This document shows, piece after piece, positions 1 to 64,000 of a stretch of 64,000 nucleotides of DNA. The DNA is from Clavibacter sp. (GTDB lineage Bacteria; Actinomycetota; Actinomycetes; Nanopelagicales; Nanopelagicaceae), in NCBI GenBank assembly GCA_003569145.1, contig BGOH01000002.1:62001-126000 (forward strand), written 5' to 3'. The number at the start of each line of letters is the position of its first letter. Position 1 is the first letter of the stretch. Made by a program: the position numbers and the translations under genes. The notes beneath the pieces were generated by a model, which was not told the DNA's origin, did no database searches, and saw nothing but the letters and a program-made list of their open reading frames with translations.

Positions 1-1914
1 AGGCTTTCTTACATAAGTAGATTTCGGATCCCATTCAAAAGTCTTTCCTTCAGGGGTTGCAAGTGAGGTCCAGTGATGATCTCCAGCAAATACACTTGAA
101 TAATCTTTCTTAAACATATCTGAGGTAACTACTGAATCAATTACGTCTTGGATCTCTTGCATACTTGGCCAGATGTCTTTCAGGAACACATCGTTTCCAG
201 AGCTATCTTTGCCTAGAGGATCTTTATCAAAGTCATGATCCATAGTCCCAGCAATTGAATAGGCTACAACTAGCGGAGGCGATGCTAAGTAGTTCATTTT
301 CACATCAGGGCTAATTCGACCTTCAAAGTTTCTATTTCCAGAAAGCACCGCTGCAACCGAGAGATCATTGTCATTTACTGCTTTGCTAACCTCTAGAGGC
401 AATGGACCAGAGTTTCCAATACAGGTAACGCAGCCATAGCCAACTAGGTTAAATCCGAGTTTTTCTAGATATGGAGTTAGCCCTGATTTTTCGTAGTAGT
501 TAGTTACTACCTTTGAACCTGGAGCAAGTGTGGTCTTAACCCAAGGCTTACTCATCAAACCTTTTTCTACAGCTTTCTTTGCTAGTAGTCCTGCCCCAAT
601 CATCACTGAAGGATTTGAAGTATTAGTGCAAGAAGTGATTGAAGCTATTACCACTGAGCCATTGGTAATTGATCCTTTTCTTGAATTTACTTCAATGGCA
701 ATTGGATTAGTAGCAGTATTGCTAGAAAGATAAGTAGGGAGAGCTTTGGCGAAGGAACTCTTGGCATCACTTAGAGAGACTCGATCTTGTGGTCTCTTGG
801 GTCCTGCTATTGATGGCACGACACTTGAAAGATCTAGCTCTAAGCGCTCTGAGTATCTTGGCTCTGCAGATGGGTCATGCCATAGTCCTTGAGCCTTGGC
901 ATATTTCTCTACTAGCTCTAATTGTTCTCTGCTTCTTCCGGTTAACTCTAGATACTTAATGGTTTCCTGATCTATTGGGAAAATTGCCACAGTTGAGCCG
1001 TATTCAGGTGACATATTTCCAATGGTGGCGCGATTAGCCATCGGAAGCGCGCTCACTCCTGGGCCATAAAATTCAACAAACTTGCCAACTACACCATGCT
1101 TTCTAAGCATCTCAGTAATTGTTAAAACTAAATCAGTTGCAGTTGTTCCAACTGCTAGCGCTCCACTTAACTTAAACCCAAGAACCTTAGGAATGAGCAT
1201 AGAAACTGGCTGACCAAGAAGGGCTGCCTCTGCTTCAATGCCGCCCACTCCCCAACCAAGAACTCCAAGGCCATTGACCATAGTGGTGTGTGAATCAGTT
1301 CCAACCACAGTATCTGGATATGCCCGCTGCACACCATTTACAGCTCTGACCATTACTACTCTTGCAAGATATTCAATGTTTACCTGATGAACAATGCCCG
1401 TGCCAGGTGGGACTACTTTAAATTCATCAAAGGCGCTCTGGCCCCAACGAAGGAAGCGATATCGCTCTTGATTTCTCTCATATTCAATATCAACATTTTC
1501 TTTGAAAGAGCTTGCCGTTCCATATTTATCTGCAATAACTGAGTGGTCGATAACTAGTTCAGCAGGGGCTAAGGGATTAACGCGCGATGGATCTCCGCCA
1601 AGTTCTGCAATTGCCTCTCTCATAGTAGCAAGATCGACAACACAGGGAACTCCGGTGAAATCTTGCATAATCACACGCGCTGGTGTGAATTGAATTTCAG
1701 TATCAGGAATTGATTCAGGATTCCAGGAAGCAAGAGCTTCGATCTGCTTGGCTGTGATATTTGCGCCATCTTCAGTGCGAAGGAGATTTTCCAGTAATAC
1801 TTTTAAGGAAAAGGGAAGAGAATTTGCTTGAGCAAGTTTGGTGATATCAAATATTTCATAACTCTTGCCTGATACTTCAAGCGAGCTCTTTGCGCCGAAG
1901 GAGTTCTTGCTCAT
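1..1914 (-). CDS. acnA: Aconitate hydratase AcnA (partial, C-terminus outside window)
   Basis: TCA-cycle enzyme interconverting citrate and isocitrate through cis-aconitate with a [4Fe-4S] cluster in the cytoplasm. An uninterrupted minus-strand frame runs from the ATG at 1912-1914 through base 1, giving the first 638 residues of a family usually near 890-900. The three cluster ligands are visible: Cys429 in [11 protein letters not shown], and Cys495 and Cys498 in [11 protein letters not shown]. The motif [19 protein letters not shown] and the order of the domains are those of AcnA/IRP1, not AcnB. The swivelling C-terminal domain 4 lies beyond the left edge. The gene stands alone, with its own candidate promoter directly upstream and no clear Shine-Dalgarno sequence, so the mRNA may be leaderless. 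Identity is certain; only the end is missing. Confidence 0.97.
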
Positions 1915-1920
1915 GAGCCC

Positions 1921-1950
1921 ATCTTAACTGTTGTCGCATAAAGTGCTCAA
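1921..1950 (-). promoter_or_regulatory. Candidate leaderless promoter of acnA
   Basis: Read on the minus strand, TTGAGC (1945-1950) and TAAGAT (1921-1926) are 18 bases apart, and the -10-like hexamer ends six bases before the acnA ATG. There is no purine-rich ribosome binding site in between. This TANNNT-N6-ATG arrangement is typical of leaderless actinobacterial transcripts. It is a sequence inference without transcript data. Confidence 0.45.
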
Positions 1951-1972
1951 AGACGAATTACTAGAGAATTAC

Positions 1973-3127
1973 TCAAGAAATAATGAAACGCGCCACAAGC
2001 TCCATATGAGCAGTCATTGGAAAGAGGTCAAAGGCCCTGATTTGATCCAACTTATATCCCTGCGCTGAAAGATAGGCGCTATCTCGGGCAAGTGAGGCTG
2101 GATCACAGGCGACATAGACAATCGTTCTGGGAGCAAGTGAGGTAATAGTTGAAATGACTCTCTCCCCAGCTCCAGCGCGAGGAGGATCAAGGAGAACTAC
2201 ATTTGCTGCGCGATATTTCTTCAAGCTCGCTTCAACTTTTGCTTCAACAATTTCAACTCTTGGTTCTAGGGCAAAGTTTCGTCTGGCATCAATAATCGCA
2301 TTCTCATCGGATTCAATTAAGGTGACTCTTCCTGCAACTCCAAGATCAGATAAAAGGGCTGCGCTAAATAGCCCAGCTCCGCCGTAGAGATCAAAGATGT
2401 GATCTGCAGGCTTTGCTTGCACATAATCCTTAACTACTTGGCTTAAAACAGTCGGCGCCATGCGATGGCTCTGCCAGAAGGTGATTGGGTTTAGCGAGAA
2501 GTCAATGCCATCTACCTGCTCCTGGATAAGTTCTAAGTTCTCTCGACCCTCTATCACTACCGCGCTCTTGCCCTTGCTAGTGATTGCAACATCTACCCGC
2601 TTTGATTTAGGCAACTTCATCTGATTGATCTTCGCTATATCTATATCTTCATGAGCGATTAGGCATTTATCAATTTCAACTATTTGATTTGATCGCGAGG
2701 CATAGAGACCAACCTTGACATTTTCAGATACGGTGAATTCCATCCTGCTGCGCCAATGTAAAATCGGTTTAACTTCTTCAACCTCTACATCGATCTCCAT
2801 TTTGGCAAGACGGCTAAATTGCTCTTTGATAATTTCGCTCTTTAACTCCCGCTGATAACTAAGATCGATGTGTTGAAAGTCGCATCCCCCGCATCCATCA
2901 AATCGAGCATACGAACAAGGCGCACTTACCCGATGTTTAGAAGCTTTAATTACTGAGATGCAGTTTCCTCTAGCAAAGCTCTTTGTCACATCGCTAATCT
3001 CAACAATCACGCGCTCTCCAGGGATTGCATGTCTTACAAAAATAACTCTTCCTTCGTAGCGCGCTATGCAGTGGCCGCCGTGCGCAATAGCTGTGATATC
3101 GACTTCTAATTGATCACCGCTTTGCAC
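1973..3127 (-). CDS. TRAM-domain 23S rRNA (uracil-C5) methyltransferase, RumA/RlmD-like
   Basis: SAM-dependent RNA m5U methyltransferase of the TrmA/RumA family, 384 residues. Residues 1-60 form a TRAM RNA-binding domain. An iron-sulfur site follows with Cys71, Cys79, Cys82 (CGGCDFQH) and Cys155. The Rossmann methyltransferase domain shows FDLYGGAGLFSAALL, the VLLDPPRAGAG loop and the catalytic Cys in YVACDPASLARD, with the usual C-terminal HMELVARF. The GTG start at 3125-3127 is preceded by an AAAGGTG ribosome binding site about six bases away. The same gene (Rv2689c) lies beside ceoB/ceoC in mycobacteria, so the position is conserved. Whether the target is a 23S rRNA uridine or a tRNA uridine cannot be settled from sequence alone. 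Confidence 0.92.
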   Translation of the reverse strand: MQSGDQLEVDITAIAHGGHCIARYEGRVIFVRHAIPGERVIVEISDVTKSFARGNCISVIKASKHRVSAPCSYARFDGCGGCDFQHIDLSYQRELKSEIIKEQFSRLAKMEIDVEVEEVKPILHWRSRMEFTVSENVKVGLYASRSNQIVEIDKCLIAHEDIDIAKINQMKLPKSKRVDVAITSKGKSAVVIEGRENLELIQEQVDGIDFSLNPITFWQSHRMAPTVLSQVVKDYVQAKPADHIFDLYGGAGLFSAALLSDLGVAGRVTLIESDENAIIDARRNFALEPRVEIVEAKVEASLKKYRAANVVLLDPPRAGAGERVISTITSLAPRTIVYVACDPASLARDSAYLSAQGYKLDQIRAFDLFPMTAHMELVARFIIS

Positions 3128-3228
3128 TCGCGCACCTTTCTAAAAAAGTTCATTGAAGCACTTAATTCTCGTGCTATCCCTCGCGTGGATTAGAGGGAAT
3201 CTAGCCTAAAGGTGTAAATTCTCCTTTT

Positions 3229-3891
3229 GTGCATGTCGTGATCATGGGTTGCGGCCGAGTCGGTTCTACCCTGGCAAAAGATTTTCAGGCTCTAGGCCAT
3301 AGCGTTGCTGTAATCGATCAAGATCGTGAAGCTTTTCGCCGTCTTGGCGCAGATTTCAATGGGCTAACTGTGGCTGGAATGGGCTTTGATCGCGACACTT
3401 TGTTAGAAGCAGGAATTCAAAGGGCTGATGCATTTGCCGCAGTTTCAAATGGCGATAATTCAAATATCTTGGCAGCAAGAGTTGCAAGAGAAACCTATGG
3501 AGTAGCAAGCGTTGTGGCTCGAATTTATGACCCAGGTAGAGCTGAGATTTATCAAAGGCTAGGAATTCCTACTGTTGCCACAGTTCTTTGGACCACAGAT
3601 CAAATTATGAGAAGGCTTCTTCCGCAAGGATCTCGCTCTGAGTGGCAAGATGCATCAGGAAAAGTGCAGTTAGCTGAGATTGCTCTGCATCGAGATTGGT
3701 ACGGAAGGCCTGTTTCATTAATAGAACAACATACCGATGCTCGTGTTGCATTTGTTACAAGGCTTGGTGAAGGCTTAATACCCAATGAACATACGGTCTT
3801 ACAAGAAGGCGATGTCATTCATGTAATGGTAGAAGATAAGAATTTAGCCGCAACAGAGGCATCTCTTGCTCTTCCACCGAGTGGTGAGTGA
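3229..3891 (+). CDS. ceoB: TrkA-type potassium uptake regulatory protein CeoB
   Basis: Cytoplasmic RCK subunit that binds NAD(H)/nucleotides and gates a Trk/Ktr potassium channel. The 220-residue protein has an N-terminal Rossmann RCK_N domain with the glycine motif MGCGRVGS (Gly7, Gly9, Gly12) and an acidic residue ending beta-2 (VIDQD), followed by a TrkA_C domain (residues about 140-215). The start is GTG at 3229; there is no well-placed ribosome binding site, and a TAAATT hexamer eight bases upstream suggests a leaderless mRNA. The stop overlaps the GTG start of ceoC by four bases. The pair matches Rv2691/Rv2692. No membrane TrkH/TrkG partner is in this window. Confidence 0.92.
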   Translation: MHVVIMGCGRVGSTLAKDFQALGHSVAVIDQDREAFRRLGADFNGLTVAGMGFDRDTLLEAGIQRADAFAAVSNGDNSNILAARVARETYGVASVVARIYDPGRAEIYQRLGIPTVATVLWTTDQIMRRLLPQGSRSEWQDASGKVQLAEIALHRDWYGRPVSLIEQHTDARVAFVTRLGEGLIPNEHTVLQEGDVIHVMVEDKNLAATEASLALPPSGE

Positions 3892-4601
3892 AGATGAGAA
3901 TTGCTATCGCAGGAGCTGGTAATGCAGGACGAGCCATTGCAAGAGAGCTAATTGAAAATGGCCATCAGGTCTTACTTATCGATAAGAATCCAAAGTCCCT
4001 TAAGATGGAGAGCGTTCCATCTGCTGAATGGCTCCTGGCTGATGCCTGCGAAATCAGTTCACTTGATAAAGCCAAGCTTGATACCTGCCAAGTAATGGTT
4101 GCAGCCACCGGTGATGACAAAGTAAATCTTGTGTCATCACTTCTTGCAAAGACTGAATATGGAGTCCCAAGAGTGGTTGCAAGAGTAAATCACCCAAAAA
4201 ATGAGTGGCTTTTTGATTCCTCCTGGGGTGTTGATGTGGCTGTTTCTACGCCAAGAATTATTGCGGCCCTAGTTGAGGAAGCTGTATCAGTTGGAGATAT
4301 CGTCAGACTCTTCTCGCTTAAAGCTGGAGAGGCTAATTTAGTTGAGTTAACTCTTCCCGATACCTCATCTTGCATTGGAAAATCCGTTGAAGAGATCTCA
4401 CTTCCCCAAGATGCATCACTTGCAGCGATTATCAGAGATGGTCATGTCATAACGCCAGCAGACCATGATGTTTTTGCAGCTGGCGATGAGCTAATTTTTG
4501 TAACCACTGCCGAGGCCGAAGTTTCACTAAAGGCTTGCTTTATAAGGATTAGCTCGCTTTATCAATTCTTAAATCATCTCTTAGCTTTGGACCACTCTTA
4601 A
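3888..4601 (+). CDS. ceoC: TrkA-type potassium uptake regulatory protein CeoC (probable frameshift at the C-terminus)
   Basis: Second RCK protein of the pair, with an N-terminal Rossmann domain (AGAGNAGRAIAREL) and a TrkA_C domain. As written it has 237 residues, starting at the overlapping GTG 3888; an internal ATG at 3894 is an alternative. The last 20 or so residues, after SLKACF, look unlike the family and run 53 bases into the convergent DUF3159 gene. Adding one base near 4533-4537 (a T in GCTTG) would instead give SLKALLYKD and a stop at 4550-4552, making a 221-residue protein whose stop just meets the stop of DUF3159. I therefore suspect a one-base loss here. The core identification is secure; the true 3' end is uncertain. 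Confidence 0.88.
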   Translation: MKMRIAIAGAGNAGRAIARELIENGHQVLLIDKNPKSLKMESVPSAEWLLADACEISSLDKAKLDTCQVMVAATGDDKVNLVSSLLAKTEYGVPRVVARVNHPKNEWLFDSSWGVDVAVSTPRIIAALVEEAVSVGDIVRLFSLKAGEANLVELTLPDTSSCIGKSVEEISLPQDASLAAIIRDGHVITPADHDVFAAGDELIFVTTAEAEVSLKACFIRISSLYQFLNHLLALDHS

Positions 4602-5181
4602 TTACTATCCAAGTTGCCCAGGCGGTAGCAATAAATAACGGATAACCCATAACCAACCTGGCTGTTCCAAGTAAATTAACATTGCCACTGACATATAGCG
4701 GGTATTGCACAACAAGGCGGATTGCAAACATTCCTACCCAGAGCCAGGTTGCCTTGATATAGACCTTTGTTCGCGCAGGATCTTTACGCCATCTAAAGTT
4801 CTCTTCCAGAAGTGGACCAATAATGAGTCCAATTACTGGCCAGCGCAGAAGTATTGAAACTAAATAAGCAGATCCATAGATTGCATTGGTCCAAAGTCCT
4901 GGCAGATAGAAGTCTTCTGCTTTTCCAGTTCGCATGGAGAGCCAAGCACATATTCCAACTCCAATCACCCCTGAAACTGCATGCTGAATGGTTTCACGCT
5001 TTACCAATCTAACCAGCGTTAGAAGAAGCGAGAGAGCAAGGGCGGCGTAGGCTGAATCTCTAACATCCTTTGTAATATTAAATGCGATAAGAAATAGCAG
5101 AGCAGGAAGTCCAGAATCTATTAGCCCTTTTACTCCCCCCATGGCAGAGAGGATTTTTGCTTTATCTTCGCTCTCACTCAT
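4549..5181 (-). CDS. DUF3159 family membrane protein
   Basis: Integral membrane protein of unknown function, 210 residues, from a family essentially limited to actinobacteria (Rv2693c in Mycobacterium). About five to six hydrophobic segments are visible, including GLPALLFLIAFNI near residue 25, a central TM pair around residues 75-125, and a C-terminal helix near LVMGYPLFIATAWATWIVI. The motif FRWRKDP between helices is typical of the family. Its ATG overlaps the dut stop as ATGA, so it is the last gene of a thioesterase-dut-DUF3159 operon. In mycobacteria it lies between dut and ceoB/ceoC, as here, although the DUF3710 and OB-fold genes usually found in between are missing. Confidence 0.88.
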   Translation of the reverse strand: MSESEDKAKILSAMGGVKGLIDSGLPALLFLIAFNITKDVRDSAYAALALSLLLTLVRLVKRETIQHAVSGVIGVGICAWLSMRTGKAEDFYLPGLWTNAIYGSAYLVSILLRWPVIGLIIGPLLEENFRWRKDPARTKVYIKATWLWVGMFAIRLVVQYPLYVSGNVNLLGTARLVMGYPLFIATAWATWIVIKSGPKLRDDLRIDKAS

Positions 5182-5612
5182 GAGCGCCCACTTGAACCAA
5201 AACCAGCTCCACCTCGAGCAGACCCAGGAAGTTCTTCGACTGCAACAAATTCAGCGCGTTCAACTCTTTGAAAAACTAATTGCGCGATGCGATCGCCACG
5301 TTTTATTTCAAAACTCTCGCTCTGATCATGATTAATGACTATTACGCAAATCTCTCCACGATAACCCGCATCTATTGTTCCTGGAGCGTTGACAAGCCCA
5401 ACGCCATATTTAATGGCAAGGCCAGAGCGGGGATGAACAAAGGCGGCATATCCATCACTTAGCGCAATGGCAATACCAGTTGGCACAAGAGCTCTCATGC
5501 CAGGCTCAATAGTGATATCTATAGCTGAATAAATATCAGCTCCAGCATCACCAGGTTTTGCATAGGAGGGCATTGGAAGCCCGGTATCTAATTGAGTTAT
5601 TAGTACTTTCAT
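5178..5612 (-). CDS. dut: Deoxyuridine 5'-triphosphate nucleotidohydrolase (dUTPase)
   Basis: Trimeric dUTPase hydrolysing dUTP to dUMP and pyrophosphate, keeping uracil out of DNA and feeding dTMP synthesis. At 144 residues it is of normal length and shows all five motifs: DAGADIYS (1), HPRSGLA (2), GTIDAGYRGEI with the catalytic Asp (3), GDRIAQLVF (4) and the flexible C-terminal RGGAGFGSSG (5). It overlaps both neighbours by four bases (ATGA), with the thioesterase gene upstream and DUF3159 downstream, so the three are almost certainly translated together. Confidence 0.97.
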   Translation of the reverse strand: MKVLITQLDTGLPMPSYAKPGDAGADIYSAIDITIEPGMRALVPTGIAIALSDGYAAFVHPRSGLAIKYGVGLVNAPGTIDAGYRGEICVIVINHDQSESFEIKRGDRIAQLVFQRVERAEFVAVEELPGSARGGAGFGSSGRS

Positions 5613-6187
5613 GGATTAATCTCAAACTCAGTATCGATAGATAAATCTCTTCGATCTTTTAATACCTGCTTGAATTCCGCTGATGCATGTTTGATGAAAT
5701 GCTCCATGGGAACAATGATAAATATCGCTGCTGCCTCAACTGCTAAAACCCCACTATCTGAACCAATTCTGCCCTCAGCTCTGGTGTAGATCTTTCTACC
5801 ATCCTGGCCGGTTATCTCAGCATTGATAAATAATGTGCTTCCAACTGGAACTGGCGCGAGAAATGACGTTTCAAGTTTTCCAGTTACTGCCGGCTCTCTA
5901 ACTAACCACATTAATTTTCCTAAAGCTTCATCAAAAGCGCATGAAAGTAGGCCGCCATGGGCAAGACCTGGAGCTCCTTGATGTAAATCAGTAACTGTAA
6001 ATTGCGCAGTAATGCTCATACTCTCTCCTGCATAGGCAACAAGATGTAAACCTGCAGGATGGTTAGGACCGCATCCATAGCAATCAGGATTATGAGATCC
6101 GAGTAATTTGCCACTTGCCGGAGCATCAGGATGTCGAGGCGGGACTTTAACTCCCGGGGGAACTTGAATATTTAGCTCGCGCGACAT
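5609..6187 (-). CDS. Hotdog-fold thioesterase family protein (PaaI-like)
   Basis: Protein of 192 residues with a single hotdog domain in residues 50-165; the motif LAHGGLLSCAFDEALG has the HGG and acidic residue that form the active site of 4HBT/PaaI-type acyl-CoA thioesterases. The N-terminal 45 residues carry a CYGCG pair, also seen in related actinobacterial proteins. Substrate unknown. It opens the operon with dut and DUF3159 and overlaps dut by four bases. The ATG at 6185-6187 is the first in frame. Family membership is clear, the physiological role is not. Confidence 0.82.
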   Translation of the reverse strand: MSRELNIQVPPGVKVPPRHPDAPASGKLLGSHNPDCYGCGPNHPAGLHLVAYAGESMSITAQFTVTDLHQGAPGLAHGGLLSCAFDEALGKLMWLVREPAVTGKLETSFLAPVPVGSTLFINAEITGQDGRKIYTRAEGRIGSDSGVLAVEAAAIFIIVPMEHFIKHASAEFKQVLKDRRDLSIDTEFEINP

Positions 6188-6249
6188 GGGGTGAAGATTA
6201 CCCTGTCAATAGGCAAGCGCTATCTAATGCAAGGAAGTACTCTCGCCTC

Positions 6250-6676
6250 ATGCGTGAGGTAATGAGATGGCCAATCTGGCTGACTCTATTAATTATCTGC
6301 CTTGATCTAGCAATATTGCTCGCAATCTGGGCCTCACTTGGTAAATCAAGCCACACTAGTTACTGCAATTATTCTTACCGCATCAACTATCTATTTTTAC
6401 TATGTAACATCACTAACCCTTGAGCTCACTACCGAGCGACTTAAGGCGGGTAGGGCCAACATTGAGGTTAAATACTTAGGGAAGATAGAAGTTTTAAGCA
6501 AAGAAGATATGTTGTTTCACCGTGGAGCTGGGATTAATCCGCAGGCTTATCTTGCGCTGCGCTTCTGGATTAAAAGAGGACTAAAAATTGAGATTGCAGA
6601 CCCGCGCGATCCCACACCTTTTTGGTTGATAAGTTCTAAAAATCCAGAGAGATTCTTAGAGAGATTAACTCCTTAA
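6250..6676 (+). CDS. DUF3093 family membrane protein, broken by a +1 frameshift
   Basis: Homologue of the actinobacterial DUF3093 family (Rv2698), a small protein with two N-terminal membrane helices and a cytosolic beta-rich domain; function unknown. Helix 1 (RWPIWLTLLIICLDLAILL) is encoded in the frame of the ATG at 6250, but helix 2 and the diagnostic core (RLKAGRANIEVKYLGKIEVL, then DPRDPTPFWLISSKNPE) are in the next frame, open from 6338. The frames join at about 6338-6342; removing one G from the GG at 6340-6341 gives a continuous 141-residue protein of normal length. There is no ribosome binding site at the in-frame TTG 6338, so two separate genes are unlikely. The 3' end overlaps the convergent DUF4193 gene by four bases. 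Either a sequence error, a real mutation, or less likely a programmed frameshift. Confidence 0.8.
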
Positions 6677-6966
6677 GCGCAATCCTTACAGACTGCCTTA
6701 GCTCCCTCACCGCGCGCTAGTTGAGTAATGTGATGAACTAAAAAGCAACGTGAACAGGTAAATTCATTATCTTGCTTTGGAACTACCCGAACTGATAACT
6801 CTTCACCAGATAAATCTGCTCCAGGCAGTTCAACATTTTCTGCCTCTTCTTCATCGAGATCAACCTGACCTGATTGAGCTTCAGCCCTTCTAGCCTTTAA
6901 CTCTTCTAGGGATTCCTCATGTAACTCTTCATCGGTTTTTCGAGGCGTGTCGTAATCAGTTGCCAT
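6673..6966 (-). CDS. DUF4193 family zinc-ribbon-like protein
   Basis: Small acidic cytoplasmic protein of 97 residues, of the actinobacterial DUF4193 family (Rv2699c); function unknown. The N-terminal half is highly charged (KTDEELHEESLEELKARR), and the C-terminal third carries CSRC (CxxC) and VCKDCA (CxxC) about 18 residues apart, likely to bind zinc. The neighbourhood dut, DUF3093, DUF4193 is the same as in Mycobacterium. Length matches the family. Confidence 0.88.
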   Translation of the reverse strand: MATDYDTPRKTDEELHEESLEELKARRAEAQSGQVDLDEEEAENVELPGADLSGEELSVRVVPKQDNEFTCSRCFLVHHITQLARGEGAKAVCKDCA

Positions 6967-7103
6967 TGATCTCTCACCACCAATCTCTTCCTACATAGAG
7001 CCTGACCATTTAGTCATTTGGCTACGGGCGGATAATGCCCAACTACTTGCTCGCTGTCCTATCCAACACTCGGCGTGTCGCGATTATTCCCCGTTTGTTA
7101 AGC

Positions 7104-7780
7104 CTATTGGCCTAATTCTGAGCGGCGTTTGGCTTCTTCTTGTCGCCACTTTTGAATTTCGCCATGATTTCCAGAGAGCAAAACCTCAGGAACGTTTAGA
7201 TCTCGCCAACTAGCAGGTTTAGTAAATGTTGGATATTCCAGTGCGCCAATTTCATTATGAGATTCCTCATCAAGTGATGCAGGATTACCAATAACTCCAG
7301 GAATTAACCGAGTTACTGCTTCAATTATTACTAGCGCCGCTACCTCGCCGCCATTTACTACATAATCACCAATTGATATTTCATGAACCCTTACTCCATT
7401 TACTCCGCGATAGTAATCGCCCACTCTTGCATCAATTCCTTCATAACGACCGCAGGCAAAGACCAGATGCTTAGCCTCACTTAACTGCTCAGCCTTTTTT
7501 TGATTGAACTTAGAGCCTGCTGGGGTGAGGATAATCAGATCAATCTCGCCATCTTTTTCCAATATTGAATCAATAGCTTGGCCCCATGGCTCTGCCATCA
7601 TCACCATTCCGGCTCCACCGCCATAAGGAGTGTCATCAACGCTATGGTGATTATCAGTAGTGAAATCTCTTAAATTAATACTTTTAAAGTCAATTAATGA
7701 TTGACTTCTAGCTTTACCAATTAGGGAGAGCTCAAGTGGGAGAAGTATTCGGGGAAGATAGAGATAGCAGTTATCTTCAC
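7104..7780 (-). CDS. trmD: tRNA (guanine37-N1)-methyltransferase TrmD, frameshifted near the N-terminus
   Basis: Essential SPOUT-class enzyme making m1G37 in tRNAs to prevent +1 frameshifting on the ribosome. The GTG start at 7778-7780 overlaps the rimM stop by four bases. The N-terminus (KITAISIFPEYFS) is in that frame, then the reading frame changes at the GGG run 7738-7740 (CCC on the coding strand). With a fourth C the protein reads on as SPLELSLIGKARSQ, and then DDTPYGGGAGMVM, the deep trefoil-knot motif VFACGRYEGIDARVGD and SIGDYVVNGGEVA, to give 225 residues. As written, translation stops after about 19 codons. Since trmD is essential and everything else is intact, I read this as a sequence error. 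It is the last gene of the rpsP-khpA-rimM-trmD operon; the rplS gene that normally follows is absent. Confidence 0.93.
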
Positions 7781-8277
7781 ATTAGCTCCTCTAGATTATC
7801 GGCAGTAATTATCCTACTTGCGATATCAATATCTGGGGTGAAGTGCTTAACAAATGGAACCAAAAAGTCTCGCCCCTGATAACTAAGCACCAGAGTGTCT
7901 TGAGATGGAAGCTGGAGAACCTCTTTGACCTCGCCCCAATCTTTGCCAGATCTATCTATTACTTTGCAACCTAGAATTTGGGAGATGTGAAAATCATCTT
8001 CAGTAATATTTGAATCTGCCGGATTAACATCAGCAAGAAGCAGAACGTTTCGAAGTTTTTCAACTGCGCTTCTATCGCTATAGCCTTCAAATGAGAGTAG
8101 CAGAGTTCCGCTATGCACTTTGGCGCCCGTTATCTTTAAGGGACCTTTATCTTCTGGATCTGTTTTTAGAATTGAACCAATAGCAAATCTCTCTTCAGGG
8201 TTATCGGTTCGAACTTCAATAGTTGCCTCGCCGCGCACTCCATGTGCGCGACCGATGCGACCTACTACAAGTAACAA
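7777..8277 (-). CDS. rimM: 16S rRNA processing protein RimM
   Basis: Ribosome maturation factor acting on the 30S head and binding uS19. The 166 residues contain an N-terminal RimM beta-barrel (VGRIGRAHGVRGEATIEV) and a C-terminal PRC barrel (QILGCKVIDRSGKDWGEV, then FLVPFVKHFTPDIDI). Gene order rpsP-khpA-rimM-trmD is the standard one, and the stop overlaps the trmD GTG start by four bases. Confidence 0.96.
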   Translation of the reverse strand: MLLVVGRIGRAHGVRGEATIEVRTDNPEERFAIGSILKTDPEDKGPLKITGAKVHSGTLLLSFEGYSDRSAVEKLRNVLLLADVNPADSNITEDDFHISQILGCKVIDRSGKDWGEVKEVLQLPSQDTLVLSYQGRDFLVPFVKHFTPDIDIASRIITADNLEELM

Positions 8278-8292
8278 ATTAGCTAAGCGCGA

Positions 8293-8535
8293 TTAACGCG
8301 CCTCATCCGCCTCAACAAGATCTACGCGAACACTTCGCCCAGCAAGAGCTGAAACCACAGTGCGTAGCGCCTTTGCTGTTCGACCATTGCGACCGATTAC
8401 CTTGCCAATGTCTTCAGGGTGAACTCTTACCTCAAGGGTGGTTCCGCGTCTTCCCTCTTTTTCAGAGATTATTACCTCTTCAGGGTTATCTACGATTCCC
8501 TTAACTAAATGTTCTAGAGCTTCATCAATCATCAT
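8293..8535 (-). CDS. khpA: KH-domain RNA-binding protein KhpA
   Basis: Single type II KH domain of 80 residues with the nucleic-acid-binding loop VIGRNGRTAKALR (GxxG). In other Gram-positive bacteria KhpA partners with KhpB/EloR and affects cell division and small RNA biology. The gene lies between rpsP and rimM as in most actinobacteria, with only two bases between it and rpsP. Confidence 0.92.
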   Translation of the reverse strand: MMIDEALEHLVKGIVDNPEEVIISEKEGRRGTTLEVRVHPEDIGKVIGRNGRTAKALRTVVSALAGRSVRVDLVEADEAR

Positions 8536-8537
8536 AT

Positions 8538-9095
8538 TTACTCAGCTGGAGTTTCAGTTGGCGTAGCCTCTGCAACTGCTTCTGCAGGAGCATCTACTAC
8601 TGGGGCTTCAATTGGGGCCTGCTCAGCTACAACTTCTGCTGGAGCTGCCTCAACAGGTGCTGCTTCAGCTACAACTTCTACCGGAGCGTTCTTTGCTGCA
8701 AGTTTCTCAGCAGCGCGCTTCTTCATAGTAGTTGCGCCATCTGCTGGCTCATTACTTGCTGCCTTTACTGCCTCTTCATAAGCAACGCGCTTATTTGGAC
8801 GAACTGGAAGGCTTTTAAGAGTTCCTTCTTGTCCAGCAATTCCCTTGAACTTCTGCCAATCGCCAGTTACTTTCAAAATTGCCTCTACCGCGGGAGTTGG
8901 TTGCGCACCATTTTTTAGCCAATGTTGAGCACGATCTGAATTTACTTCAATTAGCGAAGGATCAGATGCTGGTGAGTAACGACCAATCTCTTCAATCTTT
9001 AATCCATTACGAGCTTTACGGGAATCTGCAACAACAATTCGGTAGTGAGGAGTGCGGATCTTTCCCAAACGTACCAATCTAATTTTTACGGCCAC
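8538..9095 (-). CDS. rpsP: 30S ribosomal protein bS16 with long acidic Ala/Pro/Glu tail
   Basis: Residues 1-85 are the bS16 core ([19 protein letters not shown], then IEEIGRYSP). The protein is 185 residues, about twice the bacterial norm, because of a C-terminal extension of low complexity from about residue 125, made of repeated VEAAP/PAEVVAE-like units. Extended bS16 tails are known in actinobacteria, but this one is on the long side. First gene of the rpsP-khpA-rimM-trmD operon; an AAGGAGAA ribosome binding site lies just upstream of the ATG at 9093-9095. Confidence 0.95.
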
Positions 9096-9265
9096 GAAGG
9101 CTTTCTCCTTGCATAGTTAATCGAACTTATCTTTTCTTCCTTGAGTAGGATGCCAAGTGAAGAAAAACAGTTCTTACGTTGATAAGTGCCGGTCAAGAGG
9201 TAGAGGGCCCTTGAACAGGAGGCCAATATTGCCACGAGCCCTTGATATTTCCCAATTGAGCTTAG

Positions 9266-10720
9266 CTATCGCCCCTCTTGGGCTGCTCGTTTGGCTGGAT
9301 TTCCAGATCGTGACTTCTTCTTCGGCGCAATCTTTGGCGAATTCATTGGAGAAGCAGTTGGAAGGCTCATTCCTCCAGGAAGCGCCATCCCTGCAGGTAA
9401 TCCGCCACCTGATCGCATCTGCTTCATCGCTTTCTGCGCAGCAGAGAATCGATCAACTAAAGAGTTAACCTCAGTAACACTTCTGCCGCTACCTAGTGCA
9501 ATACGTGCTCGTCTTGAACCGTTTAATATTTTTGGATCTCGCCTCTCACTTGGCGTCATCGATTGCACAATAGCCTGTGTTCTAACTAGCTCGTTATCAT
9601 CAATGCTATCTATCTGCTTTTTCATTGCAGCAGAGTTGGCACCAGGCAGCATGCCAAGAAGTTTGGTCATAGAACCCATCTTCTTCATTGCCCCTAATTG
9701 CTCTAAGAAATCCTCTAGCGTGAAATCTTGCCCTGAAACAAATTTCTCTTCCAGACGCTTAGCGCTATCGCCATCAAGTGCTCGCTTTGCCTGCTCAGCT
9801 AAAGTTGCAATATCGCCAAGGCCCAAAATTCTGGAAGCCATTCGCTCGGGATAGAAGTAATCAAAGTCGGTTAATTTCTCCCCGCTTGAGGTAAAGAGAA
9901 TTGGTTTTCCTGTTACTTCAACAATGGATAAGGCAGCTCCAGCTTTAGCATCGCCATCTAGTTTTGTTAATACAACGCCATCAAAACCCACTCCCTCTAA
10001 AAAGGCTAGCGAGGTAGTTAGGGCATCTTGACCCATCATTGCATCTACCACAAAGAGAATTTCACTCGGATTAATTGCATCCCTTATTGAGCTTGCCTGT
10101 TGCATTAACTCAGTATCAATTCCAAGTCTTCCCGCAGTATCAACGATTACAACATTATGGACTTTCTCTTTGGCATAGGTAATTGCGCTCTTTGCAACCT
10201 TTACTGGATCGCCAACTCCATTTCCTGCCTCTGGCGCAAAGATAGGAACTGAAATTGATTCGGCTAACACTTGTAATTGCGTAACAGCATTAGGTCTCTG
10301 CAGATCTGCTGCCACTAGAAGCGGAGTATTTCCCTCCTCTTTTAGAAATCTAGCTAATTTTCCCGCCAAGGTTGTTTTTCCAGATCCTTGAAGACCTGCA
10401 AGCATTATTATCGTTGGACCTGTTTTGGCATATCGGATTCGTCGTCCTTGTCCGCCAAGAATTGCAATTAACTCCTGGTTGATAATCGAATAAATCTCTT
10501 CAGATTGATTAGTTGATTGCCTAATCTCTGGAAGTCTTTCAAGTGATCTACTTCTAATTTTTTCTACAAAGCCTTCGGTAACGCTTAAAGCAACATCAGC
10601 CTCTAGTAAGGCGGTGCGAAGTTCCTGGCAAGTACTCTCAATATCTTCAGGGGTAATTCGCCCTTTTCTACGAAGTGATCCAAAGAGATCAGAGAACTTA
10701 GAACTTAAGGAATCGAACAT
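9266..10720 (-). CDS. ffh: Signal recognition particle protein Ffh (SRP54)
   Basis: GTPase subunit of SRP that binds signal peptides and 4.5S RNA and delivers ribosomes to FtsY. The 484-residue protein has the N domain (1-85), G domain with P-loop GLQGSGKTTLAGKLA (about residue 108), DTAGR and TKLDGDAKAG, and a methionine-rich M domain with the RNA-binding SGRSVTEVNSLVDRF helix and GGGLPAGMALPGGM near the end. A basic tail closes the protein. The 170 bases between it and rpsP hold no recognisable SRP RNA or other gene. Upstream is a strong hairpin that separates it from glnB. Confidence 0.97.
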   Translation of the reverse strand: MFDSLSSKFSDLFGSLRRKGRITPEDIESTCQELRTALLEADVALSVTEGFVEKIRSRSLERLPEIRQSTNQSEEIYSIINQELIAILGGQGRRIRYAKTGPTIIMLAGLQGSGKTTLAGKLARFLKEEGNTPLLVAADLQRPNAVTQLQVLAESISVPIFAPEAGNGVGDPVKVAKSAITYAKEKVHNVVIVDTAGRLGIDTELMQQASSIRDAINPSEILFVVDAMMGQDALTTSLAFLEGVGFDGVVLTKLDGDAKAGAALSIVEVTGKPILFTSSGEKLTDFDYFYPERMASRILGLGDIATLAEQAKRALDGDSAKRLEEKFVSGQDFTLEDFLEQLGAMKKMGSMTKLLGMLPGANSAAMKKQIDSIDDNELVRTQAIVQSMTPSERRDPKILNGSRRARIALGSGRSVTEVNSLVDRFSAAQKAMKQMRSGGGLPAGMALPGGMSLPTASPMNSPKIAPKKKSRSGNPAKRAAQEGR

Positions 10721-10753
10721 GTCTTTAAGCCTACATAATGGCTAGGCAAATAG

Positions 10754-10792
10754 AAAAAAGGTGGATACGCCCTCGCATATTCCACCTTTTTT
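10754..10792 (-). terminator. Rho-independent terminator after glnB (symmetric, could act both ways)
   Basis: A perfect 12-base stem, AAAAAAGGTGGA (10754-10765) with TCCACCTTTTTT (10781-10792), around a 15-base loop. The A/T-rich arms give a run of U on either transcript. It lies between the glnB stop and the ffh start, so it mainly ends the amtB-glnB transcript on the minus strand. Confidence 0.85.
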
Positions 10793-10822
10793 CAAGTATC
10801 ACTGCCTAGATGCGGGCAATTA

Positions 10823-12456
<1,634 letters not shown>

Positions 12457-12609
12457 TTTTTTCTCCGAACCGGGCTGCTAAATGCAGACTCCGTGAATAA
12501 AAGGTAAATATCTCAACTCTGAGAATGAGCAGATCATGCTTTAGAAGTATTTCCCCTGATGGCTCAAATAGATTTCACCAAGGTGACACTTCTTCGCCCT
12601 CTGTTACGG

Positions 12610-13446
12610 CTATGTTAAAAGTTCAGCGATATACACATCTGCCTCAAAGGGGGTCAGATCCTCTATCCCCTCACCAAATCCAACATACTTCAAGGGAACT
12701 CGCAGCGCGGCCTCAGTGGCAATGGCGATACCGCCCTTGGTGGAGCCATCAAGCTTTGTGACAACTATCCCAGTTAAATTCACGCTAGCAGCAAAGGTCT
12801 CTGCCTGTTTGATTCCATTCTGACCAGTTGTTCCATCAAGTACAAATAAAATCTCATTTACTAAAGTTACCTTCTCTACAACTCTTTGAATCTTACCTAG
12901 CTCATCCATCAAGTTGCTCTTGGTATGAAGTCTTCCGGCAGTATCAATTATCAGAAAATCAAAACCTTCATCCTTCGCTTTTTTTGCTCCATCAAAAGCT
13001 ATCGCTGCCGGATCGCTATTGCTTGAGGCGCTTAAAACTTCAACGCCGATTCTCTGGCCCCAAGTCTGAAGTTGAGCAACGGCAGCAGCCCTAAAGGTGT
13101 CAGCAGCAACTAATAAGACTTTCTTTCCGCTCTTTGCATAATAATTGGCTAGCTTGGCTGCGCTAGTGGTTTTTCCAGTGCCATTAACTCCAACAATTAG
13201 AATTACAGTTGGTCCATCACTTGATAAATTGATAGCCCTTGATGAGGTAGTTAACTTTGATTTAAGTGAGTGAGCGATAGCTGTTGAGAGCTCTTCGCTC
13301 TTCTCGCGCTTTACTAAATCTAAAATCTCTTCAGTTATCCCCACCCCAATATCTGATGAGATTAGAATCTGCCTAAACTGTTCAAGATCTTCAATTGTTG
13401 CTTTAGATTTTGAGAACTTGCTGAGGAAAGAGCCAAATAAACCCAT
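12610..13446 (-). CDS. ftsY: SRP receptor FtsY (minimal NG form)
   Basis: Membrane-associated GTPase that receives the SRP-ribosome complex at the Sec translocon. The 278 residues contain only the N and G domains: P-loop GVNGTGKTTSAAKLA (residues 86-100), DTFRAAAVAQLQ, DTAGR and TKLDGSTKGG. The acidic A domain that lengthens most FtsY proteins is missing; the short amphipathic start MGLFGSFLSKFSKSK may do the membrane binding. Two bases separate it from smc, as in the conserved smc-ftsY pair. Confidence 0.96.
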   Translation of the reverse strand: MGLFGSFLSKFSKSKATIEDLEQFRQILISSDIGVGITEEILDLVKREKSEELSTAIAHSLKSKLTTSSRAINLSSDGPTVILIVGVNGTGKTTSAAKLANYYAKSGKKVLLVAADTFRAAAVAQLQTWGQRIGVEVLSASSNSDPAAIAFDGAKKAKDEGFDFLIIDTAGRLHTKSNLMDELGKIQRVVEKVTLVNEILFVLDGTTGQNGIKQAETFAASVNLTGIVVTKLDGSTKGGIAIATEAALRVPLKYVGFGEGIEDLTPFEADVYIAELLT

Positions 13447-13448
13447 GG

Positions 13449-16400
13449 TTAAGCGGGTTCAGTTTCAATCTCGCGAAGACGCTGTGAGATAACTTCTGAT
13501 ACTCCATCACCGCGCATACTTACGCCATACAAGGTATCGCCAATTTCCATAGTTCTTTTTTGATGGGTGATAATAATTAATTGCGATGCTTGTCTTAGCT
13601 CTTCTAGAACTGAGAGTAGGCGACCAAGATTTGTGTCATCAAGGGCAGCTTCAACCTCATCTAAAACATAGAACGGACTTGGCCTAGCTTTAAATATTGC
13701 TACTAAAAGCGCAACCGCAGTCAATGAGCGCTCACCGCCTGAGAGAAGTGATAGTCGCTTAATTCTCTTTCCTGGCGGGCGAGCTTCAACATCAACGCCA
13801 GAATTAAGAAGATCACTTGGATCAGTTAAGAGCAGGCGCCCCTCTCCCCCTGGAAAGAGTCGAGCAAAGATTTTTTCAAACTCTCGGGCCGTATCTCTAA
13901 AAGCTTCTTCAAAAATCTCTTGGACCTTGTCATCAACTGATTTGATGATGTCTAGAAGATCCTTCTTTGATTTCTTTAAATCCTCTAACTGATCTGCCAG
14001 ATACTTCAACCGCTCTTCAAGGGATGAGAACTCCTCAAGAGCTAAGGGATTGATCTTGCCAAGAAGAGCCAGAGATTTCTCAGCTCCAGCTAGACGTTTT
14101 TCCTGCTCTTGACGGACATACGGAATGAATTCGCCTTGACTCAAATTTCCAGCGTCATCTTCGATGAAGGTTGGAACTGGCTTATCTGGACCGTACTCAT
14201 TTACAAGAGATGAACTATCAACTCCAAATTCCTCCATAGCTTTTATCTCAAGTTGTTCAATTCTCAATCTTTGTTCAGCTCTAGCTATCTCGTCGCGATG
14301 AACACTGGAAGTTAATTGATCAAGCTCAACGCTTAGATCTCGGATTGCTTGGCGAATAGAGAGAATTTCGCCATCTCGATTAGAGCGAGCTAGTTCAAGT
14401 CTTTCCCGCTCACTATTTGCCCTGGAGATAGAGCTCTCAATTTGAATTAAGGCTTCATAGGCAGCATCAGCAATAGCTTGCGCCGTAACTGCGCCCCTTG
14501 CTCTAGCTGCGCGGCGAGCGATGTTATTACTTGCCGCTTGGCGCTCATTTGATGCTGCAAGTTCAAGATCTCTAGCCCGCTGCGAGATGGCTGCTACTCG
14601 CTCCTCAATAGTTCGAAGCGCAAGACGAGCTTCAACTTCAACTGCTCTTGCTGTAGCAAGAGTTGCTCTTAGATTTTCAAGAGTGCTTAACTCAGGTTCC
14701 AACGGTTCACTACTTTTCTCAAATTCACTTCTAGCAATATTTAGCTCACTTAAATCATTATCTAGCGCTTGCTTTAATTCCGTAATGGATTTTTCTAGTC
14801 GCTCAACCTCGCCGCTAGCGCTCTTTACTCCTTGGCTAGCTGCCGCCATCTGCTCAGCAAGTGCTGCCATAGCAGCATCTGACTCATTTAATCTAGCTAA
14901 GGCTTGATCGTAGGTGAGTTGATCAGATCTTAATTTTGTTTCAGCAGTAGAAATATCAAAGTGAATTCGATCGCAATCATGGCCATGTCGCTGTAGCTCT
15001 ATCTCAGCTTTTTCAATCATTTCAGAAATCTCAATTAATGAGGTGCGAGCAGATGAGCCGCCACTTGCTCTTCCTCTTCCAACCAAATCACCATCACGAG
15101 TAACTGCAATAAGTGATGGATTGCTGGCGATGATCTGACTTGCTTGACTAAGTGATTCTGCAGCAACCAGGCCAGAGAAAAGAGCCGGCAAAATGGAATT
15201 TAAAGTAGCTGATGAAACTTTACTTGCAAGTGGTGTCAATCCACTTGGAATCTCAACAACTGGCCTTGAATCACCTTCGGATATAAATAGCAGCTCAGCA
15301 CTTCCAGCAGATTTAGATTTCAAGAAAGTGATTGCAGAGATAACCTGATTTAGATCTTGAAGCACTAAGGCATTTGCTAATGAGCCCAACGCATTGGTCA
15401 CTGCGCTCTGCCAGCCAGGCTCAACCGTTAAAAGTGATGCAAGGCTGCCACGAATTACGATCCCCTGATCATTTGTTAATAGCGCGCCGCTTCCATCCTT
15501 ATGAAGCGTGGCTTGCCGGAGCGCATCAATTTTTGCCTCCGAAGCAGCTCTTGCTCGCTCAGCTAGAGAGAGATCGCTTCTTAACTTTTCAAGGCCAGCT
15601 TTACTGCCATTAAGCAGAGCTTTTGCTTTTTCAAATTCTGCATCAAGGCCAAGCTCTCCTGCATCAAGGCCTGCAATTTCACTCTCAAGTCGAGCAAATT
15701 CAACTTTAGCTTCAGCCACTCTTGCCTTGGCTCCAGTTAACGCGCTCTCTAACCTATTAATTTCAGAGCCCGCGCCATCGATTCGAGATTGCAGAGACTT
15801 TATATGCCCTTCTTGTCTGGCAGTTCCTTCTCGATAATCAGCAAGCGCTCGCTGTGCTGCGGCCACTCGATCTTCTTCACCCTTTAACCGCGCTTCTAAT
15901 TGAGTAACGCTATTACTTGCGGCAACTAATTCAGCTCTTGCTTTATCTGATGAACCTTGCAGAACAGATTCCTCGCCTCGTAAAACTTTTGCTTCCGCAT
16001 CTAGCGCTTCAGGATCTCGCCCAGATGCTCTAGCTTCCTCTGCCTCTTCAGCTAAGAAGCGCGCACGCTCCGATGCTAAGTTCTGAGTTCCTCTTAGCTT
16101 TTCTTTCTGGGCAGTTAGGCTGTAGTAATTATTCTGCGCACTGGCTAACTCTGGTCCCTGAATTGCTGCTATCTGATCTAGCTCAATCTCTCTTTTACGT
16201 AATTGCTCCAGCTCTTGATCAACTTCACTGCGTCTCTGACGAAGAGCGGTTTCATCAGCAACTTCTAAACTTAGTGTTGAATTGAATGCAATTAAGTCAT
16301 CAGCCAGAATTCTTAGCTTCGCATCTCGCACATCAGCCTGAATCACAGCAGCTTTTCTAGCAACCTCTGCCTGTTTGCCAAGCGGGCGAAGTTGCCTTCT

Positions 16401-16994
16401 TAATTCATTGGTGAGATCTTGCACTCTAGACATATTGCCTTGCATTGAATCTAATTTTCGAAGTGCTTTCTCTTTTCGCTTCCTATGTTTTAATATTCCA
16501 GCAGCTTCCTCAATAAATCCTCTGCGCTCCTCAGGATTTGCTGTGAGGATGGCATCAAGTTGTCCCTGACCAACGATGACGTGCATCTCGCGTCCGATGC
16601 CACTATCACTTAATAGCTCTTGAATATCTAGAAGGCGAGCTGATTCACCATTGATTTGATAATCACTCTGACCATTTCGAAATAAAGTTCTTGAAATCGT
16701 AACTTCGCTAAATTCAATTGGTAGTGCGCCATCTGCGTTATCGATAGTGACTGATACTTCTGCTCGTCCTAGAGGCGCTCTTCCTGAAGTTCCAGCAAAG
16801 ATGACATCTTCCATCTTTCCACCGCGCAGGCTCTTTGCTCCCTGCTCGCCCATTACCCAAGAGAGAGCATCAACGACATTGCTCTTGCCCGAACCATTTG
16901 GTCCCACCACGCAGGTGATCCCAGGCTCGAACTTCAAGGTCGTTGGAGCGGCAAAGGACTTAAAGCCCTTCAGGGTCATGCTCTTTAAATACAC
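13449..16994 (-). CDS. smc: Chromosome segregation ATPase SMC
   Basis: Large coiled-coil ATPase organising and separating chromosomes together with ScpA/ScpB. Of its 1181 residues, the N-terminal head has the P-loop GPNGSGKSNVVDAL (31-44), two long coiled coils flank the hinge (about residues 500-660), and the C-terminal head has the signature LSGGERSLTAVALL and Walker B YVLDEVEAALDDTN. Full length for the family with no breaks. Followed by ftsY after two bases; the acylphosphatase gene often found upstream in actinobacteria is absent, and mutM lies about 40 bases upstream. Confidence 0.97.
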   Translation of the reverse strand: MYLKSMTLKGFKSFAAPTTLKFEPGITCVVGPNGSGKSNVVDALSWVMGEQGAKSLRGGKMEDVIFAGTSGRAPLGRAEVSVTIDNADGALPIEFSEVTISRTLFRNGQSDYQINGESARLLDIQELLSDSGIGREMHVIVGQGQLDAILTANPEERRGFIEEAAGILKHRKRKEKALRKLDSMQGNMSRVQDLTNELRRQLRPLGKQAEVARKAAVIQADVRDAKLRILADDLIAFNSTLSLEVADETALRQRRSEVDQELEQLRKREIELDQIAAIQGPELASAQNNYYSLTAQKEKLRGTQNLASERARFLAEEAEEARASGRDPEALDAEAKVLRGEESVLQGSSDKARAELVAASNSVTQLEARLKGEEDRVAAAQRALADYREGTARQEGHIKSLQSRIDGAGSEINRLESALTGAKARVAEAKVEFARLESEIAGLDAGELGLDAEFEKAKALLNGSKAGLEKLRSDLSLAERARAASEAKIDALRQATLHKDGSGALLTNDQGIVIRGSLASLLTVEPGWQSAVTNALGSLANALVLQDLNQVISAITFLKSKSAGSAELLFISEGDSRPVVEIPSGLTPLASKVSSATLNSILPALFSGLVAAESLSQASQIIASNPSLIAVTRDGDLVGRGRASGGSSARTSLIEISEMIEKAEIELQRHGHDCDRIHFDISTAETKLRSDQLTYDQALARLNESDAAMAALAEQMAAASQGVKSASGEVERLEKSITELKQALDNDLSELNIARSEFEKSSEPLEPELSTLENLRATLATARAVEVEARLALRTIEERVAAISQRARDLELAASNERQAASNNIARRAARARGAVTAQAIADAAYEALIQIESSISRANSERERLELARSNRDGEILSIRQAIRDLSVELDQLTSSVHRDEIARAEQRLRIEQLEIKAMEEFGVDSSSLVNEYGPDKPVPTFIEDDAGNLSQGEFIPYVRQEQEKRLAGAEKSLALLGKINPLALEEFSSLEERLKYLADQLEDLKKSKKDLLDIIKSVDDKVQEIFEEAFRDTAREFEKIFARLFPGGEGRLLLTDPSDLLNSGVDVEARPPGKRIKRLSLLSGGERSLTAVALLVAIFKARPSPFYVLDEVEAALDDTNLGRLLSVLEELRQASQLIIITHQKRTMEIGDTLYGVSMRGDGVSEVISQRLREIETEPA

Positions 16995-17033
16995 GGGTAG
17001 AACCTATCGGGTGAGCCCGCGCACGCTCGGGTT

Positions 17034-17933
17034 TTACCCCCGCTTAAAGCTGACTTTTTTTCTAACCTTCTTTTTTCCCGCTTTCTTAAGGGGAGATTTG
17101 CTCTGGCATTGCGGACAAAAATGTGAAGAGCGGTTTGCGAAAGCAATCCTGCGAATCTCGCAGCCACATCTAGAACAGGGCTCATTCTCCTGGCCATATG
17201 CCTCAAGCTCAACATCAAAGTAGCCACTCTCGCCATTTACATTGATATAGAGCTCATCAAAACTTGTTCCGCCTGCCTTCAAGGCTTTCTCCATGACAAA
17301 TTTAGTGGCATCAAGAAGATTAGAAATTTCTTGCTCAGATAGTTTCTTTGCAAGGCGCTCGGGATGAATCTTGGCGCGCCAGAGTGCTTCATCGGCGTAG
17401 ATATTACCCACACCGCTTACCACGGCCTGATCAAGAAGTACTCGCTTTATCGCGCTATTCTTTTTACTAATCCGGCTGATCACTGCGCTGCGATCAAATT
17501 TCTTATCAAACAAATCAGGCGCAATTCGAGTAAATGATTGAGGGATTAGGTCTTGGCCTTCTAAGACCAACTTATCAATTGAAATCCAACCAAAGGTTCG
17601 CTGATCAACAAATCGGATCTCTCTTCTTCTATCGCCGCAATCAATGCGAACTCGCAGATGTTTCTCATATTCTCTCTGCTTATCTTGAATCAACAACTGT
17701 CCACTCATTCCTAAGTGGGCCATTAGTGCAAAATCTCGATTTAATTCAAACCATAGGAACTTTCCACGCCGATTAACACTCAAAACTTTTGCGCCTTCAA
17801 TAGCGCTATACGGAGCATAAGTTGTTGATCTATTTCCACCTTTATGGACTACATCAATTTCTTTAATTTTTCTTCCAACAATGAATGGCTCTAAACCTCG
17901 TCTTACCGTTTCAACTTCGGGTAATTCGGGCAT
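17034..17933 (-). CDS. mutM: Formamidopyrimidine-DNA glycosylase (Fpg/MutM)
   Basis: Base-excision repair enzyme removing 8-oxoguanine and formamidopyrimidines with associated AP-lyase activity. It begins PELPEVETVRRGLEPF, with the catalytic Pro2 and Glu3, contains the H2TH region around DQAVVSGVGNIYADEALWRA, and a zinc finger CSRCGCEIRR...CPQC near residues 248-270. The 299 residues include a short Lys-rich tail (KKAGKKKVRKKV) longer than usual. Three bases downstream of rnc, in the classic rnc-mutM-smc-ftsY order. Confidence 0.96.
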   Translation of the reverse strand: MPELPEVETVRRGLEPFIVGRKIKEIDVVHKGGNRSTTYAPYSAIEGAKVLSVNRRGKFLWFELNRDFALMAHLGMSGQLLIQDKQREYEKHLRVRIDCGDRRREIRFVDQRTFGWISIDKLVLEGQDLIPQSFTRIAPDLFDKKFDRSAVISRISKKNSAIKRVLLDQAVVSGVGNIYADEALWRAKIHPERLAKKLSEQEISNLLDATKFVMEKALKAGGTSFDELYINVNGESGYFDVELEAYGQENEPCSRCGCEIRRIAFANRSSHFCPQCQSKSPLKKAGKKKVRKKVSFKRG

Positions 17934-17936
17934 AAG

Positions 17937-18611
17937 TTAGTTATTTGAAAGAGCTTCAAAGGCAATTCTTGCCGCAACTTGTTCGGCTTCGCGCTTGGAT
18001 TTGCCATGACCTTGCGGGTATGTAACTCCATTAACAATTGCATAGGCAACAAAATCTTTATCGTGATCTGGGCCTGACTCACTGACTTTATATTCAGGTG
18101 GCGCCCAACCAGAGGAGGCAACAATTTCTTGTAGCGCAGTCTTTCCATCAAGACCTGCTCCCCTTGTTACTGCTTCATCAATCGCGCTCTTCATCAGACG
18201 CATAATGATCTCTGCGCTAACATCAAAACCATGATCTAGATAGATCGCTCCAACCAAAGCCTCAAAGGCATCTGCCAATATTGAATTCTTATCTCTTCCT
18301 CCAGTTACCTCTTCACCTTTGCCGATTTTTAGCGCTGAGCCAAGTTCTAGCTCTCTTGCAATACTTGCAAGGGCGCGCATATTTACTATCCCGGAGCGAA
18401 GTGGTGAGAGACGTGATTCATCAAGATCTGGAAAGCGTTCATAGAGCGCTTCGGTAATTACTAAACCAAGGACGCTATCGCCTAGAAACTCTAAGCGTTC
18501 ATTTGTTGGAAGACCACCGAATTCATAAGCAAATGAGCGGTGAGTTAAGGCGAGTTCGAGTAACTCTGGTTTTACCGAAACTCCAAGCTTTTCGGTCAGA
18601 GCCAGACTCAG
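17937..18611 (-). CDS. rnc: Ribonuclease III, probably starting at CTG
   Basis: Double-strand-specific RNase processing rRNA precursors. The frame contains ELALTHRSFAYE, the signature NERLEFLGDSVLG with catalytic Glu/Asp, DAFEALVGAIYLDHG, and a C-terminal dsRNA-binding domain ending EQVAARIAFEALSNN. The first ATG in frame (18378-18380) would delete the catalytic motif, so it cannot be the start. The open frame begins after a TAG at 18621-18623, and contains no ATG, GTG or TTG before the conserved region. A CTG at 18609-18611, six bases after AGAGG, one base after the rpmF stop, gives a normal 224-residue protein. Either CTG initiation or a base error in the start codon. Confidence 0.93.
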   Translation of the reverse strand: MSLALTEKLGVSVKPELLELALTHRSFAYEFGGLPTNERLEFLGDSVLGLVITEALYERFPDLDESRLSPLRSGIVNMRALASIARELELGSALKIGKGEEVTGGRDKNSILADAFEALVGAIYLDHGFDVSAEIIMRLMKSAIDEAVTRGAGLDGKTALQEIVASSGWAPPEYKVSESGPDHDKDFVAYAIVNGVTYPQGHGKSKREAEQVAARIAFEALSNN

Positions 18612-18612
18612 A

Positions 18613-18786
18613 TTAAACCTCTAGAACTTGACGACGGTTATAGGTGCCGCAGGTAGGGCAAGCAGTATGTTGCAACTTAGGTTGCGCACATTGTGGGCAA
18701 TTTGCAGTCGATGCAGGTGTTGCTTTCCACTGGCTACGACGAGAACGAGTGCGCGAGCGCGACATCTTTCGCTTTGGTAATGGCAC
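18613..18786 (-). CDS. rpmF: 50S ribosomal protein bL32
   Basis: Protein of 57 residues with the N-terminal basic VPLPKRKMSRSRTRSRRSQW and a four-cysteine zinc ribbon (CPQC at about residue 30 and CPTC at about residue 43). The GTG start at 18784-18786 is seven bases after an AGGAGAA-type ribosome binding site. It sits between yceD and rnc, the usual yceD-rpmF-rnc order. It is short enough to be missed by length-filtered ORF finding. Confidence 0.95.
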   Translation of the reverse strand: MPLPKRKMSRSRTRSRRSQWKATPASTANCPQCAQPKLQHTACPTCGTYNRRQVLEV

Positions 18787-18870
18787 GTTATTCTCCTTTT
18801 AAAAATTACTACTTCAAACTTGAGGGCTAAGTATTGCTCAGCTTCGATATCTTTGCAAAATCACGCCTGA

Positions 18871-19407
18871 TTAGGGCTTCCAGTCAGCCAATCCGCTCCA
18901 TCTCGGATCACTGGCCTTGTGGGCGTGATCCTTTTCCAGCTCCCGCCATTTCAGGCCACAAACTGAGCAGAGTCCCAAGCAATCACTCTGGCAGAGAGGA
19001 TTGATTGGCATCGAAAGAATAACGGCGTCGCGAATCGGAACTTCAAGGTCTGCAATATCACCATCAAGGCTAAAGACCTCATCTTCATCGTCTTCGACCT
19101 CGCTAACTTTTGAAGAATAGAGAAATAGCTCTTGGAATTTTTGATTAACGTCAAAGTCAATTGGGTCTAAACACCGTCCGCATTCGCCCTTGGCATGAGA
19201 GATAACATTTCCGGTCAGTAGAACTCCGCCATCGACAGATTCAGCCTTGAATGAGATATCAATCGGCTCTGACTTTGGAATCTCAAGTAGCGCGATACCG
19301 ATTGCCTGTGGTGCGCTAAATTGCAGGTGATATTGGCGAAACTCCCCAGCTCGCCTTGGAAGTTCGTGGAAATTAACTTTAAATGGTGATTCAGTCTTGG
19401 AGTTCAC
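18871..19407 (-). CDS. yceD: YceD/DUF177 family 23S rRNA accumulation protein
   Basis: Conserved partner of rpmF; YceD is needed for normal 23S rRNA accumulation in E. coli and plants. The 178-residue protein has the family motif CGRCLDPIDFD at about residue 97 and a C-terminal cysteine cluster CQSDCLGLCSVCG that may bind zinc. An acidic insert (EVEDDEDEVFSLDGD) is typical of actinobacterial members. Homologue of Rv2926c in the same order. Confidence 0.9.
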   Translation of the reverse strand: MNSKTESPFKVNFHELPRRAGEFRQYHLQFSAPQAIGIALLEIPKSEPIDISFKAESVDGGVLLTGNVISHAKGECGRCLDPIDFDVNQKFQELFLYSSKVSEVEDDEDEVFSLDGDIADLEVPIRDAVILSMPINPLCQSDCLGLCSVCGLKWRELEKDHAHKASDPRWSGLADWKP

Positions 19408-19414
19408 GTAATTA

Positions 19415-19891
19415 CTACTCTGCTAGTTGAGAGAGTACATCTTTATCACTTGCGCCAGCCAATCTTTCTCGCCCTCGATTAACTGCCTCTAGCGTCTTAT
19501 TTAAAATTACTTCAAGAGTTGCAAGACGAGAATCGATATAGGCATCAACTTCTTCACGTTCTTTTTCAACTTTTGAGTGAGCCTCATCAATTAATCTTGC
19601 AGACTCCTCCCTTGCAGCTGCAACAATTGCAGTCTGCTCAACCATTCGAGCAACTTCTTCTCTTGCATGAGCAATTAACTGCTCAGCGCTCTGTCTGCCC
19701 TCTTCAATTATTGTCTCTCTGCTTCCGAGGAGCTTCTGCGCATTTGAGAGATCCTTTGGTAGCGCTTGATTTATCTCCTCAAGCAGTTCCAACATCTCAC
19801 CTCGATGGACTACACAAGAAGCTGATAATGGAACTGAGCGTGCTTCATTAACCATAGTTATGGCAGATTGGAGTTTCTCTATTGCTTCCAT
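19415..19891 (-). CDS. Coiled-coil protein of the actinobacterial Rv2927c type
   Basis: Acidic, mostly helical protein of 158 residues: an N-terminal segment (1-50) followed by one long predicted coiled coil (about residues 55-140) rich in Glu, Ala and Arg, resembling DivIVA-like or ATP-synthase-b-like stalks. Function unknown. The gene is always near yceD and coaD in actinobacteria (Rv2927c in Mycobacterium), which supports orthology. It lies seven bases from yceD and one base from coaD, so is cotranscribed. Confidence 0.78.
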   Translation of the reverse strand: MEAIEKLQSAITMVNEARSVPLSASCVVHRGEMLELLEEINQALPKDLSNAQKLLGSRETIIEEGRQSAEQLIAHAREEVARMVEQTAIVAAAREESARLIDEAHSKVEKEREEVDAYIDSRLATLEVILNKTLEAVNRGRERLAGASDKDVLSQLAE

Positions 19892-19892
19892 G

Positions 19893-20402
19893 TTATGACC
19901 TTCCTGATTGCGAACTTGGCGAAGGAGAATCTTTTGCTTTCCTGATTAATTCACTTAAAACTCCAGCAGGAACCAGACTTGATACATCCCCGCCATAGCG
20001 GGCAATCTCTCTAACTAGAGATGATGAAAGGAAGGAATAGGCAGGTTTAGTTGCCATAAGAAGAGTGTCAACGCCCTTTAATTGCAGATTCATTTGGGCC
20101 ATCTGAAGTTCATAGTCAAAATCACTCACTGCGCGTAGCCCTTTAACAATCGCATCAACTTTATTCTCTCGACAGTAATCAACTAATAGACCACTCCACA
20201 TATCAACCTTTACATTCGGCAAATGCTTCACGCAATCTCTAGCTAGAACTATCCGCTCCTCTATCGTAAACAGAGAGCTCTTTGAGTTATTTACAAGAAC
20301 TGCAATTACAACCTCGTCAAATAAATGACTGGCACGCTCAATTACATCAAGGTGTCCATTAGTGATTGGGTCAAAGGATCCCGGGCATACCGCTTTCTTC
20401 AC
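19893..20402 (-). CDS. coaD: Phosphopantetheine adenylyltransferase
   Basis: Catalyses the penultimate step of coenzyme A synthesis, joining ATP to 4'-phosphopantetheine. The 169-residue nucleotidyltransferase shows CPGSFDPITNGHLDVIERA with the TxGH active site, KGLRAVSDFDYELQMAQMN, and SFLSSSLVREIA (the ISSTxVR-type loop). A Ser/Pro tail lengthens it slightly. Gene order rsmD-coaD is the bacterial norm. Confidence 0.97.
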   Translation of the reverse strand: MKKAVCPGSFDPITNGHLDVIERASHLFDEVVIAVLVNNSKSSLFTIEERIVLARDCVKHLPNVKVDMWSGLLVDYCRENKVDAIVKGLRAVSDFDYELQMAQMNLQLKGVDTLLMATKPAYSFLSSSLVREIARYGGDVSSLVPAGVLSELIRKAKDSPSPSSQSGRS

Positions 20403-20433
20403 GGGGCAACGCTAACACGAATTACTAAATACG

Positions 20434-21003
20434 CTATTGCCTAGGTTCGCCGTAGTAAATACTGGCTGCGCCATACTTTCGAACCTTCAACTCAGCTAAG
20501 CCCTGGGGCCATGAAAAGGGTTTGGTTTTTGAATCGCGCTCTACTGCAATTATTGAGGAACTCTTTAGAAATCCATTATTGACAAGTGATAACAATATTT
20601 TTTCAACATCACTATTTGGCAAGTCATACGGTGGATCAATGAAAACAATATCAAAAGCCAAATCAGCGCCTTTATCCAAATACTTTCCAGCAGACATTGT
20701 TATGACTGAGGCGGAACCAATGCCAGGAATTTTTTCAAGCAATTCAAAATTACTACGTGTTACCGAAGTTGCTTTCTCTTCATTATCAACTGCAACTACC
20801 ACCCCAGCGCCACGTGAGAGCGCTTCACAAGAAACTGCTCCTGAACCGCAGTAGAGGTCAAGAAAGTTTGCATCACTAAGAGAACCAAATTCAGATTCAA
20901 GAGTGGAGAATAGGGCTTCTCTTGCACGATCAGAGGTTGGACGAACTTGGGAGATTGGTGAATTTATATTTCTTCCCTTTGCAAGGCCGGCAATAATTCT
21001 CAT
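20434..21003 (-). CDS. rsmD: 16S rRNA (guanine966-N2)-methyltransferase RsmD
   Basis: SAM-dependent methyltransferase acting on the assembled 30S precursor. In 189 residues the motifs are RIIAGLAKGR near the start, FLDLYCGSGAVSCEALSRGA (motif I) and DIVFIDPPYDLP (NPPY-type catalytic motif IV). Its ATG directly abuts the recG stop; coaD follows about 30 bases downstream. Confidence 0.96.
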   Translation of the reverse strand: MRIIAGLAKGRNINSPISQVRPTSDRAREALFSTLESEFGSLSDANFLDLYCGSGAVSCEALSRGAGVVVAVDNEEKATSVTRSNFELLEKIPGIGSASVITMSAGKYLDKGADLAFDIVFIDPPYDLPNSDVEKILLSLVNNGFLKSSSIIAVERDSKTKPFSWPQGLAELKVRKYGAASIYYGEPRQ

Positions 21004-23223
21004 TTAGCGTTTCTCCAAATAGGCAGCTCGTTCTTCTTGTCTTAACTTTTCAACTGCTTGAGCAAGTTCTGGGTTTGCAGAAAGCGTTGGATCTTGACTG
21101 AGCAGATTCTCCGCTACCAGGCGCGCTTGAGCAATTAATTCCTCATCCCTAATAACTCTTAGAAGCCTTAAGTGTGATCTTGCTCCAGATTGAGCGCTTC
21201 CCAAGACATCACCCTCGCTACGCTCTTGTAAATCAAGGCGACTGAGTTCAAAACCATCAGTTGTTGCAGCAACTGCCTTTAACCTGGCCATTGCAGGTGA
21301 ATCCTCGCTAGCAGAAGTGACAAATAAACAGAGACCGGGAGAAACACCGCGGCCAATACGACCACGGAGCTGATGAAGTTGTGAAACACCAAATCTCTCC
21401 GCATTCATGATTATCATCATCGTGGCATTTGCAACATCAACGCCAACTTCAATCACAGTTGTAGTAACTAAAACATCTAACTCATGTCGTACAAAGGCTT
21501 GCATTACCGCCTCCTTCTCCTCGGAAGATAGGCGACCATGGAGCTTTCCCACTCTTAAATCTTTCATTACATCAGCTGTGAGCATGGGATAAAGCTCTTC
21601 AACTGAGCTCATAGCAAGCTTTAGCGAGGAGCTATCCTCATCATCTATTAGATTCTTTGCAAGAATTAATTCATCTGGCGTAAGCCCAAATCTCTGCAGA
21701 TCTGATTCATCATCTGCTGAAATTCTAGGAGCAACTACATAGACCTGATTTGAATTACCAACTTCCTCGCAAGCTCTCTGCCATGCTCGAGTTAGATGCT
21801 CTGGTTTGCTGGATTGTGAAACAACGTGAGAGGTGATGGGAGATCTACCAAGTGGCATGTCTTTAAGAGTTGATACATCTAAATCTCCAAAGATTGTCAT
21901 AGCCACAGTTCTTGGTATTGGAGTTGCAGTCATAACTAATACGTGAGCTGGTTCTCTAGCCTTATCTCGAAGCGCATCTCGCTGCTCGACACCAAATCGA
22001 TGTTGCTCATCAATGACAATAAGTCCAAGATCTTTGAAATTTACACTCTCGCCCAATAGTGCATGGGTTCCTATTGTTATTCCTGCTTGACCAGATGAAA
22101 TTGCTGAAAGCACTTCTCGTCGCTGCGCAGCTGGAGTGGATCCAGTTAGAAGACGAACCTGTATGCCACTTTGATTCCCGCCTATCATTCCTGCCTCAGC
22201 TAAATCTTTAAGTAGTGATAAAAAGTTTCGATAGTGCTGCTGGGCTAATACTTCAGTGGGCGCGAGAAGAGCCGCCTGTCCGCCAGAATCAACGACTGCG
22301 AGCATTGCACGTAGCGCAATGATAGTTTTTCCAGAACCTACATCTCCTTGCAAGAGACGATACATCGGATGATCGCTAGAGAGATCCTTAACTATCTCGC
22401 TCCATACTTGCCTCTGTCCTGCTGTTAATTCAAAGGGAAGTCGCTTATCAAAAGCAGCCAATACTCCATCGTTTCTTGGTGCGCGTGATGTTGTCTTCGC
22501 CGCTCTCACTTCATATCTTCGCAAGACTAAAAATAACTGCATTAAAAGCGCCTCATCAAAGGTCAGGCGCTGCCGCGCCAACTCAGCGCTCTCAGCGCTA
22601 TCTGGCTGATGAACCTGCCTAAAGGCCTCGGAAATCTTTGGATAATTAAATTCAAATAGTAATTCTTGCGGTAAATACTCTGTGATTTCATCAAGTCCAT
22701 CAAGTGCTAAGCGAACACACTTAGCAATTTTCCATGAGGGCATCTTTGCTGTTGCTGGATATACCGGAAGAAACTTTCCAGCAAAATCACCAATTGCCTG
22801 GTCCACATCATCGCCTTCAGGAATAAGTAAGTAATCTGGATGAGCTAGCTGACGTTTTCCTTTAAACAATCCAACTTTTCCAGCAAACAAACCCTGTCTT
22901 CCTGGGCGCAATTCTTTCTCGCGCCAAGCTTGATTAAAGAAAGTTAACGTTAATTTTGCTCGTCCATCAGTTACGACAGTTTCAAGAATTGCGCTCTTCC
23001 TGCCTGGAATTCTTTTGACTTTGCTACTTTCAACCTTGGCAAAGATTGTTACCTCCTCGCCTTCAATCAAGCTTTCAATATCGGTAAGTTCGCCGCGAAT
23101 GACATATCGTCTGGGATAGTGACGCAGGAGATCTGAGATAGTTTTAAGACCTAAATTCTCATCCAATACCTCGGCTGTTCTATCACCAAGTATTGATAGC
23201 AGTGATGAATCCAGACTTGCCAT
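21004..23223 (-). CDS. recG: ATP-dependent DNA helicase RecG
   Basis: Branch-migrating helicase that rescues stalled forks and unwinds Holliday junctions and R-loops. The 739-residue protein has an N-terminal wedge (OB-fold) domain, the P-loop GDVGSGKTIIALRA (about residue 292), DEQH box VIDEQHRFGVEQR, and motif VI LHQLRGRIGRG. Complete, with an ATG at 23221-23223. Divergent from rpmB, with a 169-base shared upstream region. Confidence 0.97.
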   Translation of the reverse strand: MASLDSSLLSILGDRTAEVLDENLGLKTISDLLRHYPRRYVIRGELTDIESLIEGEEVTIFAKVESSKVKRIPGRKSAILETVVTDGRAKLTLTFFNQAWREKELRPGRQGLFAGKVGLFKGKRQLAHPDYLLIPEGDDVDQAIGDFAGKFLPVYPATAKMPSWKIAKCVRLALDGLDEITEYLPQELLFEFNYPKISEAFRQVHQPDSAESAELARQRLTFDEALLMQLFLVLRRYEVRAAKTTSRAPRNDGVLAAFDKRLPFELTAGQRQVWSEIVKDLSSDHPMYRLLQGDVGSGKTIIALRAMLAVVDSGGQAALLAPTEVLAQQHYRNFLSLLKDLAEAGMIGGNQSGIQVRLLTGSTPAAQRREVLSAISSGQAGITIGTHALLGESVNFKDLGLIVIDEQHRFGVEQRDALRDKAREPAHVLVMTATPIPRTVAMTIFGDLDVSTLKDMPLGRSPITSHVVSQSSKPEHLTRAWQRACEEVGNSNQVYVVAPRISADDESDLQRFGLTPDELILAKNLIDDEDSSSLKLAMSSVEELYPMLTADVMKDLRVGKLHGRLSSEEKEAVMQAFVRHELDVLVTTTVIEVGVDVANATMMIIMNAERFGVSQLHQLRGRIGRGVSPGLCLFVTSASEDSPAMARLKAVAATTDGFELSRLDLQERSEGDVLGSAQSGARSHLRLLRVIRDEELIAQARLVAENLLSQDPTLSANPELAQAVEKLRQEERAAYLEKR

Positions 23224-23392
23224 GCTTCATTCTCTCAGGTGGCGGTGATAAGCCTTAGGCGCGCTCTGCTCGCCAAGTCGGGAAATTTCTCGCATAGATT
23301 GGGCGGTAATTGGCGAAAGTAGCGCCTTTGCGGCTAATCTTGCGCCCGCAACTAACCAAGCTCAATCAAGGGCAAATTCAAGGAGTAGTAAC

Positions 23393-23578
23393 GTGGCAGC
23401 TGTATGCGATATCTGTGGCAAGGGACCAAGCTTTGGTAACAATGTCTCTCACTCAAAGCGCCGTACTCGCCGTCGTTGGAATCCAAATATTCAAAGAGTT
23501 CGCACTCTCATAAACGGTTATTCCAAGCGCAAGAACGTCTGCACCTCCTGCCTCAAGGCTGGAAAAGTTCTCCGCTAA
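23393..23578 (+). CDS. rpmB: 50S ribosomal protein bL28
   Basis: Protein of 61 residues with a zinc-ribbon type layout, CDICGKGP near the start and CTSC near the end, matching the zinc-containing form of bL28. The GTG start at 23393 has AAGGAG about eight bases upstream. One of the few plus-strand genes; recG is divergent and thiL convergent. The 169 bases upstream contain no other gene; a -10-like TAATCT near 23336 is only a weak promoter candidate. Confidence 0.95.
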
Positions 23579-23588
23579 TTGATTTGGC

Positions 23589-24519
23589 CTACCAACTATG
23601 TTGGTATCCACCGGAAGTCTTAGTTTTAACTCCATCTAGATAAATTCCATCACCTTTTATTACCTGCCCGATTTCAAGAAATCCAAAATCTTGAGCATCA
23701 CTAGTGGCAAGAAGTAAGTGATCTTCTCCCCCATATAAAGCGCTTTCAAGGGCGCTCTCTCTAGATCCGCTCGCACTTTCAAGTTCGCTAAATTCTGGAG
23801 CATTAATTAGCGCTTCAACTCTTATATCTATTCCAACTCCGCTTGCTGTCGCAATGCGAGATGCATCAATGACAAGTCCATCACTAGTATCTATTGCAGA
23901 TGATAAGTACTCATAACTCTTTCGATATTTCTCGTAATCTAAATCAGGTGCGAGATGAGCCATGCGAGCCCTATTTGCTGCAGGGCTCTGATTATCACTT
24001 GAACTCTTTAAGCAGCGAGAGACCGGCTTGCGAAAATCCTGGAAGATTTGAAATAAAGAGTCTTTCTCCAACTTTTGCCCCACTTCGAAGTATTGGTCTT
24101 TTAACTCTTCCAATTGCGCTAATGGAGATTACAACTTCATTTGATCTACTTAAGTCTCCGCCAATTACTTTAACGCCCACTCTTTGGCACTCGGTTTTAA
24201 TGCCCTTAGCTAACTCAAGAACCTGGCCTGAAAAACTTGGAGGAAATGCTAAAGCGACTAAGAAGTATTCTGGCCAGCCGCCCATAGCGCAGATATCTGC
24301 CAAGTTTGCAGCGCTAACTTTTCGGCCAACTTGCATAGCGCTACTCCAGGCAAAGTTAAAGTGAATTCCCTCAACTGCCATATCGCTAGCAAGTACGGTG
24401 AGTTCGCTTCGCGGGCCAAGAACTGCGCCATCATCGCCATTTCCAACGATCAGAGCTGAATCGCTCTGGCCATAATCAAAGATGGCGCGCACATTCTTTA
24501 GTACTTCATCTTCGCGCAA
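23589..24519 (-). CDS. thiL: Thiamine-monophosphate kinase ThiL, frameshifted in the middle
   Basis: Phosphorylates thiamine monophosphate to the active cofactor TPP. The first half (GNGDDGAVL, ASDMAVEGIHF, ANLADICAMGG, GGDLSRSNE) is in the frame of the ATG at 24519 and ends at a TGA at 23995-23997. The second half (IDTSDGLVIDASR, YGGEDHLLLATS) is in another frame. The two meet at the AAA run 24007-24009 (TTT on the plus strand): with one A fewer the protein reads SLLKSSSDNQ and continues for 309 residues, a normal length. All catalytic regions are present, so this is probably a one-base insertion error. No other thiamine genes are near. Confidence 0.92.
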
Positions 24520-24550
24520 GGCCTACTCCCTTAAGAATTAATACTTACGC

Positions 24551-24574
24551 AGGTTAGCCTAAATGCGCTAACCT
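24551..24574. repeat. Inverted repeat resembling a DtxR/IdeR iron box
   Basis: AGGTTAGC (24551-24558) and GCTAACCT (24567-24574) form a perfect 8-base inverted repeat with an 8-base spacer between the divergent thiL and Lrp-domain genes. Within it, AGGTTAGCCTAA matches twelve consecutive positions of the 19-base DtxR/IdeR operator consensus, but the right half of that consensus is not conserved. A second, weaker repeat TCTCAC/GTGAGA lies at 24574-24597. Operator function is an inference. Confidence 0.4.
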
Positions 24575-24660
24575 CTCACCACATAACAAGTGTGAGATAG
24601 AGAGTGGGCAGTCCAACGGGGCGACTCAGGCTAATATCTTCATTAAAAGGATGGTTAACA

Positions 24661-24897
24661 ATGTCGATCCAGGCATATATCTTGATTCAGACTGAAGTAG
24701 GCAAGGCAGCCAGCGTAACTAAGGCCGTTAATGCCATAGCTGGAGTAACTATTGCCGAGAGCGTCACCGGCCCTTATGACGTAATCATGAGAGCTGAAGC
24801 ATCAAGTATGGAGGATTTGGGAAGAAGCGTTCTTGCAAAAGTTCAGGCAGTTCCTGGAATTACTAGAACACTTACCTGCCCGGTTGCAGTACTTTAA
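24661..24897 (+). CDS. Stand-alone Lrp/AsnC effector-binding (RAM) domain protein
   Basis: Protein of 78 residues consisting only of the ligand-binding RAM domain of Lrp/AsnC regulators (AYILIQTEVGKAASVTKAV, then GPYDVIMRAEA). The DNA-binding helix-turn-helix is missing. Such small proteins are common in actinobacteria and may bind amino acids or form mixed oligomers with full Lrp proteins; the function is unproven. The ATG at 24661 has AAAAGGA about ten bases upstream. The frame is open further upstream, but those residues (from 24604) do not look like the family. Convergent with ddl. Confidence 0.88.
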   Translation: MSIQAYILIQTEVGKAASVTKAVNAIAGVTIAESVTGPYDVIMRAEASSMEDLGRSVLAKVQAVPGITRTLTCPVAVL

Positions 24898-24905
24898 AGA
24901 ACTTC

Positions 24906-25973
24906 CTAGCGAATTACGTTTTTCTTTCTACTTAATGCGCTCTCAAGCAAAATTGTGATTATCTGGCTATAGCTCTTGCCTGTTTTCTGCCAGAGCGCTG
25001 GAAAAACTGAAGTTGGAGTAAATCCTGGCATTGTATTTAGCTCATTGATAATAATCTGATTATCCTCACTTAAGAAGAAATCCACTCTTGCCAGCCCTTC
25101 ACAGCCAAGAGCTTCAAAGGCAGTAATGGCTGCTTGGCTTATAGCGCTAGCAATTGACTCTGGAAGATTTGCTGGAATATCAAAGGTAGTTGAGCCATCA
25201 ATGTATTTGGCATCAAAGTCATAAAACTCATGGGGCGGATGAACTCTTACCTCACCCAAAACAGATGCTGTTGCAACTGAATCGATCTGGAGCACTGCGC
25301 ACTCGATCTCTCGACCAACCACAGCTGCTTCAACTAAAACTCTAGGGTCATAATTGAAAGCATCTTCAAGTGCTGCGCTTATCGCCGACTCATCTTTTAC
25401 TTTTGAAGTTCCCCGACTAGAACCACTTCGAGCAGGCTTGATAAAGATTGGAAAACCTAGCGCTCTAATCTTTGCGATCTCAAGGTCTTTTGACTTATTC
25501 CAATTATCTTTATGAATCGTAATTCCATCGGCAACTTTTAGGCCAAAGTCTGCATAAATTGGCTTAGCAAAACTCTTATCCATAGCAACAGCTGAAGCTA
25601 AAACTCCAGAACCGACATAAGCAATTCCCGCCATCTCAAATAACCCTTGAATCGTTCCATCTTCGCCATATGCCCCGTGTAGAAGTGGAAAGACCAGATC
25701 AATTCCTAAGTCATTGCCTTTACTATCTTTAATACCATGAACATCAACTACTAACTTCTCGCCCTGTTCTGGAACATAGGAGAGTCCATCGCTTCCCTTT
25801 TTAAAGTCACTTTCGCGCATATCAATCCAGGTGCCGCTTTGGGTGATGCCAATTAGTATTGGTTCAAACTTTGACTTATCAATTGCAGCTAATACGCCAC
25901 TTGCCGAAATACAAGAGATGGGATGCTCGCTGCTTTGCCCGCCTGCGACTATTGCCACGCGTATTTTCTTCAT
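24906..25973 (-). CDS. ddl: D-alanine--D-alanine ligase
   Basis: ATP-grasp enzyme making the D-Ala-D-Ala dipeptide for peptidoglycan, 355 residues. Signatures: VAGGQSSEHPISCISASGV, HGAYGEDGTIQGLFEMAGI, the ATP-binding FPIFIKPARSGSSRGTSKV and INELNTMPGFTPTSVFP at the C-terminus. The start overlaps the gpsA stop (ATGA); plsC-gpsA-ddl form one operon for envelope precursors. Confidence 0.97.
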   Translation of the reverse strand: MKKIRVAIVAGGQSSEHPISCISASGVLAAIDKSKFEPILIGITQSGTWIDMRESDFKKGSDGLSYVPEQGEKLVVDVHGIKDSKGNDLGIDLVFPLLHGAYGEDGTIQGLFEMAGIAYVGSGVLASAVAMDKSFAKPIYADFGLKVADGITIHKDNWNKSKDLEIAKIRALGFPIFIKPARSGSSRGTSKVKDESAISAALEDAFNYDPRVLVEAAVVGREIECAVLQIDSVATASVLGEVRVHPPHEFYDFDAKYIDGSTTFDIPANLPESIASAISQAAITAFEALGCEGLARVDFFLSEDNQIIINELNTMPGFTPTSVFPALWQKTGKSYSQIITILLESALSRKKNVIR

Positions 25974-26974
25974 ACGTGATCAATCTCCGCTCCGGTTTGA
26001 ATCTTCATTAAGTTAAGAAACGCCTGCTGCGGGCTAATCTTACTTGTAACCACATCGCAGACAGCTTCCATGATCGGGGCTTCCACTCCGACTAGATGAG
26101 CAAGCTCAACAAGAGCCTGGGCAGTAGTTAACCCCTCTGCAGTTGATGAGATCGCTTTCTGGGCTTGCTGCACTGAACCACTTCTTCCTAAAGCTTCACC
26201 GAATGTGCGATTACGAGATAGCGGTGATCCGCATGTGGCTAAGAGATCGCCAACTCCTGCAAGTCCAACAAAGGTAAGTGGCTGCGCTCCTCTAGCAATA
26301 GCTAGGCGCGTTAGCTCATTTAATCCTCTAGTGATAACAAGTGCTTGAGTATTTTCGCCAAATCCCATTCCAATTGACATACCAACTGCAATTGCAATTA
26401 CGTTTTTAGTAGCGCTTGCTAATTCACAGCCAATAACATCATTTGAGGTATAGACACGAAAATATGGCGCATTAAAAGCTTTGGCCACTAAATCTGCCAA
26501 TTGCTGATTTGTAGATGCAGCAACCGCTCCTGCGGGCTGTCTTAAAATAACTTCGCGAGCCAGATTGGGCCCAGTTAGCACGGCGATACTTGATTCATCT
26601 CTTCCCAAAACTTGGCAGATAACCTCGCTCATACGAAGTTGAGTTGAGATCTCAATGCCTTTAAGCGTTGAAACAATTGGAATATCAGGGCCAATTAGGC
26701 CTTTCCAAAGCTCCAAATTTTGCCTCAGAGATTGCGAAGGGATGGCAAGAACAAGAAGTTGGGCCCCATCTAAAGCCTCCTTGATTTCAGATGTGGCATA
26801 AATCGCCTCAGGCAAGAGATGCTCACCGAGTGCGCTCTGATTTTGATGTTTTGAATTAATTTCAGCTACTACTTCTTTATTTCTTCCCCAGATAATTACT
26901 TCGTTTCCAGCATCGATTAGAACTTGGGCTAGCGTGCTTCCCCATTGACCGGAGCCAAGAACTGCAATCTTCAC
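25970..26974 (-). CDS. gpsA: Glycerol-3-phosphate dehydrogenase [NAD(P)+]
   Basis: Makes sn-glycerol-3-phosphate from dihydroxyacetone phosphate, the backbone for phospholipids. The 334-residue protein starts with the Rossmann motif AVLGSGQWGSTLAQVL and carries the catalytic KNVIAIAVG (Lys) and GLAGVGDLLATCGSPLSRNR signatures. GTG start at 26972-26974 overlaps the plsC stop as GTGA; its own stop overlaps ddl. GpsA feeding the PlsC acyltransferase explains the pairing. Confidence 0.97.
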   Translation of the reverse strand: MKIAVLGSGQWGSTLAQVLIDAGNEVIIWGRNKEVVAEINSKHQNQSALGEHLLPEAIYATSEIKEALDGAQLLVLAIPSQSLRQNLELWKGLIGPDIPIVSTLKGIEISTQLRMSEVICQVLGRDESSIAVLTGPNLAREVILRQPAGAVAASTNQQLADLVAKAFNAPYFRVYTSNDVIGCELASATKNVIAIAVGMSIGMGFGENTQALVITRGLNELTRLAIARGAQPLTFVGLAGVGDLLATCGSPLSRNRTFGEALGRSGSVQQAQKAISSTAEGLTTAQALVELAHLVGVEAPIMEAVCDVVTSKISPQQAFLNLMKIQTGAEIDHV

Positions 26975-27767
26975 TTGCTCTTAGCCTTCTTTGCTTTCTT
27001 GAAATTGCCAATCCTTGGAAGATCTGAGTTTTTAGGATCAAAGCGAATTGCAGGAGCTTTCTGCCCCCTTAATATTTCAAGTAGTTCAGTTATCCGATCC
27101 ATTATGTGATCTGCTGCTTGCTCTACTGCCTCTAAATCATCACTTTTTCCCTGCCAGGGGGAGAGATCAACTGCAGGCCCCATAAGAATTGAAACTTTAC
27201 TTCGAGGAAAGAGCCTTAATCTTTTGCTATATGGCGGCAAAACTTTCTCTGGCCCCCATGATGCGCATGGAATTACAGGAGCTCCAGTAATGAGTGCAAG
27301 ACGAGCAACTCCAGTCTTAGCTTTCATTGGCCATAAATTCTCATCGCGAGTTAGCGTTCCTTCAGGATAAACGCCAAGAAGGTGTCCTGCCTTTAGAACT
27401 GCAATGGCATGCTCTAAACCTTTAACCGCATCTTTTGATTCACGACTTACTGGAATCTGTCCTGCTCCCCTAATAACTCTGCCAATAATGGGAATGCGAA
27501 AGACTGATTCTTTTCCAAGGTATCTCGGGGCTCGCCGTTGTTATAGAGAAAGTGAGTGAAGGTAAGTGGATCAACATATGAGAGATGATTACAAACAACT
27601 ATTGCTGCCCCGCTCTTTGGTAGATGCTGGGCGCCTTTCCAATCCTTTTTAATGATTAAGTTAAGTATTGGCTTTAAAACCGCTGCTCCAAAGCGAAACC
27701 AGGGATTAACCCCTAGCGGATCTCCTTGAGGCGGAAGATAAGAAATCTCAGGGCGCACAACGCTCAT
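26971..27767 (-). CDS. plsC: 1-acyl-sn-glycerol-3-phosphate acyltransferase (PlsC family), frameshifted
   Basis: Membrane-associated acyltransferase of phosphatidate synthesis. The N-terminal part (from the ATG at 27767) contains the catalytic CNHLSYVDPLTF (HX4D), and the part after the break contains YPEGTLTRDE and VPVIPCASWG-type motif IV. The frame is lost at the GGGG run 27527-27530; a fifth C on the coding strand restores GEPPRYLGKESVFRIP and a 265-residue protein. A hydrophilic Lys-rich tail ends at 26971, overlapping the gpsA GTG. As with the other broken genes both halves are well conserved, so a sequence error is likely. Confidence 0.9.
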
Positions 27768-27783
27768 GGCTCTAGCCTAGGAT

Positions 27784-27823
27784 AGAAAAAAATAAAGGCC
27801 ACACCCTTAGGCGTGGCCTTTAT
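27784..27823 (-). terminator. Rho-independent terminator of the HU gene
   Basis: Eleven-base stem ATAAAGGCCAC (27792-27802) with GTGGCCTTTAT (27813-27823) and a 10-base loop, followed on the minus strand by a run of seven T (27785-27791). It begins 13 bases after the HU stop. Confidence 0.88.
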
Positions 27824-27835
27824 CAGAAAAGATAC

Positions 27836-28237
27836 TTATCTCCTCTTGCCCTTCTTCTTTGCGACTTTCTTCTTCGCAACCTTCTTAGCGGCCTTCTTTA
27901 CTGCCTTCTTAGCCACTGGCTTTACTACTGGAGCTGGCTTTGGAGCTGGCGCTAATTTACGAGCTCCAGCAACAATCTCCTTGAGGGCCTTTGCAGGAAG
28001 GAAACGAACCTTCTTGCTTGCCTTAATTTGGATCGTTTCGCCGGTGAAAGGATTGCGTCCCTTACGAGCTTTGCGATCTACTTTCTTAAACTTACCAAAG
28101 TCGTTGATGGTGACATCTTCGCCTCTGTGAATGTTGCGCACGATTGAATCGAAGACGATTTCAACAGCGTGTGCCGCCTCTTTCTTGCTTCCGTTGAAGT
28201 GAGGAGCCAACGAAGCAATGAACTGGGTCTTGTTCAT
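27836..28237 (-). CDS. hup: DNA-binding protein HU with Lys/Ala-rich tail (HupB type)
   Basis: Nucleoid protein of 133 residues. Residues 1-90 are a normal HU fold (MNKTQFIASLAPHFNGSKKE, GKFKKVDRKARKGRNPFTGE with the DNA-intercalating Pro). The rest is a tail of KKAVKKAAKKVAKKK units like the histone-H1-like extension of mycobacterial HupB, which bridges DNA. Highly expressed housekeeping gene with its own strong terminator and a hairpin in the leader. Position between plsC and leuD agrees with other actinobacteria. Confidence 0.95.
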   Translation of the reverse strand: MNKTQFIASLAPHFNGSKKEAAHAVEIVFDSIVRNIHRGEDVTINDFGKFKKVDRKARKGRNPFTGETIQIKASKKVRFLPAKALKEIVAGARKLAPAPKPAPVVKPVAKKAVKKAAKKVAKKKVAKKKGKRR

Positions 28238-28261
28238 TTAATCCCCTTATTTACGCGTGAA

Positions 28262-28279
28262 GTTAAGCTTTTGCTTAAC
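28262..28279 (-). promoter_or_regulatory. Hairpin in the leader of the HU gene
   Basis: A perfect 7-base inverted repeat GTTAAGC (28262-28268) / GCTTAAC (28273-28279) with a TTTT loop lies 25 bases upstream of the HU start codon. It is not followed by a T run toward HU, so it is not a terminator in that direction. It could be an operator or an mRNA-stabilising leader hairpin. Confidence 0.35.
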
Positions 28280-28385
28280 CTGTTGATTAATTTACGCAAG
28301 AAAATCAAGGTTTTCGCGCAATAGCATCGGTGTGTCGCAATAAATTAATTGCTGGTAATGGTGAAAAAACGCAATTTTTATGTGT

Positions 28386-28413
28386 AAAAAACTCTCAATT
28401 CAAGGTTGAGAGT
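28386..28413 (-). terminator. Probable terminator of leuC-leuD
   Basis: Eight-base stem ACTCTCAA (28391-28398) / TTGAGAGT (28406-28413), loop of seven, followed on the minus strand by five to six T (28386-28391). It starts 17 bases after the leuD stop. The stem is AT-rich and short, so moderate confidence. Confidence 0.65.
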
Positions 28414-28429
28414 CGCGCAAAAGCGCTAC

Positions 28430-29029
28430 TTATGACAAGACCGGAAGCGTTTTTGGCTTGTATTTTGCTCGTTTTTCTTCAAAATTCTCAACTTCATCAA
28501 TTTTTCGAAGCGTTAAACCGATGTCATCAAGGCCCTCCATTAGGCGCCAACGCGTATAGTCATCTAAATCAAAGGAAATTGCTTGATTTTTATAGGAAAC
28601 TAAACGAGTCTCAAGATCTACCTTTATCTCAAGTGATGGCTCTGCCTCGATTGCGCTCCAGAGAGCTTCAACATCACTTTGGCCAAGAATTACCGTTAAC
28701 AGGCCTGCTTTTAATGAGTTGCCTCGGAAGATATCGGCAAATCTTGATGAGATAACTACTTTAAAGCCATAGTTTTGCAGCGCCCAGACTGCATGCTCTC
28801 TTGAAGATCCAGTGCCAAAGTCAGCTCCAGCTACCAAAATACTGGCCTTACTGTATTCCGCCTTATTCAATACAAATTCAGGATCACTTCGCCAGGCAGC
28901 AAATAGGCCATCCTCAAATCCTGAGCGAGTAACTCGCTTTAGATAGACCGCAGGAATTATCTGATCAGTATCAACATTGCTTCTGCGCAGCGGAAGCGCA
29001 GAGCCGGTATGAGAAATAAATTTTTCCAT
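28430..29029 (-). CDS. leuD: 3-isopropylmalate dehydratase small subunit
   Basis: Partner of LeuC in leucine synthesis, isomerising 2- to 3-isopropylmalate. The 199-residue protein has the swivel-domain motifs [20 protein letters not shown] and [20 protein letters not shown]. It follows leuC after 11 bases, in one operon ended by a hairpin. The divergent regulator ndgR is expected to control this pair. Confidence 0.97.
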
Positions 29030-29040
29030 TGCTTTCTCCG

Positions 29041-30438
29041 TTATAGATCTGCCGGTGATGAGAGGGTTCCGCGAAGCGCTGTGGCTGCAGCAACTAAGGG
29101 GCTTACTAGGTGGGTTCTTCCACCCTTTCCTTGTCTTCCCTCAAAATTTCTATTACTCGTTGAGGCTGATCTCTCCCCAGGAGCTAATTGATCAGGATTC
29201 ATTCCAAGGCACATCGAACATCCTGCGCTTCGCCACTCTGCGCCAGCTTCTAAAAAGAGCTTATCTAGGCCTTCTGCCTCTGCTTGTAATCTGACTCGAG
29301 CCGAGCCAGGAACAACCATCATTCGAATATCGGAGGCAACTTTCTTGCCCTTGATGATTTCTGCCGCTGCTCTTAGATCTTCAATTCGGCCATTGGTGCA
29401 GGAGCCGAGAAAAACAGTATCAATCTTTATCTTTTTCATCGGGGTTCCAGCTTTAAGGTCCATATAGACCAATGCGCGCTCTGCTGCGCTAACCTCTTCT
29501 GGATCTGTGAAATCTTGCGGACTTGGAATTACGCCATCTAGAGGTATTCCCTGTCCAGGATTAGTTCCCCAAGTAACAAATGGCGATAGTTGATCTGCAT
29601 CAAGGGTAATCTCTTTATCAAATTTAGCATCGCTATCACTTTTTAGTTCGCTCCAATAGGCAAGCGCTCTCTGCCAATCCTCACCCTTTGGTGCATGCGG
29701 GCGATCTTTTAGATAGGCAAAGGTAGTTTCATCAGGAGCGATAAGTCCTGCTCTTGCGCCAGCTTCAATCGACATATTGCAGATTGTCATTCGAGCCTCC
29801 ATAGAGAGTGCCCTTATGGCGCTTCCGCGATATTCAAGGATGTATCCCTGTCCTCCGCCAGTTCCTATTTTGGCAATAATGGCAAGAATTATGTCTTTAC
29901 TTGTGACTCCAGGTTTTAGTTTTCCTTCAACATTAATTGCCATCGTCTTTGGTCTACTTAATGGAAGCGTCTGAGTAGCAAGAACATGTTCCACTTCGCT
30001 AGTTCCAATTCCAAAGGCAAGAGCGCCAAAGGCGCCATGGGTTGAGGTATGAGAATCGCCGCAGACAATGGTCATTCCAGGTTGAGTTAGACCTAATTGC
30101 GGGCCAACAACATGGACAATTCCTTGTTCAACATCACCAAGTGAGTGAAGCCTTATGCCAAATTCTTGGCAATTTTTTCGCAAGGTATCAACTTGTAGCC
30201 TTGAAACTGGATCTGCAATTGGCTTATCGATATTAAGAGTTGGCACATTATGATCTTCAGTAGCTAGCGTTAAATCAGGCCTTCTAACTCCCCTTTTTGC
30301 AAGGCGGAGCCCATCAAAGGCTTGCGGGCTAGTGACTTCATGAATTAAATGAAGATCGATATAGAGTAAATCTGGTTCCCCACTAGCGCTTCTAACTAGA
30401 TGGTCATCCCAGACTTTTTCTGCCAGTGTCTTAGCCAT
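29041..30438 (-). CDS. leuC: 3-isopropylmalate dehydratase large subunit
   Basis: [4Fe-4S] subunit of isopropylmalate isomerase, 465 residues, aconitase superfamily. Cluster ligands are visible in [13 protein letters not shown] and in [27 protein letters not shown] is the conserved active-site loop. Starts with ATG at 30436-30438, divergent from ndgR with a 62-base shared control region, matching the mycobacterial and streptomycete arrangement. Confidence 0.97.
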
Positions 30439-30465
30439 ACTTACTTCTTCTAACTCCCTTACTAC

Positions 30466-30494
30466 TTGCTTCTCAAATGATGAGATGGCAATAT
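30466..30494 (+). promoter_or_regulatory. Candidate promoter of ndgR (leaderless)
   Basis: TTGCTT (30466-30471) and CAATAT (30489-30494) are 17 bases apart and the -10-like box lies six bases before the ATG at 30501, with no ribosome binding site between. The short leuC-ndgR intergenic region must also hold the leuC promoter and the NdgR operator. Sequence inference only. Confidence 0.35.
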
Positions 30495-30500
30495 TGGATT

Positions 30501-31220
30501 ATGGACAAAAAGAATAGCGGAGTTGGCGTCTTAGATAAAGCGGTAAAGATCCTCTCTGTTCTTGAATCTGGTCCCCACTCGCTAAGCGAGCTTGTCGCCG
30601 CTACCAAAATTTCACGCCCAACAGCTCATCGCCTTGCTGTGGCGCTAGAGCATCATCGCCTGCTATCACGCGATTTAACCGGGCGCTTTGTCCTTGGAGT
30701 AAGAGCGGGAGAGCTTGCAGCCTCAGCCGGTGAGGATCGCTTACTAGCCGCAGCAAATCCAGCGCTAATTGCACTTCGCGATGCAACAGGTGAGAGCGCT
30801 CAGCTCTATCGCCGCCAAGGTGAGATGAGAATCTGTGTTGCTGCTGCTGAGCGTTTATCAGGTCTTCGAGATTCCGTTCCAATTGGCGCCGCTCTTACTA
30901 TGAGCGCTGGATCTGCTGCTCAAATACTTCTTGCCTGGGAAGATGCAGAGAAATTACATCGCGGATTAACTGGCGCAAGATTTAATGCTGCAGCACTTGC
31001 TGCAGTGCGAAGACGTGGATGGGCACAGAGCGTTGGCGAGAGAGAGGCAGGGGTGGCCTCGATATCTGCTCCAGTGCGTGGTCCAAATAATCGAGTAATT
31101 GCGGCAGTAAGTATTAGTGGTCCAATTGAGAGACTTGGAAGACAGCCAGGTCGAATCCATGCTGCAGCTTTAGTTGCAACGGCAGATCGCCTTAGTGAAT
31201 ATATTTCAAAGAAGAATTAA
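30501..31220 (+). CDS. ndgR: IclR-family regulator of leucine biosynthesis (NdgR/LtbR type)
   Basis: IclR-type regulator: winged helix-turn-helix in residues 8-65 (VLESGPHSLSELVAAT, then ISRPTAHRLAVAL) and an effector-binding domain (about 75-235). In Streptomyces and Corynebacterium the orthologue controls leuCD and other amino-acid genes and is always divergent from leuC, as here. The frame is open back to an ATG at 30477, but the eight extra residues (MMRWQYWI) overlap the promoter-like sequence and are unlike the family, so I prefer the ATG at 30501, giving 239 residues. Confidence 0.92.
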   Translation: MDKKNSGVGVLDKAVKILSVLESGPHSLSELVAATKISRPTAHRLAVALEHHRLLSRDLTGRFVLGVRAGELAASAGEDRLLAAANPALIALRDATGESAQLYRRQGEMRICVAAAERLSGLRDSVPIGAALTMSAGSAAQILLAWEDAEKLHRGLTGARFNAAALAAVRRRGWAQSVGEREAGVASISAPVRGPNNRVIAAVSISGPIERLGRQPGRIHAAALVATADRLSEYISKKN

Positions 31221-31224
31221 TACC

Positions 31225-31300
31225 TGGTAGCTCCGAGGGGATTCGAACCCCCGTAGCTGGCTTGAGAAGCCAGAGTCCTGGGCCACTAGACGACGGAGCC
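31225..31300 (-). tRNA. tRNA-Glu (CTC)
   Basis: Cloverleaf on the minus strand beginning GGCTCCG and ending CGGAGCT-A-CCA. The anticodon loop TTCTCAA has CTC at 31264-31266; the T-arm reads GGGGGTTCGAATCCCC. The 3' CCA is encoded (31225-31227). Next to tRNA-Gln, downstream of gltX. Confidence 0.95.
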
Positions 31301-31343
31301 AGATTTATCTTCTTAACTAAAAAGTTCTATTAAGTTTTTTCCG

Positions 31344-31415
31344 CTGGGGTACCAGGACTCGAACCTAGACAAGCTGAACCAGAATCAGCTGGGCTGCCAA
31401 TTACCCCATACCCCA
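31344..31415 (-). tRNA. tRNA-Gln (CTG)
   Basis: Seventy-two bases starting TGGGGTA and ending TACCCCA plus discriminator G; the anticodon stem GCTGA/TCAGC holds loop TTCTGGT with anticodon CTG. The T-loop GGTTCGAGTCC is normal. CCA is not encoded, in contrast to the neighbouring tRNA-Glu. Confidence 0.95.
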
Positions 31416-31464
31416 AAGCATTTACTCTCACTAGAAAACTTAAGCAAAGATTTTTACTCAACTT

Positions 31465-31476
31465 CTCTTATAAGAG
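31465..31476. repeat. Perfect palindrome between gltX and the tRNA genes
   Basis: CTCTTATAAGAG is a 12-base perfect palindrome inside a wider inverted repeat, CTTAAGC (31439-31445) and GCTTAAG (31479-31485). It lies 50 bases upstream of tRNA-Gln and 30 bases after the gltX stop. It may belong to the tRNA promoter or to a weak terminator; there is no T run. Confidence 0.3.
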
Positions 31477-31505
31477 GGGCTTAAGAATACCTTGAATTTT
31501 CCGCC

Positions 31506-32972
31506 TTAAGAAACTGCTGCTTTTAGACGCGTAATGCAGCGCTGTTTTCCTAGTAGCTCCATAGATTCAAAAAGCGGTGGAGATATATGACTACCTGTGA
31601 CTGCAATTCGAACTGGCGAGAAGGCAAGGCGCGGCTTAAGAGCCATCTGATCAATTAGCGCCTCGCGCAATTTCGCCTCAATAGCGCCATGGCTCCAATC
31701 ATCTACGCCCTGCAAAACCTCTAAAGATTTAGCAATTACAGCCTGCGCCTGATCACCCAAGAGAGCAGCGCTAGCTTCTTGATCGAAGGAGAGCTCGTCT
31801 GTAAATAAAAATTTAAGCATGGCGCTAACTTCATTCATTCTTGCAATCCGCTCTTGAATTATCGGAAGAGCTTGGCGAAGAACTTTAAGCTCATCATCTT
31901 TGCCGCTGACTACCCCATCTTTAAGAAGGAAAGGTAGGGCTCTTGAAAGGAAATCATCGAGAGTTAATTTTCTAATCTTCTCGCCATTTATTGCTTCAAG
32001 CTTTTTCATATCAAATCTAGCCGGCGAGCTATTAACTCGCTCTAATTCAAATAGCTCAACTAATTCCTTCATCGAGACATCTTCGCGATCATCACCCGGG
32101 GACCAACCAAGAAGAGCTAGGTAGTTACAGATTGCCTCAGGCAAAAACCCTGACTCTCGATACCAAGCAATAGAAACCTCGCCATTTCTCTTAGATAACT
32201 TGGCATTATCTTGACCCATAACAAATGGCAGGTGAGCAAAGACTGGAAACTCTTCTGTCTTAACTCCCATCGCTTGATAGACCCGAATCTGTCTTGGGGT
32301 TGATGAGAGTAGATCCTCTCCCCTGAGTACATGGGTGATCTTCATTAAGACATCATCGACGGCGACAGCAAGGGTATAAAGCGGAGAACCATCAGCGCGC
32401 ATCAAGACAAAGTCTGGAACGTACTTATGCTCAAAGCTAACTTCACCTCTGATTAAATCATTAAAGGTAGTTGATCCATCTGGCATCCGCATGCGCACTA
32501 CTGGAGCTCTACCTTCTTTAATAAATGCTTCGATTTCACTACTTGTCAGATCGCGACATTTTCCGTCATAACCTGGAGCTTGATTTAACTCTCGTTGCTT
32601 ATCGCGTCTCTTCTCTAGCTCCTCAGTTGAGCAGTAGCAATGGTAGGCATCACCATTTTTGATAAAAATGTCAGCCCAATGCTTATAAACATCTAGCCTT
32701 TGCGATTGCAGATATGGCCCGTGTTCTCCCCCAACTTCAGGGCCCTCATCCCAATTGATTCCCAGCCACTTAAGGGTTTCGATAGCGCGAGCAATATATT
32801 CATCAGTGACTCTCTCGCGATCTGTATCTTCAACACGGAAAATCAATTTTCCGGAGCAATGTCTGGCATAGGCCCATGCAAATAGCGCAGTTCTAATATT
32901 TCCCACATGAAGATCTCCGGTGGGAGATGGAGCAAAACGAGTTCTAACCTCACGAGACGATGAATTAGCCAC
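31506..32972 (-). CDS. gltX: Glutamyl-tRNA synthetase
   Basis: Class I synthetase of 488 residues, charging tRNA-Glu. The HIGH-type motif is APSPTGDLHVGNIRTALF (about residues 14-31), the KMSKS-type loop is KLSKRNGEVS, and a four-residue zinc site CYCSTEEL...C is partly visible (CYC at about 112). The gene lies immediately upstream of tRNA-Gln and tRNA-Glu. In actinobacteria GltX usually also mischarges tRNA-Gln, which GatCAB then amidates; no GlnRS gene is in this window. The ATG overlaps the end of the upstream hydrolase gene by eight bases. Confidence 0.97.
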   Translation of the reverse strand: MANSSSREVRTRFAPSPTGDLHVGNIRTALFAWAYARHCSGKLIFRVEDTDRERVTDEYIARAIETLKWLGINWDEGPEVGGEHGPYLQSQRLDVYKHWADIFIKNGDAYHCYCSTEELEKRRDKQRELNQAPGYDGKCRDLTSSEIEAFIKEGRAPVVRMRMPDGSTTFNDLIRGEVSFEHKYVPDFVLMRADGSPLYTLAVAVDDVLMKITHVLRGEDLLSSTPRQIRVYQAMGVKTEEFPVFAHLPFVMGQDNAKLSKRNGEVSIAWYRESGFLPEAICNYLALLGWSPGDDREDVSMKELVELFELERVNSSPARFDMKKLEAINGEKIRKLTLDDFLSRALPFLLKDGVVSGKDDELKVLRQALPIIQERIARMNEVSAMLKFLFTDELSFDQEASAALLGDQAQAVIAKSLEVLQGVDDWSHGAIEAKLREALIDQMALKPRLAFSPVRIAVTGSHISPPLFESMELLGKQRCITRLKAAVS

Positions 32973-33752
32973 GGCTACTAACCCTATTTCTTAGCGTTCC
33001 CAGTCCTTCAATAGAGACACTTACCTCACCTGATGGATTCATCGGACCAATTCCTGATGGAGTTCCAGTAAGAATCACATCTCCTGGAAGAAGCGTCATA
33101 ACTTTGGTGACAAACTCGATAATAAATGGCACATCAAAGACCATATCTGAAAGCTTTGCACTCTGCTTAAGTTCGCCATCAACATGAGCAGTAATTAACT
33201 GATCTCCAGGGACAAAATTGGTGTCAATCCATGGTCCAAGAGGACAAAAAGTGTCAAAGCCTTTTGCTCTACTCCACTGACCATCTTTTTTCTGTAGATC
33301 TCGTGCAGTGACATCGTTTGCAAGGGTGTAGCCAAAGATGACATCGTTAACCTTTTCTCTTGGCACTTCCTTACAAATCTTTGAGATAACCACTGCTAAC
33401 TCTGCTTCATGATCTATTCGCTCACTCGTATCTGGCCATTGAATCAAATCCTCTGGGCCGATTACTGATGTATTTGGTTTGATAAAAATAATTGGCTCAG
33501 CAGGTACTTCCCCGCCCATCTCGGCTGCATGATCGGCATAGTTTTTCCAACACAGACCACTTTGCTTCTCGGTATTACGGGGGCAAGAAGCTTGACTTCG
33601 CTAAGTGCAAATACTTCCTCTTGCTTAAAGATCCCGGCATATAGAGGATCGCTAGCGATTGCAGTAATGCTCATATCATCTTCTAGGAGACCAAAGTGAG
33701 GATCGCTACCTAGCTTTGAGCCAGCAGGAGGAGAGAATCTAACAATGCGCAT
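32965..33752 (-). CDS. Fumarylacetoacetate hydrolase family protein, frameshifted
   Basis: FAH-family metal-dependent hydrolase or decarboxylase. The N-terminal 70 residues (up to SKVVCVGK) are in the frame of the ATG at 33752; the rest, with PIIFIKPNTSVIGP, the metal-binding EAELAVVI and VILTGTPSGIGPM, is in a second frame. The break is the TTTTT run 33542-33546 (AAAAA on the coding strand): with six A the protein reads GKNYADHAAEMGGE and is a normal 262 residues. In mycobacteria the homologue (Rv2993c) also precedes gltX. Substrate unknown; likely an acylpyruvate or similar diketo acid. Single-base loss probably a sequencing artefact. Confidence 0.88.
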
Positions 33753-33761
33753 TAGCTAACT

Positions 33762-35051
33762 CTAAACCTCTTTGTCAGGAACTAGATCAGCAGGGCGCTC
33801 AACTAGAAATGTTGCGATTCGATGTCTTCTGCCAATTGGGCGCTCGGCAGTGAGAACCCAGCCCTTAAGCGTGACTGTACTTCCAGGAATTGGCACACGT
33901 CCCAAACTCTTTGCTACAAATCCACCAATTGTGTCGACATCTTCTTTCTCATCTTCACTTAATTCAAATTCGAGCTTATCTGCTAAGTCTTCTAAATGAA
34001 GCCGAGCTGAGACTCTAACTTGAGAAGTAGTTACCCATTCAAACTCTTCTACATCATCATCGTATTCATCAGCAATCTCGCCAACAATCTCTTCCAGAAT
34101 ATCTTCGATAGTAATCAGACCAGCAGTTCCGCCATATTCATCAACCACAATTGCTAGGTGAATCTGGTCTCTCTGCATCTCCTTTAATAGCTCTGATGCG
34201 GTCTTAGTCTCTGGAACAAATGTTGCGCCTCTAATGTGCTGGCTAACTAGCTCGGTTAACTCAGCTTCTCGATATTCATGAGTCCTTCTTGCTAAATCTT
34301 TTACATAGGCAATGCCAAGAATTTCATCGAGATTCTCGCCAATCACCGGAATTCTGGTGAATCCAGAGCGCAGTGCTAAGGAAAGACCCTGTCTTAAGTT
34401 CTTGCCTCCCTCAATCCAGACCATCTCTGTTCTTGGAACCATTAGCTCTCTAACTAAAGTATCGCCCAATTCAAAGACTGAGTGGATCATCTCGTGCTCA
34501 GACTCTTCAACTAGCCCTCGTTCATGGGCCTGGTCAACTAGATCACGAAGCTCTGCCTCATTAGCAAATGGGCCAGATTTGAATCCTTTTCCTGGAGTTA
34601 TTGCATTTCCTATTGCAATTAATAGCGCAGTTAATGGGCCTAAGATTTTTGACATTACTACTGCAACCACGCAGGCCGGAATAATCCATCGCCCAGCATT
34701 TTGTTTTGCCAAGGTCCTTGGACCAACCCCTACAACTACGTAGGAGAGAACCACCATGGCAGCTACGGCGATAAACATCGCTAGCGCAATTGGTTCAAAT
34801 AAAACGATAAAAGCTTGTGCAACAATTACTGTTGCGGTTAATTCTGATGCTTTTCTTACAAATAAAATCACATTTAAGTAGCGGGCCGGCTCTTTTATAA
34901 CTCTTGCAACCCAAGCAGCTGATTTAGATGACTTGACCTCAAGTTCTTCGACAAATACTCGAGAGATGGAGTTAATTGCAGACTCAGAGCCAGCTAAAAA
35001 TCCGGCAAAAAGTAAGAGGGCAACTACTGATAGAACTTCAGTAAGGCTCAC
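33762..35051 (-). CDS. CNNM/CorC-HlyC family membrane protein with CBS domains
   Basis: Protein of 429 residues: N-terminal DUF21/CNNM transmembrane domain with three to four helices (1-140), two CBS domains (about 205-325, including VPRTEMVWIEG and IVVDEYGGTAGLITIEDILEE), and a C-terminal CorC_HlyC transporter-associated domain. Related proteins take part in magnesium export or homeostasis; the old name hemolysin is misleading. Downstream of ybeY with a four-base overlap, as in the phoH-ybeY-corC operons of many bacteria (Rv2366c). Confidence 0.93.
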   Translation of the reverse strand: MSLTEVLSVVALLLFAGFLAGSESAINSISRVFVEELEVKSSKSAAWVARVIKEPARYLNVILFVRKASELTATVIVAQAFIVLFEPIALAMFIAVAAMVVLSYVVVGVGPRTLAKQNAGRWIIPACVVAVVMSKILGPLTALLIAIGNAITPGKGFKSGPFANEAELRDLVDQAHERGLVEESEHEMIHSVFELGDTLVRELMVPRTEMVWIEGGKNLRQGLSLALRSGFTRIPVIGENLDEILGIAYVKDLARRTHEYREAELTELVSQHIRGATFVPETKTASELLKEMQRDQIHLAIVVDEYGGTAGLITIEDILEEIVGEIADEYDDDVEEFEWVTTSQVRVSARLHLEDLADKLEFELSEDEKEDVDTIGGFVAKSLGRVPIPGSTVTLKGWVLTAERPIGRRHRIATFLVERPADLVPDKEV

Positions 35052-35494
35052 CGTTTAGCTCTCCATTCAACTAGGTATTTATCCTGCAAGGCGAACATCA
35101 CTTCTTTCTCATCTGCTTCCATGTGGTCATATCCCAAAAGATGAAGAACTCCATGAACTGTTAGTAATTCTAATTCATCTTGGAGGCTGGAATGAACTTT
35201 AAGCGCATTCTGATTGGCATATGTTGGGCAGAGAGCAATATCTCCCAGCATTGCAGGGCCAAGAGTTGCTGAATTTGGTTTTACTTCATCCATTGGAAAT
35301 GCTAGAACATCAGTTGGTCCATCTTCCTCCATCCAGCGCAGGTGAAGCGCGCTCATCTCATCTTCATCAAGCAAAGAGATGTTGAGCTCGGAATCAGGAT
35401 GAACTCCTTGAGCCAAAATAGTGAATTGAGCAATTGATTTAAGGCGCTCTAAATCACATTTAGAATCAGTTAAATTACTAAGTTCTATATTCAT
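35048..35494 (-). CDS. ybeY: Endoribonuclease YbeY
   Basis: Zinc metalloenzyme in 16S rRNA 3'-end maturation and ribosome quality control. The active-site motif HGVLHLLGYDH places zinc ligands at His114, His118 and His124 of 148 residues. Lies between phoH and corC in the usual order, with a four-base overlap to the latter. Confidence 0.96.
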   Translation of the reverse strand: MNIELSNLTDSKCDLERLKSIAQFTILAQGVHPDSELNISLLDEDEMSALHLRWMEEDGPTDVLAFPMDEVKPNSATLGPAMLGDIALCPTYANQNALKVHSSLQDELELLTVHGVLHLLGYDHMEADEKEVMFALQDKYLVEWRAKR

Positions 35495-35524
35495 TTCGCA
35501 CTTTACCTAATGGTCTTAAGTAAG

Positions 35525-36532
35525 TTAGCGATCACTCCTTAGCGAACGTGGCTTATTCTCTCGTCTATCTGCTCTATTTCCAGCGACTAAATTATCAAAA
35601 CGTCCATAGGCATCAACAATTTCACTTACCAATCTATGTCTGACTACATCCTCTGAAGTTAAATCCATAAAAGAAATATCATCAATACCCTCTAAAATAT
35701 CGCGCACAATCTTCAATCCCGAGTCCTGATGGCTTGGCAGATCTATCTGGGTAACATCTCCGGTGATGACCATCTTTGAAGAAAATCCAAGTCTGGTTAA
35801 AAACATTTTCATCTGCTCTGGGGAAGTGTTCTGGGCCTCATCCAAGATAATAAATGAATCGTTAAGAGTTCTACCTCTCATATAGGCAAGAGGAGCAACT
35901 TCAATAGTTCCTGATGACATTAAGCGAGGAATAGCTTCTGGATCAAGCATGTCATGAAGGGCATCAAAGAGCGGGCGAAGATATGGATCAATTTTTTCAT
36001 GAAGAGTTCCAGGCAAGAAACCAAGTCTCTCCCCCGCCTCAACTGCAGGCCGGGTAAGAATAATTCTATTTACCTGTTTAGATTGAAGTGATTGAACAGC
36101 CTTTGCCATCGCAAGATAAGTCTTACCAGTTCCGGCAGGTCCAATTCCAAAGGTGACAGTATTTTTATCTATCGCATCGACATAGCGCTTTTGATTCGAG
36201 GTTTTGGGCCTAATTGTTTTGCCACGATTACTTAATATATTTAAAGTCAATACTTCAGCAGGAGAGCTTCCATCATTGATCATTGCAATTGAGCGTCTAA
36301 CAGCGTCATCACTTAATGGCTGTCCAGTTCGAATAACGGTTAGAAAACTTTGAATTAGCTGCTTTACTCGCTCGCATCCTTGGGTACTTCCACGAAGAAT
36401 TACTTCATTTCCTCTAACCGTAATTGCCACATCATGAAATGCGCTCTCAATTGCTTTGATGTAGGAATCGTTTGGCCCAGTTATTGAAACGCTGGAGATA
36501 TCGCTAGGTAGCGTTAGAGTGATTCGATCCAT
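35525..36532 (-). CDS. phoH: PhoH-like ATPase (YbeZ)
   Basis: Cytoplasmic ATPase of 335 residues with an N-terminal KH-like region, the P-loop GIGPAGTGKTYLAMA (about residue 131) and Walker B SFIILDEAQNTSPEQMKMFLTRLG. Works with YbeY in RNA metabolism; the exact reaction is not established. Eleven bases after the HIT gene and about 30 before ybeY, so one operon. Confidence 0.96.
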   Translation of the reverse strand: MDRITLTLPSDISSVSITGPNDSYIKAIESAFHDVAITVRGNEVILRGSTQGCERVKQLIQSFLTVIRTGQPLSDDAVRRSIAMINDGSSPAEVLTLNILSNRGKTIRPKTSNQKRYVDAIDKNTVTFGIGPAGTGKTYLAMAKAVQSLQSKQVNRIILTRPAVEAGERLGFLPGTLHEKIDPYLRPLFDALHDMLDPEAIPRLMSSGTIEVAPLAYMRGRTLNDSFIILDEAQNTSPEQMKMFLTRLGFSSKMVITGDVTQIDLPSHQDSGLKIVRDILEGIDDISFMDLTSEDVVRHRLVSEIVDAYGRFDNLVAGNRADRRENKPRSLRSDR

Positions 36533-36542
36533 TACGCCAATT

Positions 36543-36877
36543 CTATCCAGGGGGCCAGCTCAGTGCACGACCACCAAGAAGATGCAGATGAGCGTGAAAT
36601 ACGCTTTGGCCACCATCAGCTCCAGTATTAAAGACGGTTCGATAGCCATTTAACTCTCGTTCTTTGGCAATACTTGCAGCCATCTCAAACACTCGATTAG
36701 AACATCTGGATTTGCAAGAGTTAACTCAGCTGCATTCTCAACGTGGATTTTTGGAATTATCAAAACATGAGTTGGAGCAACAGGATTTATGTCGTTAAAT
36801 GCTAAAACATTATCGCTCTGCCTAACTATGTCGGCAGGTATTTCACCATTAACTATTGCGCAAAAGAGGCATTTCAT
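36543..36877 (-). CDS. HIT-family nucleotide-binding hydrolase, frameshifted
   Basis: Histidine-triad protein (HinT/PKCI-like), a purine nucleoside phosphoramidase. The N-terminal 60 residues ([33 protein letters not shown]) are in the frame of the ATG at 36877. The frame breaks near 36692-36694, where one missing G on the coding strand would give DVLIEVFEMAAS; the second part then contains the catalytic triad [12 protein letters not shown] and ends with a TAG at 36543-36545, for 111 residues. Without the correction the catalytic histidines are lost. Located between rsmE and phoH as in other actinobacteria. Confidence 0.9.
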
Positions 36878-36886
36878 GGGTTATCT

Positions 36887-37621
36887 CTACCAGATTCCAA
36901 GGCCAGTTTGTACTGCAGCAAGAGCTGCTGCCCCGGCGTGAGCAGAGCGAAAGATTGGAAGTCCCATTGCTACTGAGAGAGCTCCGCGCTCTAAAAAGGC
37001 AGCTGCCTCTTCATCACTAATTCCACCTTCGGGCCCAATGATTAGTAAGACTTTGTTTAAATTCTTCTCACTCTGAGCTTTAGTAAGCAGATCCGACAAC
37101 TTTCCTCCATCAGATTCGTGAAAGAGAAGTGTTAAATCAAAATCCATTAATACCTCACTTGCGCTAACTCCACTTTGTAGCGTTGAGATCTTTGGAAACC
37201 AAGCTCTCCGTGATTGCTTAGTGGACTCTCTTGCCCAACTCCGCCATTTATCTAGCGAATCTTGTTCATCTTTAAATTGACCAATGGAGCGATTGGCGCT
37301 CCAAGGAATAATCTCATCGACTCCTGCCTCAGTTAATAACTCTATTGTTTCTCGCGCTCTATCGCCTTTAGTTAAAGCCTGCATAACAGTTAGCCAAATT
37401 TTAGAGGCGGGAAAGTCTTGGACCGTTAATACCTTTGCAGAAAAGGATTTCTTGGTGATGGAAGTTACTTCAACGCTGACTTTGCGGCCTTTTCCATCGG
37501 TTAAGGCAATAATTTCATTAACCTTTATCCTTGTTACATTGATTGCATGGTGGGCTTCATCGCCTGAAACAAATAGCTCGCCCTTATCTGGCAGTTCATC
37601 GACGATAAATACTGGAAGCAT
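36887..37621 (-). CDS. rsmE: 16S rRNA (uracil1498-N3)-methyltransferase RsmE
   Basis: SPOUT-type methyltransferase of 244 residues. An N-terminal PUA-like domain (GDEAHHAINVTRIKVNEII) is followed by the knotted domain with LLIIGPEGGISDEEAAAF and the C-terminal LPIFRSAHAGAAALAAVQ. The standard dnaJ-rsmE-HIT order holds; the start overlaps the dnaJ stop by one base. Confidence 0.96.
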   Translation of the reverse strand: MLPVFIVDELPDKGELFVSGDEAHHAINVTRIKVNEIIALTDGKGRKVSVEVTSITKKSFSAKVLTVQDFPASKIWLTVMQALTKGDRARETIELLTEAGVDEIIPWSANRSIGQFKDEQDSLDKWRSWARESTKQSRRAWFPKISTLQSGVSASEVLMDFDLTLLFHESDGGKLSDLLTKAQSEKNLNKVLLIIGPEGGISDEEAAAFLERGALSVAMGLPIFRSAHAGAAALAAVQTGLGIW

Positions 37622-38745
37622 TAGTTTCTAAACGCCTCTTTGAACTTTCCGAAGAAACCAGAGCTGCCCTGGCCATCTTCCTTATTTGATTTCATCTTAT
37701 TTGAACTCTTATCTTCACTACGCAATTTGGCAAATTCCTTTAGTAAATCACTCTCTTTTTTGGATAACTTGCTGGGAACTTCAACGCTTACATGGGCATA
37801 GAGATCTCCTCTGCCACCTCCGCGCAACTTAGTCATGCCTTTGCCTTTGACCGCAATCACATCTCCACTTTGAGTTCCAGGTTTAATCTCTATATTTATC
37901 TCACCATCTAGGGTTTCAATATTCATCTCACTTCCAAGGGCTGCTGATGTCATTGGTACTGAAACAGCGATATGCAGGTTATCGCCATCGCGAAGGAGAT
38001 ATTCATGTTCTTCAACAATCATCTCAACATATAGATCTCCTGCAGGTCCGCCGCCTGCGCCAACTTCGCCCTGACCAGATAGCTGCATTCGATTTCCTGT
38101 TTCAACTCCAGCTGGAATTTTCACTGAAACGTTTCTACGCGCCCTTACCCGGCCATCTCCAGAACATTCAGTGCAGACCTGCGGGATTACAGTGCCAAAA
38201 CCTTGGCAAGTTCCACATGGCCTTGATGTCATTACCTGTCCGATAAAAGATCTAGTAACTTGTTGAATCTCGCCACGTCCCCGGCAAATATCGCATGTGC
38301 TCGGAGAGGTTCCAGGCGCGCAGCCATCGCCACCGCATTTTGTGCAAATGATTGCCGTTTCAACTCCAATTTCACGTTCAGTTCCAAAACATGCTTCAGC
38401 CAAGGTTATTGTGGTTCTAATTAATGCATCTTGACCCTGGCGAGTTCTTGCTCTCGGACCTCTTGGATTTCCGCCTCCCCCGAAGAAAGCATCCATAATG
38501 TCGCTAAATCCGCCGAAGCCGCCACCAAAGCCAGCAAAATTATCGCCACCGCGATCATAATTACTACGTTTTTCCGGATCACTTAAGATTTCATAGGCAG
38601 CAGTAATTTCTTTAAAGCGATCTTGCACTTTTGGATCTGGATTAACATCTGGGTGAAGCTCGCGCGCTAATTTACGATAGCTCTTCTTTATCTCATCTTG
38701 TGAAGCATTTCGTTCAACGCCTAAAGCTTTATAGAGATCACTCAT
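37621..38745 (-). CDS. dnaJ: Chaperone protein DnaJ (DnaJ2 type)
   Basis: Hsp70 co-chaperone of 374 residues. J domain with His31-Pro32-Asp33, a Gly/Phe-rich linker (NFAGFGGGFGGFSD), a zinc domain with four CxxCxGxG repeats (CTKCGGDGC, CDICRGRGE, CGTCQGFGT, CTECSGDGR) and C-terminal substrate domains. The tandem hrcA-dnaJ arrangement marks it as the DnaJ2 paralogue rather than the dnaK-linked DnaJ1. Overlaps the hrcA stop by one base (TAATG). Confidence 0.96.
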   Translation of the reverse strand: MSDLYKALGVERNASQDEIKKSYRKLARELHPDVNPDPKVQDRFKEITAAYEILSDPEKRSNYDRGGDNFAGFGGGFGGFSDIMDAFFGGGGNPRGPRARTRQGQDALIRTTITLAEACFGTEREIGVETAIICTKCGGDGCAPGTSPSTCDICRGRGEIQQVTRSFIGQVMTSRPCGTCQGFGTVIPQVCTECSGDGRVRARRNVSVKIPAGVETGNRMQLSGQGEVGAGGGPAGDLYVEMIVEEHEYLLRDGDNLHIAVSVPMTSAALGSEMNIETLDGEINIEIKPGTQSGDVIAVKGKGMTKLRGGGRGDLYAHVSVEVPSKLSKKESDLLKEFAKLRSEDKSSNKMKSNKEDGQGSSGFFGKFKEAFRN

Positions 38746-39758
38746 TACTGATTATCCATCAAAAATCTACCGACATATCTGGCAACTGCATTGACTGCAG
38801 ACATTGAAGATGAGTAATCCATTCTGGTTGGGCCAAGAATTCCAAGTGCGCCAAGTGAATTACCATCTACTCCATAACCCATCGAAACCAAGCTAGTGCG
38901 CTGCAATCCACTCTCTGCCTGCTCAGCTCCAATACGAACTCGCATCGTATCTCCAGCATCGCTAAGAAGTCTTAGTAAAACTACTTGCTCCTCTAGCGCC
39001 TCTAATACTCCATGAATCTCAGCAGATGACTCGCTATTTGATCTGGCAAGATTTGCTGTGCCGGCTAATACAACTTTCTCCTCAGGCCTTTCAATAGCCA
39101 TCTCGATGAGGTTTGAAATTATCAGAGCAGTTGAAGTTCTCTCATTTTTGCCAAAGTGGGCCAAGATCGCCTCAAGGTCCTGACCAACATCCGACATCGC
39201 TTTGCCAACAACGGCAGCATTTAATCTCTGTCGCAAATCTGCCAAGAGCGCATCACTTAGATCATAGGGAAGCTCAAGGACTCGCTGCTCAACCCGGCCA
39301 GTAGTAGTAATTAGCACCAGCATCAATCGAGATGGTGTTAGTAGAACCAACTCAATATGCCTTACTCGAGATTTGGTTAGAAGTGGGTATTGAACAACTG
39401 CTACCTGCTTTGTAACTTGGGCAAGCAGCCGCACTGTTCTCATCACAATGTCATCTAGATCATTAGCGCCTTCAAGAAATGTTTCGATGGCTCTTCGTTC
39501 TGCGCTTGATAGCGGTTTTACTGTTGCAATTTTATCTACGAATAGCCGATATCCCTTATCAGTTGGAATTCTTCCAGCGCTGGTATGTGGTTGAGTAATC
39601 AAGCCTTGCCCTTCAAGAATTGACATCTCATTTCGAATTGTCGCTGAAGAAATTCCTAGAGCGCTCTTTTCTGAAATTATCTTAGAACCGACAGGCTCCT
39701 CTGTAGCCACATACTCCTCAACTATGGCTTTAAGGATTTCAAGCTGCCTGCTTTCCAT
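38745..39758 (-). CDS. hrcA: Heat-inducible transcription repressor HrcA
   Basis: Repressor of groE/dnaJ-type heat-shock genes that binds the CIRCE element. The 337-residue protein has an N-terminal winged helix (VGSKIISEKSALGISSATIR) and the GAF-like dimerisation core (YPLLTKSRVRHIELVLL, GTANLARS). I see no CIRCE inverted repeat in the 26 bases upstream or near dnaJ; targets, e.g. groESL, are probably elsewhere. First gene of hrcA-dnaJ-rsmE-HIT-phoH-ybeY-corC. Confidence 0.95.
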   Translation of the reverse strand: MESRQLEILKAIVEEYVATEEPVGSKIISEKSALGISSATIRNEMSILEGQGLITQPHTSAGRIPTDKGYRLFVDKIATVKPLSSAERRAIETFLEGANDLDDIVMRTVRLLAQVTKQVAVVQYPLLTKSRVRHIELVLLTPSRLMLVLITTTGRVEQRVLELPYDLSDALLADLRQRLNAAVVGKAMSDVGQDLEAILAHFGKNERTSTALIISNLIEMAIERPEEKVVLAGTANLARSNSESSAEIHGVLEALEEQVVLLRLLSDAGDTMRVRIGAEQAESGLQRTSLVSMGYGVDGNSLGALGILGPTRMDYSSSMSAVNAVARYVGRFLMDNQ

Positions 39759-39784
39759 CTTCTAGAAATTCCCTTTCATTCTCA

Positions 39785-40129
39785 CTAAAGCGTTGCAATG
39801 CCTAAAGTAGCCAAAACAATTAATAGCATTGCAGGAAAACCAGTACGGATCTTATTAGCTCTAAAGTGAAAGAATAACGCTCCAGCCATTACAAACCAGA
39901 TGACAATATATCCATAGAGTTCTAGATCTGAGTTATCAAGTGCAAACCCAATAACAAGGGATGTAGAGGCCAGAGTTTCAAATATTCCAACTAGCCTTGC
40001 AAGTCCATCTGGAAAACCCACATCTCTAGTTCCAGAAAGTCCAGCGCTGCTGCCACTTGCTTTCGATAGTCCTGCAATGAGGAAAATCAGGGCTAGTAGA
40101 AGGGTAATGACGGTATGCATAGTGGCCAT
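39785..40129 (-). CDS. DoxX-like small membrane protein
   Basis: Protein of 114 residues with four predicted membrane helices (LLLALIFLIAGLSKASG at the N-terminus, then about residues 45-65, 72-90 and 97-113). Layout and the early AGxxK motif fit the DoxX/MauE-like superfamily. Function unknown. Lies 12 bases from hemW and 26 bases before hrcA. Confidence 0.7.
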   Translation of the reverse strand: MATMHTVITLLLALIFLIAGLSKASGSSAGLSGTRDVGFPDGLARLVGIFETLASTSLVIGFALDNSDLELYGYIVIWFVMAGALFFHFRANKIRTGFPAMLLIVLATLGIATL

Positions 40130-40141
40130 AAGGCAAAGTTA

Positions 40142-41287
40142 CTACAAGACTAACTCGCGCACGATTTTATCGGCAATCAAGCGCCCATCTCTGCTTAATA
40201 CCAATCTCATATCTTGCCAACTTGCACTATCTAGAAAACCAGAGTTAAGAAATTCTTCAGCCTTAGCGATCTGTGCAGAACTTAGACGATTATGCAGAAT
40301 TCCCTCACGTCTTCGGATTTGTAGCATGATGAATTCATCAGAGAGATTCTCCGCTGTCAATATCTCATGGCTTAACTCTGGGCTCTGGCCTTGCAAGATT
40401 TTCTCCTGATACGAACTTGGATGTTTTACATTCCACCAACGCTTGCCATTTAAATAGGAGTGAGCTCCTGCCCCAACGCCCCACCAAAAGGAACCATCCC
40501 AATAAGCGATGTTATGACGACATTGCCCGCCAGGCTTACTCCAATTACTTAACTCATACCAATTAAATCCTGCTGCTTCAAAGAGTTGATCAGCAAGCAA
40601 ATACTTATCAGCGCTCTGATCATCTGGCGGCATTGTTAACTCGCCGCGATTTATCTGAGCCGCTAACTTTGTTCCTTTTTCAACAATTAAGGCATAAGCG
40701 CTGATGTGATCGATATCTAGCGCAAGTGCATACTCAACACTTCTTCGCCAATCATCCATGGTTTCACCGGGTGAGCCATAGATTAAATCCACACTTACAT
40801 GTTCAAATCCAGCAGCTCTAGCCATTGAAACTGCGCGTTCAACATTTTCAGGATTATGAGTTCGATCTAGAACTTTTAGTACTGAGCCAACAGCAGATTG
40901 CATTCCCATAGAGATTCGTGTTGCTCCAGCGCTCTTAATTTCATCTAGAAATTCTTGTGTGACCGAATCTGGGTTTACCTCAAGTGTTATCTCAATATTT
41001 TCATCTAGAGTAAATCTGCTTTTGATTGCATCAATTATTCGTGCTAATTGTGCCGCCGGTAGAAGTGAAGGAGTTCCCCCGCCAAAGAAAATCGTGGGGA
41101 CAATTGCAGGGCCAGCTGCTTGAGCGGCCATCTCAATCTCTTTTAACGCTGAATCAATGTAGGAGGATGAAAGTGAGTCTAAATCTCCGCTTTTTAATTC
41201 ACTCGGGGTATAGGTATTGAAGTCACAGTAACCGCATCTTTTAGCGCAGTAAGGGATGTGAATATAGAAGGAGAGCCGCTGGCTCAC
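40142..41287 (-). CDS. hemW: HemW, radical SAM heme chaperone (formerly HemN-like)
   Basis: Radical SAM protein of 381 residues with the cluster motif Cys14-X3-Cys18-X2-Cys21 (CAKRCGYC), then GGGTPSLLPAAQL and EVNPDSV. It lacks the long N-terminal extension and extra cysteine of true coproporphyrinogen oxidase HemN, so the heme-inserting chaperone role is more likely. It begins one base after lepA ends. Confidence 0.94.
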   Translation of the reverse strand: MSQRLSFYIHIPYCAKRCGYCDFNTYTPSELKSGDLDSLSSSYIDSALKEIEMAAQAAGPAIVPTIFFGGGTPSLLPAAQLARIIDAIKSRFTLDENIEITLEVNPDSVTQEFLDEIKSAGATRISMGMQSAVGSVLKVLDRTHNPENVERAVSMARAAGFEHVSVDLIYGSPGETMDDWRRSVEYALALDIDHISAYALIVEKGTKLAAQINRGELTMPPDDQSADKYLLADQLFEAAGFNWYELSNWSKPGGQCRHNIAYWDGSFWWGVGAGAHSYLNGKRWWNVKHPSSYQEKILQGQSPELSHEILTAENLSDEFIMLQIRRREGILHNRLSSAQIAKAEEFLNSGFLDSASWQDMRLVLSRDGRLIADKIVRELVL

Positions 41288-41288
41288 G

Positions 41289-43156
41289 CTATTTCTTCAC
41301 CTTTCCGCTCTCTTCATCAGCATTCGTTGAAAGCGCAGCGATGAATGCCTCTTGTGGTACTTCAACTCTTCCCACCATCTTCATGCGCTTCTTTCCCTCT
41401 TTCTGCTTCTCTAAAAGTTTGCGCTTACGAGAGATATCGCCGCCATAACACTTTGCCAAAACATCTTTTCGAATGGCGCGAATTGTCTCTCGCGCAATAA
41501 TTTTGGCGCCAATAGCTGCCTGAATCGGAACTTCAAATTGCTGCCTTGGAATTAGCTCTCTAAGTTTTGAAGTCATCATGACTCCATAGGTATAAGCCTT
41601 CTCACGGTGAACAATTGAACTAAAGGCATCAACAGTCTCTCCTTGAAGCAAAATATCAACCTTGACTAGATCTCCTTCAGCCTCGCCTATTGGTTCATAG
41701 TCCAGTGAGGCATAACCCTTAGTTCTTGACTTTAGTTGATCAAAGAAATCAAAGACGATTTCGGCAAGGGGCAAGGTGTAGCGAATCTCTACCCGATCTT
41801 CAGAGAGATAATCCATGCCATTTAGAGCGCCTCGTCTCTGCTGGCAAAGCTCCATAATCGTTCCGATGTAATCAGTTGGAGAGAGAATTGTTGCCTTAAC
41901 TATTGGCTCCCTGACCTGGGCTACTTTTCCATTGGGATACTCGCTGGGATTGGTAACAATTAACTCTTGCCCGCTCTCAGTTGTAACTGTGTAGACCACA
42001 TTCGGAGCAGTTGAGATGAGCGTTAGATCAAACTCGCGCTCTAGACGCTCTCTAACAATTTCCATATGGAGAAGTCCTAAAAAGCCACATCTAAATCCAA
42101 AGCCAAGGGCTGCAGAATTTTCTGGCTCATAGACTAAAGCTGCATCATTTAGCTGTAATTTATCCAGCGCATCTCGAAGCAATGGATATTGATCGCCATC
42201 AATGGGAAATAGACCTGAGAAAACCATAGGTTTTGGATCTTTATATCCAGAGAGCGCTTCAAGTGCTGGTTTATGGAAAGTTGTTACCGTATCTCCCACT
42301 CTTGATTGGCGAACATCTTTTACGCCAGTGATTAGATAACCCACCTCACCAACTCCAAGGCCCTTACTTGATACTGGCTCTGGTGAGATAACTCCAATAT
42401 CTAATAGCTCATGCTTAACTCCAGTTGAAAACATCTGAATCTGCTCTCTTGGCGAGAGATGTCCATCAAATACTCGAACATATGTCACAACGCCTCGATA
42501 GGTGTCATAGACCGAGTCAAAGATTAAAGCTCTGGCAGGACCCTGCGGATTTCCTTTTGGGCTGGAATTTGAGCAATAATTTGATCTAAGAGTTCTTCAA
42601 CACCAATTCCTGATTTTCCAGAGACGCGCAAGCAATCCTCAGGTTTGCATCCAACTAGCTTTGATAATTCAATTGCAAACTTATCGGGTTGAGCAGAGGG
42701 AAGATCAATCTTATTTAATACTGGAATAACGGTTAAATTATTCTCCATCGCTAGATAAAGATTTGCCAGTGTTTGAGCTTCAATACCTTGGGCACAATCC
42801 ACTAATAAAATAGCGCCTTCGCATGCTGCAAGAGATCTTGATACTTCGTAAGTGAAATCAACATGTCCTGGGGTATCAATCATATTTAGAATGTATTCCT
42901 TGCCATCAAGAGCTGATTTCCAAGGAAGACGAACAGCTTGGCTCTTGATAGTAATTCCGCGCTCGCGTTCAATATCCATACGATCTAGATATTGGGCTCG
43001 CATATTTCTTGCTTCAACGACTCCAGTTATTCCAAGCATTCGATCTGCCAGAGTGGACTTGCCGTGATCAATATGAGCAATGATGCAGAAATTACGAATC
43101 TGCTCAGGGTTAGTTGCAGCAGGCTGCGGCGCTTTACTTAAGTCAATTGCAGGCAT
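41289..43156 (-). CDS. lepA: Elongation factor 4 (LepA), frameshifted
   Basis: Ribosomal GTPase promoting back-translocation or initiation-linked ribosome assembly. The N-terminal part (from the ATG at 43156) has [15 protein letters not shown] (G1), DTPGHVDF (G3) and NKIDLP (G4); the second part has [24 protein letters not shown] and the C-terminal LepA domain ending [17 protein letters not shown]. The break is the GGG run 42559-42561 (CCC coding): with four C the protein reads [18 protein letters not shown] and is 622 residues. As written, the first part ends at codon 210. Both parts are strongly conserved, so I infer a sequence error. Confidence 0.93.
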
Positions 43157-43192
43157 GCCTATCGCCTACTTTGTGTGAAAGAGTTGGCTGGA

Positions 43193-43480
43193 TTAACGAA
43201 CGCCAGCTTTGTGGGCTGACTTAGCCATAGCTGACTTCTTATTAGCAGCTTGGTTGGCATGTATTACGCCTTTTGATACCGCGATATCGAGTTCACGAGA
43301 GGCATTTGATAGCTCAGTGGCAACAAGCTTTGAATCTCCTGCAGTAAGGGAATCACGGAAGCGACGGATAGCGGTCTTAATCGAGGAGCGCACTGACTTG
43401 TTACGCAGGCGAGCCTTCTCATTGGTCTTGATTCTCTTGATCTGGGACTTGATATTTGCCACGAACTTAAAGCCTTCCAT
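43193..43480 (-). CDS. rpsT: 30S ribosomal protein bS20
   Basis: Helical, Lys/Arg-rich protein of 95 residues beginning [19 protein letters not shown]; the family core starts at ANIKSQIKR, so the upstream seven residues may be an extension, with an alternative start near the conserved MANIKS position not available in frame. Lies between holA and lepA as in most actinobacteria. Confidence 0.95.
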
Positions 43481-43561
43481 TTGAGTGAATTACAACGCGG
43501 CAGGGTATCAGCCAGAGTTATCTCGACTCAAACCGAGATTCTCAGCCTTGCCAAATACCGC

Positions 43562-44533
43562 CTATTTACGCCCTACTTTGCCGGCAATTGCCAGAACGCT
43601 TCGCTCCAGGGCGTAGAGCGGGTCGGCCTCAGCTCCTTTAATGGCCACATCTGCTTTTGCTAATTCACCAACCGAGAATGCAATTAGCGCTGGAGTCCAC
43701 TTTCCTAACTGGCGCCTAGCTTTATCAATCTGCCAGGGGGCAAGCCCAAGAGAGCCAGCAAGTTGAAAGGCATTGGCCCCGCGCGGAGCTCCTGAGACTT
43801 TTGCAAGCGCCCTAATTGATGAAGTGATTGCAGAGAGAATCATTATTGGATCAACTCCAGTATCAAGGGCATTTCTTAGTGAAATCAGCGCAGCTTTGCT
43901 ATCTCCTGCCAAAGTTGCATCTGCTACATCAAAGCCTGTGGCTTGAACTCTTCCCTGATAATAAAGAGCAACATCTTCTTCATCAATTATCGCTTTGGCA
44001 GCGCTGGTATCAAAAGCAATCTGACTACAAGCCGCTGCTAGCTCTCTTGTGTCACTTCCTGTTGCATCAACTAGGGCGCTAATTGCAGCTGATGAAATCT
44101 TGCGTCCTCGTCTTTCAAATTCCTGGGCGACAAAGCTTGCTTTATCACTCTCTTTCTTCATCGCCTCACAGAGAATTATCTCGGGCTTTAACTTCTTAAT
44201 CTTTTCCAGAAGCGCTTTTCCTTTAACGCCGCCCTTATGAATAAAAATTATATGAAGCGAGGAATCAAGTGCTGATAAGTAATTTTCTACCTCCTCTTGC
44301 ACCTCGCTGATTAAATCTTGTAAGTCTTTTAAAACAACAACGCGTTTATCAGCAAAGAGTGAAGGAGCAATTGCTGAGGCAAAGCCGCCGATTTCTAATT
44401 CAGCACCTTCTAAGACAGTTTTCTCATAATCACCGCGCGCAACTAGCGCATCAGCTAGGGCGCGATCTGCTAAAACGCTCTCTGCGCCATGGATAAGTAA
44501 GAGGTTTGCTAAAGCCATTGAATCTGCCACCAC
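43562..44533 (-). CDS. holA: DNA polymerase III subunit delta
   Basis: Clamp-loader subunit that opens the beta clamp. The 323-residue protein has the AAA+-like N-terminal fold (LLIHGAESVLADRAL, VVVLKDLQDLI) and a helical collar domain (LGLAPWQIDKARRQLGKW). The start may be the ATG at 44533 or the one five codons later. It overlaps the end of comEC by 25 bases, the usual comEA-comEC-holA-rpsT order. Confidence 0.92.
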   Translation of the reverse strand: MVADSMALANLLLIHGAESVLADRALADALVARGDYEKTVLEGAELEIGGFASAIAPSLFADKRVVVLKDLQDLISEVQEEVENYLSALDSSLHIIFIHKGGVKGKALLEKIKKLKPEIILCEAMKKESDKASFVAQEFERRGRKISSAAISALVDATGSDTRELAAACSQIAFDTSAAKAIIDEEDVALYYQGRVQATGFDVADATLAGDSKAALISLRNALDTGVDPIMILSAITSSIRALAKVSGAPRGANAFQLAGSLGLAPWQIDKARRQLGKWTPALIAFSVGELAKADVAIKGAEADPLYALERSVLAIAGKVGRK

Positions 44534-46769
44534 TTCCTTCCTACATTCCTAGTAGTGAATATATAGCCCATCGCCCCCTCATCAAACCTCCAGGACAGTG
44601 AAATTGGCCCATCCTTATCGCTTCGATAAACCCTAGAGCCCATATCCCTTAGCTTCTCCACAAGGGAAGAATCGGGATGGCCATAACTATTGGATTCACC
44701 CACGCTAATAATTGAGATCTCTGGCGAGATTTGCCGTAAGAAGAGTTCGCTTTGAAAACGTGAGCCATGATGGGGAACCTTCAATATTGAAATGCCAGCT
44801 AGGTCATATCTCTTTGCAATCTCCTCTTGTGCTTCAGGTTCAATATCACCAGTAATTAATATCTTTACCTGCCCCACTTGGGCAAGAATTACTAATGAGC
44901 GATTATTTTCCTGAGATCCATCGCCAGATAGATTTGAAAAATTAGAGCTAGCAGCAGGTGGCCAAAGAACCTCTAGCGATACATCATCAATTCTTGCAAT
45001 ATCGCCAGCTCCAACCTTTGATACTTCATAGTTAGAGAGCTCCGCTCTAGAGATATTCCCATTACTCCAGATCTGTCCAATCTCTCGCTTTCTTAAAGCT
45101 CCGGTAACCCCATAGTAATGATCAGCATGATTATGACTTAAGACAATTAGTGGCAAATGCTTGATACCAATGCTCTTTAAACAACGATCAAGTAGATCAG
45201 GGTCAGGGCCAGCATCAAATAGCAGAGCGCTATCAGCAGAAATCTTTAGAACCAGAGCATCACCCTGACCAACATCGCATTGCACTATGCGCCAAGCATC
45301 TCCTGGAAAGCTAGCCTTACTAAATATTCCAAAAAAGGTAAGTGCAACTAGTGCTGCGACTGCAATTCTTCTCAAAGGGGCAAAGAATAAAACTGCGATA
45401 ACTAGAGCCAGAGTTATCAGAAGAAGTTTATGTGAGAGCGAAAGCGTTGGCGTTTGATCAGAGAGTGATGCAATGTAGGCAATCCAACGAGCAAGAAACT
45501 CTGCAATAGCCAATAGCCCCTCTGATATGAAGGCAATGGGAAGAGTAAGCACTGAAAGAAAACCAAGAACGGTCACCGGAGCTACTAAAAGTGAGGTCAC
45601 GATATTAAATGGAATAGCAAGAAGTGGAGCTTGGGCGGTAAAGGCAATCAGATAAGGCGTACAGAGCAGGGTTGCAGCAGTTGAAACCGCAACAATTTCA
45701 GCCAACCAAGATGGTAGAAATCTAAGTAGGTATGCCTTAATTCCAGGTGAGAGAAATATCAAACCAGCGGTAGCAAGAACAGAGAGGATAAAGCCAGGAT
45801 CTTGTCCCTGAAAGGGATCAAAGAGAAGAAGAACAATTACTGCGCTAGATAAGGCAGCTGCGGCATTTGCTCGATTGCCAGTGGCAATTGCCAATAAAAC
45901 TACAAGAGCCATTAGCCCTGCCCGCAAAACTGAGGGCGATGGCCTAACTAAAAGTAGGAAAAGAAAGAGAATTAATCCCGTAGTAACTATCCTGACGCCA
46001 AGATTTGAAATAACTAGCCGCAGAATAAAGAAAACTAGCGCGCTAACAATGGCAAAATTTGCGCCACTAACTGCTGTGAGATGAGCAAGGCCAGATCGGC
46101 GCATCTGCTTAGTAAATTCTTCGCTTTGAAGTGAGGTATCCCCCAAGATCATTCCAGGAATTAGCGCGCCAGAATTACTTTCATATACCGCTGCTTGTTT
46201 GCGAAATTTAGATCGAATCTCTGCCAGTAACTGACCCAACGCCCCTACCTTGGATAGTTGATTAAATTCCTCATCTGCAATCAAGAGAGCAGCCACTCGC
46301 CGCTCTTTACTCTTTATCAGCCTTCCTTGGAATTGAACTAAATCACCAGGAATCAACTCCACTTTCTTTGGGATTAAGACTCTAATAGCAACTCTTACTT
46401 CATAACTAGCCTCCTCACTTTCTACATAAGAGGCTCTAGCTAGAAATGAACTCTGCGAAGGATTTATATCTGAGCCACGGACTCGTTCAAATGTTAGTTT
46501 TGGATCACTAGTAACACTTGCTATCACCTTCACATCGCTAGAGCTCTTGGCTAACTGAGCAATTACGCTACTTTGCAAGATCTGACTATGAATTGAAAAT
46601 AGGATGCTGCCAATAAGGAGCGCGAGTGAGATGATGTAAAAACGTCGCTTGAATAAATAGGTAAAAGATGTGATTACCGCACTTACCGCTAACGCAGACC
46701 AAGAGAAATAGGTCGCACCCAGTACCCCAACCCAGAGGGCTAGAGCAAAGAGCAGTGCGCGGTAATCAC
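44509..46769 (-). CDS. comEC: DNA internalization protein ComEC, start region apparently frameshifted
   Basis: Polytopic membrane protein of DNA uptake: an N-terminal DUF4131 region, a Competence domain with about ten helices (LTAVSGANFAIVSALVFF onwards) and a C-terminal metallo-beta-lactamase domain (DVGQGDALVLKIS, LSHNHADHYYG, HHGSRFQSELF). The first recognised start in the frame is TTG at 46578 (689 residues), but the frame is open and codes a membrane helix upstream (DYRALLFALALWVGVLGA) without any start codon. A GTG at 46767-46769, six bases after AGAGGG, becomes the in-frame start if one G is added, giving 753 residues. ComEA lies directly upstream. Confidence 0.9.
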
Positions 46770-46784
46770 TTCTTACCCTCTGGT

Positions 46785-47384
46785 CTAGAGGCTCAAACGT
46801 GGGCGAATCCGCTCCAGAGTTTTGCTACCTATACCAGAAACTTTCAGTAGATCATCGAGGGCAAGAAATGGCCCATTTGTATTTCGATAATTAATTATTC
46901 GGCTAGCAATTACCGGTCCGATCCCAGTAAGTGAATCAAACTCAGCCTTCGTAGCCCGATTGATATTGATAACTCCGGTAAATCTAGACTTACTACTCTT
47001 GCTACTGCTTGAGTTAGCTTTTGGAACATATCCGACATAGACCTGTTCGCCATCTATTAAGACTCGAGCTAAGTTGATGTCACCTAAATCAACGCCTTTA
47101 TTTGCTCCACCTGCTGCCTTTATTGCATCTGAGACTCTAGAGCCTGCAAGTAGTGGATACACATCTGGTCGTTTAACTTTGCCAGCGACATGAATGAGTA
47201 TCGTCTTGGCTACTGCCGGCATAGTTAGGGTGGGTTTAGCAGACTCTTGCGCAACTGCTCGTCCCCTAGTATTTGTAAACAAGAATGTAGCAAAGAGAAT
47301 GGCAACTAGAGATACAGCAATAAGCGCTCTTCGCTGTGAGTAGGTGTAATCTTGAAAATCTTCTTTCAATTTCGCAAAATTCAT
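46785..47384 (-). CDS. comEA: DNA-binding competence protein ComEA
   Basis: Membrane-anchored dsDNA receptor of natural transformation. The 199 residues comprise one N-terminal membrane helix (ALIAVSLVAILFATFLF, about 20-37), an SLBB domain (about 65-125), a Ser/Lys linker and two C-terminal helix-hairpin-helix motifs (INRATKAEFDSLTGIGPVIA and LLKVSGIGSKTLERIRP). Its stop lies just before the comEC ribosome binding site. Confidence 0.95.
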   Translation of the reverse strand: MNFAKLKEDFQDYTYSQRRALIAVSLVAILFATFLFTNTRGRAVAQESAKPTLTMPAVAKTILIHVAGKVKRPDVYPLLAGSRVSDAIKAAGGANKGVDLGDINLARVLIDGEQVYVGYVPKANSSSSKSSKSRFTGVININRATKAEFDSLTGIGPVIASRIINYRNTNGPFLALDDLLKVSGIGSKTLERIRPRLSL

Positions 47385-47464
47385 GGCCTGATGAAATCAG
47401 GTATTGCAATTATTTATTTCTTTAACTAACTATTTTAGTGGAGAAGTTGGCGCTGTGGATATTG

Positions 47465-49923
47465 CTATAAAACGATATTTACAAACTTCGGGGCCTTGGT
47501 AATTACCTTCTTAGGGCTTACTCCCCCAAGATCAGAGACTATTGCTGGATCGCTTAAAGCCATCTTCTCAAGGGCTTCATCGGTAATATCTGGTGATACT
47601 TCAACCCTAGATTTGATTTTGCCATTTATCTGGAAAATAGCAGTGACTGAGTCTTGAGTTAATAGTTGAGGATCAACGCTGGGCCATCCTGCTCTCGCAA
47701 CTGATGGCTGATGGCCTAATACCTCCCACATCTCCTCAGCGGTATAGGGCGCAATTAAAGAAAGTGATATCGCCACTATTTCAACGGCCTCTCTTACTGC
47801 AGCATCTGATGGGCCAACACCGGAATCAATTGCTTTTCTTGCGGCATTTACTAGCTCCATAATCCTTGCTACCACAACATTGAATCTAAAAGACTCAACT
47901 GCAAATGAGATATCAGATAGAGCTTTATGAGAAACTTTTCTTAATTCTAAATCACCTTTTGAAAAATCAATCCCCGGCTCACTCTTGACATCTCCGGCAA
48001 GGCGCCAAGCGCGATGCAAGAACTTCGATGACCCTGTCGGTGAAACATCAGCCCAATCAACATCATCTTCTGGTGGGCCTGCAAAGACCATTGATAACCG
48101 GATTGCATCTACGCCATGTTTTTCAAGTTCCTCAGAGAGGGCTACTAAATTGCCACGGCTCTTACTCATAGCAGAGCCATCCATTAAAACCATTCCTTGA
48201 TTAAGTAGTCTGGTAAATGGCTCTGAGAAATCTACGTAGCCCATATCTTTTAGCGCTTTGGTAAAAAAGCGTGAATAGAGCAGATGCAAGATGGCATGAG
48301 TTACTCCGCCTACATATTGATCTACTGGTAGCCAGGTATCGACTTCTTTTCTATCAAAAGGTTTATCGTGGGTGTTAACGCTGGTATAGCGCAAGAAATA
48401 CCAAGATGAGTCAACGAAGGTATCCATGGTGTCGGTATCTCTTAAAGCGCCTGCGCCACACTTAGGACACTTAACATTGACCCAATCAGTTGCTGTGGCA
48501 AGAGGTGATGTCCCCTTTGGCCTTAAATCTAGCGACTTGGAATCCGGTAATTTAATTGGAAGATCACTTTCATTTACTGGCACTTCGCCGCACTTCTGAC
48601 AGTGAATAATTGGAAATGGAGTTCCCCAATAACGCTGACGTGAAATCAACCAATCTCTAAGGCGATAGTTATTAGATGCCTTTGCTAAATTCTTTGCCTC
48701 AAGTTCTGCAATTATCTTTCCAATTGCTGCTGCGCTTTCAAGCCCATTTAGGCTGCCAGAGTTAACCATTACCCCAGAGCCACTAGTAGCAACACCGCTA
48801 ACGGCAGGATCTTCTTGCCCCTCTACTTGAACTACCACTCTCACCGGTAGCTTCATCGCTCTAGCAAAATCTAAATCTCTCTGGTCATGAGCAGGAACAG
48901 CCATGATGGCCCCTGTTCCATAATCAGCTAATACATAATCACTTGCCCAGATTGGAATTCTCTCGTTATTAACTGGATTTATTGCATAGCGTCCTAGAAA
49001 AATGCCGCTCTTGGCTCTATCTGTTGCCAATCTATCGATATCACTTGCCGACTTAACGCTATCGAAGTATTTTTCAAAGTTAGCTTGCACTTCTGTATTT
49101 GCCACTAACTCTCTAGCTAATTCGCTATCAACAGCAACTACCATAAATGTTGCGCCATAGAGAGTATCGGGCCTGGTGGTATAGACCGTTAAGGCTTCTT
49201 CTCTTCCCTCGATATTGAATTTAACTTCAGCTCCAACGGATTTTCCAATCCAATTGCGCTGCATAGTTAGAACTTTCTCAGGCCACTTGCCCTCAAGTTC
49301 TTTCATGTCATCAAGTAATCTCTCGGCATAATCAGTGATTTTGAAATACCACTGACTCAACTTCTTCTTTGTTACTGGATTATCACAGCGTTCACAAAGC
49401 CCTGCTATTACCTGCTCATTTGCCAAAACAGTCTGGCAATCTGGGCACCAATTAACTGGTGAGTTCTTGCGATAAGCCAGTCCCTTTTCATATAGTTTTA
49501 AAAATATCCATTGATTCCAACGGTAATACTCACTATCGCAGGTATAAAGCACTCGATCCCAATCAAATGAGCAGGCATACCTGCGCATCGAAGCTTTCTG
49601 GGTATTTATATTTTCATAAGTCCAAATACTTGGATCTTCATTGCGCTTGATTGCAGCATTTTCTGCTGGGAGACCAAAAGCATCCCAGCCAATTGGATGC
49701 ATGACGTTAAAGCCTTTTTGCACCCAGTAACGAGCAATCACATCACCTAAGGCATATGCCTCAGCATGGCCCATATGAAGATCGCCCGATGGATAGGGAA
49801 ACATATCCAGTACATATTTCTTAGGGCGGGGATCACTTGCATCCCCGGATCTAAATGGCGCTAGCTTGTCCCAAATGGCAACCACTTCTCTTGAATAAAG
49901 TGAAAGTCATAGGCCGAGAGCAT
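47465..49923 (-). CDS. leuS: Leucyl-tRNA synthetase, frameshifted near the N-terminus
   Basis: Class I synthetase with the HIGH motif as [15 protein letters not shown], a CP1 editing domain ([16 protein letters not shown]), zinc-site cysteines (CPDC...CERC) and the KMSKS motif as [12 protein letters not shown]. From the ATG at 49921-49923 the first 15 codons ([15 protein letters not shown]) are in one frame, the rest in another; the join is at CC 49877-49878, where one more base gives [13 protein letters not shown] and an 819-residue protein. The GTG at 49885 gives 806 residues but lacks the conserved N-terminal helix. Sequence error is the simplest reading. Confidence 0.95.
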
Positions 49924-49932
49924 TGCCCTAGA

Positions 49933-50889
49933 TTACCGCCAATTAACTCCAGTTAATTCACTGCTAACGCTCCAGAGGTTTCGAGCCAAGCCTTGATCAT
50001 AGGCAATAGAGCGAGCTCTTGTTGCTTTTGGAAAACCGCGCATCTCCAACAATCCATCAGGACCAAGATATGAAGCGCCATAGAGATTTGGAAATGTTGC
50101 AGCGCATAGCGTTGGAAGCGCTCCTCTTGATGCTGATTGCGCGATAAGGGAGTTTGCAAAGGCTGCCCCTCGCTCTTCAAAAATACTTCCTCGCATCTTT
50201 GGTCCAACACTCTGCAAATTAGTATTTGCATAACCAGGATGGGCAGCAAATGCGCTAAAACTATAATTGGCTTTTCTAGCAATTCTCTCTAATTCAAATG
50301 TGAAGAGCAGATTAGCTAATTTACTTGCACCATAGGCTGACCAGGGTTGATATTTATTTCTGCCAAGACAGATATCTCTTATTGCATCTTGGCTACCTTC
50401 ACCCAAATTTCCAAATCGATGGGCCGAACTTGATACCGAGACAACTCTTGATTTGATTCGATCTGCTAACAGTCCAGCAAGTGCAAAGTGGCCCAGGTGA
50501 TTAACTCCCATTTGTAGTTCAAAATCATCAGCAGTCTTTGTATATGGAGTTGCCATGACCCCAGCATTTAATATCAAAACATCAATATCTTGCTTTACTT
50601 CTCTCGCTGCTTTTCTAATGCTATTTAAATCGGCTAAATCTAGATGGAGAATTTGAGCTCTCTGGCTTGATAACTCTTTTACTACCTGCTCGGCTTTCTT
50701 TAGATCTCTTGCAGCAATTGTTACCTGCGCCCCTGCTCTAATTAGTTCTCTAGCGCTCTCAAGACCAATGCCGCTAGTTGCTCCAGTGATAAGAAAATGT
50801 TTGCCGCTTTGATCGCCAATATCGCTAGCGTTCCAGCCGCGCGGAATTACTTGAAGAGCGAGCGCGTTTTTCTCTGAGTTGCTATCCAT
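49933..50889 (-). CDS. Short-chain dehydrogenase/reductase
   Basis: Extended SDR of 318 residues resembling retinol-dehydrogenase/WWOX-like reductases. Cofactor motif ITGATSGIGLESARELI (TGxxxGIG), structural LNAGVM (NNAG-type) and catalytic YGASKLANLLF (YxxxK) with the serine in SVSSSAH. The Arg/Asp after beta-2 (AARDLKK) suggests NADP. Substrate unknown. Starts at ATG 50887-50889, next to tRNA-Ala. Confidence 0.88.
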   Translation of the reverse strand: MDSNSEKNALALQVIPRGWNASDIGDQSGKHFLITGATSGIGLESARELIRAGAQVTIAARDLKKAEQVVKELSSQRAQILHLDLADLNSIRKAAREVKQDIDVLILNAGVMATPYTKTADDFELQMGVNHLGHFALAGLLADRIKSRVVSVSSSAHRFGNLGEGSQDAIRDICLGRNKYQPWSAYGASKLANLLFTFELERIARKANYSFSAFAAHPGYANTNLQSVGPKMRGSIFEERGAAFANSLIAQSASRGALPTLCAATFPNLYGASYLGPDGLLEMRGFPKATRARSIAYDQGLARNLWSVSSELTGVNWR

Positions 50890-50893
50890 AACG

Positions 50894-50966
50894 TGGAGCT
50901 AAGGGGACTTGAACCCCTGACCCCCTGCATGCCATGCAGGTGCGCTACCAGCTGCGCCATAGCCCC
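50894..50966 (-). tRNA. tRNA-Ala (GGC)
   Basis: Seventy-three bases on the minus strand beginning GGGGCTA and ending TAGCTCC plus discriminator A. The anticodon stem CCTGC/GCAGG encloses ATGGCAT, anticodon GGC at 50931-50933; T-loop GGTTCAAGTCC. CCA is not encoded. Between the SDR gene and the phosphatase gene. Confidence 0.95.
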
Positions 50967-51013
50967 GAACTTTTATTACGTTTTTAAGGTAACAGACCAG
51001 ACCTTACCTCAAA

Positions 51014-51658
51014 CTACGCCCCACTTTCCTCTCCATATATCGGCTCGGGTAGTGAGCCAGAGTTATGTTCTACTAAAACCCAACCAGAGCGATGATGGCC
51101 ATTTTCTAGAATCGACCAAGAAGCATTGGATAGTCCGCCGATTGATGACCACTGTTTCATCGGCATATCAAGCATCTTGCCTAAAATACAACGCGCAGTT
51201 CCGCCGTGGGTTGCAACTATTAGAGTTGAGACATCGCCGCGTAAACCCTTTTCAATTGCTCTAACAGCTCTTGTGGCAATCTCACTTCTCTTCTCGCCAA
51301 CTTCTCCTGCCCTCTCATCATCTCCATCTAACCAATGAACAAATCGATGATAATCCTCAGCTCTATTCTGCTCCCCAGTTTTTCCTTCCCAATTGCCACC
51401 ATTGGTCTCTCTTAAGTCTGGATCAATGTGAACTTCTAGGCCAGCTAACTTGGCTAGCGCCTCGGCAGTCTTTCTTGCTCTAATTAAATCGCTTGAAATT
51501 ATTTTCGAAGGTTGAAGATTTAGAAGTAGTGGAGCTGCTCGCTCCACTTGGCGTATACCAACCTCATTTAAGGCAATATCAGAATGTCCCTGAAATCGAT
51601 TAGCGATATTCCAATCAGTCTGGCCATGGCGCCAGAGAACTATGCGTTGTCTCTCCAT
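51014..51658 (-). CDS. Histidine phosphatase (phosphoglycerate-mutase-like) family protein
   Basis: Protein of 214 residues with the catalytic RHG in LWRHGQTDWNIANRFQGHSD, the second acidic site DLRETNGGNWEGKTGEQ and the second catalytic His in VATHGGTARCIL. In actinobacteria the gene always follows nadD-rsfS; the Mycobacterium homologue (Rv2419c) is a glucosyl-3-phosphoglycerate phosphatase, a possible but unproven role here. Lies three bases from rsfS. Confidence 0.88.
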   Translation of the reverse strand: MERQRIVLWRHGQTDWNIANRFQGHSDIALNEVGIRQVERAAPLLLNLQPSKIISSDLIRARKTAEALAKLAGLEVHIDPDLRETNGGNWEGKTGEQNRAEDYHRFVHWLDGDDERAGEVGEKRSEIATRAVRAIEKGLRGDVSTLIVATHGGTARCILGKMLDMPMKQWSSIGGLSNASWSILENGHHRSGWVLVEHNSGSLPEPIYGEESGA

Positions 51659-51661
51659 TTT

Positions 51662-52045
51662 TTATTTGCCTGCCTTGAATGCCTCAGCTGCCGTTAGCGC
51701 ATCTAATTTGATACTTGGACAATCATTCCAAAGCCGATCTAGGCTGTAATACTGGCGTGCCTGCTGAGTTTGAACATGAACCACTAAATCTTGATAATCA
51801 AGAAGAATCCAATTCTCTGAACTCTCTCGTCTAGTTGGCTTCTCCCCCAAGAGTGATAATTGGCGCTCTACTTCATCAGCAATTGCATCAATTTGTCGCT
51901 CATTACCTCCACTAATTAATAGAAATACTTCACTTAAGAGCATCTGTTCTGATAAATCCATTGCCAGTAAATCACTGCCCAGCTTCTCTATAGCAGCAGA
52001 TGCAGCTATCTGGGTGTGTTCAAGCGTTGATTTACGCGGCGGCAT
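51662..52045 (-). CDS. rsfS: Ribosome silencing factor RsfS
   Basis: Binds uL14 on the 50S subunit and blocks subunit joining under starvation. The 127 residues show the family core (SEVFLLISGGNERQIDAIAD and YQDLVVHVQTQQARQYYSLD). Overlaps the end of nadD by 14 bases, the usual nadD-rsfS pair. Confidence 0.95.
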   Translation of the reverse strand: MPPRKSTLEHTQIAASAAIEKLGSDLLAMDLSEQMLLSEVFLLISGGNERQIDAIADEVERQLSLLGEKPTRRESSENWILLDYQDLVVHVQTQQARQYYSLDRLWNDCPSIKLDALTAAEAFKAGK

Positions 52046-52634
52046 AGATTCCTTGGCTCTTTATATAGGCAGCCACTCCGGCCGGCACAAGTGAATCAAA
52101 AGGCTCTGATGCCTTTATCAAATTTCGAACCTTGGTTGAGGAGATATCTAGCGCGTTTATCTCTATCTGGCTATAAGTAATTGACTTTGCAACCTTTGCA
52201 CTTTCTAATTTCTGACCAGGGCGAGTAATTACTAGAAATTCCACGCTCTTTGCCACCTGCTCAACCTCTTTCCACTCATCAATTTTTGCAAAAGCATCGC
52301 TACCGATTATCCAAACTAGATTATCGCCAGGATTTTGCGTGGTGAAATAATCAATGCTCTGAAAAGCATAGCTTGGCCTTGAATCATCAATTTCAAATCT
52401 GCTTATCTCAAGCTCTCTATATCTGCTCATACAATCTTTCAAAGCAATTTCAACCATAGCAAGACGGTGGGCCGCGCTAGCTGCAACGCTCTTCTGCCAA
52501 GGGTTGCCAGCAGGAATAACAATGAATTTTTCAAAACGCGCAGAGCTTAAAAGTTCTTCAATGACAAAAAGATGCCCATTATGAATGGGGTCAAAACTTC
52601 CCCCAAATAAGGCGATTGATTTAGTCGCGATCAA
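52032..52634 (-). CDS. nadD: Nicotinate-nucleotide adenylyltransferase
   Basis: Joins ATP and nicotinate mononucleotide in NAD synthesis. Nucleotidyltransferase of 200 residues with ALFGGSFDPIHNGHLFVIEE (HxGH) and ISSTKVRNLI. The TTG at 52632-52634 is the likely start; it lies inside the last codons of the small membrane protein gene upstream, so the two are translationally coupled. Confidence 0.95.
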   Translation of the reverse strand: MIATKSIALFGGSFDPIHNGHLFVIEELLSSARFEKFIVIPAGNPWQKSVAASAAHRLAMVEIALKDCMSRYRELEISRFEIDDSRPSYAFQSIDYFTTQNPGDNLVWIIGSDAFAKIDEWKEVEQVAKSVEFLVITRPGQKLESAKVAKSITYSQIEINALDISSTKVRNLIKASEPFDSLVPAGVAAYIKSQGIYAAA

Positions 52635-52767
52635 GGCGTAGTACTAGATAGAGCATCAGCATCAAAACGGCAAAGGTAAAGACTCCGAAAAATACTGGGG
52701 AGGCTGGAAGTTCACGCTTGACCTCACTGAAGCTCTCCATCAGCATCGCAATTGAAAATAACTTCAT
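52621..52767 (-). CDS. Small single-span membrane protein upstream of nadD
   Basis: A 48-residue reading frame with ATG at 52765-52767 and TAA at 52621-52623. The N-terminal 22 residues are amphipathic and charged (SFSEVKRELPASP), followed by one membrane helix (VFFGVFTFAVLMLMLYLVL) and a charged end RLDRD. It ends 14 bases inside nadD in a different frame. Tiny proteins with a C-terminal helix ending in R-x-D/N-x-D are commonly annotated next to nadD in actinobacteria, so it is probably real and conserved; function unknown. Confidence 0.72.
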   Translation of the reverse strand: MKLFSIAMLMESFSEVKRELPASPVFFGVFTFAVLMLMLYLVLRLDRD

Positions 52768-52779
52768 CACTTACCTATC

Positions 52780-55898
<3,119 letters not shown>

Positions 55899-55908
55899 AT
55901 CTTTATTT

Positions 55909-57081
55909 TCAACCTCGGTAAGCGGCTCGGGCGCGATCAATTACGCGCTTAATACATGCTTCAAGATATTCGATTTCACTCTCGCTATTGCTGATTCCAA
56001 GGGAAAAACGCAGAGAGCTGCGAGCTTGAGCCTGACTTCTTCCCATAGCTAGCAGAACATGGCTCGCTTCCTGGACTCCAGCGCTACAAGCAGAGCCAGT
56101 GCTACACGCTATTCCTTCAGCATCAAACAAAAGAAGCATTGAATCACTCTCAGTGGAAGGAAACTCGATATTGGCAATTCCAGGCAATATCTCTCCTTCT
56201 AAAGGCGAATTTAATCTCACATCACTGACTTGACCTTGAATTGTTGAGATAAGTTTTGCTCGTAATGCAAATACTTTCTGATAATTGCTCTCCATATCTC
56301 GCATCGCAGAAGCTGTTGCAGAAACAAAGGATGCAATACCGGCAGCGTTTATCGTGCCACTTCTGATATCCCTCTCCTGTCCCCCGCCATGAAGTAATGG
56401 AGTGATATCAACGCCCTTTTTCAAAACCAGAGCAGCAACCCCGACTGGCCCGCCAACTTTATGGGCGCTAACTGTCATGGCAAAGAGACCAAGATCTTTA
56501 AAGGAGAGTTTGACTTTCCCAAGACTTTGAACTGCATCGCTATGGAGCGGGATTTTGTAAGCCTCTGCAAGTTTTGCAATCTCCTTAATTGGCTGAATTG
56601 TTCCAACTTCATTATTGGAGTGCATCACACTGATTAGAGCTATCTCTTCATGGCGCTCTTTGATTACAGATTCCATCTGCTCAAGATCTATGTATCCATC
56701 TTTACTGACATTAATCATCAAAATTTCTGCCTGCCCAGATTCACCAAGCCAGAGCGCTGGATCTAAAACAGCGTGATGTTCAAAAGATGAAATTAGAATC
56801 AATTTTCGCTTTGGATCTTCTTTTAGTCGATGCCAGAAGATTCCTTTAATGGCTAAGTTATTAGCCTCAGTACCTGATGCGGTGAAGATAATCTCACTTG
56901 AGTGGCAGCCAATGAGGTTAGCTAGAGTCTCTCTTGACTCCTCAACTTTCTTTCGCGCCAAGCGTCCATTGCTATGAAGGCTTGATGGATTTCCCACCAG
57001 TTTTGATTGTTCAATAAAGCTCTCAAGTGCCACCGATGAGATCGGGGTGGTTGAAGCATGATCGAAATAGACCTGAGGCAT
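55909..57081 (-). CDS. Cysteine desulfurase (NifS/IscS family)
   Basis: PLP enzyme releasing sulfur from cysteine for tRNA thiolation and probably Fe-S clusters. The 390 residues show YFDHASTTPISSVAL, the PLP lysine in TVSAHKVGGPVGVAAL, and the catalytic cysteine loop CSTGSACSAGVQEASHVL. The direct desulfurase-mnmA order indicates that it serves MnmA, as in other actinobacteria (Rv3025c/Rv3024c). Confidence 0.95.
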   Translation of the reverse strand: MPQVYFDHASTTPISSVALESFIEQSKLVGNPSSLHSNGRLARKKVEESRETLANLIGCHSSEIIFTASGTEANNLAIKGIFWHRLKEDPKRKLILISSFEHHAVLDPALWLGESGQAEILMINVSKDGYIDLEQMESVIKERHEEIALISVMHSNNEVGTIQPIKEIAKLAEAYKIPLHSDAVQSLGKVKLSFKDLGLFAMTVSAHKVGGPVGVAALVLKKGVDITPLLHGGGQERDIRSGTINAAGIASFVSATASAMRDMESNYQKVFALRAKLISTIQGQVSDVRLNSPLEGEILPGIANIEFPSTESDSMLLLFDAEGIACSTGSACSAGVQEASHVLLAMGRSQAQARSSLRFSLGISNSESEIEYLEACIKRVIDRARAAYRG

Positions 57082-57106
57082 ATTGCTAATTCTAAATGTC
57101 TTTAGG

Positions 57107-57138
57107 AAAAGCGCTTAATGGAGCCGGACTTTAAGCGC
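57107..57138 (-). terminator. Rho-independent terminator of etfB-etfA
   Basis: Eight-base stem GCGCTTAA (57111-57118) / TTAAGCGC (57131-57138), loop of 12, followed on the minus strand by TTTT (57107-57110). The stem includes the etfA stop codon. Confidence 0.65.
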
Positions 57139-58084
57139 GTTTAGCCGAGATTGCTTGCCCCACTTGAGGCAGAACTGCAAATAAATCTCCAACCACACCA
57201 AAATCAGCGACATCAAATATTGGAGCTTCTGGATCTTTATTAATCGCCACAATTGTCTTTGAGGTCTGCATTCCCGCACGATGTTGAATTGCGCCAGATA
57301 TACCGCACGCTAAATAAAGTTGTGGGCTAACCGTCTTTCCAGTCTGACCAACTTGATGAGTATGTGGATACCAACCAGCATCGGTAGCGGCTCTTGATGC
57401 GCCAACTGCTGCGCCGAGTAAATCTGCTAGCGCTTCAACCGGTTTGAAATCTCCATTTGTTCCACGTCCTCCAGAGATAACTACTTTTGCCTCTGTTAGC
57501 TCTGGCCTTCCTCCTTTAACAGCAGGTTTGGAATCAGTAATAGTTACTAGTTTTGCCTTTTCAGAAATCACAGCATCAACTTTTTCAAAAGCTGGAGCAT
57601 TTGATCCAACTTCAGCCTCAATTGCTGAGGGGCGAATAGTTATAACTGGAATTCCTGCACTGACTTTTGAAGAGACTGTAAATGAACCACCAAAGACAGA
57701 TTGGGTAGCGCTTAGATCAGAGGCGAAATCGATAGCATCAGTAATAACTCCGCTATTTAGCCTTATTGCCAATCTTCCTGCTATCTCTTTTCCTGCAGAG
57801 GTTGAGGGAATCAAGATTGCATCGGGCTTTACTTTTTCAACTACCTGAGTAATTGCATCAAGAAGGCAAGCCTGGCCGTGCTTTGCAAAATCATTACTTT
57901 CAACTGCGATGACCTGTCCAATAACAGTATTTGCTAATTGCTCACTTAAGGCTTGGCTCTGACTCTCTGGCGCAAGGATTAGACCAACGCAATCGCCTGC
58001 TCGCTTAGCAAAAGTTGCTAGCTCACCAGCAGTTTTTGCTACTTTTCCTGAGGCGTGATCGACCAAAATCAATACTTTTGCCAT
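57131..58084 (-). CDS. etfA: Electron transfer flavoprotein alpha subunit
   Basis: FAD-carrying subunit of ETF, shuttling electrons from acyl-CoA and related dehydrogenases to the respiratory chain. Of 317 residues, the N-terminal half is an adenine-nucleotide-hydrolase-like fold; the C-terminal FAD domain has VSGGRGTNGDFKPVEALA, GQTGKTVSPQLYLACGISGA and AINKDPEAPIFDVADFGVVG. Two bases after etfB. Confidence 0.96.
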   Translation of the reverse strand: MAKVLILVDHASGKVAKTAGELATFAKRAGDCVGLILAPESQSQALSEQLANTVIGQVIAVESNDFAKHGQACLLDAITQVVEKVKPDAILIPSTSAGKEIAGRLAIRLNSGVITDAIDFASDLSATQSVFGGSFTVSSKVSAGIPVITIRPSAIEAEVGSNAPAFEKVDAVISEKAKLVTITDSKPAVKGGRPELTEAKVVISGGRGTNGDFKPVEALADLLGAAVGASRAATDAGWYPHTHQVGQTGKTVSPQLYLACGISGAIQHRAGMQTSKTIVAINKDPEAPIFDVADFGVVGDLFAVLPQVGQAISAKRA

Positions 58085-58086
58085 CG

Positions 58087-58881
58087 CTAGACCAATCTCT
58101 TTTCTTGAAGGAACTCGGCAAGTTTTAATCCGCCCTCACCACTATCTTCGATCTTGATGCCTTTATCGCGGGGCGGACGAGCCTTTGCATCTAATACTGC
58201 GCTCCAGGCGCCACTTATCCCAACCTCACTTGGGGAAATTCCAATATCGCTAAGGCTTTTGGTTGCGATTGTTTTCTTCTTAGCAGCCATGATTCCCTTA
58301 AATGAGGGATAGCGAGGTTCATTTATCTTTTCAATAACGCTAACAACGCAAGGAAGTGCTGCCGACATAACTTCAACGCCGCTCTCACTCATTCTGGCAA
58401 TTTCAACGCTAGATGATGAAGGATCAACTTTTACAGATCCTGCAAAAGTAAGTTGGGCCCAACCAAGTCGCTCTGCAAGCATTGCAGGAATAACGCTCAT
58501 GCGTGCATCAGTTGATTCGGTGCCGCAGAAAACTAAATCAAAACCACCATCGCTTATTACCTTTGCTAACACTTTTGAGGTAGTGAGCGCATCAGAGCCG
58601 CTTAGAGCTGGATCACTGATCAATATAGCTTCATCTGCTCCCATTGATAGACCTTTACGTATTGCCTCACTGGCCCGATCTGGTCCCATAGAAATTAAAG
58701 TGATGCTATGAGTTGCCCCTTCTGCATTTAACGGTTCAACAATTCGAAGCGCTTCTTCAATGGCATATTCATCTAAATCATTTAGAACTGCATCAACGCT
58801 GGCTCGATCAAGAAGTCCATTGACCATTTTCTTCTCGGCCCATGAATCTGGGACTTGCTTGACACAGATCGCTATCTTCAC
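58087..58881 (-). CDS. etfB: Electron transfer flavoprotein beta subunit
   Basis: AMP-binding subunit of ETF, about 264 residues: KIAICVKQVPDSWAEKKMV at the start, LNDLDEYAIEEALRI, and the family signature VSVIEKINEPRYPSFKGIMAAKKK. The frame stays open to 59118, but those 79 extra residues overlap the divergent glgX gene and do not match the family, so the GTG at 58879-58881 is chosen. The TAACAT seven bases upstream and the lack of a ribosome binding site suggest a leaderless mRNA. Confidence 0.95.
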   Translation of the reverse strand: MKIAICVKQVPDSWAEKKMVNGLLDRASVDAVLNDLDEYAIEEALRIVEPLNAEGATHSITLISMGPDRASEAIRKGLSMGADEAILISDPALSGSDALTTSKVLAKVISDGGFDLVFCGTESTDARMSVIPAMLAERLGWAQLTFAGSVKVDPSSSSVEIARMSESGVEVMSAALPCVVSVIEKINEPRYPSFKGIMAAKKKTIATKSLSDIGISPSEVGISGAWSAVLDAKARPPRDKGIKIEDSGEGGLKLAEFLQEKRLV

Positions 58882-58965
58882 GGGGCTTATGTTACTGGGC
58901 AGTAACCTTGCTCTCCACTCCAATTGATCGCAATCGGGTGGCGCCAATAAAGATAAGGAGAGTGC

Positions 58966-61044
58966 TTGAATAGCAAAGTGAAGCCGGCCAATCCCCACAT
59001 TCTCGGCAGTCAGGTCAGAAATGGCGGCACCGACTTTGCGATCTGGGCCGCAGAGGCGGCTAGTCGAGTAGAGCTCTGCCTCTTTGATCAAGTAGATGGC
59101 GGCTTTGCTGAGCGGCACTTTGAATTAACTCATAGAGATGGAGCTATCTGGCATGGGCATATAGAGGGTGTGGGAGTTGGACAGAGGTATGGATATCGAA
59201 TCCATGGCCCTTGGAAGCCTGAAGTAGGAGCAAGATTTAATCCAGCAAAACTTCTCATTGATCCCTACGCACATCTTCTAGAAGGCGAAGTTATTTATAG
59301 CCCAGAGATTTATGGCCACCGCGCTTTGGCAAGCGATGGCTCTGGCGATATCAATGAAATAGATGATCGAAACTCTGCCGGCTTTATTCCATTCTCTGTA
59401 GTAACTGCAAACGCGCCAAGGATTCTAAGTCGTCCAAACACTTCTTGGAAAAGAACTCTCATCTATGAAGCACATGTAAAAGGATTAACAGCTAAGAATT
59501 ATGAGATTCCAGAACATGAGCGCGGAAGCTATAAAGCGCTCTCTCATCCATCAACAATAAAATATTTAAAAACTCTTGGCATAACCGCACTTGAGCTTCT
59601 TCCAATTCATCACTTCACAACGGAAGTTGCAGTTGCAGCAAGAGGGCGAGTAAATCACTGGGGCTATAACCCAATTGCATTCTCAGCTCCTCACCGGGGC
59701 TATGCAGCAACAGATGACCCAATTGGTGAACTGCAAGCAAGTGTTGATGCGCTTCACTTAGCAGGCATTGAGGTAATTCTTGATGTGGTCTATAACCATA
59801 GCGCTGAAGAGGGTTTAGCAGGGCCTACCTATAGCTTTAAAGGAATTGATAATCGCTACTTCTATCGCCATAGAGATCAATCGCAATATGAAGACTTAAC
59901 CGGCTGTGGAAATACTCTAGATAGCAGAAACCCATTTGTCACTCAGATGATTATTGATTCACTTAGATGGTGGTCTCAGATAATTGGCGTCGATGGATTT
60001 AGATTTGATTTAACTAGCGCAATCTGGGGCCAGAGTGGCAGCGATCTAATTGCAGCGATATTAGATGACCCAATTTTAAGTCAGCGAAAGTTAATTGCAG
60101 AGCCTTGGGATGTGACTACCTATCAACTAGGAGCTTTTCCGCGCCCCTTTAGAGAATGGAATGATGCCTATCGGGATGGCTTAAGGCAGTTCTGGCTAGC
60201 TGATAATGCAAATAACTCATCTTCTGGAGTTTCAAATCTAGCTAAACGAATTGCAGGATCAGATGACATCTTCTCATCTCGCGGGCCAACATCATCCATT
60301 AATTTCATCACCGCTCACGATGGTTTTACTCTAAATGATCTAACCTCATTTTCTCAGAAAAATAATGAGATAAATGGCGAAGATAATCGCGATGGCAGTA
60401 ATGAGAATAGATCTTGGAATCTAGGAGTTGAAGGGGTGAGTGGCGATCTAGAAATAATTGCTAAGAGAGCCCAATTGCAAAGATCAATGCTTGCCACTCT
60501 CTTACTTTCATCTGGAGTTCCGATGATTGCTATGGGTGATGAAATATCTAGAACTCAGCATGGCTGCAATAATGCATACTCTCTCTCGCCAAATCATCGC
60601 CCTGATAGCAGAGAAAATCTCTATGGCGCATGGGCCCTTGATTGGAAGCTAAATGATCTGCAAAGAACTGCTTTAGAATCCTTAGCAACGCTTAGCCAAA
60701 TTCGCTCTAACTACTTGATTGATGCTGCTGAAGAGTTCTTCACTGGCGATCTTGATCAGGAAAGCCTTAGAAAAGATATTGCCTGGTTTCAAAGTGATGG
60801 CAGTGAGATGGCTGAGGGAAGCTGGCTTGAACCCCAACTTCGCTATCTTGGCTTTGCTATCGATGCAAGAGATGCACAAGGATTATTTGTTGCTATTAAT
60901 GGCGGGATGAGCGACTTAGACTTTAAGCTTCCGGGAACTAGTTGGGGTAATTCTTATCGAAGTATCTTTGACTCTAGTGAGAGCGTCTCTGACTTTGCTC
61001 CGATTCTAAAAAAGCCTGATGATACTTTCTCAATAAAGCTTTGA
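58966..61044 (+). CDS. glgX: Glycogen debranching enzyme GlgX (isoamylase family GH13)
   Basis: Hydrolyses alpha-1,6 branches of glycogen or limit dextrins in the cytoplasm. The 692-residue protein has an N-terminal CBM48 (ILGSQVRNGGTDFAIWA) and a GH13 barrel with the four conserved regions: DVVYNHSAEEG, GFRFDLTSAIWG (nucleophile Asp), LIAEPWDV (acid Glu) and FITAHDGFTLNDL. TTG start at 58966, five bases after AAGGAG (58955-58960). Divergent from etfB. The C-terminal end is slightly short for the family. No other glycogen genes are in the window. Confidence 0.95.
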   Translation: MNSKVKPANPHILGSQVRNGGTDFAIWAAEAASRVELCLFDQVDGGFAERHFELTHRDGAIWHGHIEGVGVGQRYGYRIHGPWKPEVGARFNPAKLLIDPYAHLLEGEVIYSPEIYGHRALASDGSGDINEIDDRNSAGFIPFSVVTANAPRILSRPNTSWKRTLIYEAHVKGLTAKNYEIPEHERGSYKALSHPSTIKYLKTLGITALELLPIHHFTTEVAVAARGRVNHWGYNPIAFSAPHRGYAATDDPIGELQASVDALHLAGIEVILDVVYNHSAEEGLAGPTYSFKGIDNRYFYRHRDQSQYEDLTGCGNTLDSRNPFVTQMIIDSLRWWSQIIGVDGFRFDLTSAIWGQSGSDLIAAILDDPILSQRKLIAEPWDVTTYQLGAFPRPFREWNDAYRDGLRQFWLADNANNSSSGVSNLAKRIAGSDDIFSSRGPTSSINFITAHDGFTLNDLTSFSQKNNEINGEDNRDGSNENRSWNLGVEGVSGDLEIIAKRAQLQRSMLATLLLSSGVPMIAMGDEISRTQHGCNNAYSLSPNHRPDSRENLYGAWALDWKLNDLQRTALESLATLSQIRSNYLIDAAEEFFTGDLDQESLRKDIAWFQSDGSEMAEGSWLEPQLRYLGFAIDARDAQGLFVAINGGMSDLDFKLPGTSWGNSYRSIFDSSESVSDFAPILKKPDDTFSIKL

Positions 61045-61072
61045 CTCTGCAGATCTGGTTAATAAATCGGAG

Positions 61073-61810
61073 TTAATCGACTTTAAAAACTACTGAAACC
61101 GTTGAAGTAATTGTCTTATCAATCGTTTGAGTGTCATAAAAGCCGCCCGATGAAGTATCAACTGAATCAGGTGATGTGACTTGGAAAGGCCCTGATCTAA
61201 CGCTCATTACTGCTCCAACGCTGCCCCCGGTTGCTTCAACAATTGCCTCAGCACGTATCTTGGCATCAGCCATCGCTTCTTTGAGTAACTCTGGGCGAAG
61301 CTCACTTAACTTAGAGACATAAAACTGTGGTCCATAGTTGGTAACGCTAATTCCACTTTGAAGTAGTGATCCAATCTGATTACTTAACTTAAAAATTAAC
61401 TCAACATCATCACTTCTAACAGTTATCGCTCTTGCGGCGCGATAGTTAAGAATTCGTCCAGTGCTATTTCCATTTGAATACTCTTCTTGCGGATAGGCAG
61501 AGACAGAGCCAAGTTCAATTGCTCCACTTGCTACTCCCCCATTTGTTAAATACTCGGTGACAGCAAGAGTTGTAGCTTCAACTTTTCTCACTGATTCAGA
61601 GATTGTGGGAGCTACTTGCTCGGCATTTAAAGTCCATACTGCGCGATCTGCTTTAGCATTAACTCGGGCAGAGCCAGTAACTGTTATTCCTTCACTACTT
61701 CTTGAGGCAAAACCAGAACCAACTTGGTTTAGACCAAGCCCAATTGCAACTGCTAAAACTGCAGAGGCTGCAAGTAAGGTTATAGATTTCTCTCTCTGGC
61801 TCTCACTCAT
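61073..61810 (-). CDS. SIMPL-domain (DUF541) protein, secreted or membrane-anchored
   Basis: Protein of 245 residues with a hydrophobic N-terminal segment (ITLLAASAVLAVAIGLGLNQV, about residues 10-30) acting as signal or anchor, and a SIMPL domain (GITVTGSARVNAKADRAVW to the end). Function unknown; family members are periplasmic and stress related (BP26/OMP28, YggE). The ATG overlaps the stop of the DUF3145 gene by four bases, so both are cotranscribed. Confidence 0.88.
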   Translation of the reverse strand: MSESQREKSITLLAASAVLAVAIGLGLNQVGSGFASRSSEGITVTGSARVNAKADRAVWTLNAEQVAPTISESVRKVEATTLAVTEYLTNGGVASGAIELGSVSAYPQEEYSNGNSTGRILNYRAARAITVRSDDVELIFKLSNQIGSLLQSGISVTNYGPQFYVSKLSELRPELLKEAMADAKIRAEAIVEATGGSVGAVMSVRSGPFQVTSPDSVDTSSGGFYDTQTIDKTITSTVSVVFKVD

Positions 61811-62322
61811 ACCGAGAGCCTATCAGCAAGACTTGATGCTGCCTCAATTTCCACCCTGCGAAAAGGTTCAAGAAAATCATCCCAAGGCCTTCCCATCAAC
61901 TTCTCAAGTGCAATTGTTAAATCACTCTGACTTAGATTTTGAGTGATAGCACTCTTTAACATATCTTCACTAACTACTATCTGTCCCTGGCTATTTATAG
62001 ATCCTCGGTAGAGCCCAAGTTCTGCTGTATAGAAATAAATAGATCCTTCGGAGGAATTAAACTCCGAAAGTTCAAAGATTAGATAGCTCCAAGATTTAAG
62101 GGCGTTGACAATCTTTGCCCCACTTCCAATTGCGCTGCTATAACTCATCTGCCCTCGATAAGAACCTGGCTTTAGCACTTGGCTCTGCCAATTAATCTTT
62201 ACCCTTTCATTAAGCTCTCGCTCTAGCCCGGCCTCGAGATGTTTTATTAGCGCTTTAGGGCATGAGTAGATATTTAGCCGGCCATGGCAGTAGCCGATCT
62301 CACTTGGGCTATAGGTAATCAA
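61807..62322 (-). CDS. DUF3145 family protein
   Basis: Actinobacterial family of unknown function. The core GRLNIYSCPKALIKHLEAGL, the WSYLIFELSE segment and GRPWDDFLEPFRR match DUF3145. I choose the TTG at 62320-62322 (171 residues) since AAGGAG lies six bases upstream; the frame is open to 62382, but the 20 extra residues are unlike the family. The ribosome binding site falls inside a perfect palindrome (62330-62345). Upstream gene of the DUF3145-SIMPL pair. Confidence 0.85.
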   Translation of the reverse strand: MITYSPSEIGYCHGRLNIYSCPKALIKHLEAGLERELNERVKINWQSQVLKPGSYRGQMSYSSAIGSGAKIVNALKSWSYLIFELSEFNSSEGSIYFYTAELGLYRGSINSQGQIVVSEDMLKSAITQNLSQSDLTIALEKLMGRPWDDFLEPFRRVEIEAASSLADRLSV

Positions 62323-62329
62323 GAGCTGC

Positions 62330-62345
62330 TCCTTATATATAAGGA
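62330..62345. repeat. Sixteen-base palindrome covering the DUF3145 ribosome binding site
   Basis: TCCTTATATATAAGGA is perfectly self-complementary. It contains the AAGGA of the ribosome binding site and a TATATA core, so could be an operator, a -10 region, or an mRNA hairpin that hides the site. No functional evidence beyond position. Confidence 0.45.
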
Positions 62346-62570
62346 CGTATCTATCTCTTAGATGCGACCTTCCCCAGCCCACCTAGCGATAGCGCTCTTG
62401 CAATAGGTGAATTCTTGCCATAGTTCCACGCTTATTTCAATAGGTCAGGGCGTTATCCCCTTTTTTGATATTCGCACCTTCAGGGTAGGCTTGGCGCTAG
62501 TCCAACGCTTATCAGTACCCGCTTGATAGCTTTCGCTTGAATCGGTATCGCTGTAGAACGGAACGACTGG

Positions 62571-62591
62571 CGAACGTGGAATTCACGTTTG
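62571..62591 (+). promoter_or_regulatory. Hairpin in the 5' leader of cspA
   Basis: CGAACGTG (62571-62578) pairs with CACGTTTG (62584-62591), eight pairs with one G-U, loop GAATT. It lies about 28 bases upstream of the cspA start. Cold-shock mRNAs often have long structured leaders acting as temperature sensors; a candidate promoter is TTGATA (62523-62528) with TATCGC 17 bases on. Inference only. Confidence 0.35.
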
Positions 62592-62619
62592 TCCCCAAAA
62601 TACCGAAGGAAAGTTATAA

Positions 62620-62823
62620 ATGGCAACAGGTACAGTTAAGTGGTTCAACTCTGAAAAGGGTTTTGGTTTCATCGCTGTTGATGGTGGCGGACAGGACGTA
62701 TTCGTTCATTACTCTGCTATCCAAGGAAACGGCTACAAGTCCCTTGAAGAGGGTCAGTCAGTAACGTTTGAAGTTGTCCAGGGACCAAAGGGTCCTCAGG
62801 CAGATGCAGTTACTGCTAACTAA
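62620..62823 (+). CDS. cspA: Cold-shock protein (CspA family)
   Basis: Single-stranded nucleic-acid chaperone of 67 residues with both RNA-binding motifs, KGFGFI (RNP1) and VFVHY (RNP2), in an OB fold. Ribosome binding site AAGGAAAG about seven bases before the ATG. Flanked by 237 bases upstream, with a leader hairpin but no other gene, and by a strong terminator, so it is a single-gene transcript and likely highly expressed. Confidence 0.97.
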
Positions 62824-62843
62824 TTACACTAACTAGTTATAAG

Positions 62844-62873
62844 AAAGCCCCAGAGAAATCTGGGGCTTTTTTT
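62844..62873 (+). terminator. Rho-independent terminator of cspA
   Basis: Eleven-base stem AAAGCCCCAGA (62844-62854) / TCTGGGGCTTT (62859-62869) with a stable GAAA loop and seven T (62867-62873). The T run touches the stop codon of the convergent peptidase gene at 62872-62874. Confidence 0.92.
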
Positions 62874-63438
62874 ATTTCCCAGCTTTAGCCTTTGCATTAG
62901 CAACAGCTTTTGCTGGAGATAAATCTTTGCCCGCTTTCCAAGCATCTAAATATTTCCAAGGAGCAACAACGCCTCGTCTTATCTGCCAATCTCCTGGCTC
63001 AGTTTGATAAGAGATACCAAAGTGGAGATGTGGGCGAGGAATTCCCCTAGCGCTACCGCTAGTTCCAATCTCACCTAGCTTCTGACCCACTTCAACTCGA
63101 AGCCCAGGAACAATTTCTTTCATAACTTTAGATAGATGTGATCCGTAATAGCGCACACCATCATCGCCAATAAGAGAGATTGAGCGACCGCCACGGTGCT
63201 GACCTAAATTAGTTTTCCCGCTCCAGAGATCTTTTCTACTTACATCTTGAATAACTCCCCCAATAGGAGCCACAAATGCGCAACCTAGCTCTGCCTTGAT
63301 ATCAGTTGCCGGATAATCATGATGATACTTTCCATAGACTGTTTCGCAACCAACTACAGGATAGGTATAGATGGGGGCGGCAGAACTTGGTGATAAATTA
63401 GTTAAAAGTAGAGCTAGAACTAGCAGTGTTTTCTTCAT
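62872..63438 (-). CDS. Secreted M23 (LytM) family metallopeptidase
   Basis: Protein of 188 residues with a signal peptide (KKTLLVLALLLTNLSPSSAA, cleavage about residue 21) and a LytM/peptidase M23 domain: HHDYPATD (first zinc His and Asp) and RPHLHFGI (HxH). Expected to cut peptidoglycan cross-bridges or, in inactive relatives, to regulate amidases; the zinc residues look complete. Its ATG overlaps the end of the upstream membrane gene by four bases. Convergent with cspA. Confidence 0.92.
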   Translation of the reverse strand: MKKTLLVLALLLTNLSPSSAAPIYTYPVVGCETVYGKYHHDYPATDIKAELGCAFVAPIGGVIQDVSRKDLWSGKTNLGQHRGGRSISLIGDDGVRYYGSHLSKVMKEIVPGLRVEVGQKLGEIGTSGSARGIPRPHLHFGISYQTEPGDWQIRRGVVAPWKYLDAWKAGKDLSPAKAVANAKAKAGK

Positions 63439-64000
63439 TTAAAGGCCGCCTTATCTAATCTTGCTGTAACCATCATGTGAGGAACTGTTAACGCCCAGAC
63501 CACAACTAGTGAGAGCCAGAGCAGTTCATCGCTAAGTCTTTCAGGGCTAAAGGCAGCAAGTGCTAGCGACACTATGAAAGTGCCCACAAGTGCAGGCAGG
63601 CCAGGAATAACTGCTTGGAGAAATGCTTTAGCTGAATTTCCTTGACTTACAAAGCTCTGTGAACTCTTTAGATTTAGCGTAAGCCGCGCAGTATGGCGCA
63701 TCGCGTGCCAGAGACCAAAGTAGGCAGCAAAGGCAACAAGTGGCGGAGTAAGGGTTGCTAGAAGAAAGAGAATTGAAAGATCAAGCCCATCTCGATAGCG
63801 CTTGGATAAGAGCTGGATTATTAGAGCAAGAAGAAAGAAAATAGTTACTAAGTTATTTAGCTCTTCAGCAAATCCCCATGCCAATTTAAGAGAGCTGGAT
63901 TTACGCATTAAGAGCAGAGGTGCTCATCTGGTTTGTTAGCGGAATTATTACCGGTATTAATCCAGCGCTTGATGCATAGAAGAATTGAGCTAGACGAGGT
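63435..64000 (-). CDS. blh: Brp/Blh family beta-carotene 15,15'-dioxygenase (partial, frameshifted)
   Basis: C-terminal part of an integral membrane protein with several helices. The paired histidines in YFGLWHAMRHTARLTL and the C-terminal LTVPHMMVTARLD agree with the Brp/Blh dioxygenases that split beta-carotene into two retinals for rhodopsins. From the ATG at 63908 there are 157 residues, but conserved-looking sequence (RLAQFFYASSAGLIPVII) lies upstream in another frame; one A fewer at AA 63909-63910 or nearby would join the two. The rest is outside the window. It suggests actinorhodopsin-based phototrophy. Family call good, activity inferred. Confidence 0.75.

Follow-up and report, generated by a model that had tools for sequence, protein, structure and literature searches.

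A conserved small membrane protein ORF, most likely leaderless, ahead of nadD genes with weak or non-canonical start codons in Nanopelagicaceae-like actinobacteria

The window, that is, the whole 64,000-nt stretch of DNA analysed here, comes from Clavibacter sp. (GCA_003569145.1, contig BGOH01000002.1, forward-strand positions 62,001-126,000), whose assembly measures 1.08 Mb and is 81% complete. On its minus strand the gene order is mnmA, ligA, a small ORF, nadD, rsfS and a histidine-phosphatase-superfamily gene. The upstream neighbour of the small ORF is ligA (52780-54816; NF005932 and TIGR00575), itself preceded by a gene which, judging by its sequence, I take to be mnmA. The small ORF (52621-52770) encodes 49 amino acids from GTG 52770 to a TAA stop that ends at 52621. 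Its last 14 nt (52621-52634) overlap, out of frame, the beginning of nadD (52032-52634; nicotinate-nucleotide adenylyltransferase, TIGR00482 163.6 bits against a cut-off of 112.45), exactly as an earlier, sequence-only reading of this DNA had described. The train of overlapping genes continues with rsfS (51662-52045; ribosome silencing factor, PF02410 and TIGR00090) and ends with the gene of the histidine-phosphatase superfamily (51014-51658; PF00300). A second conserved overlap in this operon is that of rsfS on the end of nadD, which spans 14 nt in the window (52032-52045) and is present in 104/104 loci measured (11-17 nt in 103, 4 nt in one); the phosphatase gene overlaps rsfS, or sits at most 5 nt away, in 78/101 loci. 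On the same strand, a tRNA-Ala (ggc) occupies positions 50893-50966, and the short ORFs listed there are frames crossing the tRNA gene.

The frame first proposed for the small ORF, 52621-52767, does encode 48 residues and had been credited with a clean start; the frame stands, and the start codon moves one codon upstream. An in-frame GTG (52768-52770) precedes ATG 52767, and a putative -10 box, TAGGAT (52777-52782), lies 6 nt ahead of it, its TAG doubling as the ligA stop codon (52780-52782). Close relatives have no ATG at that place: L003, L065 and L066 read GTG then ATC, and L004 reads GTG GTG. Given the spacing of TAGGAT and the absence of ATG in these relatives, GTG 52770 is the better start and most likely the one used in the window, instead of ATG 52767.

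The product is a predicted single-span membrane protein. AlphaFold2 returns the C-terminal helix that had been anticipated (residues 25-48, block pLDDT 90-98), together with an additional, less sure helix at residues 2-14. By a charge-based look at topology, the net charge of the C-tail is near 0, and other members of the class seem to have positive tails. Several class homologues (L150, L153, L165, L167, L174, L229, L281, L287) carry His-rich extended C-terminal tails past the membrane helix, which are possibly metal-binding.

Within the window's own group, termed Nanopelagicaceae-like (freshwater actinobacteria) and referred to below as the family, the peptide is matched in 54/61 genomes (E = 3.8e-26 to 4.5e-4) and in 36/40 of the good assemblies. 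In 29 other genomes, whose loci (L003-L031) are the top-scoring matches and not a random draw, the small ORF is flanked by ligA and nadD, all three on one strand, in 29/29 loci. Seven residues (R19, P25, F28, G29, F33, L40 and R45) are invariant in 30 family members. Over a 31-codon core, the median dN/dS is 0.24 and none of the 782 informative pairs reaches 1 (0.05<pS<0.6; 101/110 rows used, nine being left out for differing ends), a sign of purifying selection; full-length values within the genus, taken against the window, range from 0 to 0.76. Owing to the E-values in the family, the invariant gene order and the purifying selection, comparison of sequences confirms the small ORF as a real gene, far beyond chance. 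Conservation next to nadD in relatives and the synonymous/non-synonymous ratio were the two checks that the sequence-only reading had put forward, and both uphold the coding frame that it had found unlisted.

That reading had also spoken of a small protein without known role, and indeed it falls within no curated family of Pfam or NCBIfam. The best Pfam score of the window peptide is 12.7 bits, below the cut-off of 24, and NCBIfam gave no match; when 36 class members were searched against Pfam, NCBIfam and PHROGs, scattered weak matches only were returned (MAP17 in 5/36, best E 0.013). A PDB sequence search gave none for the window peptide at E up to 5, and one at E 0.69 for the A2 profile.

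The small ORF extends well beyond the family. A family profile matches 79/393 class genomes at E<=0.01, and all 40 out-of-family places so matched were fetched. A NadD motif lies downstream, on the same strand, in 36/40 of them, the distance from the ORF being 20-209 nt in 27 cases and 0.9-2.4 kb in nine (L142, L143, L148, L149, L152, L159, L160, L161, L170); these nine loci have apparently acquired an additional gene between the small ORF and nadD and kept the ORF. Four profile matches, L173, L177, L178 and L181, are without nadD and were judged non-members. A class profile of 36 rows matches 174/296 Actinomycetes genomes at E<=0.001. In a phylum-wide draw of 149 genomes it matches 8/13 of the class and, convincingly, 0/136 of other classes; three other-class matches (E 0.0019-0.0091), located inside frames of 308-477 aa, were judged to be chance. 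An iterative profile starting from nadD was supplied with 135 loci, the NadD motif being readable in 110; the draw consisted in part of the top-scoring nadD genes. It found the small ORF upstream in 29/67 class loci outside the family and in 0/40 loci of other classes. The small ORF was found neither in the f4 (Mycobacteriaceae-like) genomes examined, among which the class profile matched 0/5 in the phylum-wide draw, nor in several other families, the labels Mycobacteriaceae-like (f4) and Streptomyces-like being guesses for coded groups. The earlier suggestion that such proteins are conserved beside nadD in actinobacteria is, hence, borne out by the out-of-family and class-wide counts, yet conservation is not universal.

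The sequence-only reading had missed what appears to be a leaderless promoter ahead of the small ORF. The promoter set comprised 137 loci, of which 136 had a match, and was reduced to 110 distinct family copies. The hexamer TANNNT occurs exactly 6 nt (75 copies) or 7 nt (34 copies) ahead of an in-frame start (ATG 99, GTG 10) in 109/110 copies; none of the other spacers between 0 and 39 has it in more than 19 of the 110. If the first ATG/GTG is taken as the start by rule, 91/110 copies have TANNNT at 5-7 nt versus a mean of 6.1 and a maximum of 14 in 200 shuffles; of the 19/110 copies that are off the promoter spacing under this rule, 18 fit with another in-frame start, and L019 is the sole family copy without a fitting hexamer. 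An origin of the motif as a mere artefact of the ligA stop was rejected, as the TA of TANNNT is that of the ligA stop in 33/108 copies only, the window included. Outside the family, in 67 copies from the class, TANNNT peaks at spacers 6, 7 and 8 (12, 7 and 5 copies; at most 4 at others), so that the arrangement is partly shared across the class. There is no clear consensus in the -35 region upstream of the family copies, and a generic promoter scan of the window returned no minus-strand site at the small ORF start. As given in the available text of the respective reports, mapping of transcription start sites in S. lividans found a -10 TAnnnT with a mean spacer of 6.3 nt and 17% leaderless transcripts (PMC8079986), and a survey put leaderless genes at ~19% in Actinobacteria (PMC3160421). 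Most likely, the mRNA of the small ORF is leaderless, its transcription beginning at its own start codon.

The start of nadD is as peculiar as that of the small ORF. In the window, TTG (52632-52634) is the sole canonical start, the frame being closed immediately ahead of it. Counting codons between the upstream stop and the NadD motif, in the 109 family loci where that motif is readable, the best start available is TTG in 69, GTG in 5 and ATG in 1, and 34 loci have none of ATG/GTG/TTG; a second count by tblastn gave TTG 68, none 33, GTG 5 and ATG 2 of 108. Neighbouring genes taken as controls have an ATG available in 105/106 (rsfS), 41/50 (ligA), 93/101 (phosphatase) and 35/41 (mnmA) loci, and not one of these control genes is without a canonical start. 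A Shine-Dalgarno core of at least 4 nt ahead of nadD is absent in 101/109 loci. Outside the family, nadD genes of the class have GTG in 66, ATG in 33 and none in 7 of 106; since GTG and ATG are the usual starts there, the strict dependence described below is to be regarded as a family trait.

Most nadD loci without a canonical start fall into two patterns. In 23 of the 34, codon -7, counted from the GG motif, is an invariant ATC (23/24 rows), whereas the Ile codon at -2 takes several forms (ATT 18, ATC 4, ATA 2). In L141, L094 and L124 a stop codon is present 0 to 3 codons ahead of this ATC. Ten of the 34 have an ATT overlapping the small ORF stop as TAATT; some of these carry a second Ile codon after it, and the exact nadD start codon there is uncertain. 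One locus, L020, fits neither pattern. Relative to the small ORF stop, TTG is located at +1 (30), at -14 (20), as in the window, at 0 (7) or elsewhere from -11 to +24; the ATT start is at -1 and the ATC mostly at +4. Nor are such starts restricted to the family: in L229, L281 and L169, nadD is without ATG, GTG or TTG within 30 codons, and a CTG shares bases with the small ORF stop in a CTGA, which looks like an independent case of coupling to a non-canonical start. Existing annotation probably places the nadD start wrongly, or cuts the gene short, in several of these freshwater lineages.

Of the 61 family genomes, seven do not match the peptide. Three of them (G019, G031, G054) are without the small ORF; G014, G035 and G049, in which no nadD over the cut-off was found, and G042, whose nadD match is without its first positions, are uninformative on ORF loss. 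In the genus of G019, 18 nadD loci were read from 17/21 genomes. The small ORF is present in 12/18, with TTG directly after its TAA in 11 of the 12; in the six loci without it, nadD abuts ligA and has an ATG start in 6/6, two of them with a strong Shine-Dalgarno core before nadD. A quick tree of LigA (124 rows) places the ORF loss on a single change, so that its coincidence with ATG counts as one independent observation and is probably one event. The start-codon state requires nine changes on the same tree, which implies that the weak nadD starts changed type several times.

The interpretation that I consider quite likely is that the leaderless small ORF is a first cistron which feeds ribosomes to nadD by termination-reinitiation. 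The small ORF would head the nadD-rsfS-phosphatase operon, with transcription beginning at its start codon from the -10 box (in the window, by reusing the ligA stop codon) and ribosomes presumably entering at the 5' end of the leaderless mRNA. The ribosome would make the 49-residue single-span membrane protein and terminate at about -14 to +24 nt from the nadD start; that ribosome, or another passed on locally, would then reinitiate at nadD, and rsfS would depend on the same ribosome stream. Because it combines a TTG, ATC or ATT start with the lack of a Shine-Dalgarno core, nadD is not easily started otherwise, ATT being quoted at ~0.3% of ATG efficiency in the available text of PMC10666635. 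With nadD almost devoid of a usable start signal, NadD synthesis probably depends on that of the small protein and, as rsfS overlaps nadD, ribosome entry to the whole operon is probably through the leaderless start. The translational coupling that the earlier reading had derived from the overlap thus gains support from the weak or absent nadD starts, the missing Shine-Dalgarno core and the ATG that is back where the ORF was lost. Some nadD starts at +16 to +24 nt past the small ORF stop were counted against coupling, for it needs an overlap or a very short distance and is weak at longer ones such as these (PMC10666635, as far as its available text goes). The predicted RNA fold of the region is ordinary (z -0.43), hence masking of the nadD start by structure is not indicated.

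A stricter version may be envisaged, which I regard as rather unlikely: ribosomes would enter the nadD-rsfS operon only via the 5'-terminal start, used by intact 70S ribosomes, and IF3 would reject the ATC, ATT or TTG start of nadD in ordinary 30S initiation, leaving it usable only by ribosomes just off the small ORF. Leaderless mRNAs are described as binding 70S ribosomes, and IF3 as discriminating against unusual sites, in the available text of PMC9031893. If 70S-only entry were true, NAD synthesis and RsfS would track the condition of the ribosome pool, and perhaps the membrane insertion of the peptide, instead of ordinary initiation.

Purifying selection on the peptide suggests that it also functions as a protein in the membrane, and I think that this function is most likely a separate or accessory membrane role, as opposed to a part in NadD catalysis. 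One might go further and see in it a conventional membrane protein with a task of its own (e.g. as an accessory subunit of a membrane complex), packed against nadD by genome streamlining, while nadD initiates by itself from TTG, ATC or ATT. Conservation at the protein level is in line with this, as are the ORF-nadD spacing, often larger elsewhere in the class, and the 9/40 matches at 0.9-2.4 kb from the NadD motif, where the peptide persists without tight coupling. Self-initiation sits badly, however, with neighbouring genes of the same genomes that keep their ATG, with a nadD devoid of a Shine-Dalgarno core in 101/109 loci and with the ATG found again at nadD where the ORF was lost, and on balance I hold this explanation to be unlikely. 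At the other extreme, the small ORF could be only a cis-acting leader whose translation matters and whose peptide does not. A median dN/dS of 0.24, seven invariant residues and class-wide conservation make this very unlikely, even though the operon-head position and the coupling would suit such a leader, and leaderless operon-head small ORFs are known in mycobacteria (PMC4633059, available text).

There are two further explanations. A membrane-anchored NadD fusion could arise from the small ORF by programmed frameshifting or by readthrough, as the frames abut and nadD is often without a canonical start; this is scarcely conceivable, for the NadD motif is found at offsets of 21, 25, 32, 33, 35, 36, 44 and 47 nt from the stop, that is, in all three phases, and L094 and L124 have stop codons in the nadD frame just ahead of the ATC. 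A short ORF ahead of a biosynthetic gene may also call to mind an attenuator or riboswitch leader controlling nadD, with the small ORF as the leader peptide. I deem this extremely unlikely in view of the ordinary fold (z -0.43), of the lack of any Rfam match except a tRNA outside the junction, and of terminator-like sites that are at chance level; the peptide contains no stretch of any regulatory amino acid, and the combination of regulatory codon run and terminator/antiterminator that defines amino-acid attenuators was not found here.

As far as the literature searched shows, the new elements here are the family itself, its class-wide link with nadD and the conserved ATC, ATT and TTG starts, by which the link appears obligatory; in the accessible portions of that literature, neither the small ORF nor non-canonical nadD starts were found described. 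A class-wide, uncurated family of small membrane proteins is thereby added, tied to an essential gene of NAD synthesis. The locus also offers a naturally replicated test of coupling, with more than 100 related loci in which an essential gene without a standard start stands beside a leaderless ORF, and with one clade in which ORF loss is accompanied by the return of the nadD ATG.

Non-canonical starts in themselves have precedents: in E. coli, infC and pcnB have AUU starts, which are a control point under IF3. The likeness lies in the non-canonical start codon; unlike in those cases, the gene here is nadD and the codon stands beside the stop of a leaderless ORF. As in termination-reinitiation pairs, stop and start overlap, or lie at a very short distance of a few nt; the usual coupled overlaps are, in the available text of the reports (PMC10666635, PMC12548453), NTGA or 1 nt, whereas many genomes here have TAATT, or an ATC at about +4 nt. 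The leaderless small ORF coupled to the next gene is already a known kind, since leaderless small ORFs at mycobacterial operon heads, translationally coupled to the next gene, have been reported (PLoS Genet 2015, PMC4633059; the comparison that follows is with the available text of that report). Both are first in the operon, encode a small protein of <50 residues and have a stop near, or overlapping, the next start. They also share a 5'-terminal start codon, which here is deduced from a -10 box that would place the transcription start at the start codon. The mycobacterial ORFs were mapped by transcription start sites and ribosome profiling; for the present small ORF, the median dN/dS of 0.24 speaks indirectly for ribosome occupancy. 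Finally, the conserved mycobacterial examples precede cysA2, Rv0485 and nirA, whereas the present family precedes nadD and, unlike them, combines a product predicted to be a membrane protein with a downstream gene that starts with TTG, ATC or ATT.
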